From NCBI GenBank assembly GCA_016214035.1, contig JACRPF010000020.1, positions 132,800-196,799 on the forward strand: DNA of 64,000 nt, read 5' to 3'. Source of the DNA: Spirochaetota bacterium. Its GTDB lineage: Bacteria; Spirochaetota; Brachyspiria; Brachyspirales; JACRPF01. Below are positions 1-64,000 of the stretch, piece after piece. The notes beneath the pieces are model-generated. The model had not been told where the DNA came from. It ran no database searches and saw only the letters and a list, made by a program, of their open reading frames with translations. Position numbers and translations under genes: made by a program. How positions within the stretch are numbered: the stretch's first letter is position 1; each line of letters starts with the position of its first letter.

Positions 1-837
1 GTATACATTTGAATTGCTGTAGGCGATCCGCCATGCGTAGTGTTTGCCGGTCGGATATTTCGAATACAGCAGTTTCGTTCCGGACACATAATTCGTTCCC
101 GGCTGCCAAGTCCACGTGCCGGCATCATCATGTCCTGTCGCATATGTTCCCGCGGTGTAGCCGATATCGCAGCTCGGGGGATCGGGCTCATACAGGGCGT
201 TACGCGTTTCGTTTATCCATTTCGTCGAATCGTTCACGGAAACGACATCGTCATCGGTGGAATGGTGAACCCATATCGGTGTTGACGCAAGATTTTCTGT
301 GATATTCGTATTAAGGACCCACGAGGCTGCCGGGCCGCAGACAGGAACGCATGCGGCGAGAATACCGGGGTAATTCTGCATGAAATCCCAACAGCCCATA
401 CCGCCGAGGCTTAAGCCGGTAAGCACGATCCGGTCAGGGTCGACGCGATAGAAATTCGTCGCATGTTTTATCATCGTATATATCCTGCCGGACAGCCATC
501 GGTCATAATTCGTAGGGGATTGCAGCATGAGTACGATCGCGGGAAGATGCATTCCATTCGTGATCAACGGAGGGAGGCCTTCACGCAGCACACGGCTCAG
601 CTCGTTTGACGACCCGTTACCGCGTTCCCCGAGGCCATGGAGGAATATCAAAAGCCGAAAACGTGCCGTAGGCATATCGTTATAATTGGTCGGAAGATAT
701 TCGATGTACGCATACGGGACGCTGCTCGCTGAGAACGTACCGTTCGTTATATAAGTGATCTTTCCCTGCGTGCCGAATTCGGCGAAGGCCGCCCCGGCGG
801 TGAGGAATGAAAGTAACAGCATCGATACAACTCGCAT
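1..837 (-). CDS. Secreted alpha/beta-hydrolase (COG4099-like esterase/peptidase), 3' end cut by window
   Basis: The frame is open from an ATG at 837 to the window edge (279 codons), so the C-terminus is missing. An AAGGAG Shine-Dalgarno lies about 8 nt before the ATG. Residues 1-19 form a Sec signal peptide ending AFA. The mature part has an oxyanion-type motif LHGLGERG (about residues 66-73), a nucleophile elbow GLSLGG (Ser143), a candidate acid in HHSTDDD (about 191-197), and GKHYAW near the edge as a candidate catalytic His. This layout matches COG4099 predicted peptidases, which are related to polyhydroxybutyrate-depolymerase-like esterases. The substrate cannot be read from the sequence. 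In this locus an ester on a plant or algal glycan is a reasonable guess, and C-terminal modules like those of the esterase at 29458 may follow beyond the edge. Confidence 0.85.
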   Translation of the reverse strand, partial: MRVVSMLLLSFLTAGAAFAEFGTQGKITYITNGTFSASSVPYAYIEYLPTNYNDMPTARFRLLIFLHGLGERGNGSSNELSRVLREGLPPLITNGMHLPAIVLMLQSPTNYDRWLSGRIYTMIKHATNFYRVDPDRIVLTGLSLGGMGCWDFMQNYPGILAACVPVCGPAASWVLNTNITENLASTPIWVHHSTDDDVVSVNDSTKWINETRNALYEPDPPSCDIGYTAGTYATGHDDAGTWTWQPGTNYVSGTKLLYSKYPTGKHYAWRIAYSNSNVY

Positions 838-972
838 ATCGCCGCTCCTTGACCAAGATGGCCGCGTTGGAAGAAAGAGATCGCGGGCAATCACATATCG
901 ATAGGATACGACAACGGGCGATCGTTTCAAATGGAAGAATTCAGTAATAGCATGTCTTTTTTAACGGTTGGT

Positions 973-1794
973 TCAGGTGTGCTGCTGGCGATACACCGTG
1001 GGCGGGATACCGGTTTCCCGTTTAAAGAATTTAGAGAAATAGAATTCGTCGGCGAATCCGAGTTCTCCTGCGATATCGCGGATTTTTCTGTCCGTTGAGA
1101 CGAGTTCCCGCTCCGCCCGGCGGACGATGTGCCCGATAATGACGCGTTTAAGTGTCTTTCCGGTGTCGCGCTTGAACGACGACGACAGGTACGCGGGGGT
1201 GAGGTTCATGATGTCGGCAAGGTCGTTGAGCGAGAGCGCGATGCTGAGATTGGCATCGATATGCGACAGAAGCGGACGATATTTCTGCGCGAGCGTTATT
1301 TTCATCGGGATATCGCTTCGTTCGGGGCCGATGAACGACGTGATGATGGGGCGAAGTACGTCGTGAACGGCAAGGCTTTCCTTCAGATTTTCGGTCGAAA
1401 AACGATCGATGACGCCGAACACCGACGGGTCGACGGCTCGAGCGTAGCCGTTGGGTTCATAGAGCTCGAATATATCAAAAAGCCCGTGAAGTGACAATGA
1501 GAAATGAATGAAGAATTTTTCGAGAATATCGTCGCAGCTGAATGATATTTTCCGATTGACCGGGAAGAGATAGGCGTGTCCGCCGAAAAGCCGAACGGTC
1601 GTTCCGTCGATAAGAACCGTTCCCGATCCGCTTTTCACGATGTAGAGCCGATTCGAATCGCGAACCTCGATCGCTTCCCGCCATTGCCGGTCGAGAATGA
1701 CGTATCCGTGATGATGTATGGTGAATAACGTATTATTCACCGTATCGGCGAATGAAGCCGACCAGATGCGCTTTTTTGACGGCAACCAAGCCAT
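973..1794 (-). CDS. AraC-family transcriptional regulator
   Basis: The 273-residue protein has an N-terminal cupin-like ligand-binding region and a C-terminal double helix-turn-helix. The second HTH carries the AraC signature (IRDIAGELGFADEFYFSKFFKR, split here as IRDIAGELGFADEF then YFSKFFKR). The frame extends upstream to an ATG at 1830, but I prefer the ATG at 1794. A TATACT -10 box at 1802-1807 ends 7 nt before it and lies inside the longer reading frame, so translation from 1830 would need a different promoter. No Shine-Dalgarno is visible, so the message may be leaderless. It sits between a secreted esterase and a heparinase-like lyase and probably controls one or both. The inducer is unknown. 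Confidence 0.85.
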   Translation of the reverse strand: MAWLPSKKRIWSASFADTVNNTLFTIHHHGYVILDRQWREAIEVRDSNRLYIVKSGSGTVLIDGTTVRLFGGHAYLFPVNRKISFSCDDILEKFFIHFSLSLHGLFDIFELYEPNGYARAVDPSVFGVIDRFSTENLKESLAVHDVLRPIITSFIGPERSDIPMKITLAQKYRPLLSHIDANLSIALSLNDLADIMNLTPAYLSSSFKRDTGKTLKRVIIGHIVRRAERELVSTDRKIRDIAGELGFADEFYFSKFFKRETGIPPTVYRQQHT

Positions 1795-1801
1795 GATGAA
1801 A

Positions 1802-1807
1802 AGTATA
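1802..1807 (-). promoter_or_regulatory. -10 box (TATACT) of the AraC gene, possible leaderless start
   Basis: On the minus strand TATACT is followed by 7 nt and then ATG (1794). The best -35 at 16-nt spacing is TGGATA, a 4/6 match, so the promoter is weak or activator dependent. Transcription would start at or within a few bases of the ATG. Confidence 0.5.
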
Positions 1808-1898
1808 CGATAAAACAGGAAAATATCCATGGAGAATAAAGATTATACCCTGAGACGGCTACTTTTTAGTTCGCGAAGGCTCATCGATAGCGGCATGA

Positions 1899-4265
1899 TC
1901 AATCCCCGGCAACGGCCAGTTTCGCCGTGAGTTTCATCCGATCGGCACCGGATTTCGACGATACGATGATTATCCATTGTTCGACCGGTTTCAGATCCAT
2001 GCCTTGCGGGAACAGTTCCTGAGCGACCTCGATATCCCGGTCGGATTCGAACGTCATACGATTCCTGTTCCAGGACACCTCGGTCTTGCGGTCGTTCATT
2101 TTTTTTATGTCCAGCTGTTTGACCGATCCGGTGTGATAGATGAACCAGGGATCTTTCTTGTCTACCGATTTCGTGAATGCGGCCTCGTCCGCAATGATGA
2201 TATCACCGATTTTGTTCCAGCTTATTTTTCGTATCCACCGGTCGCAGAACATCCGGCTGTTTTTTCCGTTGATCTCCACTGATCCTGAATTTTCGTCGAG
2301 CGATACGACTTTTACCGGGACATCGACCGGTTTGCCCGGGGGGTCGACGGGAAACGGCTGCAGGATATTATGCCCGGCGGCACGGCTCATTTTGTCGAGC
2401 ACGTTCCCCATACTGTATGAAACGGCACCGGAGTCGATCAGGATTGCTTCATCGCCGCGATACACGCTGATCTGTCCCTGATCCCGATGGCTGTGTCCAT
2501 CCAGTAAAGAACCGCCTTTGATCCACAACCCCACGTCTTTCGCCTGGTTCCATCCGCTTCTCCAGGTGACCAGACGGAGATCGGGATACCAGGCATACGA
2601 TTTTGGCGGATGCAATGCGCCCGCTTCCAGCGTGAAGTAACGGAAAGCCAGCGGCAGCCAGATGTGATGCCGGTTGTCGTTCGGGTTTTCAAAGATATTC
2701 CTGATTCCCCAGTAAATGTCGGGCCGATCGGCCATAAGCGCCGAAAAAATATGCGCGGGCGTGGGCGTATCCAGAAGTTTGCAGTTCATGCAGTCGAAGG
2801 CGTCAACGACATACTTCCCGGGCATGATGATGTGAATAAGCCAGTCACCATGATTCGTCAGGAAAGGGAATCGGCTGACCCGCAGGTCTCCCGCCTGCTT
2901 CATCGCGGTAGCAGCTTCCATGATTATCTGCGTTGTCGTCTGGGAATATCCGTATCCTTCCATGAACGAACCGTCGCTGCCGCTGGTGGTAATCGATTTT
3001 GCCAGCGCCCATACGCCCAGGTCGTACGCCTCGCGGAATTCGTCCATGCCCAGATACATCGTCGCCAGGATCAATGCCGATGCGGGCAGCATCCATTGAT
3101 TCGAGTTGTATGCCCTGCGCTTGATATGCGAGGGTTTGCCGCTTTTCCAGTCCTCGACCAGCCCCTTGACCTCCTTGACGAGCAGTTCCTTCATCGCTTT
3201 TTCGACTTTGGGATCGAGATGTTTTCCCATGGCGACCATCGCCGGGATCACCGACGACATGAAATATCCGGTGGCAAGCCATCCTCTTCCGTCGGGCATG
3301 TCTTTTGCGCTTCGGCCTTTGGTATACAGAGTCCAGCCTGGCCGCTGTACGGGGTCCCATGTTGCCAATTCCGCGAGTTGACGATTAACCGCGTTAATGT
3401 ATTTTGCATCTCCGGTATAGCGTGCGGCAACGGCAGCGGAGATGATATATCTGAGTTTGCCGGTAACGTACATATCGTAACTTGACTGCGCGAATATCTC
3501 CGGATCGTCCGAGTCTTTATATCGCTTGTCCAGGAATTCATCCGGCATCCGGGCGATGCTGTTCACCCGCATGTAAAACGTGTTCGCCTCGACTTTCGAA
3601 CTCGCAAAATCGATGGTCTGCTGCAGGTATTGCTGTGCTTCGGGATCCCGTTTCGCCAATTCGAACATATTGTCCCATGGCATGCCGGTATAGTGCAGTT
3701 TTCCCTGAAACGGCGGGAGTTCCATCTTATCCGGCATCGATGGCGGATAGGCCGCGTTAAGGGTCCTTTCCATCTGATCGAAGTAAAGGATTGAGTTTTC
3801 ACGCGGCGTCATGCCGAAACCGCTGCATCGAATGATCATCCCGGTGATGGCGTCCCAACCCGTGGGTTCCCGGGACACAAGGAAATCCTTGGTCGGGATT
3901 TCGAAATGTTTCCAGCCGGTCCAATCGATCTTGAATCTCCGGTAGAAGTAGTCACCGGCAGACGATGCGTTGGGACCGTCGGCCGTGAACATGATCAGAA
4001 ATTCTCCATTGTTCGCGGCCTTTGAATAAGCCCAAAATGAAAAAACATTATATTGTCTCCAGTCCGCCGGAATGTTGGTCGTCTTTACTACACTATTATT
4101 GGGATGATCGGACCATTCCCCCGAACAGTCACCTTCTTTGACCTGTTCGGTGCTCCGATTGATCCTTCCCGAAAACGCTTCGATTTTCTCAAAGTCGAAG
4201 AGCATTTCTGCGCGAATATCAGTGGAGAACAATGCGAGTAGCATCAGCACAGCGATTATTTTCAT
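1899..4265 (-). CDS. Secreted heparinase II/III-like polysaccharide lyase
   Basis: The protein has about 788 residues. A Sec signal peptide (MKIIAVLMLLALFSTDIRA) is followed by an N-terminal beta-rich carbohydrate-binding-like region (about 20-165), an alpha-helical toroid typical of alginate/heparin lyases (about 190-540), and a C-terminal Heparinase_II_III beta-sandwich. The last contains GHSHRDQGQISVYRG and LIDSGA, the family hallmark around the metal/catalytic His. It probably cleaves a uronic-acid polysaccharide by beta-elimination in the periplasm or outside the cell. The exact PL family is not assignable by eye. GTG at 4271 is an alternative start. The ATG at 4265 is preferred because a run of ten G (minus strand, 4271-4280) lies 5 nt upstream and can only act as the Shine-Dalgarno for that ATG. 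The adjacent AraC gene is the likely regulator. Confidence 0.85.
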   Translation of the reverse strand: MKIIAVLMLLALFSTDIRAEMLFDFEKIEAFSGRINRSTEQVKEGDCSGEWSDHPNNSVVKTTNIPADWRQYNVFSFWAYSKAANNGEFLIMFTADGPNASSAGDYFYRRFKIDWTGWKHFEIPTKDFLVSREPTGWDAITGMIIRCSGFGMTPRENSILYFDQMERTLNAAYPPSMPDKMELPPFQGKLHYTGMPWDNMFELAKRDPEAQQYLQQTIDFASSKVEANTFYMRVNSIARMPDEFLDKRYKDSDDPEIFAQSSYDMYVTGKLRYIISAAVAARYTGDAKYINAVNRQLAELATWDPVQRPGWTLYTKGRSAKDMPDGRGWLATGYFMSSVIPAMVAMGKHLDPKVEKAMKELLVKEVKGLVEDWKSGKPSHIKRRAYNSNQWMLPASALILATMYLGMDEFREAYDLGVWALAKSITTSGSDGSFMEGYGYSQTTTQIIMEAATAMKQAGDLRVSRFPFLTNHGDWLIHIIMPGKYVVDAFDCMNCKLLDTPTPAHIFSALMADRPDIYWGIRNIFENPNDNRHHIWLPLAFRYFTLEAGALHPPKSYAWYPDLRLVTWRSGWNQAKDVGLWIKGGSLLDGHSHRDQGQISVYRGDEAILIDSGAVSYSMGNVLDKMSRAAGHNILQPFPVDPPGKPVDVPVKVVSLDENSGSVEINGKNSRMFCDRWIRKISWNKIGDIIIADEAAFTKSVDKKDPWFIYHTGSVKQLDIKKMNDRKTEVSWNRNRMTFESDRDIEVAQELFPQGMDLKPVEQWIIIVSSKSGADRMKLTAKLAVAGD

Positions 4266-4270
4266 TTTCA

Positions 4271-4280
4271 CCCCCCCCCC
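4271..4280 (-). promoter_or_regulatory. Homopolymer G10 tract serving as ribosome-binding site
   Basis: Ten consecutive C on the plus strand (G10 on the minus strand) are followed by TGAAA and the ATG of the lyase gene. The tract is the only purine-rich Shine-Dalgarno candidate. Tract-length slippage would change spacing between the anti-SD pairing and the ATG, so expression could be phase variable. A sequencing artefact in tract length is possible. Confidence 0.5.
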
Positions 4281-4466
4281 TTTATTTTTTCAGTAGTACG
4301 GTTCGGCCGATCAACGGATGATTCCATAACAAAAAAATACTATTATTGTGCGGAAAAACAATGGAAAAAGTTCAGAAAAGAATGGAATTTCTATTGTTTC
4401 GGGATTTGATATCATTCGTGACGCTATTACTGCGGGCGATACGGTGCAGAAATGGATAGTATATTC

Positions 4467-4484
4467 CTTTTTCGTCGCATATCA
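4467..4484 (+). repeat. 18-bp direct repeat, copy 1
   Basis: CTTTTTCGTCGCATATCA occurs here and again at 5076-5093, on either side of the DUF1428 gene, and is followed in both by YTAC. The function is unknown. It may be a remnant duplication or a protein-binding site. Confidence 0.6.
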
Positions 4485-4519
4485 TTACCGTCACTTTATC
4501 AGCAATGAAAAATAGCAGA

Positions 4520-4548
4520 TTGACGCGGCGGATAGGTATCATTATATT
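4520..4548 (+). promoter_or_regulatory. Sigma70-type promoter for the DUF1428 gene
   Basis: TTGACG (4520-4525), a 17-nt spacer and TATATT (4543-4548) lie about 80 nt before the ATG at 4636. The rest of the 4281-4635 gap is AT-rich and holds one copy of an 18-bp direct repeat (4467-4484). I see no gene in it. Confidence 0.7.
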
Positions 4549-4635
4549 ATATATATTATATTAATGTGCTGCTTCGTAAAAGGAAACTGCCATCAACTAT
4601 CGGGTATCGCGGTGAAAAAATCGCAGGAGCATTGC

Positions 4636-5016
4636 ATGACGAAAAGTAAAATCGGTTACGTAGATGGATTCGTTCTGGTAATTCCGAAAAAGAAGGCGAA
4701 CGAATACCGCACCATGGCACGCAAGGGCCGGGAACTATGGATGAAGTATGGGGCGCTTAATTACAAGGAATGCGTAATTGATGACGCGAATCCCCCCTAT
4801 ATCGTTTTCACATTTCCGAAGATGGTAAAGGTGAAGCCCGGCGAAACGGTATGGTTTTCGTACATAGAATTTCGATCGAAAAAACATCGTGATCGGGTTA
4901 ATGCTCTTGTTATGAAAGACCCCACTATGAAGTCCGACCCCGATCACGAAAAGAAGATGCCGTTTGACATGAAGCGGATGGCCTACGGCGGATTTCGCGT
5001 AGTCGTATCGAGCTGA
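4636..5016 (+). CDS. DUF1428 (YbaA-like) family protein
   Basis: The 126-residue cytoplasmic protein matches the DUF1428/YbaA family: it opens IGYVDGFVLVIPKKK, continues EYRTMARKG, and ends with PFDMKRMAYGGFRVVV, all family hallmarks. The fold is a dimeric alpha/beta-barrel-like (ferredoxin-type) domain with no proven reaction. The start is set by GGAG 8 nt before the ATG at 4636, because upstream in-frame codons lack a ribosome-binding site. Length agrees with the family (about 120 residues). The gene is transcribed alone from the promoter at 4520-4548 and does not obviously belong to the neighbouring polysaccharide genes. Confidence 0.9.
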   Translation: MTKSKIGYVDGFVLVIPKKKANEYRTMARKGRELWMKYGALNYKECVIDDANPPYIVFTFPKMVKVKPGETVWFSYIEFRSKKHRDRVNALVMKDPTMKSDPDHEKKMPFDMKRMAYGGFRVVVSS

Positions 5017-5075
5017 CTTCCGGGGGCACAAGAATTATTCGTACGCGCTTTGCACCGATGTTGTGTAGGATTTTG

Positions 5076-5093
5076 CTTTTTCGTCGCATATCA
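5076..5093 (+). repeat. 18-bp direct repeat, copy 2
   Basis: This is identical over 18 bp to 4467-4484. It lies just downstream of the DUF1428 gene in a stretch (5017-5200) that otherwise shows no gene. Confidence 0.6.
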
Positions 5094-5200
5094 CTACAAA
5101 CGGTGTAATGCAGCATAACTGCCGCGTCAACCCGTTATTTTGCATTCCAGGGACATACAAAACGGAATGCGAAATATCACTGTTTATTATCGACACATAG

Positions 5201-5668
5201 TTGATATCTTCGAAATGCCGGAATAGTATAATTTCCTCGCCAGCCGAGCAGAAGACTTTCTTGACCAAACAAGGTGAGGCACTTGCAGCGGCACAGAAAG
5301 TCATCAAAGGGCTTTCCGCCGACACCCGGTATATTCTGCAGATGCATGAGGACGGATATACATCGTCGGAAATTGCGGAAACGGTACACAAGCCGGAAGG
5401 CACCGTGCAGAGCATCTGCTCGAGCATCAGGAAAGCAATTCGTGCGGCGTATGAGAACGTCATGAAACTCGGAGAACACGGGGCTTTGGTCACTGAGCGC
5501 AGTCGAAGTGCGGCCCCGTGTACAATAAACGATGTTCCGGCAGAAGCAAGCTATGAGCGCACCGGGTCTTTGGGGTGCCGGACAAGGGAGCATGCTCACT
5601 TGTCCGTACTGACGCGTGGAAGGAATACCTCCGCTTTGCCCGCGCCAGCGCGGTCATGCTCCCCCTGA
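5201..5668 (+). CDS. Isolated sigma-70 region 4-like HTH ORF, possibly a decayed sigma factor
   Basis: Residues about 36-90 read like sigma region 4 of an ECF-type factor: GLSADTRYILQMHEDG, then SSEIAETVHKPEGTVQSI, then a basic helix. No region 2 is encoded upstream in any frame I checked, the only available start is TTG (5201) without a Shine-Dalgarno, and the last 65 or so residues run into repeat-like intergenic sequence (CTGAGCGCAGTCGAAG at 5493-5508). It is either a remnant of a sigma factor gene or a small stand-alone DNA-binding protein starting at an internal codon. I favour a remnant. If functional, it would bind a -35-like element. Confidence 0.35.
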   Translation: MISSKCRNSIISSPAEQKTFLTKQGEALAAAQKVIKGLSADTRYILQMHEDGYTSSEIAETVHKPEGTVQSICSSIRKAIRAAYENVMKLGEHGALVTERSRSAAPCTINDVPAEASYERTGSLGCRTREHAHLSVLTRGRNTSALPAPARSCSP

Positions 5669-5732
5669 GTGAGCGAAGCGTCGGGATATTTCTTTTCTTG
5701 ACAATCCATACACATTCTACTATCCTATTAAT

Positions 5733-5829
5733 AGCGCGGGACATATTCCGCAGCCCAAGCATGATAGAAAATAGTATGCCAAGAAAAATACGCACACGGA
5801 TGTGCGGAATATTGATAGACGCCCGCGCT
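5733..5829 (+). mobile_element. MITE-like intergenic element with 8-bp terminal inverted repeats, copy 1
   Basis: The 97-bp segment starts AGCGCGGGACATATTCCGC and ends CCCGCGCT. GCGGAATAT repeats inside the right end in inverse orientation, so the ends are inverted repeats. A second copy lies at 33647-33764: offsets 1-63 align without gaps (for example CCARGAAAAATACGCRCA sits 40 bp in from the same point in both copies). An isolated left half lies at 55507-55529. No coding capacity is evident. The surrounding 5669-5949 stretch holds only this element and the -10 box below. Confidence 0.55.
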
Positions 5830-5915
5830 AACGCCGAGCGCAAGCGATGCTGGACGCATCGCGAAAGCGACAATAATGCAGTGAAAATTTTAGTACTAAT
5901 GTGTAAAATATGTAA

Positions 5916-5921
5916 TATAAT
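5916..5921 (+). promoter_or_regulatory. -10 box (TATAAT) for the GH2 gene
   Basis: A consensus TATAAT lies 28 nt before the ATG at 5950. The -35 at 17-nt spacing (GTACTA) is poor, so activation by a regulator is likely. AAGGAG follows at 5938-5943. Confidence 0.5.
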
Positions 5922-5949
5922 AGCATACCCATCGTTCAAGGAGCGGTTC

Positions 5950-8900
5950 ATGAAACGAGCATCTGTTTTTCTGTCGATTCTGTGTATGTTCATCGCCTCT
6001 GCAGCGCTTCAGAGCGCAGACTCCATCGTTTCCAACGGCGATTTTGAGAACGGTCTTGCCGGCTGGTCGGGGGCTGAGAACGGCAAGCTCATCAAACAGG
6101 ACGGCAACGCGTGGTTCATGGTGACGAAACCAGGCGGCGCGGTGGGGCAACTCCTCAAACTCCCGCCTAACGTGTACCGGCTCAAACTCACCATGCGCAT
6201 GCGCGTGAGCAATGTGAACGTGGGTGATCAAGGCTGGAAGAATGCGCGGCTTGCAATGGACTTCCGCGGTCCCGACGGGAAAATGGTCGGCGATTGGCCC
6301 AATGTCATCAACATGCAGGGTACATCGGAGTGGACAGCGCACACGCGCACCTATGAAGTACCGCCGAATGCGGTGGCGCTCAATATCGGCGCGGCGAATT
6401 TCGGTACATCGGGTACGGTTGAATTTGACGACATCAGATTCGAGATAGCAGGCATACGCCCGTCAGCGCCCGAGGACGCGAAAGCACCCGACGGCGCGGG
6501 CGACCCGTGGGATATGAAAAAAGCGTATCGCGAGACAAGCACCACCGCCGAACGCGTCTGCATCAACGGTCTCTGGGGATTCATCCCGGTAGTCAAAGAC
6601 CCGGGGAATGTGCCTCCGAAAAAAGGACAGGGCTGGGGCTGGTTCAAGGTTCCCGGCGTATGGCCGTCGGACAGGATATCCTCCTACAGCGTGCAGGAAA
6701 TTATCATATCTCCGTGGATGGAAGGGCGCGTGAGTGTGAACAATCTCGAACAGGCGTGGTACCGCCGCGAGATAGAAACGCCCGCATCATGGCAGGGCAG
6801 ACGCGTCGCGCTTGAGTTTACGATGCTGCAGACGCATGCGCGCGTGTTCATAGACGGCAGTGACGCCGGCGAGATATGGTTTCCCGGCGGGCAGATGGAT
6901 CTTACAGCGTTCATCAAACCCGGCACGAAGCAGTCGATAGAAATTCTCGTTACCGCGCGTCCGCTCGATGCGGAATCCACGAGCTTTTCTGCTCCCGACC
7001 GTGTGGCGAAATCGAAAGCGTTCGTCCAGTGCAAAGGCATCACCGGCGATGTGTTTCTCGTGAGCGAAACACCGAAGAACGCGGTGGCCGATGTGCACGT
7101 AATCTGCTCCACGCGCAAAGGCACCATCACGTTCGATACGGGACTCCGCAATCCCAGCGCTGACGCATACACGATGCGCGCCGAGATCCGCGAGAACGGG
7201 AACATGGTGAAGCGTTTTTCATCCGCCGACCTCAGCAGCGTTGCAGTGTCAAACGGACGGCTCATCGCAACGGCGGTGTGGAAGGACGCAAAAATATGGG
7301 ATATCGATACGCCTAAAAATATGTACGAAGCTGTTGTGCGTGTGTGTGACGCCTCGGGAACCGTGCTTGCCGAATCAACACCGGTGCGTTTCGGTTTCCG
7401 CGAGTTCTGGGTTGACGGACGCGACCTCTATCTCAATGGGAAAAAGATACATCTGCGCGCGCTCTTCGTGCAGAACATGACAAAGAACGCCTATCTCGCT
7501 TCGTATGAAACCGGCATGAGCACCTGCCGCAAGATGCAGGAGTACGGATTCAATTTTCACATCTTCGGGAATTACGATTTCGTTCCCGGCGCCGTGAGCT
7601 ATTTCGACGACTTCCTCACCGCATCAGACGACAGCGGCGTGCTCACGTCGTTCTCACTGCCGCACATGAAGGATTTCAATACAAAACTGTATACTGAAGA
7701 ACAGCAGAAGCGCTACCGCACGCTCACCGAGTGGCTTATACGCCGTGTGCAGAATCATCCCGCCATCATCTCCTACGCGCTCAATCACAATGCCTGCGGC
7801 TATTTCGGCGATCAGAATCCGCTCAAGATCGACGGCATTTATTCCCCCGACACGAATCAGGACCCGAAGCAGCGGCGCAATCAGGCCCGCATGACGGCGG
7901 CGATAGCGCGTTCCATCGACCCGACGCGGATGATCTATCATCACCAGTCGGGCAATCTCGACGACATGCACACGGTGAACATCTATCTCAACTGGGCGCC
8001 GCGGCAGGAGCGCAGCGAATGGATCGAGCACTGGGCGACGGACGGCGTGAAGCCGCTCTTCTTTGTGGAATGGGGTATGCCGCACGTTTCGTCGTTCTCG
8101 AGTTTCCGCGGACCGGAGTTCATCTGGCGCAATCCCGCGTTCCAGTCCATATGGACAAGCGAATTCTCGGCACCGTTTTTCGGGCAGCCGGTCTACGATA
8201 TGGATAAGGACAAGATCAACATACTCGAGGATGAAGAACGGCTCTGGGCGAAAGGCGAACCGTTCTACTGGAGTTCGCTCATCGGACGGTTCGGCCAGGA
8301 AAAATACCGCATCGAAACGCCGGCGTATTTTCTCGAGGACAACTGGCGAAGCCACCGCGCCTGGGGAATATCGTCGATGCTGCCGTGGGACCAGGAGTGT
8401 TCCTGGGTGCGCGTGAAGGACACGCCCGTCGTGACGAACAGTGCGCGATACGCCGACCTGCAGAAGCCCGGCATCGTGCCCGATCTCATCATGAAGGACG
8501 GTCAGTATATCTATGATGCGTCGCCGGATTCGTTCAAGGCCACGGCGGTGGGCGAGGTCTGGAAGCGCTGGAATATGCCGTTCGCGGGGTTCATCGGCGG
8601 CGGTGAGCGGTTCACCGATAAAACACATCTCTACCGTTCCGGAGAAAAGATCACCAAGCAGCTTGTTATCCTTAATGATACGCGCAAAAATGCCGTGATC
8701 AATTATACTTGGAACGTACGTTCATCCGCCGTCAGCGGTAAAGGCAGCGTGACAGTTGCTCCGGGCGGATCGTCATTCATCGCGTTCTCGTTCCCGGCAC
8801 CCGCGAAGTCCGGTGCCTATGTCATCGACGCGGCGTTCGATTTCGGCGATGAAAAACAGAACGATCAGTTCGCATTCACCGTGCTGCCGGCGCCCGCCGC

Positions 8901-10689
8901 CGCGACAGCAGCATCAGGTATCGCGCTGTATGATCCGAAAGGCATCACCGCGAAGAATCTGACGCGTCTCGGCATCAAATTCACTTCCGTAACCGCGGAC
9001 GCATCACTAGCGTCATATCGCGTACTCGTCATCGGACGCGAAGCATATGCCGACGGCGCTGCGGGGCCCGATCTTTCACGCGTGAAGGACGGCCTGTCGG
9101 TGGTGATCTTCGAACAGGACCTGCCCACGCTCATGAACCGCTTCGGTTTCCGCGCCACCGAGTACGGCATGCGTAACGGATTCATACGCACTGTCGCACA
9201 CCCGCTCATGGCCGGCATAGCACCGGATAACCTTCGCGACTGGCGCGGGGCGTCAACGCTCACCACGTCGTTTCTCACCAATCTTCCCGAGCTCGAAACA
9301 TCGGACCCGAAATGGGAATGGTGCGGATTCGTGAACAAACGCGTCTGGCGCTGCGGCAATAACGGCAACATAGCGTCGGTGGTGTTTGAAAAACCGGCCG
9401 TGGGCAACTGGCTTCCGCTCATTGACTGCGGATTTGACCTGCAGTATTCGCCGCTCATGGAATACCGCGAAGGCAAAGGCCGCGTCATCTTCTGTCAGCT
9501 CGATGTGAACGGCCGTTCGGCGGACGATCCTATTGCCGACACGCTCGTAAAGAACATCATGAAATACGCAGCCGAGGCGAAAGCGCCGGCAGCGCGGACG
9601 GTGTATTACGCGGGAGGAAAAGAAGGCGCGGAGCTTCTCACGTCGCTCAACGTTTCCTACAGCGCCTACACTGCGGGGCAGAAGATCGGCGGTGATGCGA
9701 CACTGATCGTCGGCACGGGATTGTACGGCGACGCGATCGATGTGAACGCGATGCTTGCCGCCGGAGCGAACGTGCTTGCGCTCGGGCTCTCCGAGGGCGA
9801 GATGAAAGCGCTGTATCCGGCAGTTCAGGTAAAAACGGGCGCAGACGTTTCCCGCACGATAAGCGATCTTTCCGCACCGGCATTCGCGGGCATCAACAAT
9901 GCGGAACTCCATTGGCGCACGAAACCGTCGTACGCGATGCTTGCGGATACGAATGCGTCGTCCAGTCCCGCGCTCAAAGCGATGAACCAGGGCAAAGGCA
10001 CACTCGTCCTTTGTCAGGTTGCTCCGTGGCATTTCGACTTTGTGAAAAAACCGTACGTGAAGATAAGTTACCGACGTACCGTATTTCTCGTCTCGCGTCT
10101 CATCGCCAATCTCGGCGGACAGAGCCTGTCGCCGTTCATCGCACGCGCGTCACAGCCGTTCCAGCCGGCGGTATGGGAACTGCCGCAGTCATGGATTGGC
10201 GTCGATGACCGCGGCAATACCGGCCGGAAGCAGGAGTGGTGGAAGTCGTCGTTCGCGGACAGCACATGGCAGCCGATAGCGGTGCCCGGTGCGTTCGACG
10301 TACTGCGCGCTGACCTCACAAATTATGACGGCTATTTCTGGTACCGGATAAAATTCACGCTGCCGAAAGGTTTCAACGCGAAAAATTCATCACTCAGGAT
10401 AGGCATGGTGGATGACGAGTCGTGGGTGTGGCTTAACGACAAATTCCTCGGCGAGATCACCACGAACACGAATCCGAAGGACTACTGGTCGTTCAAGCGT
10501 AATTATACGCTCACGGACGGCATGCTCAAAACTGACGGCGAGAATGTGCTCACGGTGCTCGTGAACGATATCTTCCGCACGGGCGGCATCATGGATATGC
10601 CGTCGATTACGCGCGACCTGTGGAATAAAACATATTATCTCGATCGCGTTGAATCGGGGGATGACCCGTACCGCTATTACCGCTGGTAA
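5950..10689 (+). CDS. Very large secreted glycoside hydrolase family 2-like protein
   Basis: The frame extends upstream to 5575, but the ATG at 5950 has AAGGAG 6 nt ahead and opens a clear signal peptide (RASVFLSILCMFIASAA), giving 1579 residues. Order of domains: a CBM4/9-like beta-sandwich (about 20-170), a GH2 sugar-binding domain (about 200-360, INGLWGFIP), an Ig-like domain, a TIM barrel (about 480-800) with LNGKKIHLRALFVQ, an Ig-like and a glutaminase/ThuA-like middle region (about 1000-1400), and a C-terminal jelly roll (about 1410-1560, WYRIKFTLP). Glu707 in FFVEWGMPH is the likely nucleophile. The usual acid/base NE motif is replaced by N-H-N (612-614), so catalysis may differ from classical beta-galactosidases. 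It probably acts outside the inner membrane on a galactoside or related polymer and is followed 9 nt later by a sugar isomerase-like gene. Confidence 0.8.
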   Translation: MKRASVFLSILCMFIASAALQSADSIVSNGDFENGLAGWSGAENGKLIKQDGNAWFMVTKPGGAVGQLLKLPPNVYRLKLTMRMRVSNVNVGDQGWKNARLAMDFRGPDGKMVGDWPNVINMQGTSEWTAHTRTYEVPPNAVALNIGAANFGTSGTVEFDDIRFEIAGIRPSAPEDAKAPDGAGDPWDMKKAYRETSTTAERVCINGLWGFIPVVKDPGNVPPKKGQGWGWFKVPGVWPSDRISSYSVQEIIISPWMEGRVSVNNLEQAWYRREIETPASWQGRRVALEFTMLQTHARVFIDGSDAGEIWFPGGQMDLTAFIKPGTKQSIEILVTARPLDAESTSFSAPDRVAKSKAFVQCKGITGDVFLVSETPKNAVADVHVICSTRKGTITFDTGLRNPSADAYTMRAEIRENGNMVKRFSSADLSSVAVSNGRLIATAVWKDAKIWDIDTPKNMYEAVVRVCDASGTVLAESTPVRFGFREFWVDGRDLYLNGKKIHLRALFVQNMTKNAYLASYETGMSTCRKMQEYGFNFHIFGNYDFVPGAVSYFDDFLTASDDSGVLTSFSLPHMKDFNTKLYTEEQQKRYRTLTEWLIRRVQNHPAIISYALNHNACGYFGDQNPLKIDGIYSPDTNQDPKQRRNQARMTAAIARSIDPTRMIYHHQSGNLDDMHTVNIYLNWAPRQERSEWIEHWATDGVKPLFFVEWGMPHVSSFSSFRGPEFIWRNPAFQSIWTSEFSAPFFGQPVYDMDKDKINILEDEERLWAKGEPFYWSSLIGRFGQEKYRIETPAYFLEDNWRSHRAWGISSMLPWDQECSWVRVKDTPVVTNSARYADLQKPGIVPDLIMKDGQYIYDASPDSFKATAVGEVWKRWNMPFAGFIGGGERFTDKTHLYRSGEKITKQLVILNDTRKNAVINYTWNVRSSAVSGKGSVTVAPGGSSFIAFSFPAPAKSGAYVIDAAFDFGDEKQNDQFAFTVLPAPAAATAASGIALYDPKGITAKNLTRLGIKFTSVTADASLASYRVLVIGREAYADGAAGPDLSRVKDGLSVVIFEQDLPTLMNRFGFRATEYGMRNGFIRTVAHPLMAGIAPDNLRDWRGASTLTTSFLTNLPELETSDPKWEWCGFVNKRVWRCGNNGNIASVVFEKPAVGNWLPLIDCGFDLQYSPLMEYREGKGRVIFCQLDVNGRSADDPIADTLVKNIMKYAAEAKAPAARTVYYAGGKEGAELLTSLNVSYSAYTAGQKIGGDATLIVGTGLYGDAIDVNAMLAAGANVLALGLSEGEMKALYPAVQVKTGADVSRTISDLSAPAFAGINNAELHWRTKPSYAMLADTNASSSPALKAMNQGKGTLVLCQVAPWHFDFVKKPYVKISYRRTVFLVSRLIANLGGQSLSPFIARASQPFQPAVWELPQSWIGVDDRGNTGRKQEWWKSSFADSTWQPIAVPGAFDVLRADLTNYDGYFWYRIKFTLPKGFNAKNSSLRIGMVDDESWVWLNDKFLGEITTNTNPKDYWSFKRNYTLTDGMLKTDGENVLTVLVNDIFRTGGIMDMPSITRDLWNKTYYLDRVESGDDPYRYYRW

Positions 10690-10698
10690 GGTGACAAC

Positions 10699-11607
10699 AT
10701 GAGTAAACGTGAACTTGCATTTTATCTCAATCCCGCCGGACCTTCGCGCCGCGACATCATGCAGCTTCTGGCAGAAGCGGGGGTACGGAAAATCGGCATC
10801 GACGGCCATCCGCGCGGCGACGGCGAACGGGCGTTCATCGATTCATTCCTGAACGACTGCCGGGAATTCGGACTATCCGTTTATTCGATGCACGCCATGT
10901 GTCCGCTCCACGACAGACCGGACGCGCACAGTTCCACCGCCATGCGGGCGAAGGTTGAAAGCGACATCGAGCGCATGGCGCTGTTCGGCGGAAAGACGGC
11001 GGTATTCCACGCCTGCCAGATGTCGGAGATGAAACCGCATGACGCCGATGCCGCTATCGGTGTCATCGGCACCGCGCGTTTCATCGAACACTATGCCGCG
11101 AGTGTACGGTGTGCGGCAAAAATAGCGGCGAAGCACGGCATCACGCTGGTGCTTGAGAATATCGGCGGATGCACACTCGGGCAGTCGATCGCCGGCATCA
11201 AAGAGATAATCGCAGCCGCGAATGAGCCGAACGTGGGCTTCATACTGGACGCGGGACATGCGCATGTCGCCGGTGTCGTTGCCGCCGAAGAAATACGCAT
11301 CGCGGGAAAACTGCTCTGCGACACGCATTTTCACGACAACATAGGTAAAACACCATGGACGGGCGATCAGCATCTGCCGGTGGGACTCGGCACGATAAAC
11401 TGGCAGGACGTCTGTGCGGCACTGGATGAAGTCGGCTTTCCCGGGCCGGTGGTGTTCGAAGGTGTACTCGGCGGCGGTGACGTTCTCGCCAACCGCGGGT
11501 TCGCCCGTGATTTCACGCATAGGGATGCCATCGCGCTGACCATAGCAAATTGGCGGGCATTTGAAATACTCGGAGAAAGCCTTGCAATCGCCAAAACGCG
11601 TGTCTGA
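10699..11607 (+). CDS. Sugar phosphate isomerase/epimerase-like TIM-barrel protein
   Basis: The 302-residue soluble protein belongs to the xylose isomerase-like/AP endonuclease-2 superfamily. Motifs in order are VLENIGG (metal-ligand Glu), DAGHAHVAG, DTHFHDNIG (His and Asp ligands), and a final VFEG Glu. These give the divalent-metal site of sugar epimerases and isomerases. There is no signal peptide, so it acts in the cytoplasm. It starts 9 nt after the GH2 stop, with GGTG just upstream, so the two genes are cotranscribed. The most economical reading is that it isomerises a sugar released by the GH2 protein. The substrate (for example tagatose/psicose-type or inosose) cannot be specified. 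Confidence 0.85.
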   Translation: MSKRELAFYLNPAGPSRRDIMQLLAEAGVRKIGIDGHPRGDGERAFIDSFLNDCREFGLSVYSMHAMCPLHDRPDAHSSTAMRAKVESDIERMALFGGKTAVFHACQMSEMKPHDADAAIGVIGTARFIEHYAASVRCAAKIAAKHGITLVLENIGGCTLGQSIAGIKEIIAAANEPNVGFILDAGHAHVAGVVAAEEIRIAGKLLCDTHFHDNIGKTPWTGDQHLPVGLGTINWQDVCAALDEVGFPGPVVFEGVLGGGDVLANRGFARDFTHRDAIALTIANWRAFEILGESLAIAKTRV

Positions 11608-11630
11608 TCGGGGATTACTTTAGATACGCA

Positions 11631-11660
11631 TTGCTATTTATCCGGTATATGAAATAATCT
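11631..11660 (+). promoter_or_regulatory. Candidate promoter for the histidine kinase gene
   Basis: TTGCTA (11631-11636), an 18-nt spacer and TAATCT (11655-11660) lie 70 nt ahead of the preferred ATG at 11731. The match is moderate. Confidence 0.4.
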
Positions 11661-11730
11661 CATGAGCTGGTTACCGCCCGCGTGCCGTTGTATGTGCTCA
11701 TCGACCAGCGTTCCTTACCGGAGTGATGTA

Positions 11731-14169
11731 ATGCAGGATATCCGAGCTTCATCGCAGCCTGTCCCGGAAAGCGGCGCAAACCGTCATCGTATGCGCCGCG
11801 ATAGTATAACACTCGGCCTTTGCGCAGCGGCATATTTCCTCGCCCATTATATTGCATTCATTTTTCCCGATTCCGAAAAAGTACTCATGGCAGTATGGCC
11901 CGTCGGCGGTATCGGCCTCGCCGCATTGCTTTTAAATGAGCGTCGTCTCTGGCCGCATATTCTCATTGCTTTCTTCATCGCCGGCAATTCGGCGAATCTC
12001 ATCGTCGGGCGGCCGATTCCGGCAAGCCTCGGGTTCATGACCGCCAATATCTGTGAATCGCTTATCTCTGCTTTGCTGATAACCGGGTTTTCACGGACTG
12101 CGGTACGGTTTGACCGCGTGTCGCAGGTGCTGCTGCTGTCCATTGCGGCCGTGGCGGTGAATGCCGGAACGGCTCTCATCGGTGCGGGAACTGCCGCGGT
12201 CACATCCAAAGCGTCGTTCTGGATGTTCTGGCGGACCTGGTGGATAGCCGACGGTCTCGGAATTCTCATCGTCACCCCGATTATTGTCACCCTGGCGGAC
12301 GTTAAGAACTCCGTCCGTTCGATACGGATATTTCCTGCGCTTGAGTTTCTCTTTTTTATGGCGCTGTGGAACATGTTTGCCTATCTGCTGTTCAATCATG
12401 CTGACCTTGCGCATGCATATTATCTGCAGCCGTACATGCTCACCGCTCTTATCGTGTGGGCTGCGCTTCGATTCGGAATCGCCGGCACATCAGCCGCCGC
12501 GATATTTCTCACCGCAATCATGATAACCAGCGGGGCGGTGCAGACCGGACCGTTGAGCTGGGGCGGAGAGGATATGGAAGCCCGGCTTCTGCAGTCGCAG
12601 GTATTCGTGGGCCTATGCTCATTCACCGGATATCTTCTGGCAGCGGGTTACGCGCAGCTTCGCAACGCCGAAAAAACGGCACACGAACGCGAGCAGTTGT
12701 ATCTCGCCATGTTCGAGAAAACCAATGCGGTCAAACTTCTGATCGATCCGACTGACGGCTCCATCATCGATGCGAATGCCGCCGCTGCCGCATATTACGG
12801 CTACACGCTCGCGGTTCTGAAAACAATGAAAATAAGCGACATCAATACGCTGCCGCCGGAAACCATCCGGCAGGAGATGGCGCATGCCGTCAGCGAACGA
12901 CGTACATATTTTAACTTCCGGCATCGTCTGGCATCCGGCATTATCCGCGACGTTGAAGTATACTCCAGCCCGATGGATATCGGCGGACGCACGCTGCTGC
13001 TCTCGCTTGTCCATGACATCACCGAACGCAAGCAGGCCGAAGAAGCGCTGCGGCGTTCCGAGGTGTTTCTTGACACCGTCATTGAAGACAGTCCTTTTTC
13101 ATTGTGGATCTCTGATGCAAACGGCACGCTCATCCGCAGTAATAAAGCATTACGTGAAATATTCCGCGTCACGGATGATGAAGTTGTCGGGAAATACAAT
13201 TTATTTCATGACGATATGCTCATCAGGCAGGGACTGCTGCCGCAGGTGCAACGTGTTTTCGAGCAGGGTGCAACTGCCCGTTTTGTGATAGCGTATGATA
13301 CATCTGAATTATCAGAACTCTCGTTATCGCGTCACTCGGTTTTGGAACTTGATACGACCATCTCGCCGGTACTCGATGCGCAGGGAAAAGTCAGCAATGC
13401 CATCATCCAGCATGTCGACATATCCGAACGAAAAAAGGCCGAGGCGGCGCTGATCCAGGCGGACAAGATGAGCACGCTCGGCATTCTCGCCACCGGCATC
13501 GCGCACGAGGTCAATCAGCCGCTCATGGCGATATCCATGGCGCTCGACAATATCATGCTCCGGCGCGATATGAATTACACGTCGACGAAAGTGGCCGATA
13601 TGAAACAATACCTGCAGCGCATCACGGCAATCATCGACAGTATCCGCACGTTCGCGCGCGAGCAGAAAGAATACCGCGACACCGCATTCTCCATAAACGC
13701 CAGCATACAGAATGTCATCGACATGCTGGGGGCGCAATACCGATCGCACGGCATCGGGCTGCGCATCGCGCTCAATGATGCGCTGCCGCAGATACGCGGC
13801 GACATATACCGGTTCGAACAGGTGGTGATAAATCTGCTTACGAATGCGAACTATGCCGTGGAACAGCGCTCAGCCGGAGCCGGACCGGATTACCGTCGGG
13901 AGATAGCCGTCGAAACCGCGTGTGAAGGCGATGAGGTGCTGCTGCGCGTCCGTGACAACGGCATCGGGATGAGCGAGGAGGTGCAGCGCAAACTCTTCAC
14001 GCCGTTTTTCACCACCAAACCGACTGGCGAAGGCATGGGAATGGGATTATCCATCAGTTTCGGCATCGTCAAAAGCATGGGCGGGACTATCGTCGTTGAG
14101 AGCGTGCCGGACAGTCATACGCTGTTCACCGTCCGTCTGCCGATAAAAAAAACGGATGACGGCGCATGA
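11731..14169 (+). CDS. MASE1-PAS-PAS sensor histidine kinase
   Basis: The 812-residue membrane kinase has an MASE1 sensory domain of about eight transmembrane helices (about 25-305), a PAS domain (about 325-440, ending DITERKQAEEALR), a second PAS (about 455-575, ending DISERKKAEAAL), a HisKA dimerisation helix with phospho-acceptor His592 (ATGIAHEVNQPL), and an HATPase domain with N box NLLTNANYAV (about 697-706), G1 VRDNGIGM, F box TPFFTTKP and G2 GMGMGLS. No receiver domain is fused and no response regulator gene lies nearby, so its partner is elsewhere. The start at 11731 is chosen for its GGAG; an upstream in-frame ATG at 11662 lacks one. MASE1 ligands are unknown in general. It converges with the minus-strand gene ending at 14193, 23 nt away. 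Confidence 0.9.
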   Translation: MQDIRASSQPVPESGANRHRMRRDSITLGLCAAAYFLAHYIAFIFPDSEKVLMAVWPVGGIGLAALLLNERRLWPHILIAFFIAGNSANLIVGRPIPASLGFMTANICESLISALLITGFSRTAVRFDRVSQVLLLSIAAVAVNAGTALIGAGTAAVTSKASFWMFWRTWWIADGLGILIVTPIIVTLADVKNSVRSIRIFPALEFLFFMALWNMFAYLLFNHADLAHAYYLQPYMLTALIVWAALRFGIAGTSAAAIFLTAIMITSGAVQTGPLSWGGEDMEARLLQSQVFVGLCSFTGYLLAAGYAQLRNAEKTAHEREQLYLAMFEKTNAVKLLIDPTDGSIIDANAAAAAYYGYTLAVLKTMKISDINTLPPETIRQEMAHAVSERRTYFNFRHRLASGIIRDVEVYSSPMDIGGRTLLLSLVHDITERKQAEEALRRSEVFLDTVIEDSPFSLWISDANGTLIRSNKALREIFRVTDDEVVGKYNLFHDDMLIRQGLLPQVQRVFEQGATARFVIAYDTSELSELSLSRHSVLELDTTISPVLDAQGKVSNAIIQHVDISERKKAEAALIQADKMSTLGILATGIAHEVNQPLMAISMALDNIMLRRDMNYTSTKVADMKQYLQRITAIIDSIRTFAREQKEYRDTAFSINASIQNVIDMLGAQYRSHGIGLRIALNDALPQIRGDIYRFEQVVINLLTNANYAVEQRSAGAGPDYRREIAVETACEGDEVLLRVRDNGIGMSEEVQRKLFTPFFTTKPTGEGMGMGLSISFGIVKSMGGTIVVESVPDSHTLFTVRLPIKKTDDGA

Positions 14170-14192
14170 AAATTATGGCCGCAGCGATATAA

Positions 14193-14930
14193 TCACCGCC
14201 TGCTCATGGTCTCAAGTGCCGATGTAAAAGGCCGGTCCGACGCATCCACGCCTTCGTACCGTATGAGTTCATGTGTATTATCCGCCGCATAGATGAATTC
14301 ATACTTCTGCTCGAATTTTATGAAACCTATTCCCGCTGAAAGCTTGAGGACGTTCGCCGTGCGCGTACCGCCTGGAGTTTGAAGCGCCACATTGCTTCTC
14401 ACCATCGACAGCACCGCATCGAACGAACCGTTTCCCTTTTCGGGTGTAAAAAGCACGAAATCGCCGGAGCTGTTTTTATCCCAGGGAAATCCCCGGAACA
14501 CTTCGGTTATCATGGGCGCACATATGGTGCGTTCCCGCAGACCGAACGACCGTTTGGTTGTCTTTCCGTCAGCGGATTCCAGCAGAATCTGTTTCGCGTT
14601 CCAGTCGAAGGTATACGAATCTTCCGCGGCGCCGTTCGTGCCATATGACCTGAATGAAAGCGGCCGGCCGTCGGTGCACAATACGGATATCCTGCTGCCG
14701 GCGGTATTCGAGGTGACTATCGTGACATTCGAACCCGACCGGCTGATATGATTGGTGGTCAAAAATGTTCCGGACACGCCCGTGCATTTGCGTATATGGC
14801 ACTCATACGACGGAAGAAATGAAAGATCGAATTGCGCACACAGCAACGCCGGAAAAACGGCGGCGGCAAGTACGCTTACGGCGATGATTCGTGCGGCAGT
14901 CAGCGGCTGCGCATAATGTATCCTCGACAT
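14193..14930 (-). CDS. Small secreted protein of unknown function (DUF3108-like outline)
   Basis: The 245-residue protein opens MSRIHY, with AAGGAG 9 nt before this ATG; an earlier in-frame start at 14960 lacks a site. A signal peptide runs to about residue 32 (VLAAAVFPALLCA). The mature part is beta-rich with alternating hydrophobic strands. It resembles the DUF3108/LolA-like half-barrel outline (SFRSYGTNG, RIRYEG-type strand near the end reading LIRYEGVD), but I would not name a family with certainty. It is the last gene of the 20968-14193 operon, 39 nt after the SDR gene, which suggests an envelope or periplasmic role with the exporter. Confidence 0.7.
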   Translation of the reverse strand: MSRIHYAQPLTAARIIAVSVLAAAVFPALLCAQFDLSFLPSYECHIRKCTGVSGTFLTTNHISRSGSNVTIVTSNTAGSRISVLCTDGRPLSFRSYGTNGAAEDSYTFDWNAKQILLESADGKTTKRSFGLRERTICAPMITEVFRGFPWDKNSSGDFVLFTPEKGNGSFDAVLSMVRSNVALQTPGGTRTANVLKLSAGIGFIKFEQKYEFIYAADNTHELIRYEGVDASDRPFTSALETMSRR

Positions 14931-14969
14931 GTTACGACGCTCCTTGTTTTGATAATACACTGCACGGCA

Positions 14970-15941
14970 TCACCCGTAGGGCGATTGGGCACTGATGAAT
15001 CTTGTTATTATCGGCGAGAGCAGCCTGATGGGCACTTTTAAAAAACCGTATCGGGCGTTCAGCATCGCCTTGAAATCGAGGAAGGAATGACGCTGATACT
15101 GCAGGTGGGCTTCCGATTCTTCGGTATCGTACCAGTCCAGATAATAACTGTTGCTGTCGTTATTGAAATACCGCCGTGCCGGCATCCGCAGTCCTATCTG
15201 CCCGAACAATCCTCCGATAAGTTCCGACGCTGAAAGCTGACACCCGTTTGATCTGCCGCCTCCCAGAAAAAAAATCCTCTTCGTGATACTCGTGCCGTGA
15301 AAAAGTTTTTCAGCGGCATGCATTATCGCGGTGGCTGCATCGATATCAAGGATAATCTCACAACGGGCTCCGGGCGGGATATCGAACATCAGCTTCACCA
15401 TATGGAGCGAGCTGCCGAAGCGGGACGGCATTACCGCCGCGAGCCGCAGAATACAATAATCGATGCAGGATGCGGCGACAAGCTGTTCCGCCTGGTGCTT
15501 TGACTGTGAATAGGTGTCGGTTGGATTGGGAGGATCCGCGGTGGTGAGTACACGGTCTTTGTCCTGCGTGGGGCCCATCACGCTTACCGAAGATATCAAT
15601 ACCAAGCGGCCGCTGCCGGCCTCGGCGATACATGCGGTCAGATTTTTTGTGCCGTCTACATTCACCGACCGGCAGAGCGACGGGTTCGTCTCGCTAACGG
15701 GCGGAAGAATTGCCGCCAGGTGAACGACAACATCCTGACCGGATACGGCCGCACCTACGTCATCCTTTTTTCTGATATCGCCGAAAAAAACAGCCCGCAC
15801 TTTGCCTGCATATTTCTTTGCAAGCTTCTCGTTTCGTCTGCTCCGCACATCAAATATCGCAACCTCATGTCCCGCGCTGCTGCAGGCATCAAGCAGCGCA
15901 AGGCCGATATTCCCGAAACCGCCCGTGATAAGCAGCTTCAT
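14970..15941 (-). CDS. NAD-dependent epimerase/dehydratase (extended SDR)
   Basis: The 323-residue protein has the extended-SDR nucleotide motif GGFGNIG (residues 7-13), the acidic cofactor residue in IFDVRSRR, catalytic Ser in LISSVSVMG, and the active-site pair YSQSK (Tyr and Lys four apart). It therefore oxidises/reduces or epimerises a nucleotide sugar, or a steroid- or isoprenoid-like alcohol. SDRs next to MMPL exporters are often of the 3-beta-HSD/hopanoid-associated type, which makes a lipid substrate plausible; that is inference. It is cytoplasmic and starts 27 nt after the exporter gene stop. Confidence 0.85.
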   Translation of the reverse strand: MKLLITGGFGNIGLALLDACSSAGHEVAIFDVRSRRNEKLAKKYAGKVRAVFFGDIRKKDDVGAAVSGQDVVVHLAAILPPVSETNPSLCRSVNVDGTKNLTACIAEAGSGRLVLISSVSVMGPTQDKDRVLTTADPPNPTDTYSQSKHQAEQLVAASCIDYCILRLAAVMPSRFGSSLHMVKLMFDIPPGARCEIILDIDAATAIMHAAEKLFHGTSITKRIFFLGGGRSNGCQLSASELIGGLFGQIGLRMPARRYFNNDSNSYYLDWYDTEESEAHLQYQRHSFLDFKAMLNARYGFLKVPIRLLSPIITRFISAQSPYG

Positions 15942-15968
15942 ATACAGTCTCCCTTTGGCACCGGAATA

Positions 15969-18452
15969 CTACCGCTTCTTGAACAGGAACTTCGGTTTCA
16001 TCATGATGATAACCGCGGGCATTACCGTAAGCGCCCCGATGATGCAGATCAGTATGGAGACGGCGATGAGAAACCCGAAGAATATCACCGGCTGGAAATT
16101 GCTGAAGAAAAGCGCCACAAATCCCACCACCACGGAAAGCCCGTTGAAGGTAATCCCCTTGCCGATGGTGGCCATGGTCGCGTGATACGCCTTTTCCAGG
16201 TCGCCGAATTTATGCGTCATCTCGCGCATGCGCCAGAGAAAGTACGCCGTGTAGTCGGTCCCGGCGCCTATCATGATGCTCGTGAGTATCGCCGTGACGA
16301 AATCGAGCTTGATCTTGAAAACCGACATGAGCCCGAACACGGAGATGATGGCGATGACAAGCGGCACGGCTGCCACCAGTCCCGCGGTGAACGAGCGGAA
16401 AATCACGATGTAGCAGATGAGGATAATGACGACGCTCAGGATGATACTCAGTATCTGTCCCTCGATAAGAAGCGGCGTGATCTCATGACTGTACATGACC
16501 GTGCCTCCGGAGGACAGCGTCGCATCCGGCGGCGGGTCGTTCCTGGTGAAATCATCGATGGCGGTGATGATGGTCTTCAGTGAGCGTGTATTCATCTCCG
16601 GCAGCTGCAGTATTATCTGCGCATTGTTATACTTGTAGTCGACCAGCGTTGACAGATCCTTGCCGCCCCCAGCGCTGTCGAGCAGCAGGAGATACTGGGC
16701 GATGAGCCGCTTATTGTCGGGCACGACGTTCTTTGAAGGATCGTTCTGCATGACCTTATTGAGATAGGCAACCTGATCGGCGAGCGAATAGGTGTCGCCC
16801 ACGAGCGGTTCCCCGGTACCGGAATTCTTAAGCGTTTTGACATGCTTTTGCAGCCGTTCCATCCACCTGAGCATCTCGGGCGTCTTGATCGGTCCGTCCT
16901 CGGGGTCATCACGTGCGACCGGTTTTTTTGACTCGATGAGCAGATTTATCGAGGCTGCACCGGAGAATTTTTTCCCGAGCATCTCAAAGGTTTTCCGCAC
17001 GCCGTTGTCTTTTTTATAGAACTCAACCATGTTGCTGTCCACATTGATGCGCGGGATAAGGAAGGCGAGAACGATAAGCGCGAGCGCGGTGCCGATGACG
17101 AGCGCAACACGGAATCTGATGACGAACGATGCAATAGCTCCGAGTATACGGTCTATCTTCGTGCCGTGTTTCTGCTTCATCAGGTGTGCAGGCGGCTTGA
17201 GCAGGCTCAGTATGGCCGGCGTGAGAACGATGGTGAGTATGAACGACACCAGAATGCCGAATGCGCTGAAAAATCCGAGATAGGCGATGCTTGTCAGCGG
17301 ATGACCGAACATCGCCAGAAAGCCGAAAATCACCGTGGCGACGGATAGAAATATGGGTGTTGCCATCTTTATGATGCCGGATTTTGCCACCGCTTTCTGA
17401 TCGACCATCTTTATATCAATCTGCACATCTTCATAATAGTTGGCGATGAGCTGCGTCCCGTAATTATGCGCAATGGCGATGAACATCGGAGCGATGATAA
17501 CGTACGGAAGATAGAGCATCCCGTTTGTCCAGCCGATGAATCCATACAGCCCGATGAGGCTGAGTATGACAACGCTGAACGGCAGGAGCATTCCCCTGCG
17601 GCTCCGGAAGCAGATGTAGAGAAAGACCAGCATTATCACGATGCTGAACGACATCAGGAACATCATGTCGGCTACCGTTTTTCCGAACGTGTCGAAGCGC
17701 AGATACGTGTAACCGGACGGTGATATGGTGACATCGCCGTCCTCGTATCTCGCTTTTAAGTTTTCAAGCGTCGGGCGTTCCGGGTGTTTTGTGTCGCGCG
17801 CGCATACGGCGCTGTCCTCCACGCGTACGGGCATCATTTTCCCGTTCGTTACCACCGATATGCGCTGACGTACATTCGCGATGATGAGCGTGACCGTATC
17901 ATCCCTGCTCACGAGTTTGCTGCCGAGGAGGGCATTGCCCCGCACCACGGTCTTCAGCGCCGCTACCTCCGCCGGCGTCCGCGGAACGCGTTCCATGAAC
18001 GGCCGCGTGATAAGCGTATCGTCTTCATTAACAACGTCTTTCGCCTCGGAAAGGGAGATGACGCTGTCAATGTACGGCGCTTTTTTGAGTTCGTCGCTGA
18101 TGGCTTTCACCTTGCCGAGAATGGCCGGTGTCCATACCGTTCCTTTTTTCGCTTCGATGACGATGAATACCGATTCAACGCCGCCGAATATCTTCTCAAT
18201 CTTTTTTGTCGCAATATCGCAGGGCACCGTGTCGGGCAGGAGCGACTTGATATCGACGTCGATCTTCAGGTTTTTCACACCGAGCCCGAGCACCCCGACG
18301 AACAGCACCGATAATATAATCGCTCTGACGGGATGGCGTGTTGAAAGATGGGCGATGCGTTCAATCCCTACGAAACGATAGATAATGTACACGGCAAGAA
18401 AGAACGCGAGCACGATGAGCAGAATGTGGTTTGCAAGTATGAAATGCATCAT
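15969..18452 (-). CDS. MMPL/RND-superfamily exporter
   Basis: The 827-residue inner-membrane protein has the two-fold RND architecture: one N-terminal helix followed by a periplasmic loop (about 55-235), a five- to six-helix block (about 245-430), then a helix near 455, a second loop (about 475-670) and a second block (about 680-820). Motifs GAGTDYTAYFLWRMRE (second half) and IAIAHNYGTQLI (first half) occupy the helix-4 proton-relay position of MMPL proteins. Such transporters move lipids or lipoprotein-like cargo out of the inner membrane. The gene lies 11 nt after the beta-barrel gene and belongs to the LolA-like/barrel/RND operon. Confidence 0.9.
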   Translation of the reverse strand: MMHFILANHILLIVLAFFLAVYIIYRFVGIERIAHLSTRHPVRAIILSVLFVGVLGLGVKNLKIDVDIKSLLPDTVPCDIATKKIEKIFGGVESVFIVIEAKKGTVWTPAILGKVKAISDELKKAPYIDSVISLSEAKDVVNEDDTLITRPFMERVPRTPAEVAALKTVVRGNALLGSKLVSRDDTVTLIIANVRQRISVVTNGKMMPVRVEDSAVCARDTKHPERPTLENLKARYEDGDVTISPSGYTYLRFDTFGKTVADMMFLMSFSIVIMLVFLYICFRSRRGMLLPFSVVILSLIGLYGFIGWTNGMLYLPYVIIAPMFIAIAHNYGTQLIANYYEDVQIDIKMVDQKAVAKSGIIKMATPIFLSVATVIFGFLAMFGHPLTSIAYLGFFSAFGILVSFILTIVLTPAILSLLKPPAHLMKQKHGTKIDRILGAIASFVIRFRVALVIGTALALIVLAFLIPRINVDSNMVEFYKKDNGVRKTFEMLGKKFSGAASINLLIESKKPVARDDPEDGPIKTPEMLRWMERLQKHVKTLKNSGTGEPLVGDTYSLADQVAYLNKVMQNDPSKNVVPDNKRLIAQYLLLLDSAGGGKDLSTLVDYKYNNAQIILQLPEMNTRSLKTIITAIDDFTRNDPPPDATLSSGGTVMYSHEITPLLIEGQILSIILSVVIILICYIVIFRSFTAGLVAAVPLVIAIISVFGLMSVFKIKLDFVTAILTSIMIGAGTDYTAYFLWRMREMTHKFGDLEKAYHATMATIGKGITFNGLSVVVGFVALFFSNFQPVIFFGFLIAVSILICIIGALTVMPAVIIMMKPKFLFKKR

Positions 18453-18463
18453 GGATATTCCTT

Positions 18464-20170
18464 TTACTCTGATAATGGCCGGGTCATGTTCCAGGCGTAC
18501 GTGAATCTGAAAAAGACGCTGGAGTCGTCATAGAACATGCCTATCACATCGTCACGGTCGATGGATAGTTTATTCGAGCCGTCTTTCTTCACAACCGCAG
18601 CATAGAGCGCAGCCCCGATCGATGCGCTGCACGCGTCCGATATTTTCCAGGTGATTTCGGGCATCACCATGGCGCGGCCATAGCGTGTTTTTTCCGCGGT
18701 GTCGTAATACGCGGGCAGAAAATAACTGAGCGTGAGCGACGGAATAAGCGTTTCCTGCATGAGCGGCCAGTTCGCCCTGAGGATGAAACCGTGCGTGAGC
18801 CCTTCAAACTGATTGCCGAACTTCTGCGTGAATGCGCGATAATAATATTCTTCCATATAAGAAGCGTTCCCCGACTGATTCGAATCCGGCATGCCGTTCG
18901 CATAATCCGCATAGAACCGTGAGTCATAGTTCAGGACATAGGTGCCCGTATACTGGACATTGAGATACCACTGATCGTCGGGACCGTAGGAGACATCGAG
19001 CCCTGCCGTCCAATCGAGCTGCGGATTACGTATCCGTGAAATGGTGCGCTTCGGATCTTCACCGATTGAAAAACACGTTTCGCCCCAGAGGCCGAACGGT
19101 CCGGCGGAAGTCTTCAGATCAAGCCCGATACGGTGAATCCGTTTGCGTTCCAGTTCTATGGCAGCTATCCGATATACAGACTGCGGGATACTTGCTTTCA
19201 ATGCCAGCGCGGCCATATTTGTTAATACACTCGGAATCACGCCGTGAAACTCAGCATTGCTCACCGCCGCGTCTACTGCGGGGTCTACCAATGCGCTTGA
19301 CAGCGCCGTGTATTTCTCAAGTGTTATCGCCGTCGTATAGAACTGGTCGATGTCGTACGCATACATGACGGAAAAGTCGACCGGACCGAAGAAGAAGTTC
19401 ATTCGCAGTGCGCCAACCGGACGTTCGAGATAGAGTTCAGTTTGTTCTTTATGGATGTCATTGGTCATGACCGTTTCCTGCACAGCAGCAGCCGTGGTCA
19501 GCCCCATCGCACCGGTACCCATATTGAAGTTGGTGATGTTCATGGAGAATGATGTCGCGGTGTATTTATTGAACACGCTCCGCGGTATGCGGTCGGCGAT
19601 GACATAGGGCAGCATGCTTTCCTGCTTGAACGGCAGATACACCGCATCAAGCGACATCCACGGCGCGGGATAGGCGGTGTACGACAACGAAAGCGCCGGT
19701 ATTTTTTTCAGGTCAACCGGAATTCGGTAATCCATCGGGTTCAGAATCGCGGTAGGGTTCATGCCGTCGGCTTTTCCCCACGCGAAGACCTGGTTTCCCG
19801 CGGCAATGCGGCCGAAGCGCGGATTCCATGAGATATAATTCTCTCCGGCGGTAACCGAGACCGCGTTCGAAATATTCTCCTGCAGGAGAATGACGTCGGC
19901 ATTCCAATACGAAACGAATTTCATCTCTCCGGAATTGAGCTCGACGCCCAGAAGATTCCGCAGTTTCGGCGCACGCAGATAATTTGAAAGTGACGAATCG
20001 TGCAGCGGATTGATGATTGGAACAAATACTTCAGCCGCTGATTTCTGCATGATTTTTATCTCATTCGCTGACGACGCAGCCGGCGCTTTTTCCGCGGCGT
20101 TCAGTACTGAGAGCGCGGATACAAGAGCGAGAACAGTAACCGTGATTGCGTTGAAACGACAGGTGCGCAT
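18464..20170 (-). CDS. Outer-membrane beta-barrel protein (DUF1302/alginate-export-like)
   Basis: The 568-residue protein has a signal peptide (about 1-25), then a long series of amphipathic beta strands ending in an aromatic-rich strand (FFRFTYAWNMTRPL). The segment FGRIAAGNQVFAWGKADG followed by NPTAILNPMDY closely resembles the RxxWGKxDxxNPxDxxNPRDY stretch typical of DUF1302-type barrels found beside MMPL and LolA-like genes. It is likely the outer-membrane component of the pathway, passing cargo to or through the outer membrane. It is 12 nt from the LolA-like gene and 11 nt from the RND gene. Confidence 0.8.
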   Translation of the reverse strand: MRTCRFNAITVTVLALVSALSVLNAAEKAPAASSANEIKIMQKSAAEVFVPIINPLHDSSLSNYLRAPKLRNLLGVELNSGEMKFVSYWNADVILLQENISNAVSVTAGENYISWNPRFGRIAAGNQVFAWGKADGMNPTAILNPMDYRIPVDLKKIPALSLSYTAYPAPWMSLDAVYLPFKQESMLPYVIADRIPRSVFNKYTATSFSMNITNFNMGTGAMGLTTAAAVQETVMTNDIHKEQTELYLERPVGALRMNFFFGPVDFSVMYAYDIDQFYTTAITLEKYTALSSALVDPAVDAAVSNAEFHGVIPSVLTNMAALALKASIPQSVYRIAAIELERKRIHRIGLDLKTSAGPFGLWGETCFSIGEDPKRTISRIRNPQLDWTAGLDVSYGPDDQWYLNVQYTGTYVLNYDSRFYADYANGMPDSNQSGNASYMEEYYYRAFTQKFGNQFEGLTHGFILRANWPLMQETLIPSLTLSYFLPAYYDTAEKTRYGRAMVMPEITWKISDACSASIGAALYAAVVKKDGSNKLSIDRDDVIGMFYDDSSVFFRFTYAWNMTRPLSE

Positions 20171-20182
20171 AAAAGTATCCGT

Positions 20183-20968
20183 TTATTTTTCGAGATTTTT
20201 AATACTGAATGTATCGGGGCTTACGCCGGTATTAAGCGTGATATTATCCGACTGTATCGCCGTCACATTACCCGAAACACCTGCCGCCGTTGTTTTCACC
20301 GGTATCAGAACTCCGTTGATGGTTCTCACTTCGGCGATGGAAACCGTTTTTTCAAGTGCGCCGTTTTTGTCGTACATCTCCGACCGGTACACGAAAAAGT
20401 CGTCCTGCCCGACACTGATGACCATTTTTGAATACGGCGCCTCGGCGCTTTTCGGTACACTCGTGATGACGTGACATGCGATTACCGCATTCGTACCGTT
20501 TCTCACGGACTGCACCGTATTCGTTTTTACATAGGTGTACGTGAAATCCTTCAGTGAATGTTCTTCCATATCATAATACGAAAGCTCCGACCCCATGAAC
20601 TTGCCGCCTTTTCCTGATGAGGCGATCTTACGTATCTTGCCGAGTGCCGGAAGATACAATCGCTGGCTATCACCCGCCGTTTTATTACCGATGGTGAGGA
20701 ATTTCGTCCCGGCGACATCGGAAGGCGACAGAAATTCGGCAAGCGAATCGGTACCCTCGGCGGTCTTCCGCATTGATGTTTTTATCTTTCGTGTCTTTAC
20801 CGCGCCGCCCTGTTGTGTGAGCGTCATCGTGGTGGTTGAAATCATGTCATCCGCTTTTGCAAGGCCGTATGATTTTGCCATAATTTCATCCGCACTCGGC
20901 GCGGCTGAAATAAAGAATGCTGTGAGAACGAAAGCGATGCCGGCGGTGGTCAGTATGCGTGTTTTCAT
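20183..20968 (-). CDS. Outer-membrane lipoprotein-sorting-like (LolA-like) periplasmic protein
   Basis: The 261-residue protein has a Sec signal peptide ending about residue 25 (FISAAPSA). The mature part starts ADEIMAKSYGLAKADD and contains TRKIKTSMRK, SLAEFLSPSDVAGTKFLTI and RLYLPALGKIRKI, which is the pattern of the LolA_like family (COG2834-type) that accompanies MMPL exporters. Such half-barrels carry lipids or lipoprotein acyl chains across the periplasm. It is first in a five-gene operon; GAGGAG lies ahead of the ATG. With the RND protein and the beta-barrel it could form a complete inner- to outer-membrane lipid route. Confidence 0.88.
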   Translation of the reverse strand: MKTRILTTAGIAFVLTAFFISAAPSADEIMAKSYGLAKADDMISTTTMTLTQQGGAVKTRKIKTSMRKTAEGTDSLAEFLSPSDVAGTKFLTIGNKTAGDSQRLYLPALGKIRKIASSGKGGKFMGSELSYYDMEEHSLKDFTYTYVKTNTVQSVRNGTNAVIACHVITSVPKSAEAPYSKMVISVGQDDFFVYRSEMYDKNGALEKTVSIAEVRTINGVLIPVKTTAAGVSGNVTAIQSDNITLNTGVSPDTFSIKNLEK

Positions 20969-21055
20969 AGTGCTCCTCAGATGTTTGTTATGCAGCTAAT
21001 ATAGCAGATTGCGGGACAGCGGGTATAGGGAAAGGTACCTGATAGGCGGATATGC

Positions 21056-21077
21056 GTACGGGTATATATACCTGTAC
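21056..21077. promoter_or_regulatory. 22-bp near-perfect palindrome in a divergent promoter region
   Basis: GTACGGGTATATATACC plus TGTAC reads the same on both strands except for one mismatched pair. It lies between the divergent LolA-like operon (starts 20968) and the CsgG gene (starts 21261), where an operator for a dimeric regulator would be expected. No other gene lies in 20969-21260. Confidence 0.45.
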
Positions 21078-21179
21078 CGGATATTCCGATTTTTTCCCCG
21101 AAGAATGCCATGAAAACGTATACATCGCAATCGCATTGTTGCAGGTATCAATAATAAATGATTTTTTTATGAATTCAGC

Positions 21180-21208
21180 TTGCGCATCATAATGCTTTGT
21201 GATACACT
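21180..21208 (+). promoter_or_regulatory. Sigma70-type promoter of the CsgG/PEGA operon
   Basis: TTGCGC (21180-21185), a 17-nt spacer and TACACT (21203-21208) lie 52 nt before the ATG at 21261, which is preceded by GGAGGGAG. Confidence 0.55.
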
Positions 21209-21260
21209 TTCCGCGTTTGATTTTTCAAAGCGGCCTGTATCACCGCGCTTGGAGGGAGTC

Positions 21261-22427
21261 ATGAAACTGAAACCATTGTTACTCGTTATTGCGTCATGTA
21301 TCACTGTTGTGTCCGGCCTGTACGCTGCCGATGCATCAAAAAAGCTTCGCGTAGGCGTTCTGGATTTCAACGCGAAGAATGTGACCAGAATGGATGCATC
21401 CGCCGCAAGCGATATCTTCCGAAGCGAAGTGGTTCGTAGCGGGAAATACGATGTAATCGACCGAAATAATATGGATCAAATACTCCAAGAGCAGGCTTTT
21501 CAACAGACGGGCTGCACCGAAACCGCCTGCGCGGTGAAAATCGGTAAAATGCTCAATATGGAAGTCATGGTATATGGTACGCTTATGAAGGTGGGCACAA
21601 AGATGTTTCTCACTGTTGAAATGGTGAGCGTGGAGTCGGGAAAGATCATGCGCTCGGAGCGCGAGACGTTCACGAGTATTGATAAACTCGAGGAAGCGAT
21701 TCGTGCTGTTGTAGGAAAACTAACCGGTATCGAGGTTGTACGAGCTGAAAGCAAGATCGAGCGGCGGGACACCACCTCGATTGGCACGAAGGGAACCGGT
21801 CTGTTGTCGATCAAGTCTGTCGGCGCAAATGATGCAAAGGTATTTATTGATGGTAAGGAAAAGGGGCGTACCCCTTTCCTTCAGGAAGTGGCGAAGGGTA
21901 AACATTCAGTGAAGATATACACCGAAGGTTTTCTCATGCGGACGTTCGAGACGGTGATTGAAGAAGGTAAAACGCAGGAGATCACCGTTGCGCTTGCTCG
22001 CGGTGTTGGTGCCGAAGAGGCAAAAGTGAGAAGCGATGAGGCGTTTGAAGGAGTAGTGCGCAATGGGATCATAACCGGCGGTTGTCTTCTTGCGATGACC
22101 GGATGTTTAATCGGCGGCAATGCGGCAATCGATGGGTGGAGCACAAAACTCGCCGATTATCAGATGGACTATGTCTCCTCAAGCTCTACGGTGAAAGGGG
22201 ATGAACTGGAAAGCATGAACGCCACTGCGAATGTTCTGTTCTCGCTTGCGGAAACAACGCTCGTGCTGTCTGCGGCGTTCCTCGTTTGGGGAGCATATGA
22301 CTTTTTCAACTACATGTATTTCAACGACCTCTCCATGCGGGAAAACAGGAAAAAGGCATTGATTATCATACCTTCGTATAATATATTTACGCGGACGGCG
22401 GGACTGACAGTTTCGCTGAATTTTTAA
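21261..22427 (+). CDS. CsgG/LpoB-like secreted protein with PEGA domain and C-terminal membrane helices
   Basis: The 388-residue protein starts at an ATG with GGAGG 9 nt upstream (earlier in-frame codons lack a site). It has a signal peptide (about 1-22), then a CsgG-type domain (about 26-165): LRVGVLDFNAKNV, the DxIdR-type stretch YDVIDRNNMDQILQEQ, and GKMLNMEVMVYGTL. A PEGA domain follows (about 185-255: VFIDGKEKGRTPF and GKHSVKIYTEG), then two hydrophobic helices near 280-300 and 340-370. There is no lipobox. PEGA domains are thought to contact the cell surface or peptidoglycan. The beta-helix gene follows after 15 nt, so this could be its assembly or anchoring factor. A shorter relative lies at 54320. 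Confidence 0.8.
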   Translation: MKLKPLLLVIASCITVVSGLYAADASKKLRVGVLDFNAKNVTRMDASAASDIFRSEVVRSGKYDVIDRNNMDQILQEQAFQQTGCTETACAVKIGKMLNMEVMVYGTLMKVGTKMFLTVEMVSVESGKIMRSERETFTSIDKLEEAIRAVVGKLTGIEVVRAESKIERRDTTSIGTKGTGLLSIKSVGANDAKVFIDGKEKGRTPFLQEVAKGKHSVKIYTEGFLMRTFETVIEEGKTQEITVALARGVGAEEAKVRSDEAFEGVVRNGIITGGCLLAMTGCLIGGNAAIDGWSTKLADYQMDYVSSSSTVKGDELESMNATANVLFSLAETTLVLSAAFLVWGAYDFFNYMYFNDLSMRENRKKALIIIPSYNIFTRTAGLTVSLNF

Positions 22428-22442
22428 ACAGGGGCATTTCAT

Positions 22443-24671
22443 ATGAAGCGGATAATACTATTGGGCACACTGTTTGCGCTGGCATCAACATTATGTGCGT
22501 CACTTTTCATGTATCAGGATAAAAAAAAGGAAACCTGGCGAACGAATCCAACTGACACCAAAGGCATGAGTCCGGACAAGGTTTTGACCACCGGAACTAA
22601 CGGCGTTCCCGCGTTCGATTTTACTGCCGCATTGAGTACCCATGATACCGCTGATCTGACGATTACCATAACCGGAGTGAGCGCTGATATCGTCAAGGAC
22701 GTGGCAATATGGACTGCAAGTTCGTTTGATGCGAGTTTCTGGCGTACTTATGCAGACGTCGTTAATCATCAAAATACGAATGATGGCAGTCTTTCGATAA
22801 AAGTAAAACTGCGTCTTAAGAACGGCATCGAAAGTACCGTCGTCACGAAAGCATATACGTTTATAGTTCCGTGGGGTGCCTATGCCTCCGCCTCAGGCAA
22901 CGATGCGAACGACGGGCTTACCCGTACAACTGCCGTGAAGAATATTCCCACGGCAATCGCAAAAGCACTTGCCGTGGGGCGAACTAATATCTATATAGCA
23001 ACCGGAACCTATACTCGTGCAAATGGGATCAACAATACAACACCGGGAATTGATGTGCCGCGTGGATTCAGATTCCGCGGCGGTTGGGACAGCGGCTTTA
23101 ACACACAGAGCGGCTATAGCACGCTTTATGGGGAAAATTCGATTGCGACCATCATGCGGATAACGAATGCGTGGGATGTATATATTGAACGGTTCATGCT
23201 AAGCGGCGCAACAAATAGGCCGATTGATGCGCAATACATCACCAATTGTGTAATAACCAACTGCATTCTGACAGCAAATACAAACACCGGTGCAAGTTCA
23301 TATGGCGGCGGCATGTTCGTGCAGCATATGTATAACTGCATTATCAATATGAGCGCAATCAGCAACAGCGCCAATAATGGCGGCGGTATTTATGTTGAAT
23401 ATGGCGCACACAACAAAATTACCGGTATGTATATCAATAATTACGGCTGCGGCATACGGCTGTACGGGATGCATTCGAATTATGTTGATGCGATCGTTGG
23501 AGGAAATATTGCCGCGGATTGTGCCGGAATTTCAATATACGGCAGTCTCAGCAATATCATTTATGGGGATGTGTACAGCAATGTCAGCACCAACGCGGGG
23601 GGCGGTGGCGGGGCGGGGGGCGGTGGCATTAAAATGAATGGTACGTTTCCAAGTTCTGATAGAAATGTGATCAATGCCAGCGTGCGTTATAATGTTGTTA
23701 CCAATGGCGACGGGGGCGGAATATATATCGCAAATTCCATATCCGGGAATACGATCAACGGTGCCATTTCGCAGAATAAAGCGGTTCGATCATCAGGGCT
23801 TTCGGCGGGGAATGGCGGCGGCATTGGTATGTATCAGGCGAATAGCAATGTTATCAATGGCGCGGTAACCTTTAATGAATCCATATCTGGCAGCAGCGGC
23901 GGCGGCGGTGTTTCACTGAGCAGCTACTGTGCCGGCAACAGGTTCTATGGAGACATTGCCTATAACAACGCGAATACGAACGGCGGCGGCGTGGTCATGA
24001 CCGGTAACTATAACCTTTTCAGTAATATTATCGTCGGCAACATACTGCTGCTTGGGCCGATCTCCAAGGGCGGCGGCCTCTATGCGACGAACGGATGTTC
24101 AAACACCATTGTTTCGATATTTTCAAATAACCAGGCGCGTGAAGGAGCTGCTATATATTTGGTGTCGACATACGGCAATTCTATTTGTGGAACGATTGCG
24201 AATCATTCGGTGAGCGGCGGAATAGCTACGGTTTTTTTCCGTCTGGCGCCGACGAACGGCATTACCGGAACGATAATAAATAACACAATGACTACCGGGG
24301 CCGGAGCAGTAACATTCGAGGCAAGTACGAATTGTTACCTGACGAACGCGTACGTCACGAACAATGTAGGGTTTTCGCCTTTTGGCGTCATATCACTTGT
24401 AAATGCCGCAACCGCTTGTGTTATCCAGAGTTGCGTTATCGGCGGTACAAACGGCTTGTATGGCATCGCTGAATCGGGAACCGATACAACGGGACATACG
24501 ATAATGAATAATATATTCATTACTAACCGATTGGGTAATTTGTATACGAATACCATCGGTGGAACAACACCATGCGTGGTGACCAACAGTGCCGCAGGCT
24601 GGTCTCAGATCAATACTGAAGCATATTCGGGCGCAACGACCGCGAACGGCAACACAGTGACGAACTGGTAG
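22443..24671 (+). CDS. Secreted right-handed parallel beta-helix protein
   Basis: The 742-residue protein has a signal peptide (about 1-19, LASTLCA), a beta-sandwich head (about 40-145), and then ASASGNDANDGLTRTTAV, the DUF1565-type opening of secreted beta-helices. From about 225 to the end, short turns repeat with N-rich and GGG-rich corners (NGGGIYV, GGGGAGGGGIKMNG, GNGGGIGMYQ, NTNGGGVVMTG), giving roughly 20 coils. No catalytic Asp triad of a pectate lyase or polygalacturonase stands out, so it may be an adhesin or structural surface protein rather than an enzyme. Coding sequence is less GC-rich than its neighbours. It is cotranscribed with the CsgG/PEGA gene. Confidence 0.75.
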   Translation: MKRIILLGTLFALASTLCASLFMYQDKKKETWRTNPTDTKGMSPDKVLTTGTNGVPAFDFTAALSTHDTADLTITITGVSADIVKDVAIWTASSFDASFWRTYADVVNHQNTNDGSLSIKVKLRLKNGIESTVVTKAYTFIVPWGAYASASGNDANDGLTRTTAVKNIPTAIAKALAVGRTNIYIATGTYTRANGINNTTPGIDVPRGFRFRGGWDSGFNTQSGYSTLYGENSIATIMRITNAWDVYIERFMLSGATNRPIDAQYITNCVITNCILTANTNTGASSYGGGMFVQHMYNCIINMSAISNSANNGGGIYVEYGAHNKITGMYINNYGCGIRLYGMHSNYVDAIVGGNIAADCAGISIYGSLSNIIYGDVYSNVSTNAGGGGGAGGGGIKMNGTFPSSDRNVINASVRYNVVTNGDGGGIYIANSISGNTINGAISQNKAVRSSGLSAGNGGGIGMYQANSNVINGAVTFNESISGSSGGGGVSLSSYCAGNRFYGDIAYNNANTNGGGVVMTGNYNLFSNIIVGNILLLGPISKGGGLYATNGCSNTIVSIFSNNQAREGAAIYLVSTYGNSICGTIANHSVSGGIATVFFRLAPTNGITGTIINNTMTTGAGAVTFEASTNCYLTNAYVTNNVGFSPFGVISLVNAATACVIQSCVIGGTNGLYGIAESGTDTTGHTIMNNIFITNRLGNLYTNTIGGTTPCVVTNSAAGWSQINTEAYSGATTANGNTVTNW

Positions 24672-24725
24672 TGTCTGCCTAAGCGGCGTTCATACTGCTA
24701 CGTTGTTTCGATTTTAGGGAATTGG

Positions 24726-25631
24726 TCATCGCTTGGCCGGGGTGTGCATCCTGCGGTACTGCGCCGGCGTCCGTCCGGTCATGCGCTTGAAGAACGTCGG
24801 GAAATAACGTTCGCTTTGAAATCCCAATTCACGCGCTATCTGCGCAGCACTTTCCCCCAGACTGAGCGCCTGTTCGGCATACCGCACTTTCTGTTCAAGT
24901 ATGAAATCCCGCGGCGACATGCCGGTTTTTTTCCGGAAATAATCCGCGAAATAGTTGTTCGCATACCCGAAATAGCGCGCGAGACTTTCAGCCGTCACTC
25001 CGGCTATGTTGACGCGTATATACGCCGTGACATCGGCGGCGAACTGATCGCGGCCGGACCTGCCGCCGCAGATGAGCTCCTGGAGCGACACCAGAAGATC
25101 GTACCCGAACCGCGTAAGCAGATAATTATCGGCGAACCGGGATTCCACATACCATCTCGTTTTCGGGGCAAGCGTCTGCGACAGCCGTCCGAGCCGCGTA
25201 AGCATCGTTTCCCAGAGAACGAGGGGTTCAGAGTTTTTCGGCACACTGAAAACGCGCGTGTCCGCCGTCATCATCTCAGCCGCCGTGTCGGCGAATTGCC
25301 CGTAAAAGTCCGCGTAGTAGAATTCCCACGGCGAAGTTTTGTCGGCATAATACGCATACGGCCCCATGCTGTGCGAGGCGATGAACACTTTCCCCGCGTC
25401 AAGCCGCGTGCGCACCGTTCTGCCTTTCTGTACGTACTCGAAATATCCGCAGCCGGACAGTGTGTATTGAACCACATGGTAGCGCATCTGTTCTTTATTA
25501 TGAAAAGTATCGTCAAAACGGTACGGGGCTTTTCGCAGTTCATGCCCCATCGATTTCACCATGACGGGAAACCCGATATCGATGTCTTTTTTAGAAAAAG
25601 CGTCCCTGAAGAGATAACTTCTCATTTCCAT
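24726..25631 (-). CDS. AraC-family transcriptional regulator
   Basis: The 301-residue regulator has an N-terminal cupin-like sensor (GCGYFEYVQKGR, RLDAGKVFIAS) and a C-terminal AraC DNA-binding domain: AESLARYFGYANNYFADYF, then AAQIARELGFQSERYFPTFF with the closing GRTPAQYRRMH. The ATG at 25631 is preferred over GTG at 25637. TATACT at 25639-25644 (minus strand) ends 7 nt before it, so a transcript could begin at or near the ATG without a leader. It lies just downstream of the glycosidase gene at 25697 and probably controls the GH-A pair at 25.7-29.4 kb. Confidence 0.88.
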   Translation of the reverse strand: MEMRSYLFRDAFSKKDIDIGFPVMVKSMGHELRKAPYRFDDTFHNKEQMRYHVVQYTLSGCGYFEYVQKGRTVRTRLDAGKVFIASHSMGPYAYYADKTSPWEFYYADFYGQFADTAAEMMTADTRVFSVPKNSEPLVLWETMLTRLGRLSQTLAPKTRWYVESRFADNYLLTRFGYDLLVSLQELICGGRSGRDQFAADVTAYIRVNIAGVTAESLARYFGYANNYFADYFRKKTGMSPRDFILEQKVRYAEQALSLGESAAQIARELGFQSERYFPTFFKRMTGRTPAQYRRMHTPAKR

Positions 25632-25638
25632 GAACACC

Positions 25639-25666
25639 AGTATATTCCCGGGATATAAAAAAACAA
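25639..25666 (-). promoter_or_regulatory. Promoter of the AraC gene at 24726, possible leaderless start
   Basis: On the minus strand TTGTTT (25666-25661), a 16-nt spacer and TATACT (25644-25639) are followed by 7 nt and ATG. No Shine-Dalgarno precedes the ATG. Confidence 0.5.
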
Positions 25667-25696
25667 CACGTGCGCGGGCCGGACCGGATACGTATG

Positions 25697-27814
25697 TCAG
25701 CGCACCTCAAGCACATAGACGATGGTATTATATGACGGATCTATGGTGAATGAAATGCTGTTGCCGTTCACGGACACCGGCACATCGGAAGATTTCATAC
25801 CGGTATTGCCGATGCCGTAGCAGACCGCTTGTGCCGCCGCCGGGAGTGCCATCGTCACCGTGCCGCCGAGACACTCGATGTATTCAACGTTGTTCTTCGT
25901 TTTCGATGCAGCCATCACCCGCAGTCCGTGATTGTCGCCCGCGGGCAGCGGCTGTTTTTTCGAGTAATCGAGATACTCGACACCGGAATACCGGTTCCTG
26001 CTCGCGAGCGTGACGATATACGTTCCCCTATCGCCGATTGCGCCGTCACGATTGAACGCCGAGAATATGAAATTGCCTCCCGGCGACTCAACCTTCGAAA
26101 GCGTCATCCCCGAAAAGGAATAGACTTCCGTCCCCGCTGAAAAGCCCATGTACAGTTTTACCGTGCGTTCATCGAGCTTAAGGTAACTTGAGCGATAGTC
26201 GTTCGTGCTGCAGTTCCATGCAAAACGCGCTTCAGGAGCGGCCTTTTTCGACTGCACTTCTTTGTCGGGCGAGAGCGCCTCGCCGTCGGTTACCGCAACG
26301 CCGATGCGTGAACCGGTGATCATCGGCACCGTGAGAAGTTCTCTGAACGGATTGCGTGTCTTCGCGAGCGCGGCAGTGAGCATGTCGCCGCGGTTTATCG
26401 TGAGAAGTACCGCATTTGAGAGCGGCGCGACTTTCCCGCTGCGGAATGCCGCCGCGGCAAACGGCAGAAGATGCTTTTTAGCGAAGTTGTTGAAATAATC
26501 GAAAAAGCGTATCGAACCGTCGCTCGCGCCGAAGGTGAAAAAGAAAAATGCGTCGTAATCCTGAAGCGCCGCGTTTACCGCGATGAACGGAACGCCTTCT
26601 GCGCAGTATTCGTTGGGATACGGATGGTCATATTCACTCACCGTGTACGGCTTTCCCGCAATCCGGTCGGTAACCAGCTCGGCGGTGATTGTATTCTTCT
26701 CGTATCCGAGCATCGATTCGTTCCTCACATAAAAGTTCGCCATATCCCATGACTTACCCGGGAAACTCGGATGCCGCCAATAAGCATGTGTATCGACATA
26801 GTCGTAGCAGTCTCCCAGATCGAGAAAACTGAATTCAAGCTGCGTTCCCGTTACCGGCACCCGCACGCCGGCCTTTTTAACGAACGCGACCATCTCATTC
26901 CAGTATGCCCGTTCAGTATCATGTATGAAAGCGATGAAATCCTGCTGCTTCAACGGCATCAGTGTCGGGAGTGTTTTTTTGTCCGGCAGATCGGATGTGT
27001 CGGTGCTGCTGTATTTCCGGGAAAGAAACGCATTCCATTTTTTCCTGATGACCTCCCTGAAGTTTTCCGGGAGTTTATCCATTGCATTGTAGTAGAATGT
27101 GCCGCGATAAAACGAGTTCTCATTATTGATCTCAAGCATCGCCATGACAGGGTCGTCCTTGTACGCGAGTCCGGTGTACTTGTTGACATGATTGAGAAGC
27201 GCCGTCGCATACTGCTTCTGCATCTCGATGAGCTCGGGCATGAAGGTGTCTATGCCCTTGCCGTACAGGAACGACGGATCCGTCATCACCTTGCGGTAAT
27301 CATAGTCTTTGGTGCTCGGATATTTCCGCGAGACGTGCAGATTGAGATTCACATAGACGCCGCGCTTTTTTAACTGTGCGACGAAATAATCCATCCTGTC
27401 GAGCTGCGCCTCGTCGAACTGCTCCTGCGTGTCCTTGTATTTCCCCCAGATATCGCGAAGATCGATGTGATGTATGCGCACGCAGTTGATGCCGAGCCCG
27501 GCAAGATGCGCCGCGATACGCTCCGCGTCCCTCGCTTCGGGGAACATCGTCTCAAAACTGAAATTCATGCCGATGAACCTGATGCGTCCGGCGGCTGTGT
27601 AAAAATGGCCGTCATTGATGAAGACAAAACCGTTCTTGTCGATATCGTACGCGTTCATGTACTGCATCGATACCGGTGACTGCGGCGACGGATAATCGAG
27701 CGTGTTGCCCCATGTACGGTAGGCCGGCGGCATATCGGTTTCCTGAACGGCCGGCGCCGCACACAACGTAAACGCCGCTGCGAGCATAAACGTGACAACA
27801 GATAATGTTCGCAT
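25697..27814 (-). CDS. Secreted clan GH-A glycosidase (GH5/cellulase-like)
   Basis: The 705-residue protein has a signal peptide (about 1-20), a TIM barrel (about 60-460) and C-terminal beta domains (about 500-705). The clan GH-A signature is present: the acid/base Glu232 in MLEINNENS and the nucleophile Glu394 in TVSEYDHPYPNE, with the conserved Arg/His stretch CVRIHHID on beta-strand 2. It should retain anomeric configuration while hydrolysing a beta-linked glycan. The exact GH family is uncertain; the barrel looks closest to secreted GH5-like/cellulase proteins of glycan specialists. It starts 24 nt after the GH39-like gene, forming a two-enzyme operon with the AraC gene downstream. Confidence 0.8.
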   Translation of the reverse strand: MRTLSVVTFMLAAAFTLCAAPAVQETDMPPAYRTWGNTLDYPSPQSPVSMQYMNAYDIDKNGFVFINDGHFYTAAGRIRFIGMNFSFETMFPEARDAERIAAHLAGLGINCVRIHHIDLRDIWGKYKDTQEQFDEAQLDRMDYFVAQLKKRGVYVNLNLHVSRKYPSTKDYDYRKVMTDPSFLYGKGIDTFMPELIEMQKQYATALLNHVNKYTGLAYKDDPVMAMLEINNENSFYRGTFYYNAMDKLPENFREVIRKKWNAFLSRKYSSTDTSDLPDKKTLPTLMPLKQQDFIAFIHDTERAYWNEMVAFVKKAGVRVPVTGTQLEFSFLDLGDCYDYVDTHAYWRHPSFPGKSWDMANFYVRNESMLGYEKNTITAELVTDRIAGKPYTVSEYDHPYPNEYCAEGVPFIAVNAALQDYDAFFFFTFGASDGSIRFFDYFNNFAKKHLLPFAAAAFRSGKVAPLSNAVLLTINRGDMLTAALAKTRNPFRELLTVPMITGSRIGVAVTDGEALSPDKEVQSKKAAPEARFAWNCSTNDYRSSYLKLDERTVKLYMGFSAGTEVYSFSGMTLSKVESPGGNFIFSAFNRDGAIGDRGTYIVTLASRNRYSGVEYLDYSKKQPLPAGDNHGLRVMAASKTKNNVEYIECLGGTVTMALPAAAQAVCYGIGNTGMKSSDVPVSVNGNSISFTIDPSYNTIVYVLEVR

Positions 27815-27838
27815 GCGGTACTCCTTGCTGATGGTTCG

Positions 27839-29425
27839 TTATTTCGGCGTGCCGCGGAACGAGGTGATGCTGTTGGGCGGAAGCATCAGGCGTCCGTTTT
27901 CAAGCGAAACGGGCGACACGTGCCAGAACTTTTCTTCGCCGGGTATTTCCGCCTGCGCTTGTTTGTCCGCGTCACAGGTCATCTGATAAATGTCCATGAG
28001 CGCATATTTTTTTTCGCCCGTGGACAGATTCACCGACAGCATGTCATCCGTCGTATTGACAATCACCCCGCCGATCTTCGAACGGTCTTTTTTTGCACAG
28101 ATGAACCAGTCGAGGTCCTTCGATGCTTTCGGACTGTCATCCTGCTTCCAGCCGTCCACATACAATGCCGAGCTCATGGGGCCGAGATCGGACTTGTGTT
28201 CGACTAAAACCGGGCATTCCTTAACGAGCTCATTGAGCATGCGGTTCACCGGACCGAACGGACCGATATCGAACTGCGCGGTTCCGGTTTTATTCGGTAT
28301 TCTCGGCGCCTTGCCCGATTGCTTCTCCTCGGGATACTGATACATCCATTCGGTACCGGGGGACCAGTATCCCAGACCGCTCGTGCACAGGAATTCATGC
28401 GCGGCGGTATAATCGACTTTCGGATAGCTTAAGAGCGTCATCGCGAACTTCGCGTTCCAGAGCGCCCCGGTGCGGAACGTACGGTGCTGCACGCCGCCGA
28501 CGCCGGTGTAGCGCCATTCGGTCACCAGATACCGGAAATGATCCGTGTTCGGCTGTTTCGCGAGGATATCCGATATCGTCTCAAGCCCGCGATAGTTCGC
28601 GCTGTACATACTCGCCGAGCCGTAGACGTGTATCTGCAGATGCGATATTTTTTTTATGTCTTCGCCGAGCGCCGGAAGCATTTTTTCATGCCAGGAGAAC
28701 CAGTTCGAGCTCCTGCCAACCTTGGCCATGAATGTCTTTATCGCAGGATCATCGGTATTGCGGAGCATGACCGGCACGGTGAGTCGTATACCCGGGTGCA
28801 CCGCCAGCGCGGCGTTAACCATCTTTCGTGCGAATTGCGCATAAAGAACCGGGTCCCATGAACTCCAGCACTCATTGCCGATTTCCCAGGCGGTATACAG
28901 GTCCTGATAGCCGTTACTCACCACCCACGATAGTTTTTTTATGTTATTCGCAACCCCGCCGTCGAAATGATCCGGCGTATCGCGAAATACGACCACCGTA
29001 CCGGTTTTCTCGTCATAGTACTTCTCATCCCTGAACGCCCCGATGAGACGAATGTTGTTCGCGCGGCAGAACCGGTGAAACTCGTCCATCGAAAACCAGA
29101 GGCTGTCACGACTGCCGTTGCCGCTGAGCTTGCGGTCCTCTTCGATGCTGAACCAGCCGTATTCGTTCCGCCCGTCCATCCGGATGACGGGTAAGCCGAT
29201 ATTTGACATGAATGTAGCGAAAGCCGCGCTCTGATCAAGCATCGCTTTGACGCTGTAATGGAACCTGAACTGCTGCGCATTAGCGCCGAGATATGAATGT
29301 GTCAGGTCCTTTTGCGTCTGCCGCACATCGACCGTAAGCATCCGTTCGACGACCGGTGCTGCTGTAAGCACCGCGTACAGGCACAGCATTGCAGCAGCAC
29401 AACGAACGATAGTGACACGCAGCAT
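27839..29425 (-). CDS. Secreted clan GH-A glycosidase (GH39/GH51-like)
   Basis: The ATG at 29425 has AAGGAG 6 nt upstream and opens a signal peptide (VRCAAAMLCLYAVLTAA). The frame is open further to 29566, but that part overlaps the esterase C-terminus and lacks a site. The 528-residue product contains TAWEIGNECWSSW with acid/base Glu185 and YLVTEWRYTG with nucleophile Glu303, the spacing of GH-A barrels. The GNE motif is typical of GH39 xylosidases and GH51 arabinofuranosidases. A C-terminal beta domain (about 430-528) ends with LPPNSITSF, the last strand common in arabinofuranosidase-like enzymes. It is predicted to trim arabinose or xylose side chains outside the inner membrane. Confidence 0.8.
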   Translation of the reverse strand: MLRVTIVRCAAAMLCLYAVLTAAPVVERMLTVDVRQTQKDLTHSYLGANAQQFRFHYSVKAMLDQSAAFATFMSNIGLPVIRMDGRNEYGWFSIEEDRKLSGNGSRDSLWFSMDEFHRFCRANNIRLIGAFRDEKYYDEKTGTVVVFRDTPDHFDGGVANNIKKLSWVVSNGYQDLYTAWEIGNECWSSWDPVLYAQFARKMVNAALAVHPGIRLTVPVMLRNTDDPAIKTFMAKVGRSSNWFSWHEKMLPALGEDIKKISHLQIHVYGSASMYSANYRGLETISDILAKQPNTDHFRYLVTEWRYTGVGGVQHRTFRTGALWNAKFAMTLLSYPKVDYTAAHEFLCTSGLGYWSPGTEWMYQYPEEKQSGKAPRIPNKTGTAQFDIGPFGPVNRMLNELVKECPVLVEHKSDLGPMSSALYVDGWKQDDSPKASKDLDWFICAKKDRSKIGGVIVNTTDDMLSVNLSTGEKKYALMDIYQMTCDADKQAQAEIPGEEKFWHVSPVSLENGRLMLPPNSITSFRGTPK

Positions 29426-29457
29426 GAAATACTCCTTACGTAAAAAATGTTCCGTAT

Positions 29458-31251
29458 CTACCGCACCACAAGGACCCGTATCGTCTTCATCTCCGTGCCG
29501 TTCGAAAGCCTGCAGAAATATACTCCGGACGGTACATCCTTTCCCGCCGACGTCTTTGTGTCCCACACCGCTTCTCCATTATATACGGATGACCTGATCG
29601 TCGCAATCAACCTGCCCGATACGGAATAGACATGTATCACGGTGTTCTCCGGAAGATTGATGAAGCGTACGCCATCCCCGGTGCCCCGGTAGGGATTATT
29701 GAGCGCCGTCGCATTCGCAAGCGTATCCGGCGTCTTCGTGACCGACGGTACGGTGAGCGATACGGGCCCCGTGCGGGAACTTTCGCCCGATCCGTTCGTT
29801 GCGCTCACTTTATAATAGTAGGTATTTCCCGCGGCGGTGTTTGAGTCGATGCAGTTCGTCCCGTTTGCGGCCGGCATGGCAATGGCGGTAAATCCGCTGT
29901 TGCTCGAGGTGCTGCGATACACGATGAAGCCGTCCTCGATGCCTGACGCATCATGCCAGCGGACGGCTGCGCCCGCGCCCTGAACGAGAGACGCGGTCAC
30001 GTTCTGCGGAGCTGCCGGTTTGGGAAGTGCGACCGTATACGTGATGCTGTTCGTCCCGCTCGTGTTGCCGAGTATGTCGCGCCCGTAGTATGAAAGCGTC
30101 GTCGTCCTGCTGACAGTAATGCTTGTTCCCGATGTCGTAAAACTGCTGTATGCAGAGCCGTTGGTAGACCAGTAGCCGTGGTTCTCATTGACATCGAGCG
30201 TCACCGTGAATGAGCTGTTGGTGGTGAGACCTGCCGGAGCGCCGCTCACATTCGGGGCCGTCGTGTCAAACACATATCTGTTAGAACTCTTCGCGCTTAC
30301 ACCGTCGGCATTGCTCCCGAAATACCACACCGTCGTCGTGCGGCTGATCGATATGTTCGTACCAGCCGTAGTAAATTTATAATATGTCACATTATTTGTC
30401 GACCAGTAGCCGTCATTGGTATCCACATCGAGCGAGGCCGTGAACGTTTTATTGGTGGTCATGTCCGCGGGGGTGCATGCAGCCGTGGGCGGTGGCGGCG
30501 GATCGGCGGTAACTTCCTTGATGAACGCGGGCAGCCAGCGGTAAGTCGACGTATTGGTCACCGAATGATACAGCGTGGTCCGGTCGCCGATGCCGAGCGC
30601 CGCATATTTGTTCGTCAGTTTTACACCGTTCATCGGATCATGGATATCATCGGTGTTCGGCACCGTATAGTAGGTGAGAAAACATTTCCGTGAATTCGCA
30701 TGTACCCAGGTGCGCGGGTCATCGCCCATCCCCAGGCTGACGAATGCCCACACCGGGTCGGGCATCGCCGAGACCATATAAATACCGCGGATATCCTGCC
30801 AGCGTGTGTGACACTTTTTCCACGAGACCACCGTGCCGCGCGAAGTACCGCCGATCACTATTTTATCCGGGTTGATGTTGTATTCTGCCGCGTGTGCCCG
30901 CACCCAGTCGAGCATGACGTCGAAATCGGCTTCGGAGGTTGCCACGGTTGACGGCGAATCAACCATTTCCACCGCTTCCCAGCTGATTGCCGATATGCCG
31001 TTGGTCCGGCATATCTTCCACAGGTAATCGTCAAAACTGTTCGCATCGGTTCCGTCGGCATGCGCCCATATATATACCGGCTTCGGTGTACTGCTGTTCG
31101 TCGCGATATAGATATGCAGCCACTGGCGGCTTGCGGAACCGTATGACACATGACTGTAGGTCGGAACCGCGTTTGCAGCATCCATGCAGAACGGAAGCAC
31201 GAGCATCACCAGCATCATCGAAATCAGCGGGATCTTCGAATGTGTTTTCAT
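29458..31251 (-). CDS. Secreted modular esterase with two Ig-like repeats, FN3 and C-terminal sorting domain
   Basis: The 597-residue protein starts at an ATG with GGAG 7 nt upstream and has a signal peptide (ISMMLVMLVLPFCMDAANA). Residues about 30-250 form an alpha/beta-hydrolase with nucleophile elbow GGTSRG and the neighbouring SWKKCHTRW. Two Ig-like modules follow (DNA about 30475-30020), each with the GYWSTN core. An FN3 domain (about 30010-29740) comes next, and the last 75 residues (INLPENT, YSVSGRLIATI, GVYFCRL) resemble a FlgD-like/type-A sorting domain. It probably removes acyl groups from a polymer at the cell surface. The shorter gene at 31345 is its catalytic-domain paralogue. 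Confidence 0.8.
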   Translation of the reverse strand: MKTHSKIPLISMMLVMLVLPFCMDAANAVPTYSHVSYGSASRQWLHIYIATNSSTPKPVYIWAHADGTDANSFDDYLWKICRTNGISAISWEAVEMVDSPSTVATSEADFDVMLDWVRAHAAEYNINPDKIVIGGTSRGTVVSWKKCHTRWQDIRGIYMVSAMPDPVWAFVSLGMGDDPRTWVHANSRKCFLTYYTVPNTDDIHDPMNGVKLTNKYAALGIGDRTTLYHSVTNTSTYRWLPAFIKEVTADPPPPPTAACTPADMTTNKTFTASLDVDTNDGYWSTNNVTYYKFTTAGTNISISRTTTVWYFGSNADGVSAKSSNRYVFDTTAPNVSGAPAGLTTNSSFTVTLDVNENHGYWSTNGSAYSSFTTSGTSITVSRTTTLSYYGRDILGNTSGTNSITYTVALPKPAAPQNVTASLVQGAGAAVRWHDASGIEDGFIVYRSTSSNSGFTAIAMPAANGTNCIDSNTAAGNTYYYKVSATNGSGESSRTGPVSLTVPSVTKTPDTLANATALNNPYRGTGDGVRFINLPENTVIHVYSVSGRLIATIRSSVYNGEAVWDTKTSAGKDVPSGVYFCRLSNGTEMKTIRVLVVR

Positions 31252-31280
31252 CTTGATACTCCACATCTAATCTTGCTCTC

Positions 31281-31332
31281 AGCATAAAAAATGCGGCATG
31301 CAGTGTCAACGCAAAAAACACTTTAAAACACA
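31281..31332 (-). promoter_or_regulatory. Promoter of the modular esterase gene with shared upstream box
   Basis: TTGACA (31309-31304), a 17-nt spacer and TATGCT (31286-31281) form a strong sigma70 promoter on the minus strand. The -35 is the end of a 28-bp stretch (31305-31332; core GTGTTTTTTGCGTTGAC) that is identical upstream of the paralogous esterase gene (32223-32250). Confidence 0.75.
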
Positions 31333-31344
31333 GAGAACATCAGA

Positions 31345-32169
31345 TTATGGATTATTATCTGTTCCGCCAGCCGTGTCATCCATGGTGCATGATGCGGACG
31401 TCGACTGCACGGATGATGCCGGTGCTGCGGCGGCAAAAAATCCCGGAAGGAATTTCCATTCCGATTGCTTCCCGACAACAAGTGAATGAACAAGTCGTGC
31501 GCGTTCACCGATGCCGAGCTCGGCATACCGGTTCGTCACCATCATGCCGTTCAAGGGGTCGTGAATATCGGGAGTGTCCGGCGGTGCGCTGTAGACGAGA
31601 AACAGGCCCGGAGAATTGGTGTGGACATGCTTAAGCGGACTTTCTCCGAGACCGAGCGCGACGGCCGCCCATACCGGATCCGGAAGCGCCTGATTCATGT
31701 ATATACCGCGTATCTCCCGCCATCGGGTATGACATTTTTTCCATGAGATGACTGAGCCGCGCGATGATCCGCCGATCACTATCCTGTTCGTGTCAATGCC
31801 GTAGCGTGCAGCGTTTGACAGAACCCAGTTGAACATCAGGTCGAAATCCGCCTCCGCCGTGTCCACATCCATCGGCGTGGATACCCTCGGCAGCGACTCC
31901 CAGCTTATTGCGGATATGCCGTTCGTCCGTATCATATCCCACGCATGCCGTGAATACCGCGATGCGCTGCTGCCGTTGCCGTGTGACCAAATGAATAACG
32001 GCGCCGGTCTATCATTCGACGCGCAGTATATGTGCAGCCATTGACGGCTTTCAGGGCCGTACGGCACCGTACTGTATGTCGGCTCGGCGTTCTGGCAGAA
32101 TACGACGCTGATTGCTATTATCAGCGACACTGTCAGATGCGTCCATGGAGTCAGTTTTCCTGTTTTCAT
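31345..32169 (-). CDS. Secreted esterase, short paralogue lacking the C-terminal modules
   Basis: The 274-residue protein has a signal peptide (about 1-27) and the same hydrolase domain as the gene at 29458: YGPESRQWLHIY, NGISAISWES, the nucleophile elbow GGSSRG, then SWKKCHTRW and PDIHDPLNG. It ends with a short low-complexity tail (SCTMDDTAGGTDNNP) where the longer paralogue begins its Ig-like modules, so it either lost them or never gained them. The ATG at 32169 has GAGAG about 9 nt upstream; an in-frame ATG at 32184 is the alternative. Without the sorting domain it is probably periplasmic or freely secreted rather than surface-bound. Confidence 0.8.
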   Translation of the reverse strand: MKTGKLTPWTHLTVSLIIAISVVFCQNAEPTYSTVPYGPESRQWLHIYCASNDRPAPLFIWSHGNGSSASRYSRHAWDMIRTNGISAISWESLPRVSTPMDVDTAEADFDLMFNWVLSNAARYGIDTNRIVIGGSSRGSVISWKKCHTRWREIRGIYMNQALPDPVWAAVALGLGESPLKHVHTNSPGLFLVYSAPPDTPDIHDPLNGMMVTNRYAELGIGERARLVHSLVVGKQSEWKFLPGFFAAAAPASSVQSTSASCTMDDTAGGTDNNP

Positions 32170-32198
32170 ATACAGCGCTCTCATCGGTGAATAGTATC

Positions 32199-32250
32199 AG
32201 TATAGAAAGCGGCTGTTAAGACGTCAACGCAAAAAACACTTTAAAACACA
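32199..32250 (-). promoter_or_regulatory. Promoter of the short esterase gene with shared upstream box
   Basis: TTGACG (32227-32222), a 17-nt spacer and TATACT (32204-32199) form the promoter. Sequence 32223-32250 is identical to 31305-31332 and covers the -35 plus 23 bp upstream. The spacer and downstream DNA differ between the two copies. Confidence 0.75.
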
Positions 32251-32310
32251 TAAAACCACCGGTTTGCGGCGCGTTGAAGAACTGCGGATATGCGCCTGCC
32301 GGAATATGTG

Positions 32311-33606
32311 TTATGCGTGCGGCTGAAGTGAATTACGTTCCGATACCGTCCGGAATTCGCGCGGTGCGACACCGAATTTTTTCTTGAACGAATAGCTGAA
32401 GTTCTGATAGTTATTGAACCCGCTCTCGATGATGATACGGGTCACCGAACGTGTTGTCTTCGTAAGCGCCTCCGCGGCACGCTTCAGCCGTGTGTCGTTG
32501 AGATACGCGGTGAACGTCATGCCGAACAGCTTTGCAAAACGCTGGCGGAAATAATCGCGGCTCATGTTGAACGATACGGCGATCTCCTTCATGAGCTCGG
32601 GATCGGAATAGTGTTCGATGATGTATTTCCCGATAGCGCCTTTCAACGCCTCATCGGACTGCTCGGTGCGTTTCAGTGAACGTTTGAGCGTGGATTTACG
32701 GACGATGAGTCTCGGCTCAATGAATATATGCTGCTGCTCCGGCGCTTCTCCCGCCATGACACGCGAAAGCATGCGGATGGCCGCGGCACCTATGGCGCCA
32801 TACTGCTGATCGATGGTGGTAAGGAAATTGGTGTATCGCGCGAACCGGAACCGTTCATTGCCGAAGCCCGCGACGGCGACATGATACGGAATGCGTATGC
32901 CGTTGGCGGCAGCTGTCGAATAAAAGTGAAGTGCAAGGCTGTCGTTCTCGAAAATAATCGCCGACGGCGGAGTGTTCCGGCGCATGAAAAAGGGATACAC
33001 TGCGGAACGCGGGAACACCTTCTCATGCCATTCACCCCGATCGAGTCTCTTTGTCAGGGTGACGGGAAAATGCGCGGTGTGCGCATCGAAACCGTGTACC
33101 TGTTCGGGATGTACGGTAAGGCCGTGACGCTTCATCGCATCACGATAACCGATATACCGCATGAGCGTGTAATATTGCGCGCTTGCGGCGGCGAATCCGA
33201 TCGTGGTATGCCCCTCGGCGACGAGATGATCGACAAGAAGGCCCATGGCCATATGCTCATCCACGCCCGCAAAGTACGCGTGTTCACGGCGGGGCGGTGT
33301 GAACATATACACGCACGGCACATCGCGTTCGATGGCGTCCCATATCTTCTCGCTCTTCCGCGGCCACCACTTTGCCGTCCCGATGATACCGTCGTACGAA
33401 CGATGTTCTTTTTTCCGCACGAACGACGCCAGATCGAGTTTCATATCGAAATAAAAAAGCTCTATGCCGTTCTCATACGCCTCGCTGTTGAGCGCCGTAA
33501 CCGTTTCTACAAATTGCGAGCGCCTGCCGATGCTCGCTTCAAAATCCATGAACTCGCTTATCACGGCCACGCGGGGCCGCTTCGGTATTGCTCGGGTTCG
33601 CTTCAT
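32311..33606 (-). CDS. XylR-type regulator (LacI-like sensor fused to AraC DNA-binding domain)
   Basis: The 431-residue protein has an N-terminal periplasmic-binding-protein-like sensor (about 10-300: RVAVISEF, GIIGTAKWW, YFAGVDEHMAMGLLVDHL, IIFENDSLALHFYS) and a C-terminal AraC domain (about 325-425: LMKEIAVSFNMSRDYFRQRF, then VTRIIIESGFNNYQNFSYSF). This is the E. coli XylR arrangement, in which a sugar binds the LacI-like part. The frame opens at TTG 33642, but a TTGACG-18-TATACT promoter lies within that extension. The ATG at 33606 starts 6 nt after the -10, suggesting a leaderless message. It probably senses a pentose or oligosaccharide and controls the nearby esterase and glycosidase genes. 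Confidence 0.9.
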   Translation of the reverse strand: MKRTRAIPKRPRVAVISEFMDFEASIGRRSQFVETVTALNSEAYENGIELFYFDMKLDLASFVRKKEHRSYDGIIGTAKWWPRKSEKIWDAIERDVPCVYMFTPPRREHAYFAGVDEHMAMGLLVDHLVAEGHTTIGFAAASAQYYTLMRYIGYRDAMKRHGLTVHPEQVHGFDAHTAHFPVTLTKRLDRGEWHEKVFPRSAVYPFFMRRNTPPSAIIFENDSLALHFYSTAAANGIRIPYHVAVAGFGNERFRFARYTNFLTTIDQQYGAIGAAAIRMLSRVMAGEAPEQQHIFIEPRLIVRKSTLKRSLKRTEQSDEALKGAIGKYIIEHYSDPELMKEIAVSFNMSRDYFRQRFAKLFGMTFTAYLNDTRLKRAAEALTKTTRSVTRIIIESGFNNYQNFSYSFKKKFGVAPREFRTVSERNSLQPHA

Positions 33607-33612
33607 GCCTCT

Positions 33613-33642
33613 AGTATAGTACAGCGGGATGTCTTCCGTCAA
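33613..33642 (-). promoter_or_regulatory. Promoter of the XylR-type gene, possible leaderless start
   Basis: TTGACG (33642-33637), an 18-nt spacer and TATACT (33618-33613) end 6 nt before the ATG at 33606. The MITE-like element begins 5 bp upstream of the -35. Confidence 0.65.
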
Positions 33643-33646
33643 CCTA

Positions 33647-33764
33647 AGCGCGGGATATATTCCACAGCCTCAACAGACAAAATGGCGGCATACCAGGAAA
33701 AATACGCGCATGGCGTCGCTGAGCCGAAGGCGAACAGCGCGGAATAATAATGTACTCCCGCGCT
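33647..33764. mobile_element. MITE-like intergenic element, copy 2
   Basis: The 118-bp segment begins AGCGCGGGATATATTCC and ends CCCGCGCT, with the internal GCGGAATAATAAT arm near the right end. It matches the 5733 copy over its first 63 bp without gaps and again at its right end. The rest of 33765-34117 contains GC-rich short inverted repeats, then an AT-rich region with a T8 box (33958). I see no gene in it. Confidence 0.55.
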
Positions 33765-33957
33765 TTGCTAGCGCCAGCGGTGCTGGATGTATGGGCGCAA
33801 GGATGCGCCCGAATGAGCCGCCGCCCGGATGGCGTTGGCGGCGAACAACCGCGAGAGCGACAACAGAACAGCGACAATGATGTTCTCATAATTTACAAAA
33901 CACGTTACAATATAGTATTTCGGCACATTATTTTAGATAACATCCAGTACGCAGTAA

Positions 33958-33973
33958 ATTCGTTTTTTTTAAT
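33958..33973 (+). promoter_or_regulatory. T8 box upstream of phosphoesterase gene, copy 1
   Basis: ATTCGTTTTTTTTAA occurs upstream of each of the three calcineurin-like phosphoesterase genes (also 38323 and 42802). Here no plus-strand gene precedes it, so it cannot be the T-run of a terminator. Confidence 0.5.
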
Positions 33974-34117
33974 AATTGCATTTTATGTCCATTTGGGTTG
34001 CATCACAGGGAAACTATTATCATATACACATACGACTCTCTGTGCAAACGTTTTCTCGGCACGCTGTCTGTCTCTAAAAAATCCCGCCATGCGGGAAATT
34101 GAGTATAGGAGTGTTCC

Positions 34118-36064
34118 ATGAAGTTCAAAGCGTTCGTTTCCATCCTTCTACTGGGCGTTCTCACGCTCATCGCTCTCGCCGGCTGCGCGCACGTGACGAA
34201 TCCCCTGGCAGTCGATTCCATCGATGTACGCGAGGCGGATACGCCGGAAACCATGGCGTTGTCCGCAACAGCATCTAAATTCATGCTCGCGGTGATGCCC
34301 GACACCCAATCCGAGGTATGCGTAGGTCCCGGCAATACGCCGACCAAGTTTTTCGCCATGACGCGTTGGCTCACCAATATCAGGTCGGCGAGTAATCTGC
34401 AGTTCGTCATAACGGTGGGCGATAATATCAACTGGACCACGCCCGACGAGTATATGTGGAAAAACCTGAGTAACGGCTACCGCGATCTTGATATCGCCGG
34501 AATGAACTATGCCTTGGCGCTCGGCAATCATGATACCCACGCGGTGGCGACGAACGGCGGCAGTGCGCGTCCCGGCGATACGCATGCATTGCTCCGCGAG
34601 ACACCCGAGTTCAATAGATATTTTCCCGTAAGCCGCTTCAAAGCGCAGAAAGGCCGGTATCAGACTGGAAAAAGCGACAACGCATTCTATACATTCACCG
34701 CAGGCGGACTTAACTGGCTCGTGCTCTCACTTGAACTCTGGGCGCGGCAGGGCGCCGTCGACTGGGCGAAAACGGTGCTCGCAAATCCGGCATATACGAA
34801 CCATAACGTGATCATCACGATGCATTCCTATCTCAATTCAGACGGGTCAATCTATTCCGGCAACGGGGGGTACGGCGACATGACCTCACGTGCCATATAT
34901 GATCAGCTGGTGTCGCAGTACGCGAACGTACGTATGGTAGTCTGCGGACACGTGGGATCATCGGCGCACCGGACCGATGTCGGCGCGAAAGGCAACACGG
35001 TGTATCAGATACTGCAGGATTATCAGGGCGAGAACAACGGCTGGGTCCGGTTGATCGAGGTCGATACATCCGCAAAAACCATGAAGTTCTGGATGTATTC
35101 ACCGTATCTGAAACAGGGCAGAAGCGACAGTTCTACATTCTCGTTTTCCGGCGTAAACTTTGTGCCAACCGGCGTACCGGCAACACCGCCGGTGGTCTCG
35201 GGCGCGCCTGCGAATCTTACGACGAACAAGGCATTTTCGATAACGCTCGATGTGGATAAAAATTACGGTTACTGGTCGACAAACGGTTCATCGTTCTCAC
35301 CGTTCACCACCGCGGGGGTCAGCGTTCCGATAAGCCGGACGACAACGCTCCGGTATTACGGTAAAGAAGGAACCGGAATATCGGGAACTACGAATTCACG
35401 GACGTATACATTTGATACCGCTGCTCCGGTCGTCAGCGGTGCACCGGCAAACCTCACGACGAATGCATCATTCTCCATAACGCTTGATGTGAATGAGAAT
35501 TACGGCTACTGGTCAACGAACGGTTCGGCGTTTTCACAGTTCACCACATCCGGCGTAACTATCTCTATTGCAGATGATACAACGCTTCGCTGCTACGGCA
35601 AAGATGCACTCGGCAACACAAGCGCCACGAACACGAGAACGTATAGTATCGACACGGCGGTATACTATAAGATAAAGAACCGGCACCTTACCAATCAATT
35701 CCTCTGCGACGGCGGCGACCGCGTTACCTACGGCAGCGGCTCGACGGACGCCTATCGCTGGACGCTCGAGTATGTGGGCAACGGGATATTCCGCCTGAAA
35801 AACAAGTCGTCGGGGAAATATATGCACGTTGACGGCGGCCTTGATTATGTAGAGCTCGGAACGCCCGCGGCGTCAGACACAAAATCGCAGTGGTTCCTCG
35901 TTGAAATGGGTGACTACTGGCGCGAGATACGCAACCAGTATATAGAGAAATCGGTTGCTTCGAATACGTCGCGTATTCACACCGATCATCAAAAGGGATA
36001 TGCCGAGTACCTGAATGCCTCGTACGGATGGTGGACGGCACAATGGTTCTTTGTGCGTCAGTAG
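34118..36064 (+). CDS. Metallophosphoesterase lipoprotein with two Ig-like repeats and C-terminal beta-trefoil-like domain
   Basis: The 648-residue product has a lipoprotein signal (LIALAGC, Cys23). A calcineurin-like phosphoesterase domain (about 54-335) carries the metal motifs MPDTQ (Asp62), VGDNINW, GNHDTH (Asn137, His138), ITMHSYL and CGHVG. Two GYWSTN-type Ig-like modules follow (DNA about 35185-35665), then a ricin/CBM13-like region of about 130 residues (KNRHLTNQFLCDGG, KSSGKYMHVDGG, RNQYIEKSV). It should hydrolyse a phosphate mono- or diester at the cell surface while the trefoil binds a sugar. AGGAG precedes the ATG. It lacks the C-terminal sorting domain of its relatives, consistent with anchoring by lipid instead. 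Confidence 0.85.
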   Translation: MKFKAFVSILLLGVLTLIALAGCAHVTNPLAVDSIDVREADTPETMALSATASKFMLAVMPDTQSEVCVGPGNTPTKFFAMTRWLTNIRSASNLQFVITVGDNINWTTPDEYMWKNLSNGYRDLDIAGMNYALALGNHDTHAVATNGGSARPGDTHALLRETPEFNRYFPVSRFKAQKGRYQTGKSDNAFYTFTAGGLNWLVLSLELWARQGAVDWAKTVLANPAYTNHNVIITMHSYLNSDGSIYSGNGGYGDMTSRAIYDQLVSQYANVRMVVCGHVGSSAHRTDVGAKGNTVYQILQDYQGENNGWVRLIEVDTSAKTMKFWMYSPYLKQGRSDSSTFSFSGVNFVPTGVPATPPVVSGAPANLTTNKAFSITLDVDKNYGYWSTNGSSFSPFTTAGVSVPISRTTTLRYYGKEGTGISGTTNSRTYTFDTAAPVVSGAPANLTTNASFSITLDVNENYGYWSTNGSAFSQFTTSGVTISIADDTTLRCYGKDALGNTSATNTRTYSIDTAVYYKIKNRHLTNQFLCDGGDRVTYGSGSTDAYRWTLEYVGNGIFRLKNKSSGKYMHVDGGLDYVELGTPAASDTKSQWFLVEMGDYWREIRNQYIEKSVASNTSRIHTDHQKGYAEYLNASYGWWTAQWFFVRQ

Positions 36065-36069
36065 TATCA

Positions 36070-36094
36070 CGGTGCTCTCCGGAGAAGAGCACCG
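36070..36094 (+). terminator. Hairpin just after the phosphoesterase stop
   Basis: CGGTGCTCT and AGAGCACCG form a 9-bp stem with a 7-nt loop, 6 nt after the stop codon. It has no T-run and may stabilise the mRNA 3' end ahead of the true terminator. Confidence 0.5.
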
Positions 36095-36122
36095 GAAAGG
36101 ATTATGTACTACAGGCTGAATC

Positions 36123-36166
36123 GAATACCATCGGGAATCATATCCCGATGGTATTCTCATTTTTTT
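36123..36166 (+). terminator. Rho-independent terminator of the lipoprotein phosphoesterase gene
   Basis: A perfect 14-bp stem (GAATACCATCGGGA pairing with TCCCGATGGTATTC) with a 6-nt loop is followed, after TCA, by seven T. It separates this gene from the GH5 gene at 36210. Confidence 0.9.
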
Positions 36167-36209
36167 GACGTTACGCTTATGATCGTATCACTTCATCGGG
36201 AGATACACT

Positions 36210-38306
36210 ATGATTCGCACACTCGTCATGCTCTGCTCTCTGGTGCCGCTTTCACTGTATGCCGCTGATGCCGGACCGGCGGCTGCGCCCGGACGAAAAA
36301 TATTCTCGATGGATTTCGAAAAAGAGGCGGATCGTGACCGCTGGTCCAAAGCGCCGTTCGCTTCATGGGTAAGCGAGGGAAAGGACGGCGGTATGACGCT
36401 CAAGGTATCCGTTCCCGCAAGCGAGACACCGGGTCATCACAAGATAATGATGCCCATCGACCTTACGCCGTACGCGGGCATGAAGCTTCTGTTCAAATGC
36501 AGGGTAAAGGCGGAAAACGTCACAAAACCGAAGCAGAGTTATCTCGGCGTGAAATGGATGCTGTTCTATAAAGCAACGGCGGGCGATGTGTATATGAATG
36601 AGAACGACGTGAACGGAACGTTCGACTGGAAAGATGTGTCATTCACCGCGACCATCGACGATACCATACAAAGTGCCGAGCTCGTGCTCGGGCTTGAGAT
36701 GTGCACCGGCGATGTCTGGTTTGACGATCTGTACATCAGCGTCATCAAAGACCGGCCGGCTGCGCTGCCGACACCGAAAGCGAATGCCGGCCCCGCATAC
36801 CGCGGCCATGACCTTCCGCGATTGCGCGGTGTCATGTCGCCGGGAAGATTCAATGAGGAGGATTTCAAGACGCTCGGCAATGAATGGAATGCGAATCTCA
36901 TCCGCTGGCAGATGGGTGCGAACTGGGGCAAAACGGGGACAGACAGGGATCTCGACGCGTACGGAGCGTGGCTCGACGGCAAGCTCGCCGATGTCGACAA
37001 GGTGCTCGCTGCGGGTTCGAAATACGGCGTGAAGGTGGCCCTCGATCTGCACTCCCCTCCGGGCGGACGGTATCCCGACAAAAGCATGGCGATGTTCTAC
37101 GAGAAAAAGTATAACGATTATTTCGTGGCTCTCTGGGAGAAGATCGCGCGCCGGTATAAGGGCCATCCGGCGCTCTGGGCGTACGACCTCATCAATGAAC
37201 CGGTGAACTACAAGCCGTCCGAAGAAGGCATGGATTACTATGCCACACAGGTGCGCGCAGCAAAGGCCATACGCGCCATCGATCCGGTGACGGCGATCAT
37301 ATTCGTTTCGGAAAACTGGGATTCACCGGCCGCATTCAAGCAGATGGTGCCGCCGGATATCCCGAACATCATCTATCAGGCGCATTTCTACGACCCGGGT
37401 CAGTTCACGCATCAGGGCGTCGGCGGGCGAGCTACCGGCGTTGCCTATCCGGGGAACATCGGCGGGAAGAATTACGACAAGGAAGTGCTGCGGGGGATAT
37501 TGAAACCGCTGCGCGATTTCCAACTCGCCTACAATGCGCACATCTACATCGGCGAATTCAGTGCGGTGCGTTTCGCGCCGGGGGCGGCGAAATATCTTGC
37601 CGACTGCATCGATATTTTCGAGGGCTATGGATGGGACTGGTCGTATCATGCGTTCCGTGAATGGCAGGGCTGGAGCGTGGAACACGCGAATGAACCCGTC
37701 GACATGAATGTACATGTTCCCGCGGCAACGACCGACCGGAAAGAAGTGCTTCTGTCATGGTTTGCGAAGAACGTCAAGCCGGGTGCGTCCGCGGCATTGC
37801 CTGTATCACCGGCGCTTGAAAAGGCGGTCACCGCCGTCGTCGGCAGCAATACACTTCCCGAGGGGATCATCTTTACGGAACTGTTCGACGGCGAAAAAAT
37901 AAAAAGTTTCCCTCAGAAAATATACACGCTTGCGGCCGGTATCGCCGGAAACGCGATGACGATATCGCTTGACGATGCGTCGCAGAGCAGATACACCGCG
38001 GCGGTATTACCGGTTGGACAGATGAAGGGAAAACGAATGGAATGCATTGCTTCGATAAAAGGCGAGAACGTGAGCGAACCGCCGAAGCCGTACAACGGCA
38101 TCAAATTAATGCTGTCGATAGCGAAGTCTGACGGCAGGAAAGATAATCCGCAGAAGAATCTGCCGTTCGGCACGTTTGATTGGACGAACGTTTCGTTCAC
38201 GTGGCAGGTCCCCGAAAATGCGACAAACGCCGAACTGATACTCGGCATGGAAAAGATAAGCGGTACCGTGTGGTTCGACACTATCAGTGTCCGGGAAGTG
38301 CCGTAA
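36210..38306 (+). CDS. Secreted GH5 cellulase-like enzyme flanked by two related binding modules
   Basis: The 698-residue protein starts at an ATG with GGGAG upstream and has a signal peptide (about 1-19). The GH5 barrel (about 200-525) shows RWQMGANW, ALDLHSPPGG, acid/base Glu330 in YDLINEPV, AHFYDPG, and nucleophile Glu449 in IYIGEFSAVRF. It is flanked by two homologous beta-sandwich modules (about 30-180 and 553-698). Both contain the NGTFDWKDVSF / FGTFDWTNVSF strand, an AELVLGLE / AELILGME strand and a VWFD ending, so one arose by duplication. They look like carbohydrate-binding modules. The enzyme should cut a beta-1,4-glucan or mannan with retention. It stands alone between terminators and T8 boxes. 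Confidence 0.88.
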   Translation: MIRTLVMLCSLVPLSLYAADAGPAAAPGRKIFSMDFEKEADRDRWSKAPFASWVSEGKDGGMTLKVSVPASETPGHHKIMMPIDLTPYAGMKLLFKCRVKAENVTKPKQSYLGVKWMLFYKATAGDVYMNENDVNGTFDWKDVSFTATIDDTIQSAELVLGLEMCTGDVWFDDLYISVIKDRPAALPTPKANAGPAYRGHDLPRLRGVMSPGRFNEEDFKTLGNEWNANLIRWQMGANWGKTGTDRDLDAYGAWLDGKLADVDKVLAAGSKYGVKVALDLHSPPGGRYPDKSMAMFYEKKYNDYFVALWEKIARRYKGHPALWAYDLINEPVNYKPSEEGMDYYATQVRAAKAIRAIDPVTAIIFVSENWDSPAAFKQMVPPDIPNIIYQAHFYDPGQFTHQGVGGRATGVAYPGNIGGKNYDKEVLRGILKPLRDFQLAYNAHIYIGEFSAVRFAPGAAKYLADCIDIFEGYGWDWSYHAFREWQGWSVEHANEPVDMNVHVPAATTDRKEVLLSWFAKNVKPGASAALPVSPALEKAVTAVVGSNTLPEGIIFTELFDGEKIKSFPQKIYTLAAGIAGNAMTISLDDASQSRYTAAVLPVGQMKGKRMECIASIKGENVSEPPKPYNGIKLMLSIAKSDGRKDNPQKNLPFGTFDWTNVSFTWQVPENATNAELILGMEKISGTVWFDTISVREVP

Positions 38307-38322
38307 GCGCGCCGGCGCGGAT

Positions 38323-38338
38323 ATTCGTTTTTTTTAAC
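38323..38338 (+). promoter_or_regulatory. T8 box upstream of phosphoesterase gene, copy 2
   Basis: ATTCGTTTTTTTTAAC is identical over 16 bp to the copy at 42802 and nearly so to 33958. A short GC palindrome (GCGCCGGCGC, 38308-38317) lies before it, so a terminator role for this copy alone cannot be excluded. Confidence 0.5.
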
Positions 38339-38434
38339 TATCCGATGACGCCTTTCTTTTGCATATGCGGTGAAGATCAGCGTGTATATTATAGTAAGAA
38401 GTGTCGTTTGACGTTTTTTTTTCGGAGTAACGCT

Positions 38435-40648
38435 ATGGAACACAAGAATCAACGACCGGACGAACTCATAAAAAAAGCACCGCATGCGGCAATTCTTTTT
38501 GCAGCGATGTTCGCGCTTATCACCTTCTCCGTACATGCGGGAAAATTCCAAATCGCCGTGTTCCCCGATACACAGAGCGAGGTCTGTGTAGGCCCCGGCA
38601 ATACGCCGACGAAGCTCTACGCAATGGCGAAATGGATCACCAATAATATGGCTGCAAGCAACATCGTCTTTACGGTATCCGTGGGCGACAATGTGAACTG
38701 GACCACGCCGGATGAATATATGTGGATCAATGCGAGCAACGCATACCGCTATTTCGACCTTGCGGGCATGCCGTATGCACTTGCGATAGGCAATCACGAT
38801 ACGCACGCGGTTGCCACGAACGGCGGCAGCGCACGTGACCCGGTGAATACGCGGACGCTGGTACGGGAAACCCCCGAGTTCAACGCATACTTCCCGGTGA
38901 GCCGGCATCCCGCACAGAAAGGCCGTTTCGAAGCGGGCAAGAGCGACAACGCGTTCTATACGTTCACGGCCGGCGGTCTCAACTGGATGGTCATGTCGCT
39001 TGAACTGTGGCCGCGGCAGGTTGCGCTCGACTGGGCGAAGACGGTCATCGGAAGTCCGGCGTATGCGAACTATAATGTCATCATCACCACGCATTCATAT
39101 CTCAACAGCGACGGCAGCGTCTACCAGAGCGGAAGTTACGGTGAGCTGAGTCCGCAGGCGATGTACGACCAGCTCGTGAAGCAGTACGCCAACATTCGCA
39201 TCGTGCTCTGCGGCCATGTGGACAAATCCGCATGGAAGACAAATACCGGCGTCAACGGAAACCGGATCTATCAGATACTGCAGGACTATCAGGGCGAGAA
39301 CAACGGCTGGGTACGGTTTATCGAGTTCGATACGACATCCAATACCATCAAGGGATGGATGTATTCACCATATCTCAATCAGGGACGAAGCGACGGGTCG
39401 GGCTACACCACCGCGAACATCCTGTTCACCAATGTCAATTTTGTCCCGGGGGCGGCAGCGCCGACGGTCACGGGAGCGCCCGGCAGTTTCACCACGAACA
39501 GAACATTCTCCGTGACGCTCGATGTCGACAACGACAACGGCTACTGGTCCACCAACGGGACATCATACACATCGTTCGGCACCGCCGGGACGACTATCAC
39601 CATCGACCGCACGTTGACGCTTTCGTTTTACGGCCGCGACACGAACGGCCGCACCAGCGCAACCAATTCCGTGACCTATACGTTCGACACCGCGGCACCG
39701 ACGGTCACCGGCGCGCCGAACAGTTTCACGACCAATGCCGTATTCACCGTATCGCTTGATGTGAACGAAAACCACGGCTGGTATTCTACGAATGGTGTTA
39801 CGTTCTATCAGTTCACAACAATGGCTACGAATATCCTCATTGATCGGACACTGACGCTTTCATATTACGGCCGCGATGTACTCGGCAACACGAGCGCCAC
39901 GAATTCACGCACCTACACGATAGATCTGCCGCCGGTGGTAAGCGGAGCACCGTCAAGCTGCATGACGAACAGGTCGTTTATCATCATGCTCGATGTGGAC
40001 AAGAATCACGGCTACTGGTCGACAAACAATTCGCCGTTCTCGCAGCTCAGCACAGCCGGCGTGAACATGACCGTTGATCGCACCACAACGCTCCGGTATT
40101 TCGGCTCGAACGCAGCGGGTGTCGGCACGACAAACTCACGGACGTATACGTTCGACACCGCCGCGCCTGTAGTCACCGGGGCGTTGAACGATCTGTCCAC
40201 GAACAAAGTGTTTTCCGTCGCGCTTGCCGTAAACGAAAACTACGGATATGTTTCCTTAAACGGCGGTGCATATGTCCAGTTCACATCTGCGGGAACGAAT
40301 ATCAGCATAACAAAAACGACGACACTTTCATATTTCGGGCGCGACGCGCTCGGAAATTCCAGCGCTACGAATACGCGCACGTATACGGTCACCATCATCA
40401 CCGGCCTTGAAAACCCGAGCGCCGTGCGCGGAACTGACGGATTCACATTCATGAATCTGCCCGAGAATACGAGCGGTGCCGTCTACTCGGTATCGGGCCG
40501 TTATGTAGCGCCGCTTTCCGCCAATACACAGGGACTTTTCTGGGATACGCAGACGGTCAACGGCAAACGCGCGGCACCCGGCGTGTATCTCTGCCGGCTG
40601 ACATCAGCACGCGACATGAAGATCGTCAAGGTGATGGTAGTCCGTTGA
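38435..40648 (+). CDS. Secreted metallophosphoesterase with four Ig-like repeats and sorting domain
   Basis: The frame runs back into the GH5 gene, but the ATG at 38435 has CGGAG 8 nt upstream and opens a signal peptide (PHAAILFAAMFALITFSVHA). The product has 737 residues. Its phosphoesterase domain (about 37-325) is a close paralogue of the one at 34118: FPDTQ, VGDNVNW, GNHDTH, TTHSYL, CGHVD. Four Ig-like modules of about 78 residues follow (starts near 39459, 39697, 39929, 40163), then a C-terminal sorting-type domain (MNLPENT, YSVSGRYV, GVYLCRL). It is presumably an exported phosphodiesterase held at the surface. The next gene starts within its stop codon, so both are made together. Confidence 0.85.
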   Translation: MEHKNQRPDELIKKAPHAAILFAAMFALITFSVHAGKFQIAVFPDTQSEVCVGPGNTPTKLYAMAKWITNNMAASNIVFTVSVGDNVNWTTPDEYMWINASNAYRYFDLAGMPYALAIGNHDTHAVATNGGSARDPVNTRTLVRETPEFNAYFPVSRHPAQKGRFEAGKSDNAFYTFTAGGLNWMVMSLELWPRQVALDWAKTVIGSPAYANYNVIITTHSYLNSDGSVYQSGSYGELSPQAMYDQLVKQYANIRIVLCGHVDKSAWKTNTGVNGNRIYQILQDYQGENNGWVRFIEFDTTSNTIKGWMYSPYLNQGRSDGSGYTTANILFTNVNFVPGAAAPTVTGAPGSFTTNRTFSVTLDVDNDNGYWSTNGTSYTSFGTAGTTITIDRTLTLSFYGRDTNGRTSATNSVTYTFDTAAPTVTGAPNSFTTNAVFTVSLDVNENHGWYSTNGVTFYQFTTMATNILIDRTLTLSYYGRDVLGNTSATNSRTYTIDLPPVVSGAPSSCMTNRSFIIMLDVDKNHGYWSTNNSPFSQLSTAGVNMTVDRTTTLRYFGSNAAGVGTTNSRTYTFDTAAPVVTGALNDLSTNKVFSVALAVNENYGYVSLNGGAYVQFTSAGTNISITKTTTLSYFGRDALGNSSATNTRTYTVTIITGLENPSAVRGTDGFTFMNLPENTSGAVYSVSGRYVAPLSANTQGLFWDTQTVNGKRAAPGVYLCRLTSARDMKIVKVMVVR

Positions 40649-42765
40649 TGCGATTGGTATTTCGCATCGGCATACTGCTCGTATTGATGATATCAGCACA
40701 AGCCTTCGGCTGGAATACATCGCATGTCGTCATCATGATCATGGACGGCGCACGTTATTGCGAGACATGGGGCGATGCGGCGCATACGAATATCCCGAAG
40801 ATCGCCGCGCTCGCGAGTCAGGCAACCGTTCTGACGCAGTTTCGTACCGCACTGCCCGGGTCGGCTGCGATAGACTGGAGCGAAACGTGTCCGGGGCATG
40901 CACGCATCACCACGGGAACGGTACAGAATATTGCGAACGACGGGACACAGCTGCCGTCGATGCCGAGCATGTTCCAGCAGTATCGAAAACAGACGGGTGC
41001 CGCATCCAACGCCGCCTGGGTGATCACCTCGAAGGATAAACTGTTCGTCCTCGCGAACTCGTCGGCAGGCGGATGGAATAACGCATATCAACCGTCGATC
41101 AACTGCGGCGTCAACGGGAACGGCACCGGCGGTTATCGCGAGGATTCGGTGACGCACCCCATCGTCAAGCAGAAGCTCACCAATGACAGACCGGCGCTCA
41201 TGATCATCAATTATAAAGGTCCCGATTCCATGGGCCATGCGAACAACTGGAACGGATATATCGCCGCGATCAGGGCGGTGGATGGATACGCGGACGATCT
41301 CTGGACCACGATTCAATCCGACGCGCAGTTGAAAGACAAAACGGCGCTGATAATACTCAACGACCACGGCAGGCACACGTCGAATTTCGTAAGCCACGGC
41401 GACAGCTGCGACGGATGTACGCACATCATGTTCGTCGCGCTCGGTCCCGATTTCAAAAAGAACTATGTCACCGGCACGGTCAGCCGCGAGCATATCGATA
41501 TCGCCCCGACCGTAGCGCAATTGCTCGGCATTACAATGTCGAATGCAGCCGGAAACAGGATGAGTGAACTCCTCCTGGTCACCCCCGTAGTAAGCGGCGC
41601 ACCGGCGGGCATTACCACCAATAAGTCATTTAATGTAACGCTCGATGTGGATACGAATTTCGGCTATTGGTCCACGAACGGCAGCGCATTCGCGCAATTC
41701 ACAATGTCCGGTGTCACCATATCCATAGACCGGACCACGACGCTCAGGTATTTCGGTTCGAACACGGGCATCAGCGCTACGAACAGCATCACGTACACAT
41801 TCGACACAGCGGCTCCCGTTGTCAGCGGAGCGCCGGCAAATCTCACCACGAATACCACTTTTACGGTTACGCTCGATGTGAACGAGAACTACGGCTGGTT
41901 CTCGACGAATGGTACAACATACTATCAGTTCACCACAGCGGCTACAAATATCATCATCGACCGGACGCTGACGTTGTATTATTACGGACGCGACACACTC
42001 GGCAACAACAGCTCCACGAACACGCGCATCTACACGATGGATATACCGCCGGTGGTGAGCGGCGCGCCTGCAAGTCTCACGACGAACAAAACATTCATCA
42101 TCCCGCTCGATGTGGATAAAAATTACGGCTACTGGTCCACAAACAATTCGCCGTTCGCGCAGCTGACGACGTCCGGCGTGAATATCACCGTCGACCGGAC
42201 GACAACGCTCAGGTATTTCGGTTCGAACGCGGCGGGGATCGGATCTACGAACACGCGCACCTATACGTTCGACACCACCGCACCGTCCGTCACCGGTGTG
42301 CCGAACGACATGTCCACGAACAAAGAATTTACTATCACACTTTCCGTAAACGAGAATTACGGCTATGTATCGCTGAACGGAGGCGCATACGTTCAATTCA
42401 CAACAGCGGGCACGAATATCAGCATAAACAGAACAGCATCACTTTCCTGTTGCGGACGTGATGCACTCGGTAATTCCAGCGCCACGAACACGCGTACCTA
42501 TACTGTGAATATCATCAACGGGCTTGAGAACCCGAGCGCCGTCGGCGGCAGCGACGGTTTCACCATAATGAATATACCGGAACATACGACCGGAGCCGTA
42601 TATACGATATCAGGCAGGTTCGTCGCATCACTCGCGGCGCATGATCACGGCCTTTTCTGGGACATCCGCACAACGGACGGAAAACGGGCCGCACCCGGCG
42701 TATATCTCTGCCGTCTTTCCTCCGCAAGTGATAGGAAGATCGTCAAAATAATGGTACAGCGGTAA
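40648..42765 (+). CDS. Secreted alkaline-phosphatase-superfamily phosphodiesterase with four Ig-like repeats and sorting domain
   Basis: The 705-residue protein starts at an ATG overlapping the previous TGA by one base (TGATG), with GGTGATGG upstream serving as ribosome-binding site. A signal peptide (about 1-20) is followed by a type I phosphodiesterase/nucleotide pyrophosphatase-like domain (about 24-310). Metal motifs are IMDGARY, ETCPGHARITTG (Thr nucleophile region), GPDSMGHANN, NDHGRH and SHGD. Four Ig-like modules (starts near 41584, 41816, 42048, 42280) and a C-terminal sorting-type domain (MNIPEHT, GVYLCRL) complete it. Paired with an exported metallophosphoesterase, it may finish hydrolysis of a phosphodiester such as a phosphorylated glycan, teichoic-type polymer or nucleotide. 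The substrate is not determinable here. Confidence 0.82.
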   Translation: MRLVFRIGILLVLMISAQAFGWNTSHVVIMIMDGARYCETWGDAAHTNIPKIAALASQATVLTQFRTALPGSAAIDWSETCPGHARITTGTVQNIANDGTQLPSMPSMFQQYRKQTGAASNAAWVITSKDKLFVLANSSAGGWNNAYQPSINCGVNGNGTGGYREDSVTHPIVKQKLTNDRPALMIINYKGPDSMGHANNWNGYIAAIRAVDGYADDLWTTIQSDAQLKDKTALIILNDHGRHTSNFVSHGDSCDGCTHIMFVALGPDFKKNYVTGTVSREHIDIAPTVAQLLGITMSNAAGNRMSELLLVTPVVSGAPAGITTNKSFNVTLDVDTNFGYWSTNGSAFAQFTMSGVTISIDRTTTLRYFGSNTGISATNSITYTFDTAAPVVSGAPANLTTNTTFTVTLDVNENYGWFSTNGTTYYQFTTAATNIIIDRTLTLYYYGRDTLGNNSSTNTRIYTMDIPPVVSGAPASLTTNKTFIIPLDVDKNYGYWSTNNSPFAQLTTSGVNITVDRTTTLRYFGSNAAGIGSTNTRTYTFDTTAPSVTGVPNDMSTNKEFTITLSVNENYGYVSLNGGAYVQFTTAGTNISINRTASLSCCGRDALGNSSATNTRTYTVNIINGLENPSAVGGSDGFTIMNIPEHTTGAVYTISGRFVASLAAHDHGLFWDIRTTDGKRAAPGVYLCRLSSASDRKIVKIMVQR

Positions 42766-42801
42766 TCACCTTCTGTCCGGCATTACCGGCGTTATTCAGG
42801 A

Positions 42802-42817
42802 ATTCGTTTTTTTTAAC
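42802..42817 (+). promoter_or_regulatory. T8 box upstream of phosphoesterase gene, copy 3
   Basis: ATTCGTTTTTTTTAAC is identical to 38323-38338, 85-100 nt ahead of the ATG at 42902. A plausible promoter follows it (TTTACA near 42842, TATTAT near 42863), but the spacing is short (15 nt). Confidence 0.45.
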
Positions 42818-42901
42818 AGTCCGTACCCCGCAGGAATTGGATTTACAGTGCTGTCTCACACGTATTATTGATGTATCATGAAAAAACCGCGGAGACACAC
42901 C

Positions 42902-45900
42902 ATGGAAAAAAGCGATACCATTTTATCGGTAATGTCATGTGCGGAAAACACCCGCACGAAAGCCGCTCCGTCCTTCACAGCAATACTCATGTTCATCATG
43001 TTTATCTGCGTTCTTCCCGTTTTCTCCGCCATGACGATAATCGAATCCGACGACACGGCGAAAGTGATACAGGTGGAACCCGCTGGCACCAAGTGGGCGG
43101 ATAAATGGATCGAAGGCGGCTATCAGTATCCGATGAGTTTTGTGAAAGATAAACCGTTCATGGCGAGCGGCGGCAGTGCGCTCTCGAGCGGCTGGGGCTA
43201 TACGAACGGTCCCGGCACCGGCGCTGAATTGCGTTATACGTTCAGCAACCAGAACAGTGTAAGCGTGGGTTTTCTTATTCATGCGCAGGGTCAGGTGGCG
43301 GAGATATATGTCGACGATGTTTTGAAAGCCACGGTAGATACCGAGGCGCCGAGCGCCATCGATTACGGCGGATTGTCCGGCGCGATGCGTGAGGTGTGCG
43401 CGGCAACCGGGCTTTCAAGCGGCGTGCATACGGTACGTATTCGCAACACCGGCACGCATAATTATACGGCTTCGACGAATTGGGATAATAATACCACCAT
43501 GTACGGCGGGCGCGGCACCCAGCTTGTCGTAGACTTCATCAGAACGGGAGATTATGCGTTCGGTACGGTGAAAGGAACGATACTCGACGGTTCGGGTACG
43601 CCGATACGCAATGCACGCATCACGCTCAATTCCGGTGTCGGTCCGTTCATCGACGGCTCGGGGAAAACGGTCAATTATTCCGACGGTAAAGGATATTTTC
43701 AGATATCGGGTCTTGCCGCGGGCACCTACACGCTGACGGCGAAACGGGGGAATCTCTGCAATTATTCCGGCACGGTGGTGGTTACCGCCGGCGGCACGGT
43801 GACGAACAACATCACCTATATATCCACGGTGAATATTACGCGGCCGCGGCTTATGGCTCCCGCTATCGTGGCGCGGAACACGACGCTGGTCGTGGAGGTA
43901 TCGGCGCCCTCCGGCACGAGCGGCTGGAGCATGACGCTCAATAATAATTACAAGACGATTCCGCTGACGGTGACGGCGACATACGGCGCAACGAAAATAT
44001 GGAACGGTACGAGACCCGGCTGGCAGCTGACGGCGACGATACCGGCGTCAACACCGCAGGAACTGTGGAACGTGACGGTGGCGAACTCAGGCGGCAGCGG
44101 GACCGAATACAAATCAGTCAAAGTCGTCGACACCATGGATAAAAGTTTTTATATGATACATATGGCGGACACGCATTGCGACACCAGATTCGTCTCGAAC
44201 CCGAACAACGACGATAAGTTCATCGCCATGCTTGAGGAGATAGACATCATCAACCCCACCTTTCTCGCCATCGCGGGCGATTATTGCCAGAGTCCCGGTA
44301 TCACGCAGGCGTATGACGAGCAGATGATACCCATATTCGTCACCAACGGAAATGTGCCCTGCTTCATCTCGCGCGGCAATCACGAGTGTCCCGTGTCGCA
44401 GTCGCAGGTGTTCAACGACTGGTTCTGGGAAACCGTCATCGGCCAGCTTACCTACAGTGTTAAGGCGGGGCCGGTAAACATTTTCTGTCACGACGTGATG
44501 CAGAACTCATCAAAAGCATGGCTGCAGTCGGCATATGCGGCAAGTCAGGCGGATGCTACCGACAAGGTGCGCATACTCATCGAGCATGTCCCGTCGAGTT
44601 TCAACAGCGGATGGGCGCCGACCACGGCACCGTATCCTTCCGTGCTTCTCTACGGCCACGGACACAGCGACCAGTACAGCACGGCGAGCGGATACCCCCA
44701 GATCGAGACGGCGTCGGGTCAGAATTACCGCATGCGGCAGCTCCGGTTCAATCGCGACGGTTCGGGCAACTGGACACTCGGGAGTTACGGCTACAACGGC
44801 GGCAGCGGGTCAATGACCACGGCAAGCAGCCCCACCGCGGTATCAATCAAGCGCACCTTTGCATTCGCCAATAACGGCACGGTGTCATCAAACGCAGCGT
44901 CGATTGTCAATAGCCTCGCGGAAACATTTGAGAACGGCTGTGCGCGCTTCATCATGCCGAAGGGCACGTATGCCGCGACGGGCGGAACCATCGTCGATGC
45001 ATATGATTCTGATGATGGGTTAAAGACCATTGTTGTCGTCACGGTGAACATCGCGAAAAGCGCAACGACATCGGTAACGGTATGTCCCGTCAACGGCGCA
45101 CCGGTCATCACCGGAGCGCTCGCGAGTTTCACCACCAATAAATCATTCACGGTCACGCTCGATGTAGATAAGAATTTCGGATACTGGTCGACGAACGGCA
45201 CGTCGTATAGCCAGTTCACCACGAACGGCACATCGATTCTCATCGACCGGACGCTCACGCTTTCATACTACGGGCTCGACACGAACGCGCACAACAGCGG
45301 CACGAACAGCAGGACCTATACGTTCGACACCACCGCGCCCACGGTCACCGGTGCTCCGGCCAACTTCGTGACGAACGCAGCGTTCACGGTTACGCTCGAT
45401 GTGAACGAGAACTACGGCTGGTTCTCCACGAATGGCTCTACATTCTATCAGTTCACGACATCGGCCACGAACATACTCATCGACCGGACGCTTACGCTTT
45501 CGTTTTACGGACGCGACGCGCTCGGCAACACCAGTACCACGAACATGCGCACGTACACCGTGGATCTTCCGCCGGTGGTAAGCGGCGCACCGGCAAGCTG
45601 CACGACAAACAAGACCTTCACGATCGCGCTTGCGGTCGATGATAACTACGGCTATTGGTCAACCAACGGCACAACGTTCTATCAATTCACCACGGCCGGC
45701 ACCACTGTCGGCATAAGCCGGACGACGACGCTGCGGTATTATGGTTCGAACGCCGTTGGCGTGAGCGCCACGAATTCGCGCACCTATACGTTCGACACCA
45801 CGGCTCCGTCCGTCAGTGGTGCCCCGGCCTCATTTTTGACGAACAGAGTGTTCACCGTCACGCTCGCGGTGAATGAGAACTACGGCTATGTCTCGTTGAA

Positions 45901-46288
45901 CGGCGGAGCGTATGCGCGGTTCGGTACTGCGGGAACGAACATCGTCATCGACAAAACGACAGCACTGTCCTGGTACGGACGGGATACCCTGGGAAATACC
46001 AGCATCACGAATGCCGCCGTGTATACAGTGACTATCATAACCGTGCTTGACGGCGTACGATACATGAAGGACGGCGGTAGCAGCATCATCCTCGTGAATC
46101 TTCCCGAGAACACCACGGGCGCGGTGTATTCCGTATCGGGAAGGCGTGTCGCCGAGTTGACACCGAACGACCGCGGTCTTGTGTGGGACTTGTCTTCAAA
46201 CGGACGCAAAGCGTCGCCGGGCGTGTATCTCTGCAAATTGTCGACGCAGAGCGAGATAAAAGTCGTCAAGGTGATGGTGCAGTACTGA
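42902..46288 (+). CDS. Large secreted metallophosphoesterase with binding modules, four Ig-like repeats and sorting domain
   Basis: The ATG at 42902 has GGAG 8 nt upstream; an in-frame ATG at 42878 has none. The 1128-residue product has a late hydrophobic signal segment (AILMFIMFICVLPVFSA). A beta-sandwich follows (about 45-215), then a carboxypeptidase-regulatory-like domain (about 222-310, GTILDGSGTPIRNARITL), an Ig-like linker, and a calcineurin-type phosphoesterase (about 415-615) with HMADTHCD, IAGDYC, SRGNHE, IEHVPSS and YGHGHSD. Four Ig-like modules (starts near 45103, 45337, 45571, 45805) and a sorting-type domain (VNLPENT, YSVSGRRV, GVYLCKL) end it. Its phosphoesterase domain is a different branch from the two smaller paralogues, but its tail is the same four-module block as in the two preceding genes. 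Confidence 0.82.
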   Translation: MEKSDTILSVMSCAENTRTKAAPSFTAILMFIMFICVLPVFSAMTIIESDDTAKVIQVEPAGTKWADKWIEGGYQYPMSFVKDKPFMASGGSALSSGWGYTNGPGTGAELRYTFSNQNSVSVGFLIHAQGQVAEIYVDDVLKATVDTEAPSAIDYGGLSGAMREVCAATGLSSGVHTVRIRNTGTHNYTASTNWDNNTTMYGGRGTQLVVDFIRTGDYAFGTVKGTILDGSGTPIRNARITLNSGVGPFIDGSGKTVNYSDGKGYFQISGLAAGTYTLTAKRGNLCNYSGTVVVTAGGTVTNNITYISTVNITRPRLMAPAIVARNTTLVVEVSAPSGTSGWSMTLNNNYKTIPLTVTATYGATKIWNGTRPGWQLTATIPASTPQELWNVTVANSGGSGTEYKSVKVVDTMDKSFYMIHMADTHCDTRFVSNPNNDDKFIAMLEEIDIINPTFLAIAGDYCQSPGITQAYDEQMIPIFVTNGNVPCFISRGNHECPVSQSQVFNDWFWETVIGQLTYSVKAGPVNIFCHDVMQNSSKAWLQSAYAASQADATDKVRILIEHVPSSFNSGWAPTTAPYPSVLLYGHGHSDQYSTASGYPQIETASGQNYRMRQLRFNRDGSGNWTLGSYGYNGGSGSMTTASSPTAVSIKRTFAFANNGTVSSNAASIVNSLAETFENGCARFIMPKGTYAATGGTIVDAYDSDDGLKTIVVVTVNIAKSATTSVTVCPVNGAPVITGALASFTTNKSFTVTLDVDKNFGYWSTNGTSYSQFTTNGTSILIDRTLTLSYYGLDTNAHNSGTNSRTYTFDTTAPTVTGAPANFVTNAAFTVTLDVNENYGWFSTNGSTFYQFTTSATNILIDRTLTLSFYGRDALGNTSTTNMRTYTVDLPPVVSGAPASCTTNKTFTIALAVDDNYGYWSTNGTTFYQFTTAGTTVGISRTTTLRYYGSNAVGVSATNSRTYTFDTTAPSVSGAPASFLTNRVFTVTLAVNENYGYVSLNGGAYARFGTAGTNIVIDKTTALSWYGRDTLGNTSITNAAVYTVTIITVLDGVRYMKDGGSSIILVNLPENTTGAVYSVSGRRVAELTPNDRGLVWDLSSNGRKASPGVYLCKLSTQSEIKVVKVMVQY

Positions 46289-46320
46289 ACGCAGCACAAC
46301 TGCTGACGTCGTGAAAAGCA

Positions 46321-46348
46321 TTGACATATCGCGATAGTATTGTATTGT
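46321..46348 (+). promoter_or_regulatory. Promoter of the trehalase-like gene, possible leaderless start
   Basis: TTGACA (46321-46326), a 16-nt spacer and TATTGT (46343-46348) are followed by 6 nt and ATGATGATG. No Shine-Dalgarno is possible in that interval. Confidence 0.55.
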
Positions 46349-46354
46349 CAAAAA

Positions 46355-47629
46355 ATGATGATGCAATCAAAAAATGTACCCGCACCCGAAACGGTACAGC
46401 GTGTTCTTTCGTATATCCAGTCTCATTGGGACGAGAGCGTGCATGACGATGTACGGAATCCTCCGCCGGCGAATGTGAGTGCGCTGCCGGTGCCGCATAC
46501 GGTGCCCTGCCTGCACGGCCATTTTCCGGTATTTTTTTATTGGGACACCTATTTCACCAATGTGGGACTTATCATCCAGGGTCGTCTCGATCTTGCCAAG
46601 AGCAACTGCGAAGCCATGGCCTGGCTTATCGGCCGTCACGGATTCATCCCCAACAATACATTCGTAAGCGATGCGAACCGTTCACAGCCGCCGTATTTCT
46701 CGCGTATGGTCCGCGAGGTGTATGAGGTGAGCGGCGACAAAGCGTGGCTCGGGCGGATGTCGGCATTTGTGCAGCGTGAATATCAATTCTGGATGACGGC
46801 CCGTCACAGCCCGCTGGAATTAAACCGGCATGGCGAACATGCATCGCGCGACTTTCTGTTACGCTTTTACGATGGGCTCCTCCATAATCGCCTCGGACTG
46901 CCGCTCGGAATAACTGAAGCTGATAAAATCCGCGAGGCCGGACGGTATCTCGCCGAGGCCGAGACCGGCTGGGACTTCAATCCGCGTTTCGAGCATCGCT
47001 GTCCCGATTTCTGTCCCGTAGACCTCAACTCGCTGCTGTGGGGCGGCGAGAAGGATCTGGCGTATTTCTTTACAGAACTCGTAAATGGCGATGAAGCGGC
47101 ACGGTTCGAAGCGCTTGCCGATAAGCGGGAATCGCTCATGCGGAAGTATCTGTGGAGTACCGGGCGCGGACTTTATCTCGATTTCGATCACACCACGATG
47201 CGGCTCGGCAAAACGGCATGTCTCGCGGCATTTCATCCGCTCTGGCTCGGCATGGCGACCGCGGATGAAGCGGCGCGCACACATAAGCAGCTTTCATTGT
47301 TCGAAGAGGAATATGGTGCCGCTGTGTGCGAGCGTGTAGATTCAAAAACATTTTATCAGTGGGGACATCCGAACGGCTGGCCTCCCTTGACATATACGAC
47401 CGTCATGGGACTTCATCGATACGGTTATACGAAGGACGCAGCGCGCTTGGCGGAAAAATATATCGCATGGGCGGTAACGCAGTTCGAAAAGACCGGACAG
47501 CTTTGGGAGAAGTTCAATGTACTCGACGGTACGATAGCCGCCGGCGAGTATGAGGCGCAGCCTATGCTCGGCTGGAGCGCCGGTGTGTTCGTGGCACTGG
47601 CCCGGTTTCTCGATACACAGAATGCATAG
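46355..47629 (+). CDS. Trehalase-like glycoside hydrolase (GH37-type)
   Basis: The 424-residue cytoplasmic protein is an (alpha/alpha)6-barrel enzyme with trehalase signatures: YWDTYFTNVG (signature 1), NRSQPPYF, ETGWDFNPRF with the likely acid Asp207, QWGHPNGWPP (signature 2) and LWEKFNV with the likely base Glu385. In signature 2 the usual QWDYPNGW Asp-Tyr is Gly-His, so the substrate may not be trehalose itself. It has no signal peptide, so it would act on imported sugar. The frame opens at TTG 46340, but that codon lies between the -35 and -10, so the ATG cluster at 46355 is preferred. It precedes the FAD/M14/FAD operon by 130 nt. Confidence 0.8.
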   Translation: MMMQSKNVPAPETVQRVLSYIQSHWDESVHDDVRNPPPANVSALPVPHTVPCLHGHFPVFFYWDTYFTNVGLIIQGRLDLAKSNCEAMAWLIGRHGFIPNNTFVSDANRSQPPYFSRMVREVYEVSGDKAWLGRMSAFVQREYQFWMTARHSPLELNRHGEHASRDFLLRFYDGLLHNRLGLPLGITEADKIREAGRYLAEAETGWDFNPRFEHRCPDFCPVDLNSLLWGGEKDLAYFFTELVNGDEAARFEALADKRESLMRKYLWSTGRGLYLDFDHTTMRLGKTACLAAFHPLWLGMATADEAARTHKQLSLFEEEYGAAVCERVDSKTFYQWGHPNGWPPLTYTTVMGLHRYGYTKDAARLAEKYIAWAVTQFEKTGQLWEKFNVLDGTIAAGEYEAQPMLGWSAGVFVALARFLDTQNA

Positions 47630-47761
47630 CAGGCGTTCCGCTTTTCGCAGCATCATTTTAAACGTTATTCAGCATAATATGCTATAGAATACCGGCGTCT
47701 TCCTTTATATTATCGTTATGGTATTATCGATACACAATGTATGTTCCACAGGGAAGATAAC

Positions 47762-49072
47762 ATGAACCAGGCATTCCAATCAGTGATGAAAGAAAACCCC
47801 TTCGTCGAATTCGACTGCATCGTCATCGGCGCAGGTCCAGCAGGATTCGCGGCCAGTGTGGAGGCCGCACGCAGCGGTCTTTCGGTGCTGCTCATCGAAC
47901 AGCTGGGTTTTCCCGGCGGCATCGCAAGCGCATCGCTCTGCCCGCATATCATGGGATATACGGAGGCCGGAAAACAGCTCGTAAAAGGAATTGCCGACGA
48001 GTTCGCCCGCTCACTTGACCGTATCGGCTGCGCGGCGTTCAACCGCGGCGATGAGTATGAGATGCCCATCGGCGATAAACCGCTAACCACGAGCGTCATC
48101 ACCACGAAACCGGCGGTGCAGTATACGATGAACGCCATGCTCGACGCGGCGAAGGTAAAGACGCTTTACTATACGTCGCTCATCGCCGTTGAACGCGACG
48201 GGAACAGGATTGCCGCCGTATATGTGAACTGCCGCGAAGGCATCATCCGCATCCCCGCACGCGTGTTCATCGACGCAACGGGGGACGCGCATCTGGTTCA
48301 CCGCGCCGGCGGCGAGACGCGCGAGCATGACCCGGAAGAGTCGATGACCAAAACACTGCTCATGCACGTGAACGGGGTGAAGGATTTCAAACGGAGCGAG
48401 ACAAAAACCCGGTTCAGAGAGCTTTCGAAGCAGGGTCTTGTCCCCGTCGCGGGGCAGGATAATTTCATGGGATTTTCAATTCCGATGCATCCGGGTGAGA
48501 CGCATCTCAATTTCACGATGACAGCCGGAAATGCCGTGACCTCGGCCGCGTGCACGGAGATGGACAAGGAACTCCGCCGGCAGGCATTCGACGGTATCGC
48601 GTGGTTCAAAAAGAATTTCAAGGGCTTTGAGAGCGCGTATCTCGCCGACATCGCGGACATGATAGGCATACGGGCCGCGCGGAATATCGTCGGGAAAGCC
48701 ACGGTAACAGAAAAAGCCATTCTCGCCGATGAAGCCGTTACCGAACCCGTGGTGAATTCGAAATGCTACTACGGCGACCACTATTCAAAAAGCTTCAGCG
48801 CATCATGGGCGAAAACGGGCGGCGTCCGTGCGGTCCCGTTCGGCGCGATGCTGCCGGTGACATTATCGAACGTCATCGCTGCGGGAAGGAATATCTCAAG
48901 CGAACCGCGCGTGATAACCACGTTCCGGCTCATGGCCACCTGCATGGGGCTGGGACAGGCCGCAGGTATCACAGCGGCATATGCGGTGGAAAAAATAGTG
49001 AATGCCAATGAAGTCCCCTATTCAGCAGTGAGCGCTGCGTTCCGCGAAAAAGGAGTGCTCTACCATGATTGA
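47762..49072 (+). CDS. FAD-dependent oxidoreductase (FAD_oxidored family), first of a coupled trio
   Basis: The 436-residue protein opens with a Rossmann FAD site, CIVIGAGPAGFAASVEAARSG, and continues IEQLGFPGGIASASL, FIDATGDAHLVHRAGG (ATG motif) and a C-terminal AAGRNISSEPRVITTFR / MGLGQAAGITAAYA. This is the pfam12831-type family common in glycan-degrading bacteria, whose reactions are mostly unproven. GGAAG lies upstream of the ATG at 47762. There is no signal peptide. Its stop overlaps the start of the M14 gene by 8 nt, so translation is coupled. A second, divergent copy of the same family ends the operon. Confidence 0.85.
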   Translation: MNQAFQSVMKENPFVEFDCIVIGAGPAGFAASVEAARSGLSVLLIEQLGFPGGIASASLCPHIMGYTEAGKQLVKGIADEFARSLDRIGCAAFNRGDEYEMPIGDKPLTTSVITTKPAVQYTMNAMLDAAKVKTLYYTSLIAVERDGNRIAAVYVNCREGIIRIPARVFIDATGDAHLVHRAGGETREHDPEESMTKTLLMHVNGVKDFKRSETKTRFRELSKQGLVPVAGQDNFMGFSIPMHPGETHLNFTMTAGNAVTSAACTEMDKELRRQAFDGIAWFKKNFKGFESAYLADIADMIGIRAARNIVGKATVTEKAILADEAVTEPVVNSKCYYGDHYSKSFSASWAKTGGVRAVPFGAMLPVTLSNVIAAGRNISSEPRVITTFRLMATCMGLGQAAGITAAYAVEKIVNANEVPYSAVSAAFREKGVLYHD

Positions 49073-50162
49073 TATCGCCATACGCGGCAGTCATCCCGGC
49101 GGCAACATCATTCTGAAGTCAATTGAAGGCGATACGGTAACACTTGCGCAGGACCTCCGCGATACGAACGGCACCTGGTTCTACTGGAACTTCCGCATCG
49201 AGCACGCGGCGGAAAAAACGCTGACGTTCAAATTCGATGAAGAACTTATCGGGCATCACGGCCCCGCGGTGAGCCGCGACGGCATACGCTGGGACTGGGC
49301 GAAGAACGGCGTCATGATCGACCGGAAATCGTTCCGTTATACGTTCGGTCCGGATGACAACAGTTTCTATTTCGCCTTCTGCATGCCGTATACCGCGGCC
49401 GATCTGCAGCGCTTTCTCGGGAAACATGCCGATGATCCTCGTTTGTCATTGAAGATATTGACAAAGACCGAGGCCGGTTACAGCGCACCGCTCCTTCTCA
49501 TGGGAAACCGCGACAAGCCCGAAAAGCACATGGTCATCACCGCGCGTCATCATGCCTGTGAATCGACGGCGTCGTATATGATAGAAGGCATCATCGACTA
49601 TTTTCTGTCGAATCCAAAACTGCTTGACAAAGTTCTTTTCCATATTGTACCGTTTGCGGATTATGACGGCGTGGAACACGGCGATCAGGGCAAATCACGC
49701 ATACCGCACGATCACAACCGCGATTATATCGACGCTCCGCTCTACAAAACCGTAGAGAGTATCATCAGGCATTGCGGTGATTTCCCGGTATTTGCTGGAT
49801 TCGATCTCCATGCGCCGTATAAATGGGGCGGGCGCAACGATTTCCCGTTCATCGCAAAAAGCGCGAGCCCCGGCAAGGAAGAGATAGAACGTTTCGGTGC
49901 TTATCTGAAAACCATAAGCGCATCACGCGGCGGGCTGGTGTATGACGGCACACAGGATATCGAAGCCGGTGTTGAATGGAATCTGAATGAACCTTCCACA
50001 TGCTCGTCGTTCATGCGCCGTTCGGGAGCGAAACTCGCGTTCACGTTCGAGATGCCGTATTTCGGGATAGCGCCCGCACGGATTACACAGCAGGGACTCC
50101 GCAATTTCGGGAAGGATTTTGCCGCAGCGATTGAAAGCTATTACTACGAGGTGAACACATGA
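49065..50162 (+). CDS. M14-family zinc carboxypeptidase-like protein (cytosolic type)
   Basis: The 365-residue protein has an N-terminal beta-sandwich (about 1-130, FYWNFRIEHA, SFYFAFCMPYT), as in cytosolic carboxypeptidase-type M14 enzymes. The catalytic domain has zinc ligands His163 and Glu166 (ARHHACES), His249 (DLHAP), HDHNRDY (Asn-Arg substrate clamp), and the general base Glu329 in FTFEMPY. All key residues are present, so it should be an active metallo-carboxypeptidase or amidase. It has no signal peptide. Both of its ends overlap FAD oxidoreductase genes (8 and 4 nt), so the three proteins are probably made in equal amounts and act on one substrate, perhaps an amide- or peptide-linked sugar derivative; that is inference. 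Confidence 0.88.
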   Translation: MIDIAIRGSHPGGNIILKSIEGDTVTLAQDLRDTNGTWFYWNFRIEHAAEKTLTFKFDEELIGHHGPAVSRDGIRWDWAKNGVMIDRKSFRYTFGPDDNSFYFAFCMPYTAADLQRFLGKHADDPRLSLKILTKTEAGYSAPLLLMGNRDKPEKHMVITARHHACESTASYMIEGIIDYFLSNPKLLDKVLFHIVPFADYDGVEHGDQGKSRIPHDHNRDYIDAPLYKTVESIIRHCGDFPVFAGFDLHAPYKWGGRNDFPFIAKSASPGKEEIERFGAYLKTISASRGGLVYDGTQDIEAGVEWNLNEPSTCSSFMRRSGAKLAFTFEMPYFGIAPARITQQGLRNFGKDFAAAIESYYYEVNT

Positions 50163-51493
50163 GCGCAACTCTCAACGAACCGTCACGCACGACACCGGTG
50201 ATCCACGAGGCCGACATCTGCGTCATCGGCGGAAGCTGTACCGGCGTGTTCGCCGCGGTACGGGCGGCCCGTCTGGGCGCGAGTGTTGTCATCATCGAAA
50301 AACAGAACGCGTTCGGCGGCGTGGCAACGCAGGGCCTCGTCAACATCTGGCATTCTCTCAAGGACACCGAGTACAAGCGCGACATCATCGCAGGACTCAC
50401 CCGCGAGGTCATTGAGCGGCTGCGCAAACGCGATGCCGTTGTCTCGCACGATGACAATCCGAATTCGGCGTACCTTCTCAATACCGAGGAGCTCAAAATA
50501 GAGCTTGACGAACTTATCACCGAGAACAGAATAACGCCGATGCTGCACACATCGTTCGCCTTGCCGTTCAGAAAAGACAACAGGATCGAGGCGGCCATCG
50601 TCGAGAATAAATCGGGACGCGGCGCGGTGCGGGCGAAGTTCTTCATCGACGCAACGGGTGACGGCGACGCTGCCGCGCGGCTCGATCTTCCGTTCACGCT
50701 GAAGACACACGTACAGCCGCCCACGACATGCGCGAAGATCCTCGGCACCGAAGGCATTGATATCGCCGGGCTTATCGGAAAACACCGTGAGGAATATGAT
50801 CTTCCCGACGACTGGGGATGGAACGCCGCTGTTGTTGGACTTCCGGGCGGCAAGATGCACGCGGAAACACATGTGTTCGATGTCGACTGCTCGAATGCTG
50901 AAGACCTTACCCGCGCCGAGATGGAAGGACGGCGCCATGTGCGCGCCTACATGGACATCATCCGGAAATACGCGGGAAAGAAACCGGTGCTCGCCGACAT
51001 CGCATCGTATATCGGCATACGCGAAACCAGGCATGTGCACGGAACATACCGCATTACCGAAGAGGACGTGCTTACCGGACGCGCGTTTCCGGACGCCATT
51101 GCGTTCGGAAGCTACCGCGTGGACGTTCATCACGAGGACAGACCCGGAATCACGTTCCGCTATCTCAACGGTAATGAGAATATCTTTGAAAAAGGTAAAG
51201 GCTGGACGAACGGACGATGGCGCCCCGAGACAGCGAGCGATCCAACGGCATATCAGATACCGTACCGCACGATGCTCCAGGACACGATACCGAATCTCAT
51301 CGTTGCCGGACGCGCCATAGACGCGGACACAGGATCGTACGGCGCCGTGCGTGTCATGGTGAACATGAACCAGACCGGCGAGGCAGCCGGTGTTGCCGCG
51401 TATCTCGCGCTCAACGGGAACAAAACATTCACCGGGGTTGACCCGGCTGCGTTACGCAGCGCCATGGAACAGGGCGGATCGATAATGCTCTGA
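50159..51493 (+). CDS. FAD-dependent oxidoreductase (FAD_oxidored family), third of a coupled trio
   Basis: The 444-residue protein has the FAD motif ADICVIGGSCTGVFAAVRAA (second glycines partly replaced: G-G-S-C-T-G), then IEKQNAFGGVATQGLVNIW, FIDATGDGDAAARL, ADIASYIGIRETRHVHG and the C-terminal VAGRAIDADTGSYGAVR / GEAAGVAAYLA. It belongs to the same pfam12831-type family as the gene at 47762 but is only distantly similar. ATGA overlap (4 nt) couples it to the M14 gene. It ends 12 nt from the convergent AraC gene, the likely regulator of the trio. Confidence 0.87.
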   Translation: MSATLNEPSRTTPVIHEADICVIGGSCTGVFAAVRAARLGASVVIIEKQNAFGGVATQGLVNIWHSLKDTEYKRDIIAGLTREVIERLRKRDAVVSHDDNPNSAYLLNTEELKIELDELITENRITPMLHTSFALPFRKDNRIEAAIVENKSGRGAVRAKFFIDATGDGDAAARLDLPFTLKTHVQPPTTCAKILGTEGIDIAGLIGKHREEYDLPDDWGWNAAVVGLPGGKMHAETHVFDVDCSNAEDLTRAEMEGRRHVRAYMDIIRKYAGKKPVLADIASYIGIRETRHVHGTYRITEEDVLTGRAFPDAIAFGSYRVDVHHEDRPGITFRYLNGNENIFEKGKGWTNGRWRPETASDPTAYQIPYRTMLQDTIPNLIVAGRAIDADTGSYGAVRVMVNMNQTGEAAGVAAYLALNGNKTFTGVDPAALRSAMEQGGSIML

Positions 51494-51505
51494 TACCCAG
51501 GCTTG

Positions 51506-52336
51506 TCAAACCGTCTGTTTCTCCCGCAGTCTGTCCGCGTATGCCCGCGGCGTTACGCCGGTAATCTTTTTGAATACCTTACTGAACGTCGGTGCGTCGG
51601 CGAAACCCGTGCGCCGGCACAGTTCGGATATCGATGCGCCCGCGGCCAGCGCCTGTTTTGCCGCATCAATGCGTTTTGAAAGAATGTACTTGTGCGGTGT
51701 GACGCCCGCGAATTCCGAAAAAAGTTTTATCACCGTGGTCCTGTCCAGACCCGCATGAGCGCTCAATGCGTCGATCGATATGTTCCCGTCGATAGCGCCG
51801 TCGATATAGCCGCCGAGTCTTTTGAACGTATCATACCGGCGTTTCGTCCGCGTATCGGGAACGGCATTGCTTTCGATGAAACCGCCGGTGAGCAGATACA
51901 GGAACACCGTACGGAGAAAAATATCGCGGCTGAGCGAACGGAACGGATGCTGTTCGGCGGCGATGGCCCGTTCGAAGATGCGTTCGAAGTATGTCCCTTT
52001 CGGCTTGAGCGTACGCGGCAGCGACAGAACGGTGTCGAACAATCCATTGGCACGCACCGGATTGAAATGGCAGAGATACACGGTAAGTGTAACATTTTTG
52101 GCATGCAGCACGGACAGTACATCGCCCGGGCGGTAGATAAAGAGCGTTTTCGCGGAAACGCCGATGCGTTCACCGTTGAGTATTATCGTGCACGAACCGC
52201 TCCGTACGTACCAGAAGTCATAATCATCGAATCTGCGGCGGATCTGGTCCTGCCCGGTCTTGGTCGCCGAGATTCGCGGCGGCAGTATCTCGAAGGAGGT
52301 GTCGAGGAGCATACGTTCGATCATGTCATTCATCAT
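51506..52336 (-). CDS. AraC-family transcriptional regulator
   Basis: The 276-residue protein has an N-terminal sensor (YVRSGSCTIILNGERI, TLFIYRPGDVLSV) and a C-terminal AraC domain: ISIDALSAHAGLDRTTVIKLF, then ISELCRRTGFADAPTFSKVF, with GVTPRAYADR at the end. The frame opens at 52357. I prefer the ATG at 52336, which follows TATACT by 6 nt with TTGCAT 16 nt further up, again a leaderless arrangement. The 21-bp-period array starts about 37 nt upstream of the -35, so it is a candidate binding array for this or another regulator. Convergence with the FAD/M14/FAD operon suggests that operon as a target. Confidence 0.88.
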   Translation of the reverse strand: MMNDMIERMLLDTSFEILPPRISATKTGQDQIRRRFDDYDFWYVRSGSCTIILNGERIGVSAKTLFIYRPGDVLSVLHAKNVTLTVYLCHFNPVRANGLFDTVLSLPRTLKPKGTYFERIFERAIAAEQHPFRSLSRDIFLRTVFLYLLTGGFIESNAVPDTRTKRRYDTFKRLGGYIDGAIDGNISIDALSAHAGLDRTTVIKLFSEFAGVTPHKYILSKRIDAAKQALAAGASISELCRRTGFADAPTFSKVFKKITGVTPRAYADRLREKQTV

Positions 52337-52342
52337 GGGTAA

Positions 52343-52370
52343 AGTATAGCAGACCATACGCGTAATGCAA
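52343..52370 (-). promoter_or_regulatory. Promoter of the AraC gene at 51506, possible leaderless start
   Basis: On the minus strand TTGCAT (52370-52365), a 16-nt spacer and TATACT (52348-52343) end 6 nt before the ATG at 52336. Confidence 0.6.
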
Positions 52371-52406
52371 CGAGCGGGGTGCGGCGGGGAACATACAAAA
52401 AACAGC

Positions 52407-52677
52407 AGTTTTACGATAGTGTACAGTGTCCGTACGCTTGCTCGGCGGGTCTGTGCGCCTTCTTACCGGCTCCGTACGATATCTTACAGCCTCAATACGC
52501 TGTCTTACAGCCGTTATAATCCATTATATCGGTTGTAAGATAGCGTATCATGATGATACACTATCTTACGGACGCTGTAAGAAAGCGCAGAGGGTCGGTG
52601 CATCAGCGTACCGCACCGTTACAATAGCGTACGGATCCGGTACACCAGTGTAAAACGGCTGTAGATTGTTACTGTTT
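52407..52677. repeat. Array of about 12 degenerate 21-bp units in both orientations
   Basis: Units related to CCGTACGCTATCTTACAGC recur with a 21-bp period at about 52428, 52450, 52471, 52492, (52513 degenerate), then, after one 18-bp step, 52531, 52552, 52573, 52594, 52615, 52636 and 52657. A further inverted unit lies at 52408. Forward units are those at 52428-52492, 52552 and 52636; the others are inverted. Most units hold a partial dyad of the form GTA-N8-TAC. The region has no convincing gene; the 75-codon frame across it (52426-52653) merely translates the repeat as SVRLLTG-like heptads. It fills the 52371-52711 gap together with the palindrome and terminator listed separately. Confidence 0.65.
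52535..52569. repeat. 35-bp near-perfect palindrome inside the 21-bp array
   Basis: Two 17-bp arms (GTAAGATAGCGTATCAT and ATGATACACTATCTTAC) flank one G. Only one pair is not Watson-Crick (C to A). It is formed by an inverted and a forward unit meeting head to head. Confidence 0.7.
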
Positions 52678-52711
52678 TCGAAGCGTGGATGACAGCGGCA
52701 GTACAAGCAAT

Positions 52712-52747
52712 AAAAAACGCAGACGCGGTCTCGAGACCGCGCCTGCG
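52712..52747 (-). terminator. Rho-independent terminator of the CsgG-like/lipoprotein operon
   Basis: Read on the minus strand, a 15-bp stem centred on CGCGGTCTCGAGACCGCG with one mismatch is followed by six T. It lies 30 nt beyond the stop of the gene ending at 52777. Confidence 0.9.
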
Positions 52748-52776
52748 TATCATTGTTGAAATAGAACTACGTTGCC

Positions 52777-54309
52777 TTATTGAAACATCGCATCAATATT
52801 AAAATAACGAATCCGGGACTTGTCAGCAACCAAGAGATATACATCCCAATTGCCAGCGGATACTTGATTTGAAGATACAACTACGCATGTGGGCCCTTTG
52901 AACTGTGTGGGTGCATCTCCGTAGGTGCCAATCGATGATACGAATTGCCCTGCTGTCGTAAATACTTGCACACGGTTATTTTCGGTGTCTGCTACAAAAA
53001 CATTGTTTTTATATACGTCAATATCAGACGGCCCGTTGAACTCGCCATAGCTACTACCCGGCTTACCTACCATTGCGACAAGCTGATGGGTGTTTTTATT
53101 ATATATCCTGAAACGGCATTGCGTTTTTTCAATAATATAAAGATTTGTAGCATCGGCAGCGAATGAAACGAGATCTCCATATTCAATTGTATTATCGAAA
53201 AATTCTTCGGTGGGTGTATAATCGTTACTTGCATTATATGCTAGTGAAAAAATCTTTCCTTGTGCTGTTGAGACATATATCGTATCGTAAACAGCACCGT
53301 ATTCGACTTTATATTTTGTTGGTTTTTGTCCGTTAGCTCCGTAAATAAATACACCTGTATTTACATTAGCACTGCCACCAAAAACCTCTGATGGCCACCA
53401 ATAGTTAGTAGCATTGGTGGTGACAGATGAAGTCCAATAATTTGTTTTCCGAGTCCAATAGGTAGACTCAAATATATAGGCCGGGGTTTCTAAGACATAA
53501 AGATCACCAAGGCTTTTGTCCGAATAATAGACATGCCCGTTAGCAAAAAAAGTATCTCCGATTCCGTTCTCAAGCGAAGAATAATTTGTATCACCTGTTT
53601 TGTCGTAATTAAAATAATATGCTGTATTGCCACCGATATTCCCATCTGCTGTATTCGTATTGATAAATTGTAGAGCAAGGTTGTCACATTCATCGATATC
53701 ATAGCCATACAATGTCGTTGAAGGGAGCCAGAACATTCGTACCATATTTTGGTATTTGCCGGCACCCAATCCACCCCATCGCGATGGTGACCCATAATAA
53801 CCAAGAAATAGATAGCCGTTGATAGCGTTAATTGAATAAATTTTTGAAAGTCCAAGATCAAAGCTGGGGTCGCGAACCGTAAAAATACCACCGGTTGCAG
53901 GAGGTGTCCGGAATGATATTACTGGAGTCATACTTTTAAACCCGGATTTGTTTTCAACTGCAACGCGGAAATAATACTCGGTAAACGGAATCAATCCAGT
54001 CGCCGTGTAGGTATTCACAGCCGCGTTTTCGATAGATGCGAGTGGTGTGTTCGTATTCACGGCTGAGCTTGTGCCTCCATAAATTCGATATGTATAGAAA
54101 TCCTGTTGTACATTACGATCCCATTTAATCGTTACTGATGACGCATCCAATTGTACAATATTCGACACCGCCGAGATATACAGCGCATTGACATTGGAAT
54201 TATACGCACTGCCCGGATCGAACGGATTATTCCTCAGCCGCGGACCGCAGCTTACCGTGAGCATAACCATCGCAAAAATTATGGATAAAAGGATTATATT
54301 GTTCTTCAT
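52777..54309 (-). CDS. AT-rich lipoprotein with FN3 domain and NHL-like propeller
   Basis: The 510-residue product has a lipoprotein signal (MLTVSC, Cys21), an FN3 domain (about 45-140: SVTIKWDRNV, YTATGLIPFTEYYFRVAV) and a long beta-propeller-like part (about 145-505). The propeller contains NHL-type blades near the end (GEFNGPSDIDVYKNNVFVAD, split as GEFNGPSDIDV and NNVFVADTENNRVQVF; then FKGPTCVVV). Such propellers bind proteins or glycans and need not be enzymes. The gene is markedly more AT-rich, with different codon use, than every neighbour, suggesting recent acquisition. AAGGAG precedes the ATG and it follows the CsgG-like gene by 10 nt, so the two are cotranscribed and end at the terminator near 52712. 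Confidence 0.8.
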   Translation of the reverse strand: MKNNIILLSIIFAMVMLTVSCGPRLRNNPFDPGSAYNSNVNALYISAVSNIVQLDASSVTIKWDRNVQQDFYTYRIYGGTSSAVNTNTPLASIENAAVNTYTATGLIPFTEYYFRVAVENKSGFKSMTPVISFRTPPATGGIFTVRDPSFDLGLSKIYSINAINGYLFLGYYGSPSRWGGLGAGKYQNMVRMFWLPSTTLYGYDIDECDNLALQFINTNTADGNIGGNTAYYFNYDKTGDTNYSSLENGIGDTFFANGHVYYSDKSLGDLYVLETPAYIFESTYWTRKTNYWTSSVTTNATNYWWPSEVFGGSANVNTGVFIYGANGQKPTKYKVEYGAVYDTIYVSTAQGKIFSLAYNASNDYTPTEEFFDNTIEYGDLVSFAADATNLYIIEKTQCRFRIYNKNTHQLVAMVGKPGSSYGEFNGPSDIDVYKNNVFVADTENNRVQVFTTAGQFVSSIGTYGDAPTQFKGPTCVVVSSNQVSAGNWDVYLLVADKSRIRYFNIDAMFQ

Positions 54310-54319
54310 ATACGGCTCC

Positions 54320-55333
54320 TTAAAAGCTGAAACTGAACTGAGCGTTCAGACGCGTGTCGTTGCGGCTTAACACCGGTGTGATGAGGAATTGCGGCCGGTG
54401 CAGATAATCATAATACGCCACGTTCTTCGCTGCATTGTCGATATCCGCCGATATCATCGAGGCGACGACGACGGCGTCGATAACGGCGTAGAGCCACACT
54501 GCCCCGAGCCCGATGAGCGAATAGGTGGTGAATTGGTCGTACATCGCCGTCTGATTATAGAGCGCCTCCGCGTGTGTGCGGTTGTAGGTCATGTTGGTGG
54601 GGTCTGCCCACTTGGCGTAGTCGCGGTATTCCGAGTCGGAGAGTTCCGCGAGCACCTTGCAGGTGATGGCGCTTCCCGCCGTGAGGATGAACGCCGAGAG
54701 GCATATCGTTCCCTGCACCGGCGTGTCGTTGTAGAACTGTCCCCAGCCGGGAATGAGCCCGGACTGAAAACCGGCGATAACCGGATACTTGCGCGTCATG
54801 AGGAGCACTTTCGCCGCATTGTTGAGCTTGTCCTTCGCGAACTCAACCTTCTCGGTGAGTATCACGCGGCCGGATTCTATCTCCGTCATCTGCACGTTGA
54901 TGAGATAATTGTTCTCCACTTCGGAAACGGTGCCGTTGAGTATGATGTTGGCGGCGACCATTTTGCCCACCTGCGCCACGTTCGCGGCGTCCACCATGCC
55001 CGACATACCGAGTTCCATCTCCTTGAGCGCCTTGTCGATGTTCGCCCGGTCGATGAGGTCGAACTCGCCGGTCTTTTTAAGCTCGGTGATGAGCACCGAC
55101 GAGAACGCGGCGCCGATGCCGTTCTCCTTCGCCGCTTTTCCCGTCACGGCGAATTCAAACACGGCGAGATTGTTCTTGTATTTATCTTTGATGCCGCTCT
55201 TGAACGAGTCGGCAATCTTTTTTGCCAGCACCTCGGCCCCCATGGACAGCATGGAGCGGTCTTTCTGTGGTTCGGCGACGAGCAGGGCGGCTGAAACGAT
55301 GAGGCAGATTGGTAGCAGTGGACGCAGTTTCAT
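54320..55333 (-). CDS. CsgG/LpoB-like secreted protein with C-terminal membrane helices
   Basis: The 337-residue protein has a signal peptide (about 1-19) and a CsgG-type domain (about 45-180): NLAVFEFAVTGKAAKENG, FDLIDRANIDKALKEME, VGKMVAANIILNGTV and VQMTEIESGRVI. A C-terminal part follows with hydrophobic helices (GTICLSAFILTAGSAITC and LIGLGAVWLYAVIDAVVV) and an IPGWGQFYN motif typical of DUF5683-like envelope proteins. It is similar in plan to the gene at 21261 but lacks the PEGA domain. GGGAGAG lies before the ATG. It likely sits at the outer or inner membrane surface and supports the lipoprotein encoded after it. Confidence 0.82.
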   Translation of the reverse strand: MKLRPLLPICLIVSAALLVAEPQKDRSMLSMGAEVLAKKIADSFKSGIKDKYKNNLAVFEFAVTGKAAKENGIGAAFSSVLITELKKTGEFDLIDRANIDKALKEMELGMSGMVDAANVAQVGKMVAANIILNGTVSEVENNYLINVQMTEIESGRVILTEKVEFAKDKLNNAAKVLLMTRKYPVIAGFQSGLIPGWGQFYNDTPVQGTICLSAFILTAGSAITCKVLAELSDSEYRDYAKWADPTNMTYNRTHAEALYNQTAMYDQFTTYSLIGLGAVWLYAVIDAVVVASMISADIDNAAKNVAYYDYLHRPQFLITPVLSRNDTRLNAQFSFSF

Positions 55334-55418
55334 GAAGTCTCTCCCGCAGATGAATTTTGAACAAGGTCTTCTCTGACGAGTCGCTCTTCAGATACAACAT
55401 TCTATACCGGTGATGTAG

Positions 55419-55447
55419 AGTATAATCATTCCTGTAAAAAAATGCAA
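55419..55447 (-). promoter_or_regulatory. Sigma70-type promoter of the CsgG-like operon
   Basis: On the minus strand TTGCAT (55447-55442), a 17-nt spacer and TATACT (55424-55419) lie about 85 nt before the ATG at 55333. Confidence 0.75.
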
Positions 55448-55506
55448 CCAACCCGGCATATCGGGTCTTTGCGAGGAGTATACAACGAAGCAATCTTCCT
55501 TAACTA

Positions 55507-55529
55507 GGCTGCGGAATATGTCCCGCGCT
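55507..55529 (-). repeat. Solitary half of the MITE-like element
   Basis: The minus strand reads AGCGCGGGACATATTCCGC then AGCC, identical to the left end of the 5733 copy. It begins inside the TAG stop codon of the STAS-like gene. No right half is found nearby. Confidence 0.6.
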
Positions 55530-55881
55530 ATTCTACGAGCCAGTCTTTCGCCTGTTCAATGGTATCGAACGGCTTACGCGCTTTCGGCGATACCATGTTG
55601 ACGGCGTTCAACAGTATTCTCTTGACACCCACAACGCCTACGATAGCCGCCTTTTTCGTGAGCGGGAGCGATTTGGCGCCCTCTATCTTTGCCAGTTCCA
55701 TGAACTCATCGAAAATATGCGTGTCCGTCATATCGGTAAGCGAGAGGTTTTCATTCGAACCGGATTCGACGATCATTTTTGTCGCCTCACGGATCTGGTC
55801 CAGCATCTGCGGCTGGGTAAGCCCGCCGTATTTGATGTAGATGATCTTCTTGCCCTTGTGGTCAATCCATTGTGCGCTCAT
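55528..55881 (-). CDS. Small STAS/SpoIIAA-like protein
   Basis: The 117-residue cytoplasmic protein (WIDHKGKKIIYIKYGGL, NLSLTDMTDTHIFDEFMELAK, KKAAIVGVVGVKRILLNAVN, KPFDTIEQAKDWLVE) fits the alternating strand-helix pattern of SpoIIAA/STAS-like single-domain proteins. The closing EQAKDWL helix is common in that group. A role in signalling or stress is the usual guess; nothing in the sequence fixes a partner. GAGGAG precedes the ATG, which overlaps the Nudix gene stop by 4 nt (ATGA), so the two are translated together. Its stop codon is supplied by the first bases of a MITE-like half element. Confidence 0.75.
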   Translation of the reverse strand: MSAQWIDHKGKKIIYIKYGGLTQPQMLDQIREATKMIVESGSNENLSLTDMTDTHIFDEFMELAKIEGAKSLPLTKKAAIVGVVGVKRILLNAVNMVSPKARKPFDTIEQAKDWLVE

Positions 55882-56342
55882 TGGTGCTCCTCGATTTTTA
55901 GTGACAGTGCCTTGATGACACGGGATATCTGAGAATCGGACGCCATGTTTTCAAGCGTAAGCCACGTTGTATCCTTCAGCATGCGGCGTTCTTTCGGAAG
56001 CATTGCTTCTTCCGGATCATACCCGAGCACTGCTTTCTGGCCGCGTTTGGTCTCTTTCATCAGAAAGCAGCGGCAGATGTTCCCGCGATTGCTCAATTGA
56101 TCATCGAAGAGCATACGTACGGTTTCGGCCTCGATAGTGGTCTCTTCCTTTAGTTCACGTTTGACGGCGGCTTCCGGCGTTTCATCTGCCTCAACACTGC
56201 CGCCGGGAAGCGTCCAGTATGAACGGCCGCTGTGTTCATGCCGCACCATAAGTATGCTGTTATCCCGTATCAGCGCGCCGCAGACGCGGATGATCGGGTT
56301 TTTCGTTTTCAATTTCGGTTTACCGGGTGCCACTTGTATCAA
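55878..56342 (-). CDS. Nudix hydrolase
   Basis: The 154-residue protein contains a full Nudix box, GGSVEADETPEAAVKREL followed by KEET, which provides the metal-binding Glu residues for pyrophosphate-bond hydrolysis of a nucleoside diphosphate derivative. Flanking strands IRVCGALIRDNSILMVRHE and YWTLPG fit the family. The start is TTG at 56342 with AGGAG 5 nt upstream; no ATG or GTG in a better position is available. It overlaps the STAS-like gene by 4 nt. The substrate cannot be named. Confidence 0.9.
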   Translation of the reverse strand: MIQVAPGKPKLKTKNPIIRVCGALIRDNSILMVRHEHSGRSYWTLPGGSVEADETPEAAVKRELKEETTIEAETVRMLFDDQLSNRGNICRCFLMKETKRGQKAVLGYDPEEAMLPKERRMLKDTTWLTLENMASDSQISRVIKALSLKIEEHQ

Positions 56343-56438
56343 AGGTTCTCCTGTGTTTCACGACGTATGCTCGATGACGCATATTTCGTGGATACAGTAT
56401 ATTACCTTCGTATGAATCGTCAAGCCCATATCGTTTTT

Positions 56439-57944
56439 TTAGATGCGGATAGTCTCCAGCAATGCGCTTTGAGGACTTCGCATGGCTGCATGCTTTTCCT
56501 TCATACGCGTCAGCAGCGCAGGCGCGATGGACAAATAGCGGTCCGTTCCAAACAGATTCGTCATGAATTCCGGATCTTTGATACGATCATAGAAAAAAGT
56601 CGATTCGGGACGGATGGTCTTGCCGTCGTACATATAGGCAAGCAGATACTGCCCGGTAACGATGCCGGCGTGACCCGAATCCTCTGTGCGGATGAACTGT
56701 ATATGCATCTCATGAGGGCCCTGTACCGTTCCGCCGGTGCACAGCCCGGAGCGATCGAATCCTTCATCCTTTTGCGCGCCGGATAGTCCGAGCATCGAAA
56801 GCAGCGTGGGCTTGAAATCCGCGGTAGACATCACCTGGTCCACCACGGTCCCCGGCCTGATGAGCGACGGATAGCGCATGAGAAACGGCACACGGTATGC
56901 GGTCTGATACGGCACGCCTTTATGCATGCGCCCGTGCTCGCCCATCATCTCGCCGTGGTCGCTCGAATGGATTATGATAGTATCATCATAGATGCCCGCC
57001 GCTTTCATCGCGGTAATTATCTTCCCCACGTTGTCGTCAATGCATTTCATCATGCCGCAGTACAGCGCTTTCGAACGTTTCACATAATCCGCAGACACCA
57101 TGGCGTGCTTGCCGAGTTTCAGGCCGTTCGCGGTGCGCGCTTTCCTGCCGCCTTTTCCTTCGTTTTCCGTCGGTATGCCCCGGTCCCCTTTGTCGTAATT
57201 CTCTTCAGTACTGCCGCCGTTCTCAACAAAACTCACCGGCAGCGGCATATCATCAGCCTTGAACATCTTATCGTACGGTTTCCGCACTGAGAAGGGTGTG
57301 TGCGGGTCAGGAAAACTTACCATAAAGCAGAAGGAATTGCTGCGCGGCTTTCTCATGAATTCTATGGTCCTGTCAGCGAGATAGTCGGTGGTGTATGACT
57401 TCTCATCACCCACCTCGCGGCCTTCGCGGTTGCTCTGCGCGAGCGTACCGTCAGCGTTCTGCTTAATCGTCTTGAAGTGTCCGCTGTTCCACATATTTGC
57501 GTGATCGTTGAATCCCATCGCCGTCACATCGTTCAAAACACCCGGACTGTCGTCGCCGTGCAGATGCCATTTTCCCGCATAACCGGTGTCATAGCCGTTC
57601 TTCGCGAGTACGTGCGCGAATGTCTCAACCGTTGAGCGCATCGGTATGCCGTTCACCACCGCGCCGTGACTTGACGGATGCAGCCCCGACATGAACGAAC
57701 CGCGCGACGGCGTGCACATCGCCGCGTTGGTGAAAAAACTTCCGAATACCGCCCCTTCCCTGCCGATGGAATCCAGATTCGGCGTACCGACAAGTTTCCC
57801 GCCGTACACGCTGAGCGTCCAGTTCGCCTGCTGGTCGGTGTGAATGATGAGCACGTTCGGCCGTTTTTTTACCGCAAATACGTTCGGCACCGCGGCAAGC
57901 GCCAGAGTTCCGCACACCGCCGAGAAAAAGTCTTTTCGCTTCAT
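56439..57944 (-). CDS. Exported formylglycine-type sulfatase
   Basis: The 501-residue protein begins with a signal-like segment (KRKDFFSAVCGTLALAAVPNVFA) and then NVLIIHTDQQANW (metal Asp37). The activation motif C77-T-P-S-R81 followed by GSFMSG marks a Cys-type sulfatase in which Cys77 is converted to formylglycine. Metal and substrate residues recur in GKWHLHG, FPDPHTPF and HSSDHGEMMGEHG. It should remove sulfate esters from a polysaccharide in the periplasm. No anaerobic maturase or FGE gene is in the window, so the modifying enzyme must be encoded elsewhere. It starts 19 nt after the GDYXXLXY gene and may be cotranscribed with that pair, though the functional link is not obvious. Confidence 0.92.
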   Translation of the reverse strand: MKRKDFFSAVCGTLALAAVPNVFAVKKRPNVLIIHTDQQANWTLSVYGGKLVGTPNLDSIGREGAVFGSFFTNAAMCTPSRGSFMSGLHPSSHGAVVNGIPMRSTVETFAHVLAKNGYDTGYAGKWHLHGDDSPGVLNDVTAMGFNDHANMWNSGHFKTIKQNADGTLAQSNREGREVGDEKSYTTDYLADRTIEFMRKPRSNSFCFMVSFPDPHTPFSVRKPYDKMFKADDMPLPVSFVENGGSTEENYDKGDRGIPTENEGKGGRKARTANGLKLGKHAMVSADYVKRSKALYCGMMKCIDDNVGKIITAMKAAGIYDDTIIIHSSDHGEMMGEHGRMHKGVPYQTAYRVPFLMRYPSLIRPGTVVDQVMSTADFKPTLLSMLGLSGAQKDEGFDRSGLCTGGTVQGPHEMHIQFIRTEDSGHAGIVTGQYLLAYMYDGKTIRPESTFFYDRIKDPEFMTNLFGTDRYLSIAPALLTRMKEKHAAMRSPQSALLETIRI

Positions 57945-57963
57945 GTTAAAAGCCCGCGCTATG

Positions 57964-58545
57964 CTACCATGGTTTTTTATTCGTATATTCGTTGCGATGT
58001 TTTTTGACGAACGAAAGTATCGGCTCGCCTTTCACATATACATCTTTGAGTATGGCGTTTCCGGAGGCGTCGACCGCGACAAGCGCATAGACGTCAAGCC
58101 GGCGCTGGGCAGTGAAATCGCGGTATATCATCTCGGCCGGTTTCGCCGAATCTTCCGGCAGATAATAATGATCGAAGGGAAACGCCACCGTCACCCGGTT
58201 CTGATATGCCGACTGCACTTTCACGCGAATGCAGGGCGCCGTTGTCTTCGTTGCCGATATATTCGTAATCAGGGCAAATCCGTTGCTGTCCTCCGTGATG
58301 AGCGCATATACGCTCTGCTTTTCGGTGAACTGATTCGTCTTAGCCGTTGTCTGGCTGAGTCCGCGAAAACCGAGCGCCAGATATCTTCCCTGAAAGATAT
58401 CGTACGGGTCAACCGGCGCTGTCGGGAACCGGTATTCTTTTCCCGCCGACACGGTTGATTCATGTCCGATGATGATGCCCGCGATGACGGAAATCTGTAC
58501 CGCGGATATGATGATGAATACGGCGGTGCGCAGATTGCTGTTCAT
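57964..58545 (-). CDS. GDYXXLXY-family membrane protein
   Basis: The 193-residue protein has one N-terminal membrane helix (about 7-28) and an exported domain with the family motif region in the form QGRYLALGF (usual GDYVxLxY), preceded by VDPYDI. It ends with a strand-rich part (AYQNRVTVAFPFDHYYLPED). These proteins are nearly always encoded with DUF2157/DUF4401 membrane proteins, as here: its ATG overlaps the upstream gene by 4 nt. The joint function is unknown. Confidence 0.85.
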   Translation of the reverse strand: MNSNLRTAVFIIISAVQISVIAGIIIGHESTVSAGKEYRFPTAPVDPYDIFQGRYLALGFRGLSQTTAKTNQFTEKQSVYALITEDSNGFALITNISATKTTAPCIRVKVQSAYQNRVTVAFPFDHYYLPEDSAKPAEMIYRDFTAQRRLDVYALVAVDASGNAILKDVYVKGEPILSFVKKHRNEYTNKKPW

Positions 58546-59903
58546 TGCGGCGCACTCCGTTTAAATACCTTCGCGAGAATTGCATTGGCGGCAAGAAACG
58601 CACAGCCGATGACGAGAAACACGATAGCGCGTGCCAGAATCGAGAGGTCCATGTCGATAAAGCGCATGAATATGAGGACGGCGATGATGAGCATGCCGCC
58701 GTTCACAATACCCTGACGCATGCCGCGTATGCCGGAGATTATTGCCGCAACGCCGATGGCACATGCATAGAGATTGAAGACCCACGCCGGATGAAACGGA
58801 AGCCGGTACATCGCAAGCAGATAACACCCCGCGGCGATAACCGGAAATAATCCGAACAGTATCACGGCAATGTCCTTGCGCTTGCGTATGCTCACGATGA
58901 AGAGATACACCGCCAGCAGCGTCAGTCCGGCGACAAGGATGTAATCGGTAATCGCCGCGACCGGATGGAATTTCCCGCCGGAGCGGTAAAACCCGATACC
59001 CACGTTGTGCCAGCATTCCTTGAACGTGAACACGAGCGACAGCAGCGACACGCCCACGCTCCCGATGATATAGAACGGACGCTGCCATATCGTAGGCGCC
59101 TCGGAAAGCCAGATACCGCCGATGAGGAACAGTACCGCGAAATAGGAACTGTAAATGATAATCCAAAGACCCGGTATCACTTTTTCAAGCGACACGCCTA
59201 TTGATACGCATGCGGCGAGCGCATAGCTCCAGGCGATGAACGCCGAGCGTACACTGAACGGATTCTCACGGAAGTGTCTGATGAAGTGCCACGCAATAAC
59301 CGCGGCTAGCGGCCAGAAGAGGAGCGCATGTCCGCCTTCACTCTGCGCTATGCCCGCCCATCCGGTGATACCGGCAATATACAGCACCGCGGGTGCGCTT
59401 GCATCGAGCATATAGACAACCGGAACTGCCAGAAGCACCCATGTGAGCATGAAGGCACCCGTGTCCGACGGCAGATGATATATCTGTCCGATGAGCGCAA
59501 GTACCGCGCCGATGATAAGAAACAATAACGTTCCGGCACTTTCCCGCCATGCAGCGGAATCGCGGCGCGTAAAATATGCAAACCCGGATACACCGATGCC
59601 GGCGGCGAGCAGTGCGAACGCAAAAACGGTCTTCACCGCTTTGGTCATCGCGCTCCAGTTGTATGCGATGAGGAGTATGATGCCGAGTCCCACGAGCACC
59701 GACCCTACAATGCCGAAAACGACGAACACGGTGTTGCGCCGTTCACCCGATGCGCGCGTCTCATAATATCGGCGAATGTCGTCGGCAACCGCCGCGGAAA
59801 TGACATTGGACGCGATGAGCGACGGCAATTCGGCGAATAGACGGTTGACGAACGAACGTTTCAGTTTTACGGCTTTTCCTGTCGGCCCTTTTTCCATCGG
59901 CAT
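58542..59903 (-). CDS. DUF2157/DUF4401 polytopic membrane protein
   Basis: The 453-residue protein has a short soluble N-terminus (FVNRLFAELPSLIASNVISA, the DUF2157 start region) followed by about 12 transmembrane helices. It is the usual partner of GDYXXLXY proteins. The frame runs to TTG 59942, but a TTGACG-17-TATAGT promoter overlaps that extension and the ATG at 59903 lies 6 nt after the -10, so the short form, probably from a leaderless message, is preferred. The family's function is not known. Confidence 0.85.
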   Translation of the reverse strand: MPMEKGPTGKAVKLKRSFVNRLFAELPSLIASNVISAAVADDIRRYYETRASGERRNTVFVVFGIVGSVLVGLGIILLIAYNWSAMTKAVKTVFAFALLAAGIGVSGFAYFTRRDSAAWRESAGTLLFLIIGAVLALIGQIYHLPSDTGAFMLTWVLLAVPVVYMLDASAPAVLYIAGITGWAGIAQSEGGHALLFWPLAAVIAWHFIRHFRENPFSVRSAFIAWSYALAACVSIGVSLEKVIPGLWIIIYSSYFAVLFLIGGIWLSEAPTIWQRPFYIIGSVGVSLLSLVFTFKECWHNVGIGFYRSGGKFHPVAAITDYILVAGLTLLAVYLFIVSIRKRKDIAVILFGLFPVIAAGCYLLAMYRLPFHPAWVFNLYACAIGVAAIISGIRGMRQGIVNGGMLIIAVLIFMRFIDMDLSILARAIVFLVIGCAFLAANAILAKVFKRSAPQ

Positions 59904-59909
59904 AGATAT

Positions 59910-59938
59910 ACTATACGACGTTCCGTGAACTGCGTCAA
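59910..59938 (-). promoter_or_regulatory. Promoter of the DUF2157 gene, possible leaderless start
   Basis: TTGACG (59938-59933), a 17-nt spacer and TATAGT (59915-59910) on the minus strand end 6 nt before the ATG at 59903. Confidence 0.7.
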
Positions 59939-59968
59939 GCAAACAATTCCTAAAATTTCAGCGTTCGG

Positions 59969-59996
59969 TTGCAATTTCACCCTGCTGCTGTAGAAT
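59969..59996 (+). promoter_or_regulatory. Promoter of the tRNA-Arg gene
   Basis: TTGCAA (59969-59974), a 16-nt spacer and TAGAAT (59991-59996) lie 10 nt before the tRNA 5' end. It may also serve kdsC-lptC-lptA, which begins soon after without a terminator between. Confidence 0.55.
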
Positions 59997-60006
59997 GGTT
60001 TTATAA

Positions 60007-60079
60007 GGGGCTTTAGCTCAGATGGACAGAGCAGTGGTTTCCTAAACCGCGTGGGCAGGTTCGAGTCCTGTAAGCCCCA
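60007..60079 (+). tRNA. tRNA-Arg (anticodon CCU)
   Basis: The 73-nt cloverleaf has a 7-bp acceptor stem (GGGGCTT with AAGCCCC), a D-arm GCTCAGATGGACAGAGC, an anticodon stem-loop GTGGT-TTCCTAA-ACCGC giving CCU, a T-arm with GGTTCGAGTCC, and discriminator A. The 3' CCA is not encoded. It reads AGG codons. Confidence 0.95.
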
Positions 60080-60137
60080 TTGATCAAATACCGGCACAAC
60101 GCATATGCTGCGCCGGAAAAACTGGACGGCGGTGGCA

Positions 60138-60683
60138 ATGCTGCGTTATATCCGATATAAGACGATGCAACAACGCCTTGCGCGCATCTCCATGATAGTA
60201 TGCGACGTGGACGGCGTTCTCACCGACGGCAGGCTCATCGTCACCGACCGCGGTTACGAATTGAAACATTTTCATTCCAAAGACGGCTTTGCGGTGCATT
60301 TCGGAAAAACGATAGGTCTTTCGTTCGGCATCATCACCGCGCGTTCTACCGAAGCCGTACAGATACGATTTAAAAAGCAATTGAAACTCGATGAAGTGCA
60401 CGACGGTGTCAAAGACAAAGGCCGTGCATTTCAGGAGTTATGCGCTCGCAGAAAACTCACACCGGAACAGGTGGCATACGCGGGCGATGAACTCATCGAC
60501 CTTCCGGCAATGCATCGTGCCGGAGTATCATTTGCCCCCCGTGACGCAGCCGCAGAGGTCAGACGCGCCGCGTCGTGGGTGACATCGGTTGACGGCGGAC
60601 GCGGCGTACTTCGCGAGATTGTCATGCTTATTGCGCGGGCGCAGGGACGTTATCATGAAGCAGTTCAAGCGTACCGCGGTTAG
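60138..60683 (+). CDS. kdsC: KdsC-like 3-deoxy-D-manno-octulosonate 8-phosphate phosphatase
   Basis: The cytoplasmic HAD phosphatase of about 181 residues has motif 1 CDVDGVLTDG (nucleophile and acid/base Asp), HSKDGFAVHF, motif 2 IITARST, the Lys of KDKGRAF, and motif 4 YAGDELIDLPAM. This is the cap-less KdsC pattern, dephosphorylating Kdo 8-phosphate for LPS inner core. The start is uncertain: ATGs at 60105, 60138 and 60165 are possible, and 60138 has a GGCGG-type site. It overlaps lptC by 29 nt, recapitulating the kdsC-lptC-lptA order of proteobacteria and showing this is an LPS-bearing cell. Confidence 0.9.
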   Translation: MLRYIRYKTMQQRLARISMIVCDVDGVLTDGRLIVTDRGYELKHFHSKDGFAVHFGKTIGLSFGIITARSTEAVQIRFKKQLKLDEVHDGVKDKGRAFQELCARRKLTPEQVAYAGDELIDLPAMHRAGVSFAPRDAAAEVRRAASWVTSVDGGRGVLREIVMLIARAQGRYHEAVQAYRG

Positions 60684-61209
60684 CATCTGCTGTCTCGTGC
60701 TGCTCGTCTCATGCACGGATTTCAGCGGAAAACGCGCCCCGAAAAGCGCAAACGGCGCAGCCCCGCCCGATCTGGAGATAAAAAAGGATTTCCGCAGCGT
60801 TGCCTACAGCGGTTCCGAAAAGCGCTGGGAGGCACTGGCTACGAACGCGCGTGTGTATCAGAATCAGAAGATTACCGAACTCACGCATGTGCGCATCAAT
60901 CTGTTCGACGGCGCGAAAATAACCGCGCATATTGAAGCCGAAAAGGCGTACCTCAATTCGGTAAACGACAGTGTGGACCTCGTGAGCAATGTGGTGCTGC
61001 ACTCGACAAACAACACGCGCCTGCACACGCAGCGCATCACATGGGATAATCGCCGCAATAAACTTGTCACGACGAACCGTGTCTGGATATCCCGCAATAA
61101 CGGGGACTGGATATCCGGCATCGGTATGGAAGCGGATCTCGCGCTCGATAATATCGTCATCTATAAAGAAGTCGATCAGGGGAAGACCTATGGGCCTGTC
61201 TCCCGTTAA
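60655..61209 (+). CDS. lptC: LptC-like LPS transport lipoprotein
   Basis: The 184-residue product starts at the ATG at 60655 (AGGGA upstream) inside the end of kdsC. The N-terminus has a lipobox (VLLVSC, Cys about 21), so it is lipid-anchored, unlike E. coli LptC with its uncleaved helix. The mature part is a single beta-jellyroll with the repeating strands WEALATNARVYQNQKITEL, VRINLFDG, HIEAEKAYLNSVNDSVDL and LHTQRITWDN typical of LptC. It would accept LPS from LptBFG and hand it to LptA. It overlaps lptA by 20 nt. Confidence 0.85.
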   Translation: MKQFKRTAVSICCLVLLVSCTDFSGKRAPKSANGAAPPDLEIKKDFRSVAYSGSEKRWEALATNARVYQNQKITELTHVRINLFDGAKITAHIEAEKAYLNSVNDSVDLVSNVVLHSTNNTRLHTQRITWDNRRNKLVTTNRVWISRNNGDWISGIGMEADLALDNIVIYKEVDQGKTYGPVSR

Positions 61210-62497
61210 GACAATCCTCATGGCGGTGTTCGCCGTCGGCGCTTTATGCATCGTTGCGGCAGCGCCGACAGTCACCAAGCGGTCCGGTGACAAGATGACT
61301 TTTTCAAACCGCGATCAGACGGTTACCTATGAAGGCAATGCGACATTCATCGACGGCGGCAACCGCATCATCTCAGACATCATGCGTTTTCAGCTTGATG
61401 AAAACCGCGCATATTGTCAGGGCAATGTCCGCATATTCCTGACCAATAATGTGCTTATCACCGCGGGACGTGTGGATTACAGCGAACAGAGCAAGCTGGC
61501 GAAAGTCACACAGCGTCCGGTGCTCCGCATGCGCGATGAACAGGTGACGATACGCAGCGAACGCATGGAACGCGCGCTTGATGCCGATATCACCCGCGCT
61601 GTCGGGGATGTTTCCATCGAGCGTGTCAATCAAGAGACGGGAGAAACCGTATACGGTTACGGCGGGATACTGTCGCATGCGTCCGGCAACAACATCGTCA
61701 CGCTGTCCGATTCACCGCGCATCATCCACAAGGGCAATACGATCACCGGCGAGGTGATGGAATACACGGTAGCCCGGGAAAGCATCGAGGTCTACGGCGA
61801 CGCGCGGATACGATTCAGGCCGCGCGGCGAAGGCGATGAAAACCTTGAGAACACCATCGCCGGCGACCGGGTGTATTATATCAAGGATAACATTTCGAAT
61901 TTTGTGCGCGCATACGGCTCCGTCAAAGTGCACATTCCGAAAAACAACATCGTCATCCGCGGCGGTTTTGCAGCGTATGATATCGACAGTTCCGCGGCAA
62001 GCATGCGCGAATCACCCGTGGTGCATTTCCTTGAACGCGAATCATCCATCGCCGCCGACACAATCGATTACGCCACGGTCGATGAAAAGGACATCGTCGA
62101 CTTTACGGGCAATGTCCTCATCGTGGAGAATCGCTCCGGGCTCATCGTCACCGCCGGTCAGCTGAAATCGTTTATCAATGACGGCTATTCAAAGATCACC
62201 GTCGCGCCGGTCGCCTACCTTACCCGCGAGGATGTCATCGTGACCGCCGTCTATTTCGAACAGTTCGAGGCAAAACACAAGATGCGCGCGAACGGCAATG
62301 TTGTTGTCCGCCGCGAAGCGGTAACCGCATATGCCGATATCGCCGTATACGACATACAGGCGAACACCATTAAGCTCTGGGGCGGCATCCCCAAGCTCGT
62401 GCAGGAAGGACGCATCATCAACGCGCGCGAGATAACCATGGACGTAAAGACCGGCCGCGTGGAACTCACCCAGCCCCAGGGCGCGTTCGCGCCGTAA
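61190..62497 (+). CDS. lptA: LptA/OstA-like periplasmic LPS bridge, extended form
   Basis: The 435-residue protein has a signal peptide (about 1-25) and opens with KMTFSNRDQTVTYEGNATF, the OstA/LptA signature. Beta-jellyroll repeats then continue to the end (VTYEGN, AYCQGNVRIF, IDYATVDEKDIVDFTGNVLI, KMRANGNVVV), giving two or more OstA units, compared with one in the ~185-residue E. coli LptA. The extra length could let one molecule span more of the periplasm. AGGGGA precedes the ATG, which lies within lptC. No lptB follows; a LacI regulator comes next, so lptB must be elsewhere. Confidence 0.85.
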   Translation: MGLSPVKTILMAVFAVGALCIVAAAPTVTKRSGDKMTFSNRDQTVTYEGNATFIDGGNRIISDIMRFQLDENRAYCQGNVRIFLTNNVLITAGRVDYSEQSKLAKVTQRPVLRMRDEQVTIRSERMERALDADITRAVGDVSIERVNQETGETVYGYGGILSHASGNNIVTLSDSPRIIHKGNTITGEVMEYTVARESIEVYGDARIRFRPRGEGDENLENTIAGDRVYYIKDNISNFVRAYGSVKVHIPKNNIVIRGGFAAYDIDSSAASMRESPVVHFLERESSIAADTIDYATVDEKDIVDFTGNVLIVENRSGLIVTAGQLKSFINDGYSKITVAPVAYLTREDVIVTAVYFEQFEAKHKMRANGNVVVRREAVTAYADIAVYDIQANTIKLWGGIPKLVQEGRIINAREITMDVKTGRVELTQPQGAFAP

Positions 62498-62516
62498 AAA
62501 AACAGTCTCCACCTGC

Positions 62517-62545
62517 TTGACAAACGACCGCTGACGCAGTATATT
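62517..62545 (+). promoter_or_regulatory. Strong sigma70 promoter of the LacI/ribulokinase operon
   Basis: TTGACA (62517-62522), a 17-nt spacer and TATATT (62540-62545) lie 34 nt before the ATG at 62579. Confidence 0.85.
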
Positions 62546-62550
62546 ATGCG

Positions 62551-62566
62551 TGTACGTTAACGCACA
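62551..62566. promoter_or_regulatory. LacI-type operator candidate
   Basis: TGTACGTTAACGCACA is a 16-bp palindrome with one mismatched pair and the central GTTAAC/CG step usual for LacI-family sites. It overlaps the expected transcription start, which suits autorepression. Confidence 0.6.
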
Positions 62567-62578
62567 TTCGGAGCAGCA

Positions 62579-63616
62579 ATGACCGCACTTCCCACGGTAA
62601 AAGACATAGCCGAACGGGCGCAGGTGTCAATCGGCACCGTGGACCGTGTGCTTCACGGACGCGGGCGCGTTGCCGAAGAAACGCTTGTCCGCGTCAACAA
62701 TGCCGTCCGTGAACTGGGGTACAAACCGAACATGTTCGCGCGGCATCTTTCGCTCGCCCGTCCGCGGCGATTTGCGGTCGTCATGCCGAGACCGGGGCAG
62801 GACAGCGGCTATTGGGGGCTTGCGGTCAACGGACTTCGCCGTGCACGGCAGGAATTATCGGCGTTCGGCGCGGAAGTGCACCGCTATCATTATGACCGAA
62901 CAGCCGCCGGTTCGTTCGAACGAGCCATATCACTCGCCCGTACCGAGGGCGCGGATGCGTATCTGGCCGCCTGCGTACGCCCCGGCGAGGGCGGGCGCGT
63001 GCTCCGCGGCTTGAAACAGCCATACGTCCTTTTCGATTCGGAACTTCCCGGCACGAAACCGCTGGCATATATCGGTCAGGACGCGTATGCGAGCGGACGT
63101 CTTGCCGCGCGGCTCATGCAGCTGATAGCTTCCGGAAGCCCCGCAGCCGTCATCCGGACGATGTCGGATGATTTTCATATCAGCGCCCGTGTGCGCGGAT
63201 TTTCAGAATACTATGCGTCGCACGGGCACTCGTCGCGCATAAGGATTTTCGATATCCCCGCGGACGGCGACGAACGCAGTTTCGGACGCATCTGCGGCGA
63301 GATAACCGCGGCGTCTCCAAGTTTCCGGGCGATCTTCGTGAGCAATGCCGAGGCGCATCGCGTTGTCCATTATCTGCGGCTTAAAAAGCGCGCCCGCTGT
63401 TCGGTGATAGGCTACGATCTTATCGAGGCGAACGCCCGCTGTGTCTCATCAGGTACAGTCGACTTCATAATCGATCAGCGTCCCGACGTGCAGGTATATG
63501 AGGGCCTTATGCTCCTCTGCCGCACAACGATACGCAAAGAAAAGCTGAGACGCAGACGCATCATCATGCCGCTTGATATCATCACGAAAGAAAACGTTCA
63601 GTTCCACCATTCATAA
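62579..63616 (+). CDS. LacI-family transcriptional regulator
   Basis: The 345-residue protein has an N-terminal HTH and hinge (TVKDIAERAQVSIGTVDRVL, split around HGRGRVAEETLVRVNNAV) and a periplasmic-binding-protein-like sensor (about 60-340: RRFAVVMP, ADAYLAACVRP, AYIGQDAYASGRLAARLM, AIFVSNAEAHRVV, IDQRPDVQVYEGL). IDQRP-x-x-Q is the ligand-pocket stretch of sugar-binding members. GGAG precedes the ATG. The ribulokinase gene follows after 10 nt, so it probably represses pentose use in response to arabinose, ribulose or a related sugar. Confidence 0.92.
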   Translation: MTALPTVKDIAERAQVSIGTVDRVLHGRGRVAEETLVRVNNAVRELGYKPNMFARHLSLARPRRFAVVMPRPGQDSGYWGLAVNGLRRARQELSAFGAEVHRYHYDRTAAGSFERAISLARTEGADAYLAACVRPGEGGRVLRGLKQPYVLFDSELPGTKPLAYIGQDAYASGRLAARLMQLIASGSPAAVIRTMSDDFHISARVRGFSEYYASHGHSSRIRIFDIPADGDERSFGRICGEITAASPSFRAIFVSNAEAHRVVHYLRLKKRARCSVIGYDLIEANARCVSSGTVDFIIDQRPDVQVYEGLMLLCRTTIRKEKLRRRRIIMPLDIITKENVQFHHS

Positions 63617-63626
63617 GGAGATCGTT

Positions 63627-64000
63627 ATGGGCGGAAAGTCCTATGTGCTCGGCATCGATTACGGCACCGATTCGGTTCGCGCGCTCATCGTCGATGCCGA
63701 CACCGGAAAGACCGCGGGCGTCGCGGTCAGTTATTATCGCCGGTGGCGGCAGGGAAAGTTTTGTGTTCCGGAAAAGAATCAGTTCCGGCAGCATCCGCTC
63801 GATTACATCGAAGGTCTTGTTGATGCCGTTCAGACCGCGGGAAAATCCGCAGGAATTGCCGTCATGAAAAAGATCGCCGGCATCGCCATCGACACGACCG
63901 GGTCTACACCCGTCGCCGTCGACAAATCCGGCACGCCGCTGGCGCTCAAAAAAGAATTCGCCGATAATCCCAATGCAATGTTCATACTCTGGAAGGATCA
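63627..64000 (+). CDS. araB: Ribulokinase (FGGY kinase), 5' part only
   Basis: From the ATG at 63627 (AAGGAG upstream) the frame is open to the window edge (124 codons). The N-terminus reads VLGIDYGTDSVRALIVDADTG, the phosphate-1 loop of FGGY kinases in its L-ribulokinase form, followed by IAGIAIDTTGSTPVAVD and FILWKD, which are characteristic of AraB. It phosphorylates L-ribulose to L-ribulose 5-phosphate for the pentose phosphate route. It fits with the arabinofuranosidase-like enzyme encoded at 27839. The C-terminal two thirds lie outside the window. Confidence 0.88.
   Translation, partial: MGGKSYVLGIDYGTDSVRALIVDADTGKTAGVAVSYYRRWRQGKFCVPEKNQFRQHPLDYIEGLVDAVQTAGKSAGIAVMKKIAGIAIDTTGSTPVAVDKSGTPLALKKEFADNPNAMFILWKD

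Follow-up and report, generated by a model that had tools for sequence, protein, structure and literature searches.

Four genes for AraC-type regulators lie in the window, the 64-kb stretch of spirochaete DNA analysed here, and each starts at an ATG closely preceded by a promoter -10 box. The question raised by this locus is whether such starts belong to leaderless mRNAs and, if so, whether the layout is a property of regulators, of the AraC family or of the genome at large.

Start Sites of AraC-Type Genes in the Window

A sequence-only reading of the window had described its four AraC-type genes as leaderless, with the ATG 6–7 nt downstream of TATACT and no Shine-Dalgarno (SD) sequence. Direct reading of the letters confirmed this: TATACT-N7-ATG precedes the genes starting at 1794 and 25631, and TATACT-N6-ATG those starting at 33606 and 52336, all four on the minus strand. 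Two non-regulator genes credited with the same layout, 46355 (plus strand, TATTGT-N6-ATG) and 59903 (minus strand, TATAGT-N6-ATG), were also as described. An SD was absent upstream of all six, and the start model described below gave these predicted leaderless genes SD posteriors of 0.00–0.13. Most remaining genes in the window have GGAG or AGGA 4–8 nt ahead of the start, in line with the SD-led majority that had been claimed for them. The -35 boxes, 16–18 nt from the -10, are good at 33606 (TTGACG), 46355 (TTGACA), 52336 (TTGCAT) and 59903 (TTGACG), fair at 25631 (TTGTTT) and poor at 1794 (TGGATA). The C-terminal double HTH typical of AraC/XylS factors (PF12833/PF00165) was recognised in all four AraC proteins, the only ones found in the window, with Pfam HTH_18 (PF12833) scoring above the curated cut-off; AraC_binding was recognised as the N-terminal domain in 52336 and Peripla_BP_3 in 33606, and none was recognised in 1794 and 25631. 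The features are:

51506–52336, minus strand: AraC-type regulator (AraC_binding and HTH_18, Pfam), predicted leaderless start at 52336 (leaderless posterior 0.999); its orthologue in the sister genus, L152, is also called leaderless
52343–52348, minus strand: -10 box TATACT, 6 nt before the ATG at 52336 (direct reading)
52365–52370, minus strand: -35 box TTGCAT, 16 nt from the -10 of the 52336 gene
973–1794, minus strand: AraC-type regulator (HTH_18, Pfam), start predicted as leaderless at 1794, with the ATG at 1830 as an in-frame alternative
1802–1807, minus strand: -10 box TATACT, 7 nt before the ATG at 1794; poor -35 TGGATA at 1824–1829
24726–25631, minus strand: AraC-type regulator (HTH_18, Pfam), predicted leaderless start at 25631
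25639–25644, minus strand: -10 box TATACT, 7 nt before the ATG at 25631; -35 TTGTTT at 25661–25666
32311–33606, minus strand: regulator with Peripla_BP_3 and AraC HTH (XylR-like architecture, Pfam), predicted leaderless start at 33606
33613–33618, minus strand: -10 box TATACT, 6 nt before the ATG at 33606; -35 TTGACG at 33637–33642
46355–47629, plus strand: trehalase/MGH1-like glycoside hydrolase gene (Pfam), non-regulator, predicted leaderless
46321–46348, plus strand: promoter TTGACA-N16-TATTGT, ending 6 nt ahead of ATG 46355
58542–59903, minus strand: DUF2157 membrane protein gene (Pfam), non-regulator, predicted leaderless
59910–59938, minus strand: promoter TTGACG-N17-TATAGT, ending 6 nt ahead of ATG 59903

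The start at 1794 is the least certain of the four, because a second hexamer, TATAAT, stands 11 nt ahead of the alternative in-frame ATG at 1830. A borderline seventh case in the window is the gene at 32184 (leaderless posterior 0.52), where overlapping promoter-like hexamers between 32184 and 32220 (TTGACG...TATACTGATACTATT) may give a leaderless or very-short-leader start.

A Leaderless Class Across the Genome

The window's genome comprises 5.21 Mb in 22 contigs with 53% GC. Six contigs totalling 2.37 Mb were sampled, and 1,752 genes were called in them by a hexamer coding score. Starts were assigned with an EM mixture model in which each gene picks an in-frame start together with an SD, a leaderless-register promoter or neither, a -35 element being added later. 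Gene starts are therefore those of our own caller, and the leaderless assignments are predictions from sequence.

Over the 2.37 Mb, TATANT peaked at -12 and TTGAC at -35/-34. The distinct leaderless class that had been proposed from the window emerged unprompted in the model and took up ~11% of the genes, with ~75% in the SD class. Its learned promoter has a TATAMT -10, a spacer to the ATG of 6 nt in half of the weight, and a TTGMC -35 at 16–17 nt from the -10 that is present in ~97% of the leaderless-class weight. ATG served as start in 171/177 leaderless genes compared with 1297/1390 SD-led genes. The 16S rRNA tail carries an intact anti-SD, CACCTCCTTT, also given as GGATCACCTCCTTTT. A pyrimidine at -1, considered as evidence of the transcription start, was not discriminating (0.83 in leaderless vs. 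0.76 in SD genes, p = 0.16), and leaderless genes overall did not differ in 5′ structure (p = 0.51); the comparison of leaderless AraC genes with AraC genes that are not leaderless reached only p = 0.02.

The class is not made up of regulators. Non-AraC genes account for 146 of the 188 leaderless genes and range widely over enzymes and housekeeping functions; a Pfam scan of 100 of their proteins returned GGDEF, epimerases, radical SAM, NAD synthase, Lon and others, with no leading transcription-factor family among them.

AraC Genes Compared With Other Genes and Other Regulator Families

AraC-type regulator genes are probably preferentially leaderless in this spirochaete lineage, as judged from the predicted starts. 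In the 2.37 Mb, 42/94 AraC genes were assigned to the leaderless class compared with 146/1658 others (OR 8.4, p = 2e-18), so the genome-wide AraC enrichment envisaged in the sequence-only reading was found, and it recurred in the sister genus (below). Among genes whose upstream neighbour is divergent or > 100 bp away, the counts were 36/60 for AraC and 91/790 for others (OR 11.5, p = 4e-17). None of the 22 AraC genes directly inside operons (same-strand upstream gene, gap ≤ 30) was leaderless, as is expected if the leaderless calls are real.

The enrichment was also evident when starts were chosen blind to motifs, by coding score only: a -10-like hexamer stood at exactly -12 in 18/71 AraC genes vs. 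41/1081 others (OR 8.6, p = 2e-9). A promoter in leaderless register (score > 4) was found at 36/71 AraC genes with an upstream gap, compared with 0–3/71 at each of seven shifts of 8–80 nt, and in non-AraC genes the leadered registers were rich in promoters (117/1081 at a shift of 20). In an unsupervised grouping into 64 paralogue clusters, the two AraC clusters had the strongest leaderless enrichment (p = 9e-15 and 3e-4), and a LacI cluster, its representatives identified by Pfam, was not enriched (2/21).

Leaderless AraC genes are a bias and not a rule: with an upstream gap, 42/71 are leaderless and ~40% are not. The four out of four in the window is thus a somewhat lucky draw, the genome-wide AraC rate being 45%, or 59% for genes with a gap > 30 bp or a divergent neighbour.

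The leaderless excess is specific to AraC genes and not regulator-wide. Among genes with an upstream gap, leaderless starts were assigned to 2/13 LacI, 1/10 GntR, 0/1 TetR and 3/18 response-regulator genes compared with 136/1046 remaining genes, the GntR and LacI sets being partly the same genes because both carry periplasmic-binding-like domains, and the GntR and response-regulator counts being small. AraC genes (42/71) differed from these other regulator families with p = 1e-5. A general tendency of regulators to be leaderless was accordingly rejected, and with it the suggestion of a regulator-specific leaderless set, which is better worded as an AraC-specific bias inside a general leaderless class.

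Distribution in Related and Distant Genomes

In the sister genus (genome G001), tested on fetched loci only, 16/36 AraC genes were leaderless compared with 10/114 other genes of the same loci (p = 6e-6); with an upstream gap the counts were 12/17 and 7/64. We also applied a frame-based test that uses no gene model. A strong leaderless promoter at an in-frame AraC start was found in 12/35 cases in the window's own genome and 10/31 in G001, compared with 1/18 in G040 (another spirochaete family, > 200 AraC candidates), 2/26 in G070, 1/24 in other spirochaetes, 0/24 in mostly Paenibacillus loci, and 2/316 in out-of-frame controls from all genomes together; the promoter matrix was taken from the window's genome (G000) and may overlook weaker matches in genomes very unlike it. 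The predicted AraC bias is thus limited to the lineage of the window's genome and its sister genus, and does not extend to the other sampled spirochaetes or Paenibacillus.

The AraC family is large in four of these spirochaete genomes, with ~140–260 candidates per genome in the two genera of this family (G000, G001) and in two other spirochaete families (G040, G070); hits numbered at least 150 in the window's genome and likewise in its same-family relative G001. The same order also contains 29 smaller genomes (1.8–3.4 Mb among those drawn), mostly of one genus, in which AraC matches were almost absent; a locus of that genus has 29% GC. Such figures are those expected of Brachyspira, and the window's genome is accordingly probably a MAG of a Brachyspira-order spirochaete in a different family. 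A perfect parS-like site, TGTTTCACGTGAAACA, immediately precedes an AraC gene in both AraC-rich genera (at C19:70180, before the gene of L020, in the window's genome, and in L189 of the sister genus). As the sole such site in the 2.37 Mb, it suggests that the origin region may be marked by the AraC gene of L020.

Alternative Explanations for the AraC Bias

AraC genes could look leaderless merely as single genes with their own promoter, most other genes sitting in operons that need an SD. They are indeed often divergent (53/94) and monocistronic, and those inside operons are never leaderless. However, when comparison was confined to monocistronic divergent genes of 220–450 aa, 26/42 AraC genes were leaderless vs. 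23/125 others (OR 7.2, p = 3e-7). The AraC OR was again 7.2 (z 6.7) after logistic adjustment for orientation, monocistrony, length, GC3, AT content and distance. In the other regulator families with an upstream gap (LacI, GntR and response regulators) there was no enrichment. Confounding by gene context is therefore largely refuted and very unlikely to account for the bias. Nearly as improbable is that the leaderless promoter yields a second, shorter regulator beside a longer product from an upstream start, as in the AraC-like VirF of Shigella (PMC5101355). An in-frame start codon does lie 6–36 nt further upstream in all four window AraC genes, and in only 45% of cases is a leaderless AraC start the earliest that its reading frame allows. 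None of the four upstream starts has a good SD, however, and the model, having weighed them, favoured the leaderless start with posteriors of 0.94–0.999; the possible extensions of 6 to 36 nt also contrast with VirF forms of 30 and 21 kDa.

A founder effect, by which AraC paralogues were duplicated along with one ancestral leaderless promoter and the bias has no functional meaning, is an unlikely reading. Some orthologue pairs have near-identical promoters over 40 nt (L012/L164, L004/L207, L002/L204), and reciprocal best hits between the two genera agree above chance, with seven pairs both leaderless, 16 both not and seven discordant (p = 0.015). In a tree of 71 AraC proteins, however, the leaderless state was scattered (23 changes vs. 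a shuffled mean of 22.5), nearest paralogues shared their state in 26/51 cases, and leaderless AraC proteins were ~32% identical to the nearest paralogue. The tree is limited by long branches and modest support, so that a very old inheritance with many losses is compatible with it. Taken together, the scattered state and the concordance of orthologues appear to fit a slow turnover with repeated gain and not one founder promoter; the 52336 gene and its orthologue L152, 30% identical, are both called leaderless through different sequence. It is similarly doubtful that leaderless starts were selected as insulation, so that read-through from neighbouring operons is not translated and regulator dosage stays tight. 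Such a role has been proposed for leaderless genes in general (PMC3160421), and the AraC genes here are mostly single-gene units beside catabolic genes. Against it, divergent AraC genes, which are not exposed to direct read-through from upstream, have the largest excess (34/53 leaderless), and LacI genes, though equally in need of such protection, show none.

Operators, Divergent Partners and a Proposed Mechanism

The window holds a regulator gene that illustrates the opposite arrangement:

62579–63616, plus strand: LacI-type regulator, SD-led contrasting case (SD posterior 0.99), member of the LacI cluster with Pfam-verified representatives
62551–62566, strand not assigned: palindrome TGTACGT-TA-ACGCACA in the leader of the LacI gene 62579, between promoter and SD, a likely autoregulatory operator

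Palindromes similar to this one precede most LacI genes of the sister genus. Within the 48 bp before the LacI ATG, palindromes were found in 12/19 genes of G001 vs. 3.0 expected (p = 4e-6) and in 6/13 of the window's genome vs. 2.8. Before leaderless AraC genes there was no palindrome excess in the window's genome (5/42 vs. 5.5 expected) and a slight one in G001 (3/14 vs. 0.6 at the strictest setting). A small AraC subset (L004, L207, L002, L204, L012, L164) has a conserved (T)CGGAC-like direct repeat over the promoter and start codon. In L004 the copies are 21 bp apart, which is the AraC half-site spacing, with one overlapping the ATG, and they form a possible autoregulatory operator. An embedded operator shared by leaderless AraC genes was considered and rejected, the 21-bp direct repeat (TCGGAC...CGGAC) being seen in few conserved promoters (L004/L207) and not general among them.

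The divergent partners of leaderless AraC genes are catabolic enzymes of many kinds; 30/34 are SD-led and 1/34 leaderless. Spacers of these pairs are shorter, with a median of 120 bp vs. 163 bp.

We propose the following mechanism. A housekeeping sigma-70-type promoter, TTGAC-N16/17-TATAMT, places its -10 ~6 nt before the ATG, as the sequence statistics establish, and transcription would start at or within 1–3 nt of the A of the ATG. Complete promoters in this register occur in a genome that is SD-competent; on their transcripts, the ribosome would initiate on a 5′-terminal AUG without SD pairing. AraC-type proteins, usually activators, would need no operator downstream of the promoter and ahead of the ATG, and where a divergent spacer is short the leader would be dispensable and may have been dropped many times in AraC genes, whereas LacI-type repressors would keep theirs as the seat of an autoregulatory operator. 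A likely consequence is that the regulator would come solely from its own transcript, with no contribution of read-through, and at a modest level. This contrast between operator-free activators and repressors with an operator seated in the leader is a tentative explanation of the AraC bias. It accounts for the retention of leaders by LacI genes and does not prove the cause of leader loss in AraC genes. The broader claim, that leaderless initiation is here a selected trait of AraC-type activators, with repressors keeping leaders for autoregulatory operators and own-gene control deciding how an mRNA is translated, is conceivable and rather on the unlikely side.

Relation to Known Leaderless Genes and Implications

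Leaderless starts are known in Actinobacteria and Deinococcus, as the sequence-only reading stated, but are not confined to them, and spirochaete leaderless genes have been reported (PMC3160421; PMC5243855). In the survey of Zheng et al. (2011, PMC3160421), leaderless (“TA-led”) genes occurred in many phyla, including 6/18 spirochaete genomes with a mean of 3.9%, and COG class K was over-represented. The genes described here share with these the -10 directly before the start codon, the lack of an SD and a housekeeping promoter; they differ in making up ~11% of genes, in their clear -35 boxes, and in an excess confined to one family (~45–60% of AraC genes) instead of transcription generally. 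Class K is also enriched among leaderless genes of Cupriavidus (PMC7563307), and no category preference was seen in C. glutamicum (PMC3890552). A close parallel for a single transcription-factor family is Streptomyces coelicolor, where TetR-family regulators stand out among mapped leaderless mRNAs (PMC4895711); here the family is AraC, the genome is that of an SD-dominated spirochaete, and the excess, predicted from sequence, is quantified against matched genes and other regulator families. Shigella virF is likewise an AraC-like gene with a leaderless mRNA, which there encodes a shorter form (PMC5101355), whereas here many full-length regulators appear to be translated mainly from the predicted leaderless start. 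In the spirochaete Leptospira interrogans, many leaderless mRNAs were mapped, with categories R, H, E, F and G over-represented; an excess of transcription genes, of the kind predicted here for one family, was not reported (PMC5243855). We found no account of an AraC-family leaderless bias, or of leaderless work on Brachyspira, in the open-access literature. Leaderless genes and an excess of regulators among them are thus known already, and their concentration in a single family seems new.

For annotation, gene finders that ignore leaderless starts may misplace the N-termini of these AraC regulators. Leaderless genes have often been viewed as an ancestral remnant or as a genome-wide style. The strong preference of one family in an SD-dominated genome, seen in a second genus and unclustered on the AraC tree, argues that the class of a gene has a bearing on whether its start is leaderless or SD-led, and the presence or absence of an operator in the leader offers a testable rule for this.
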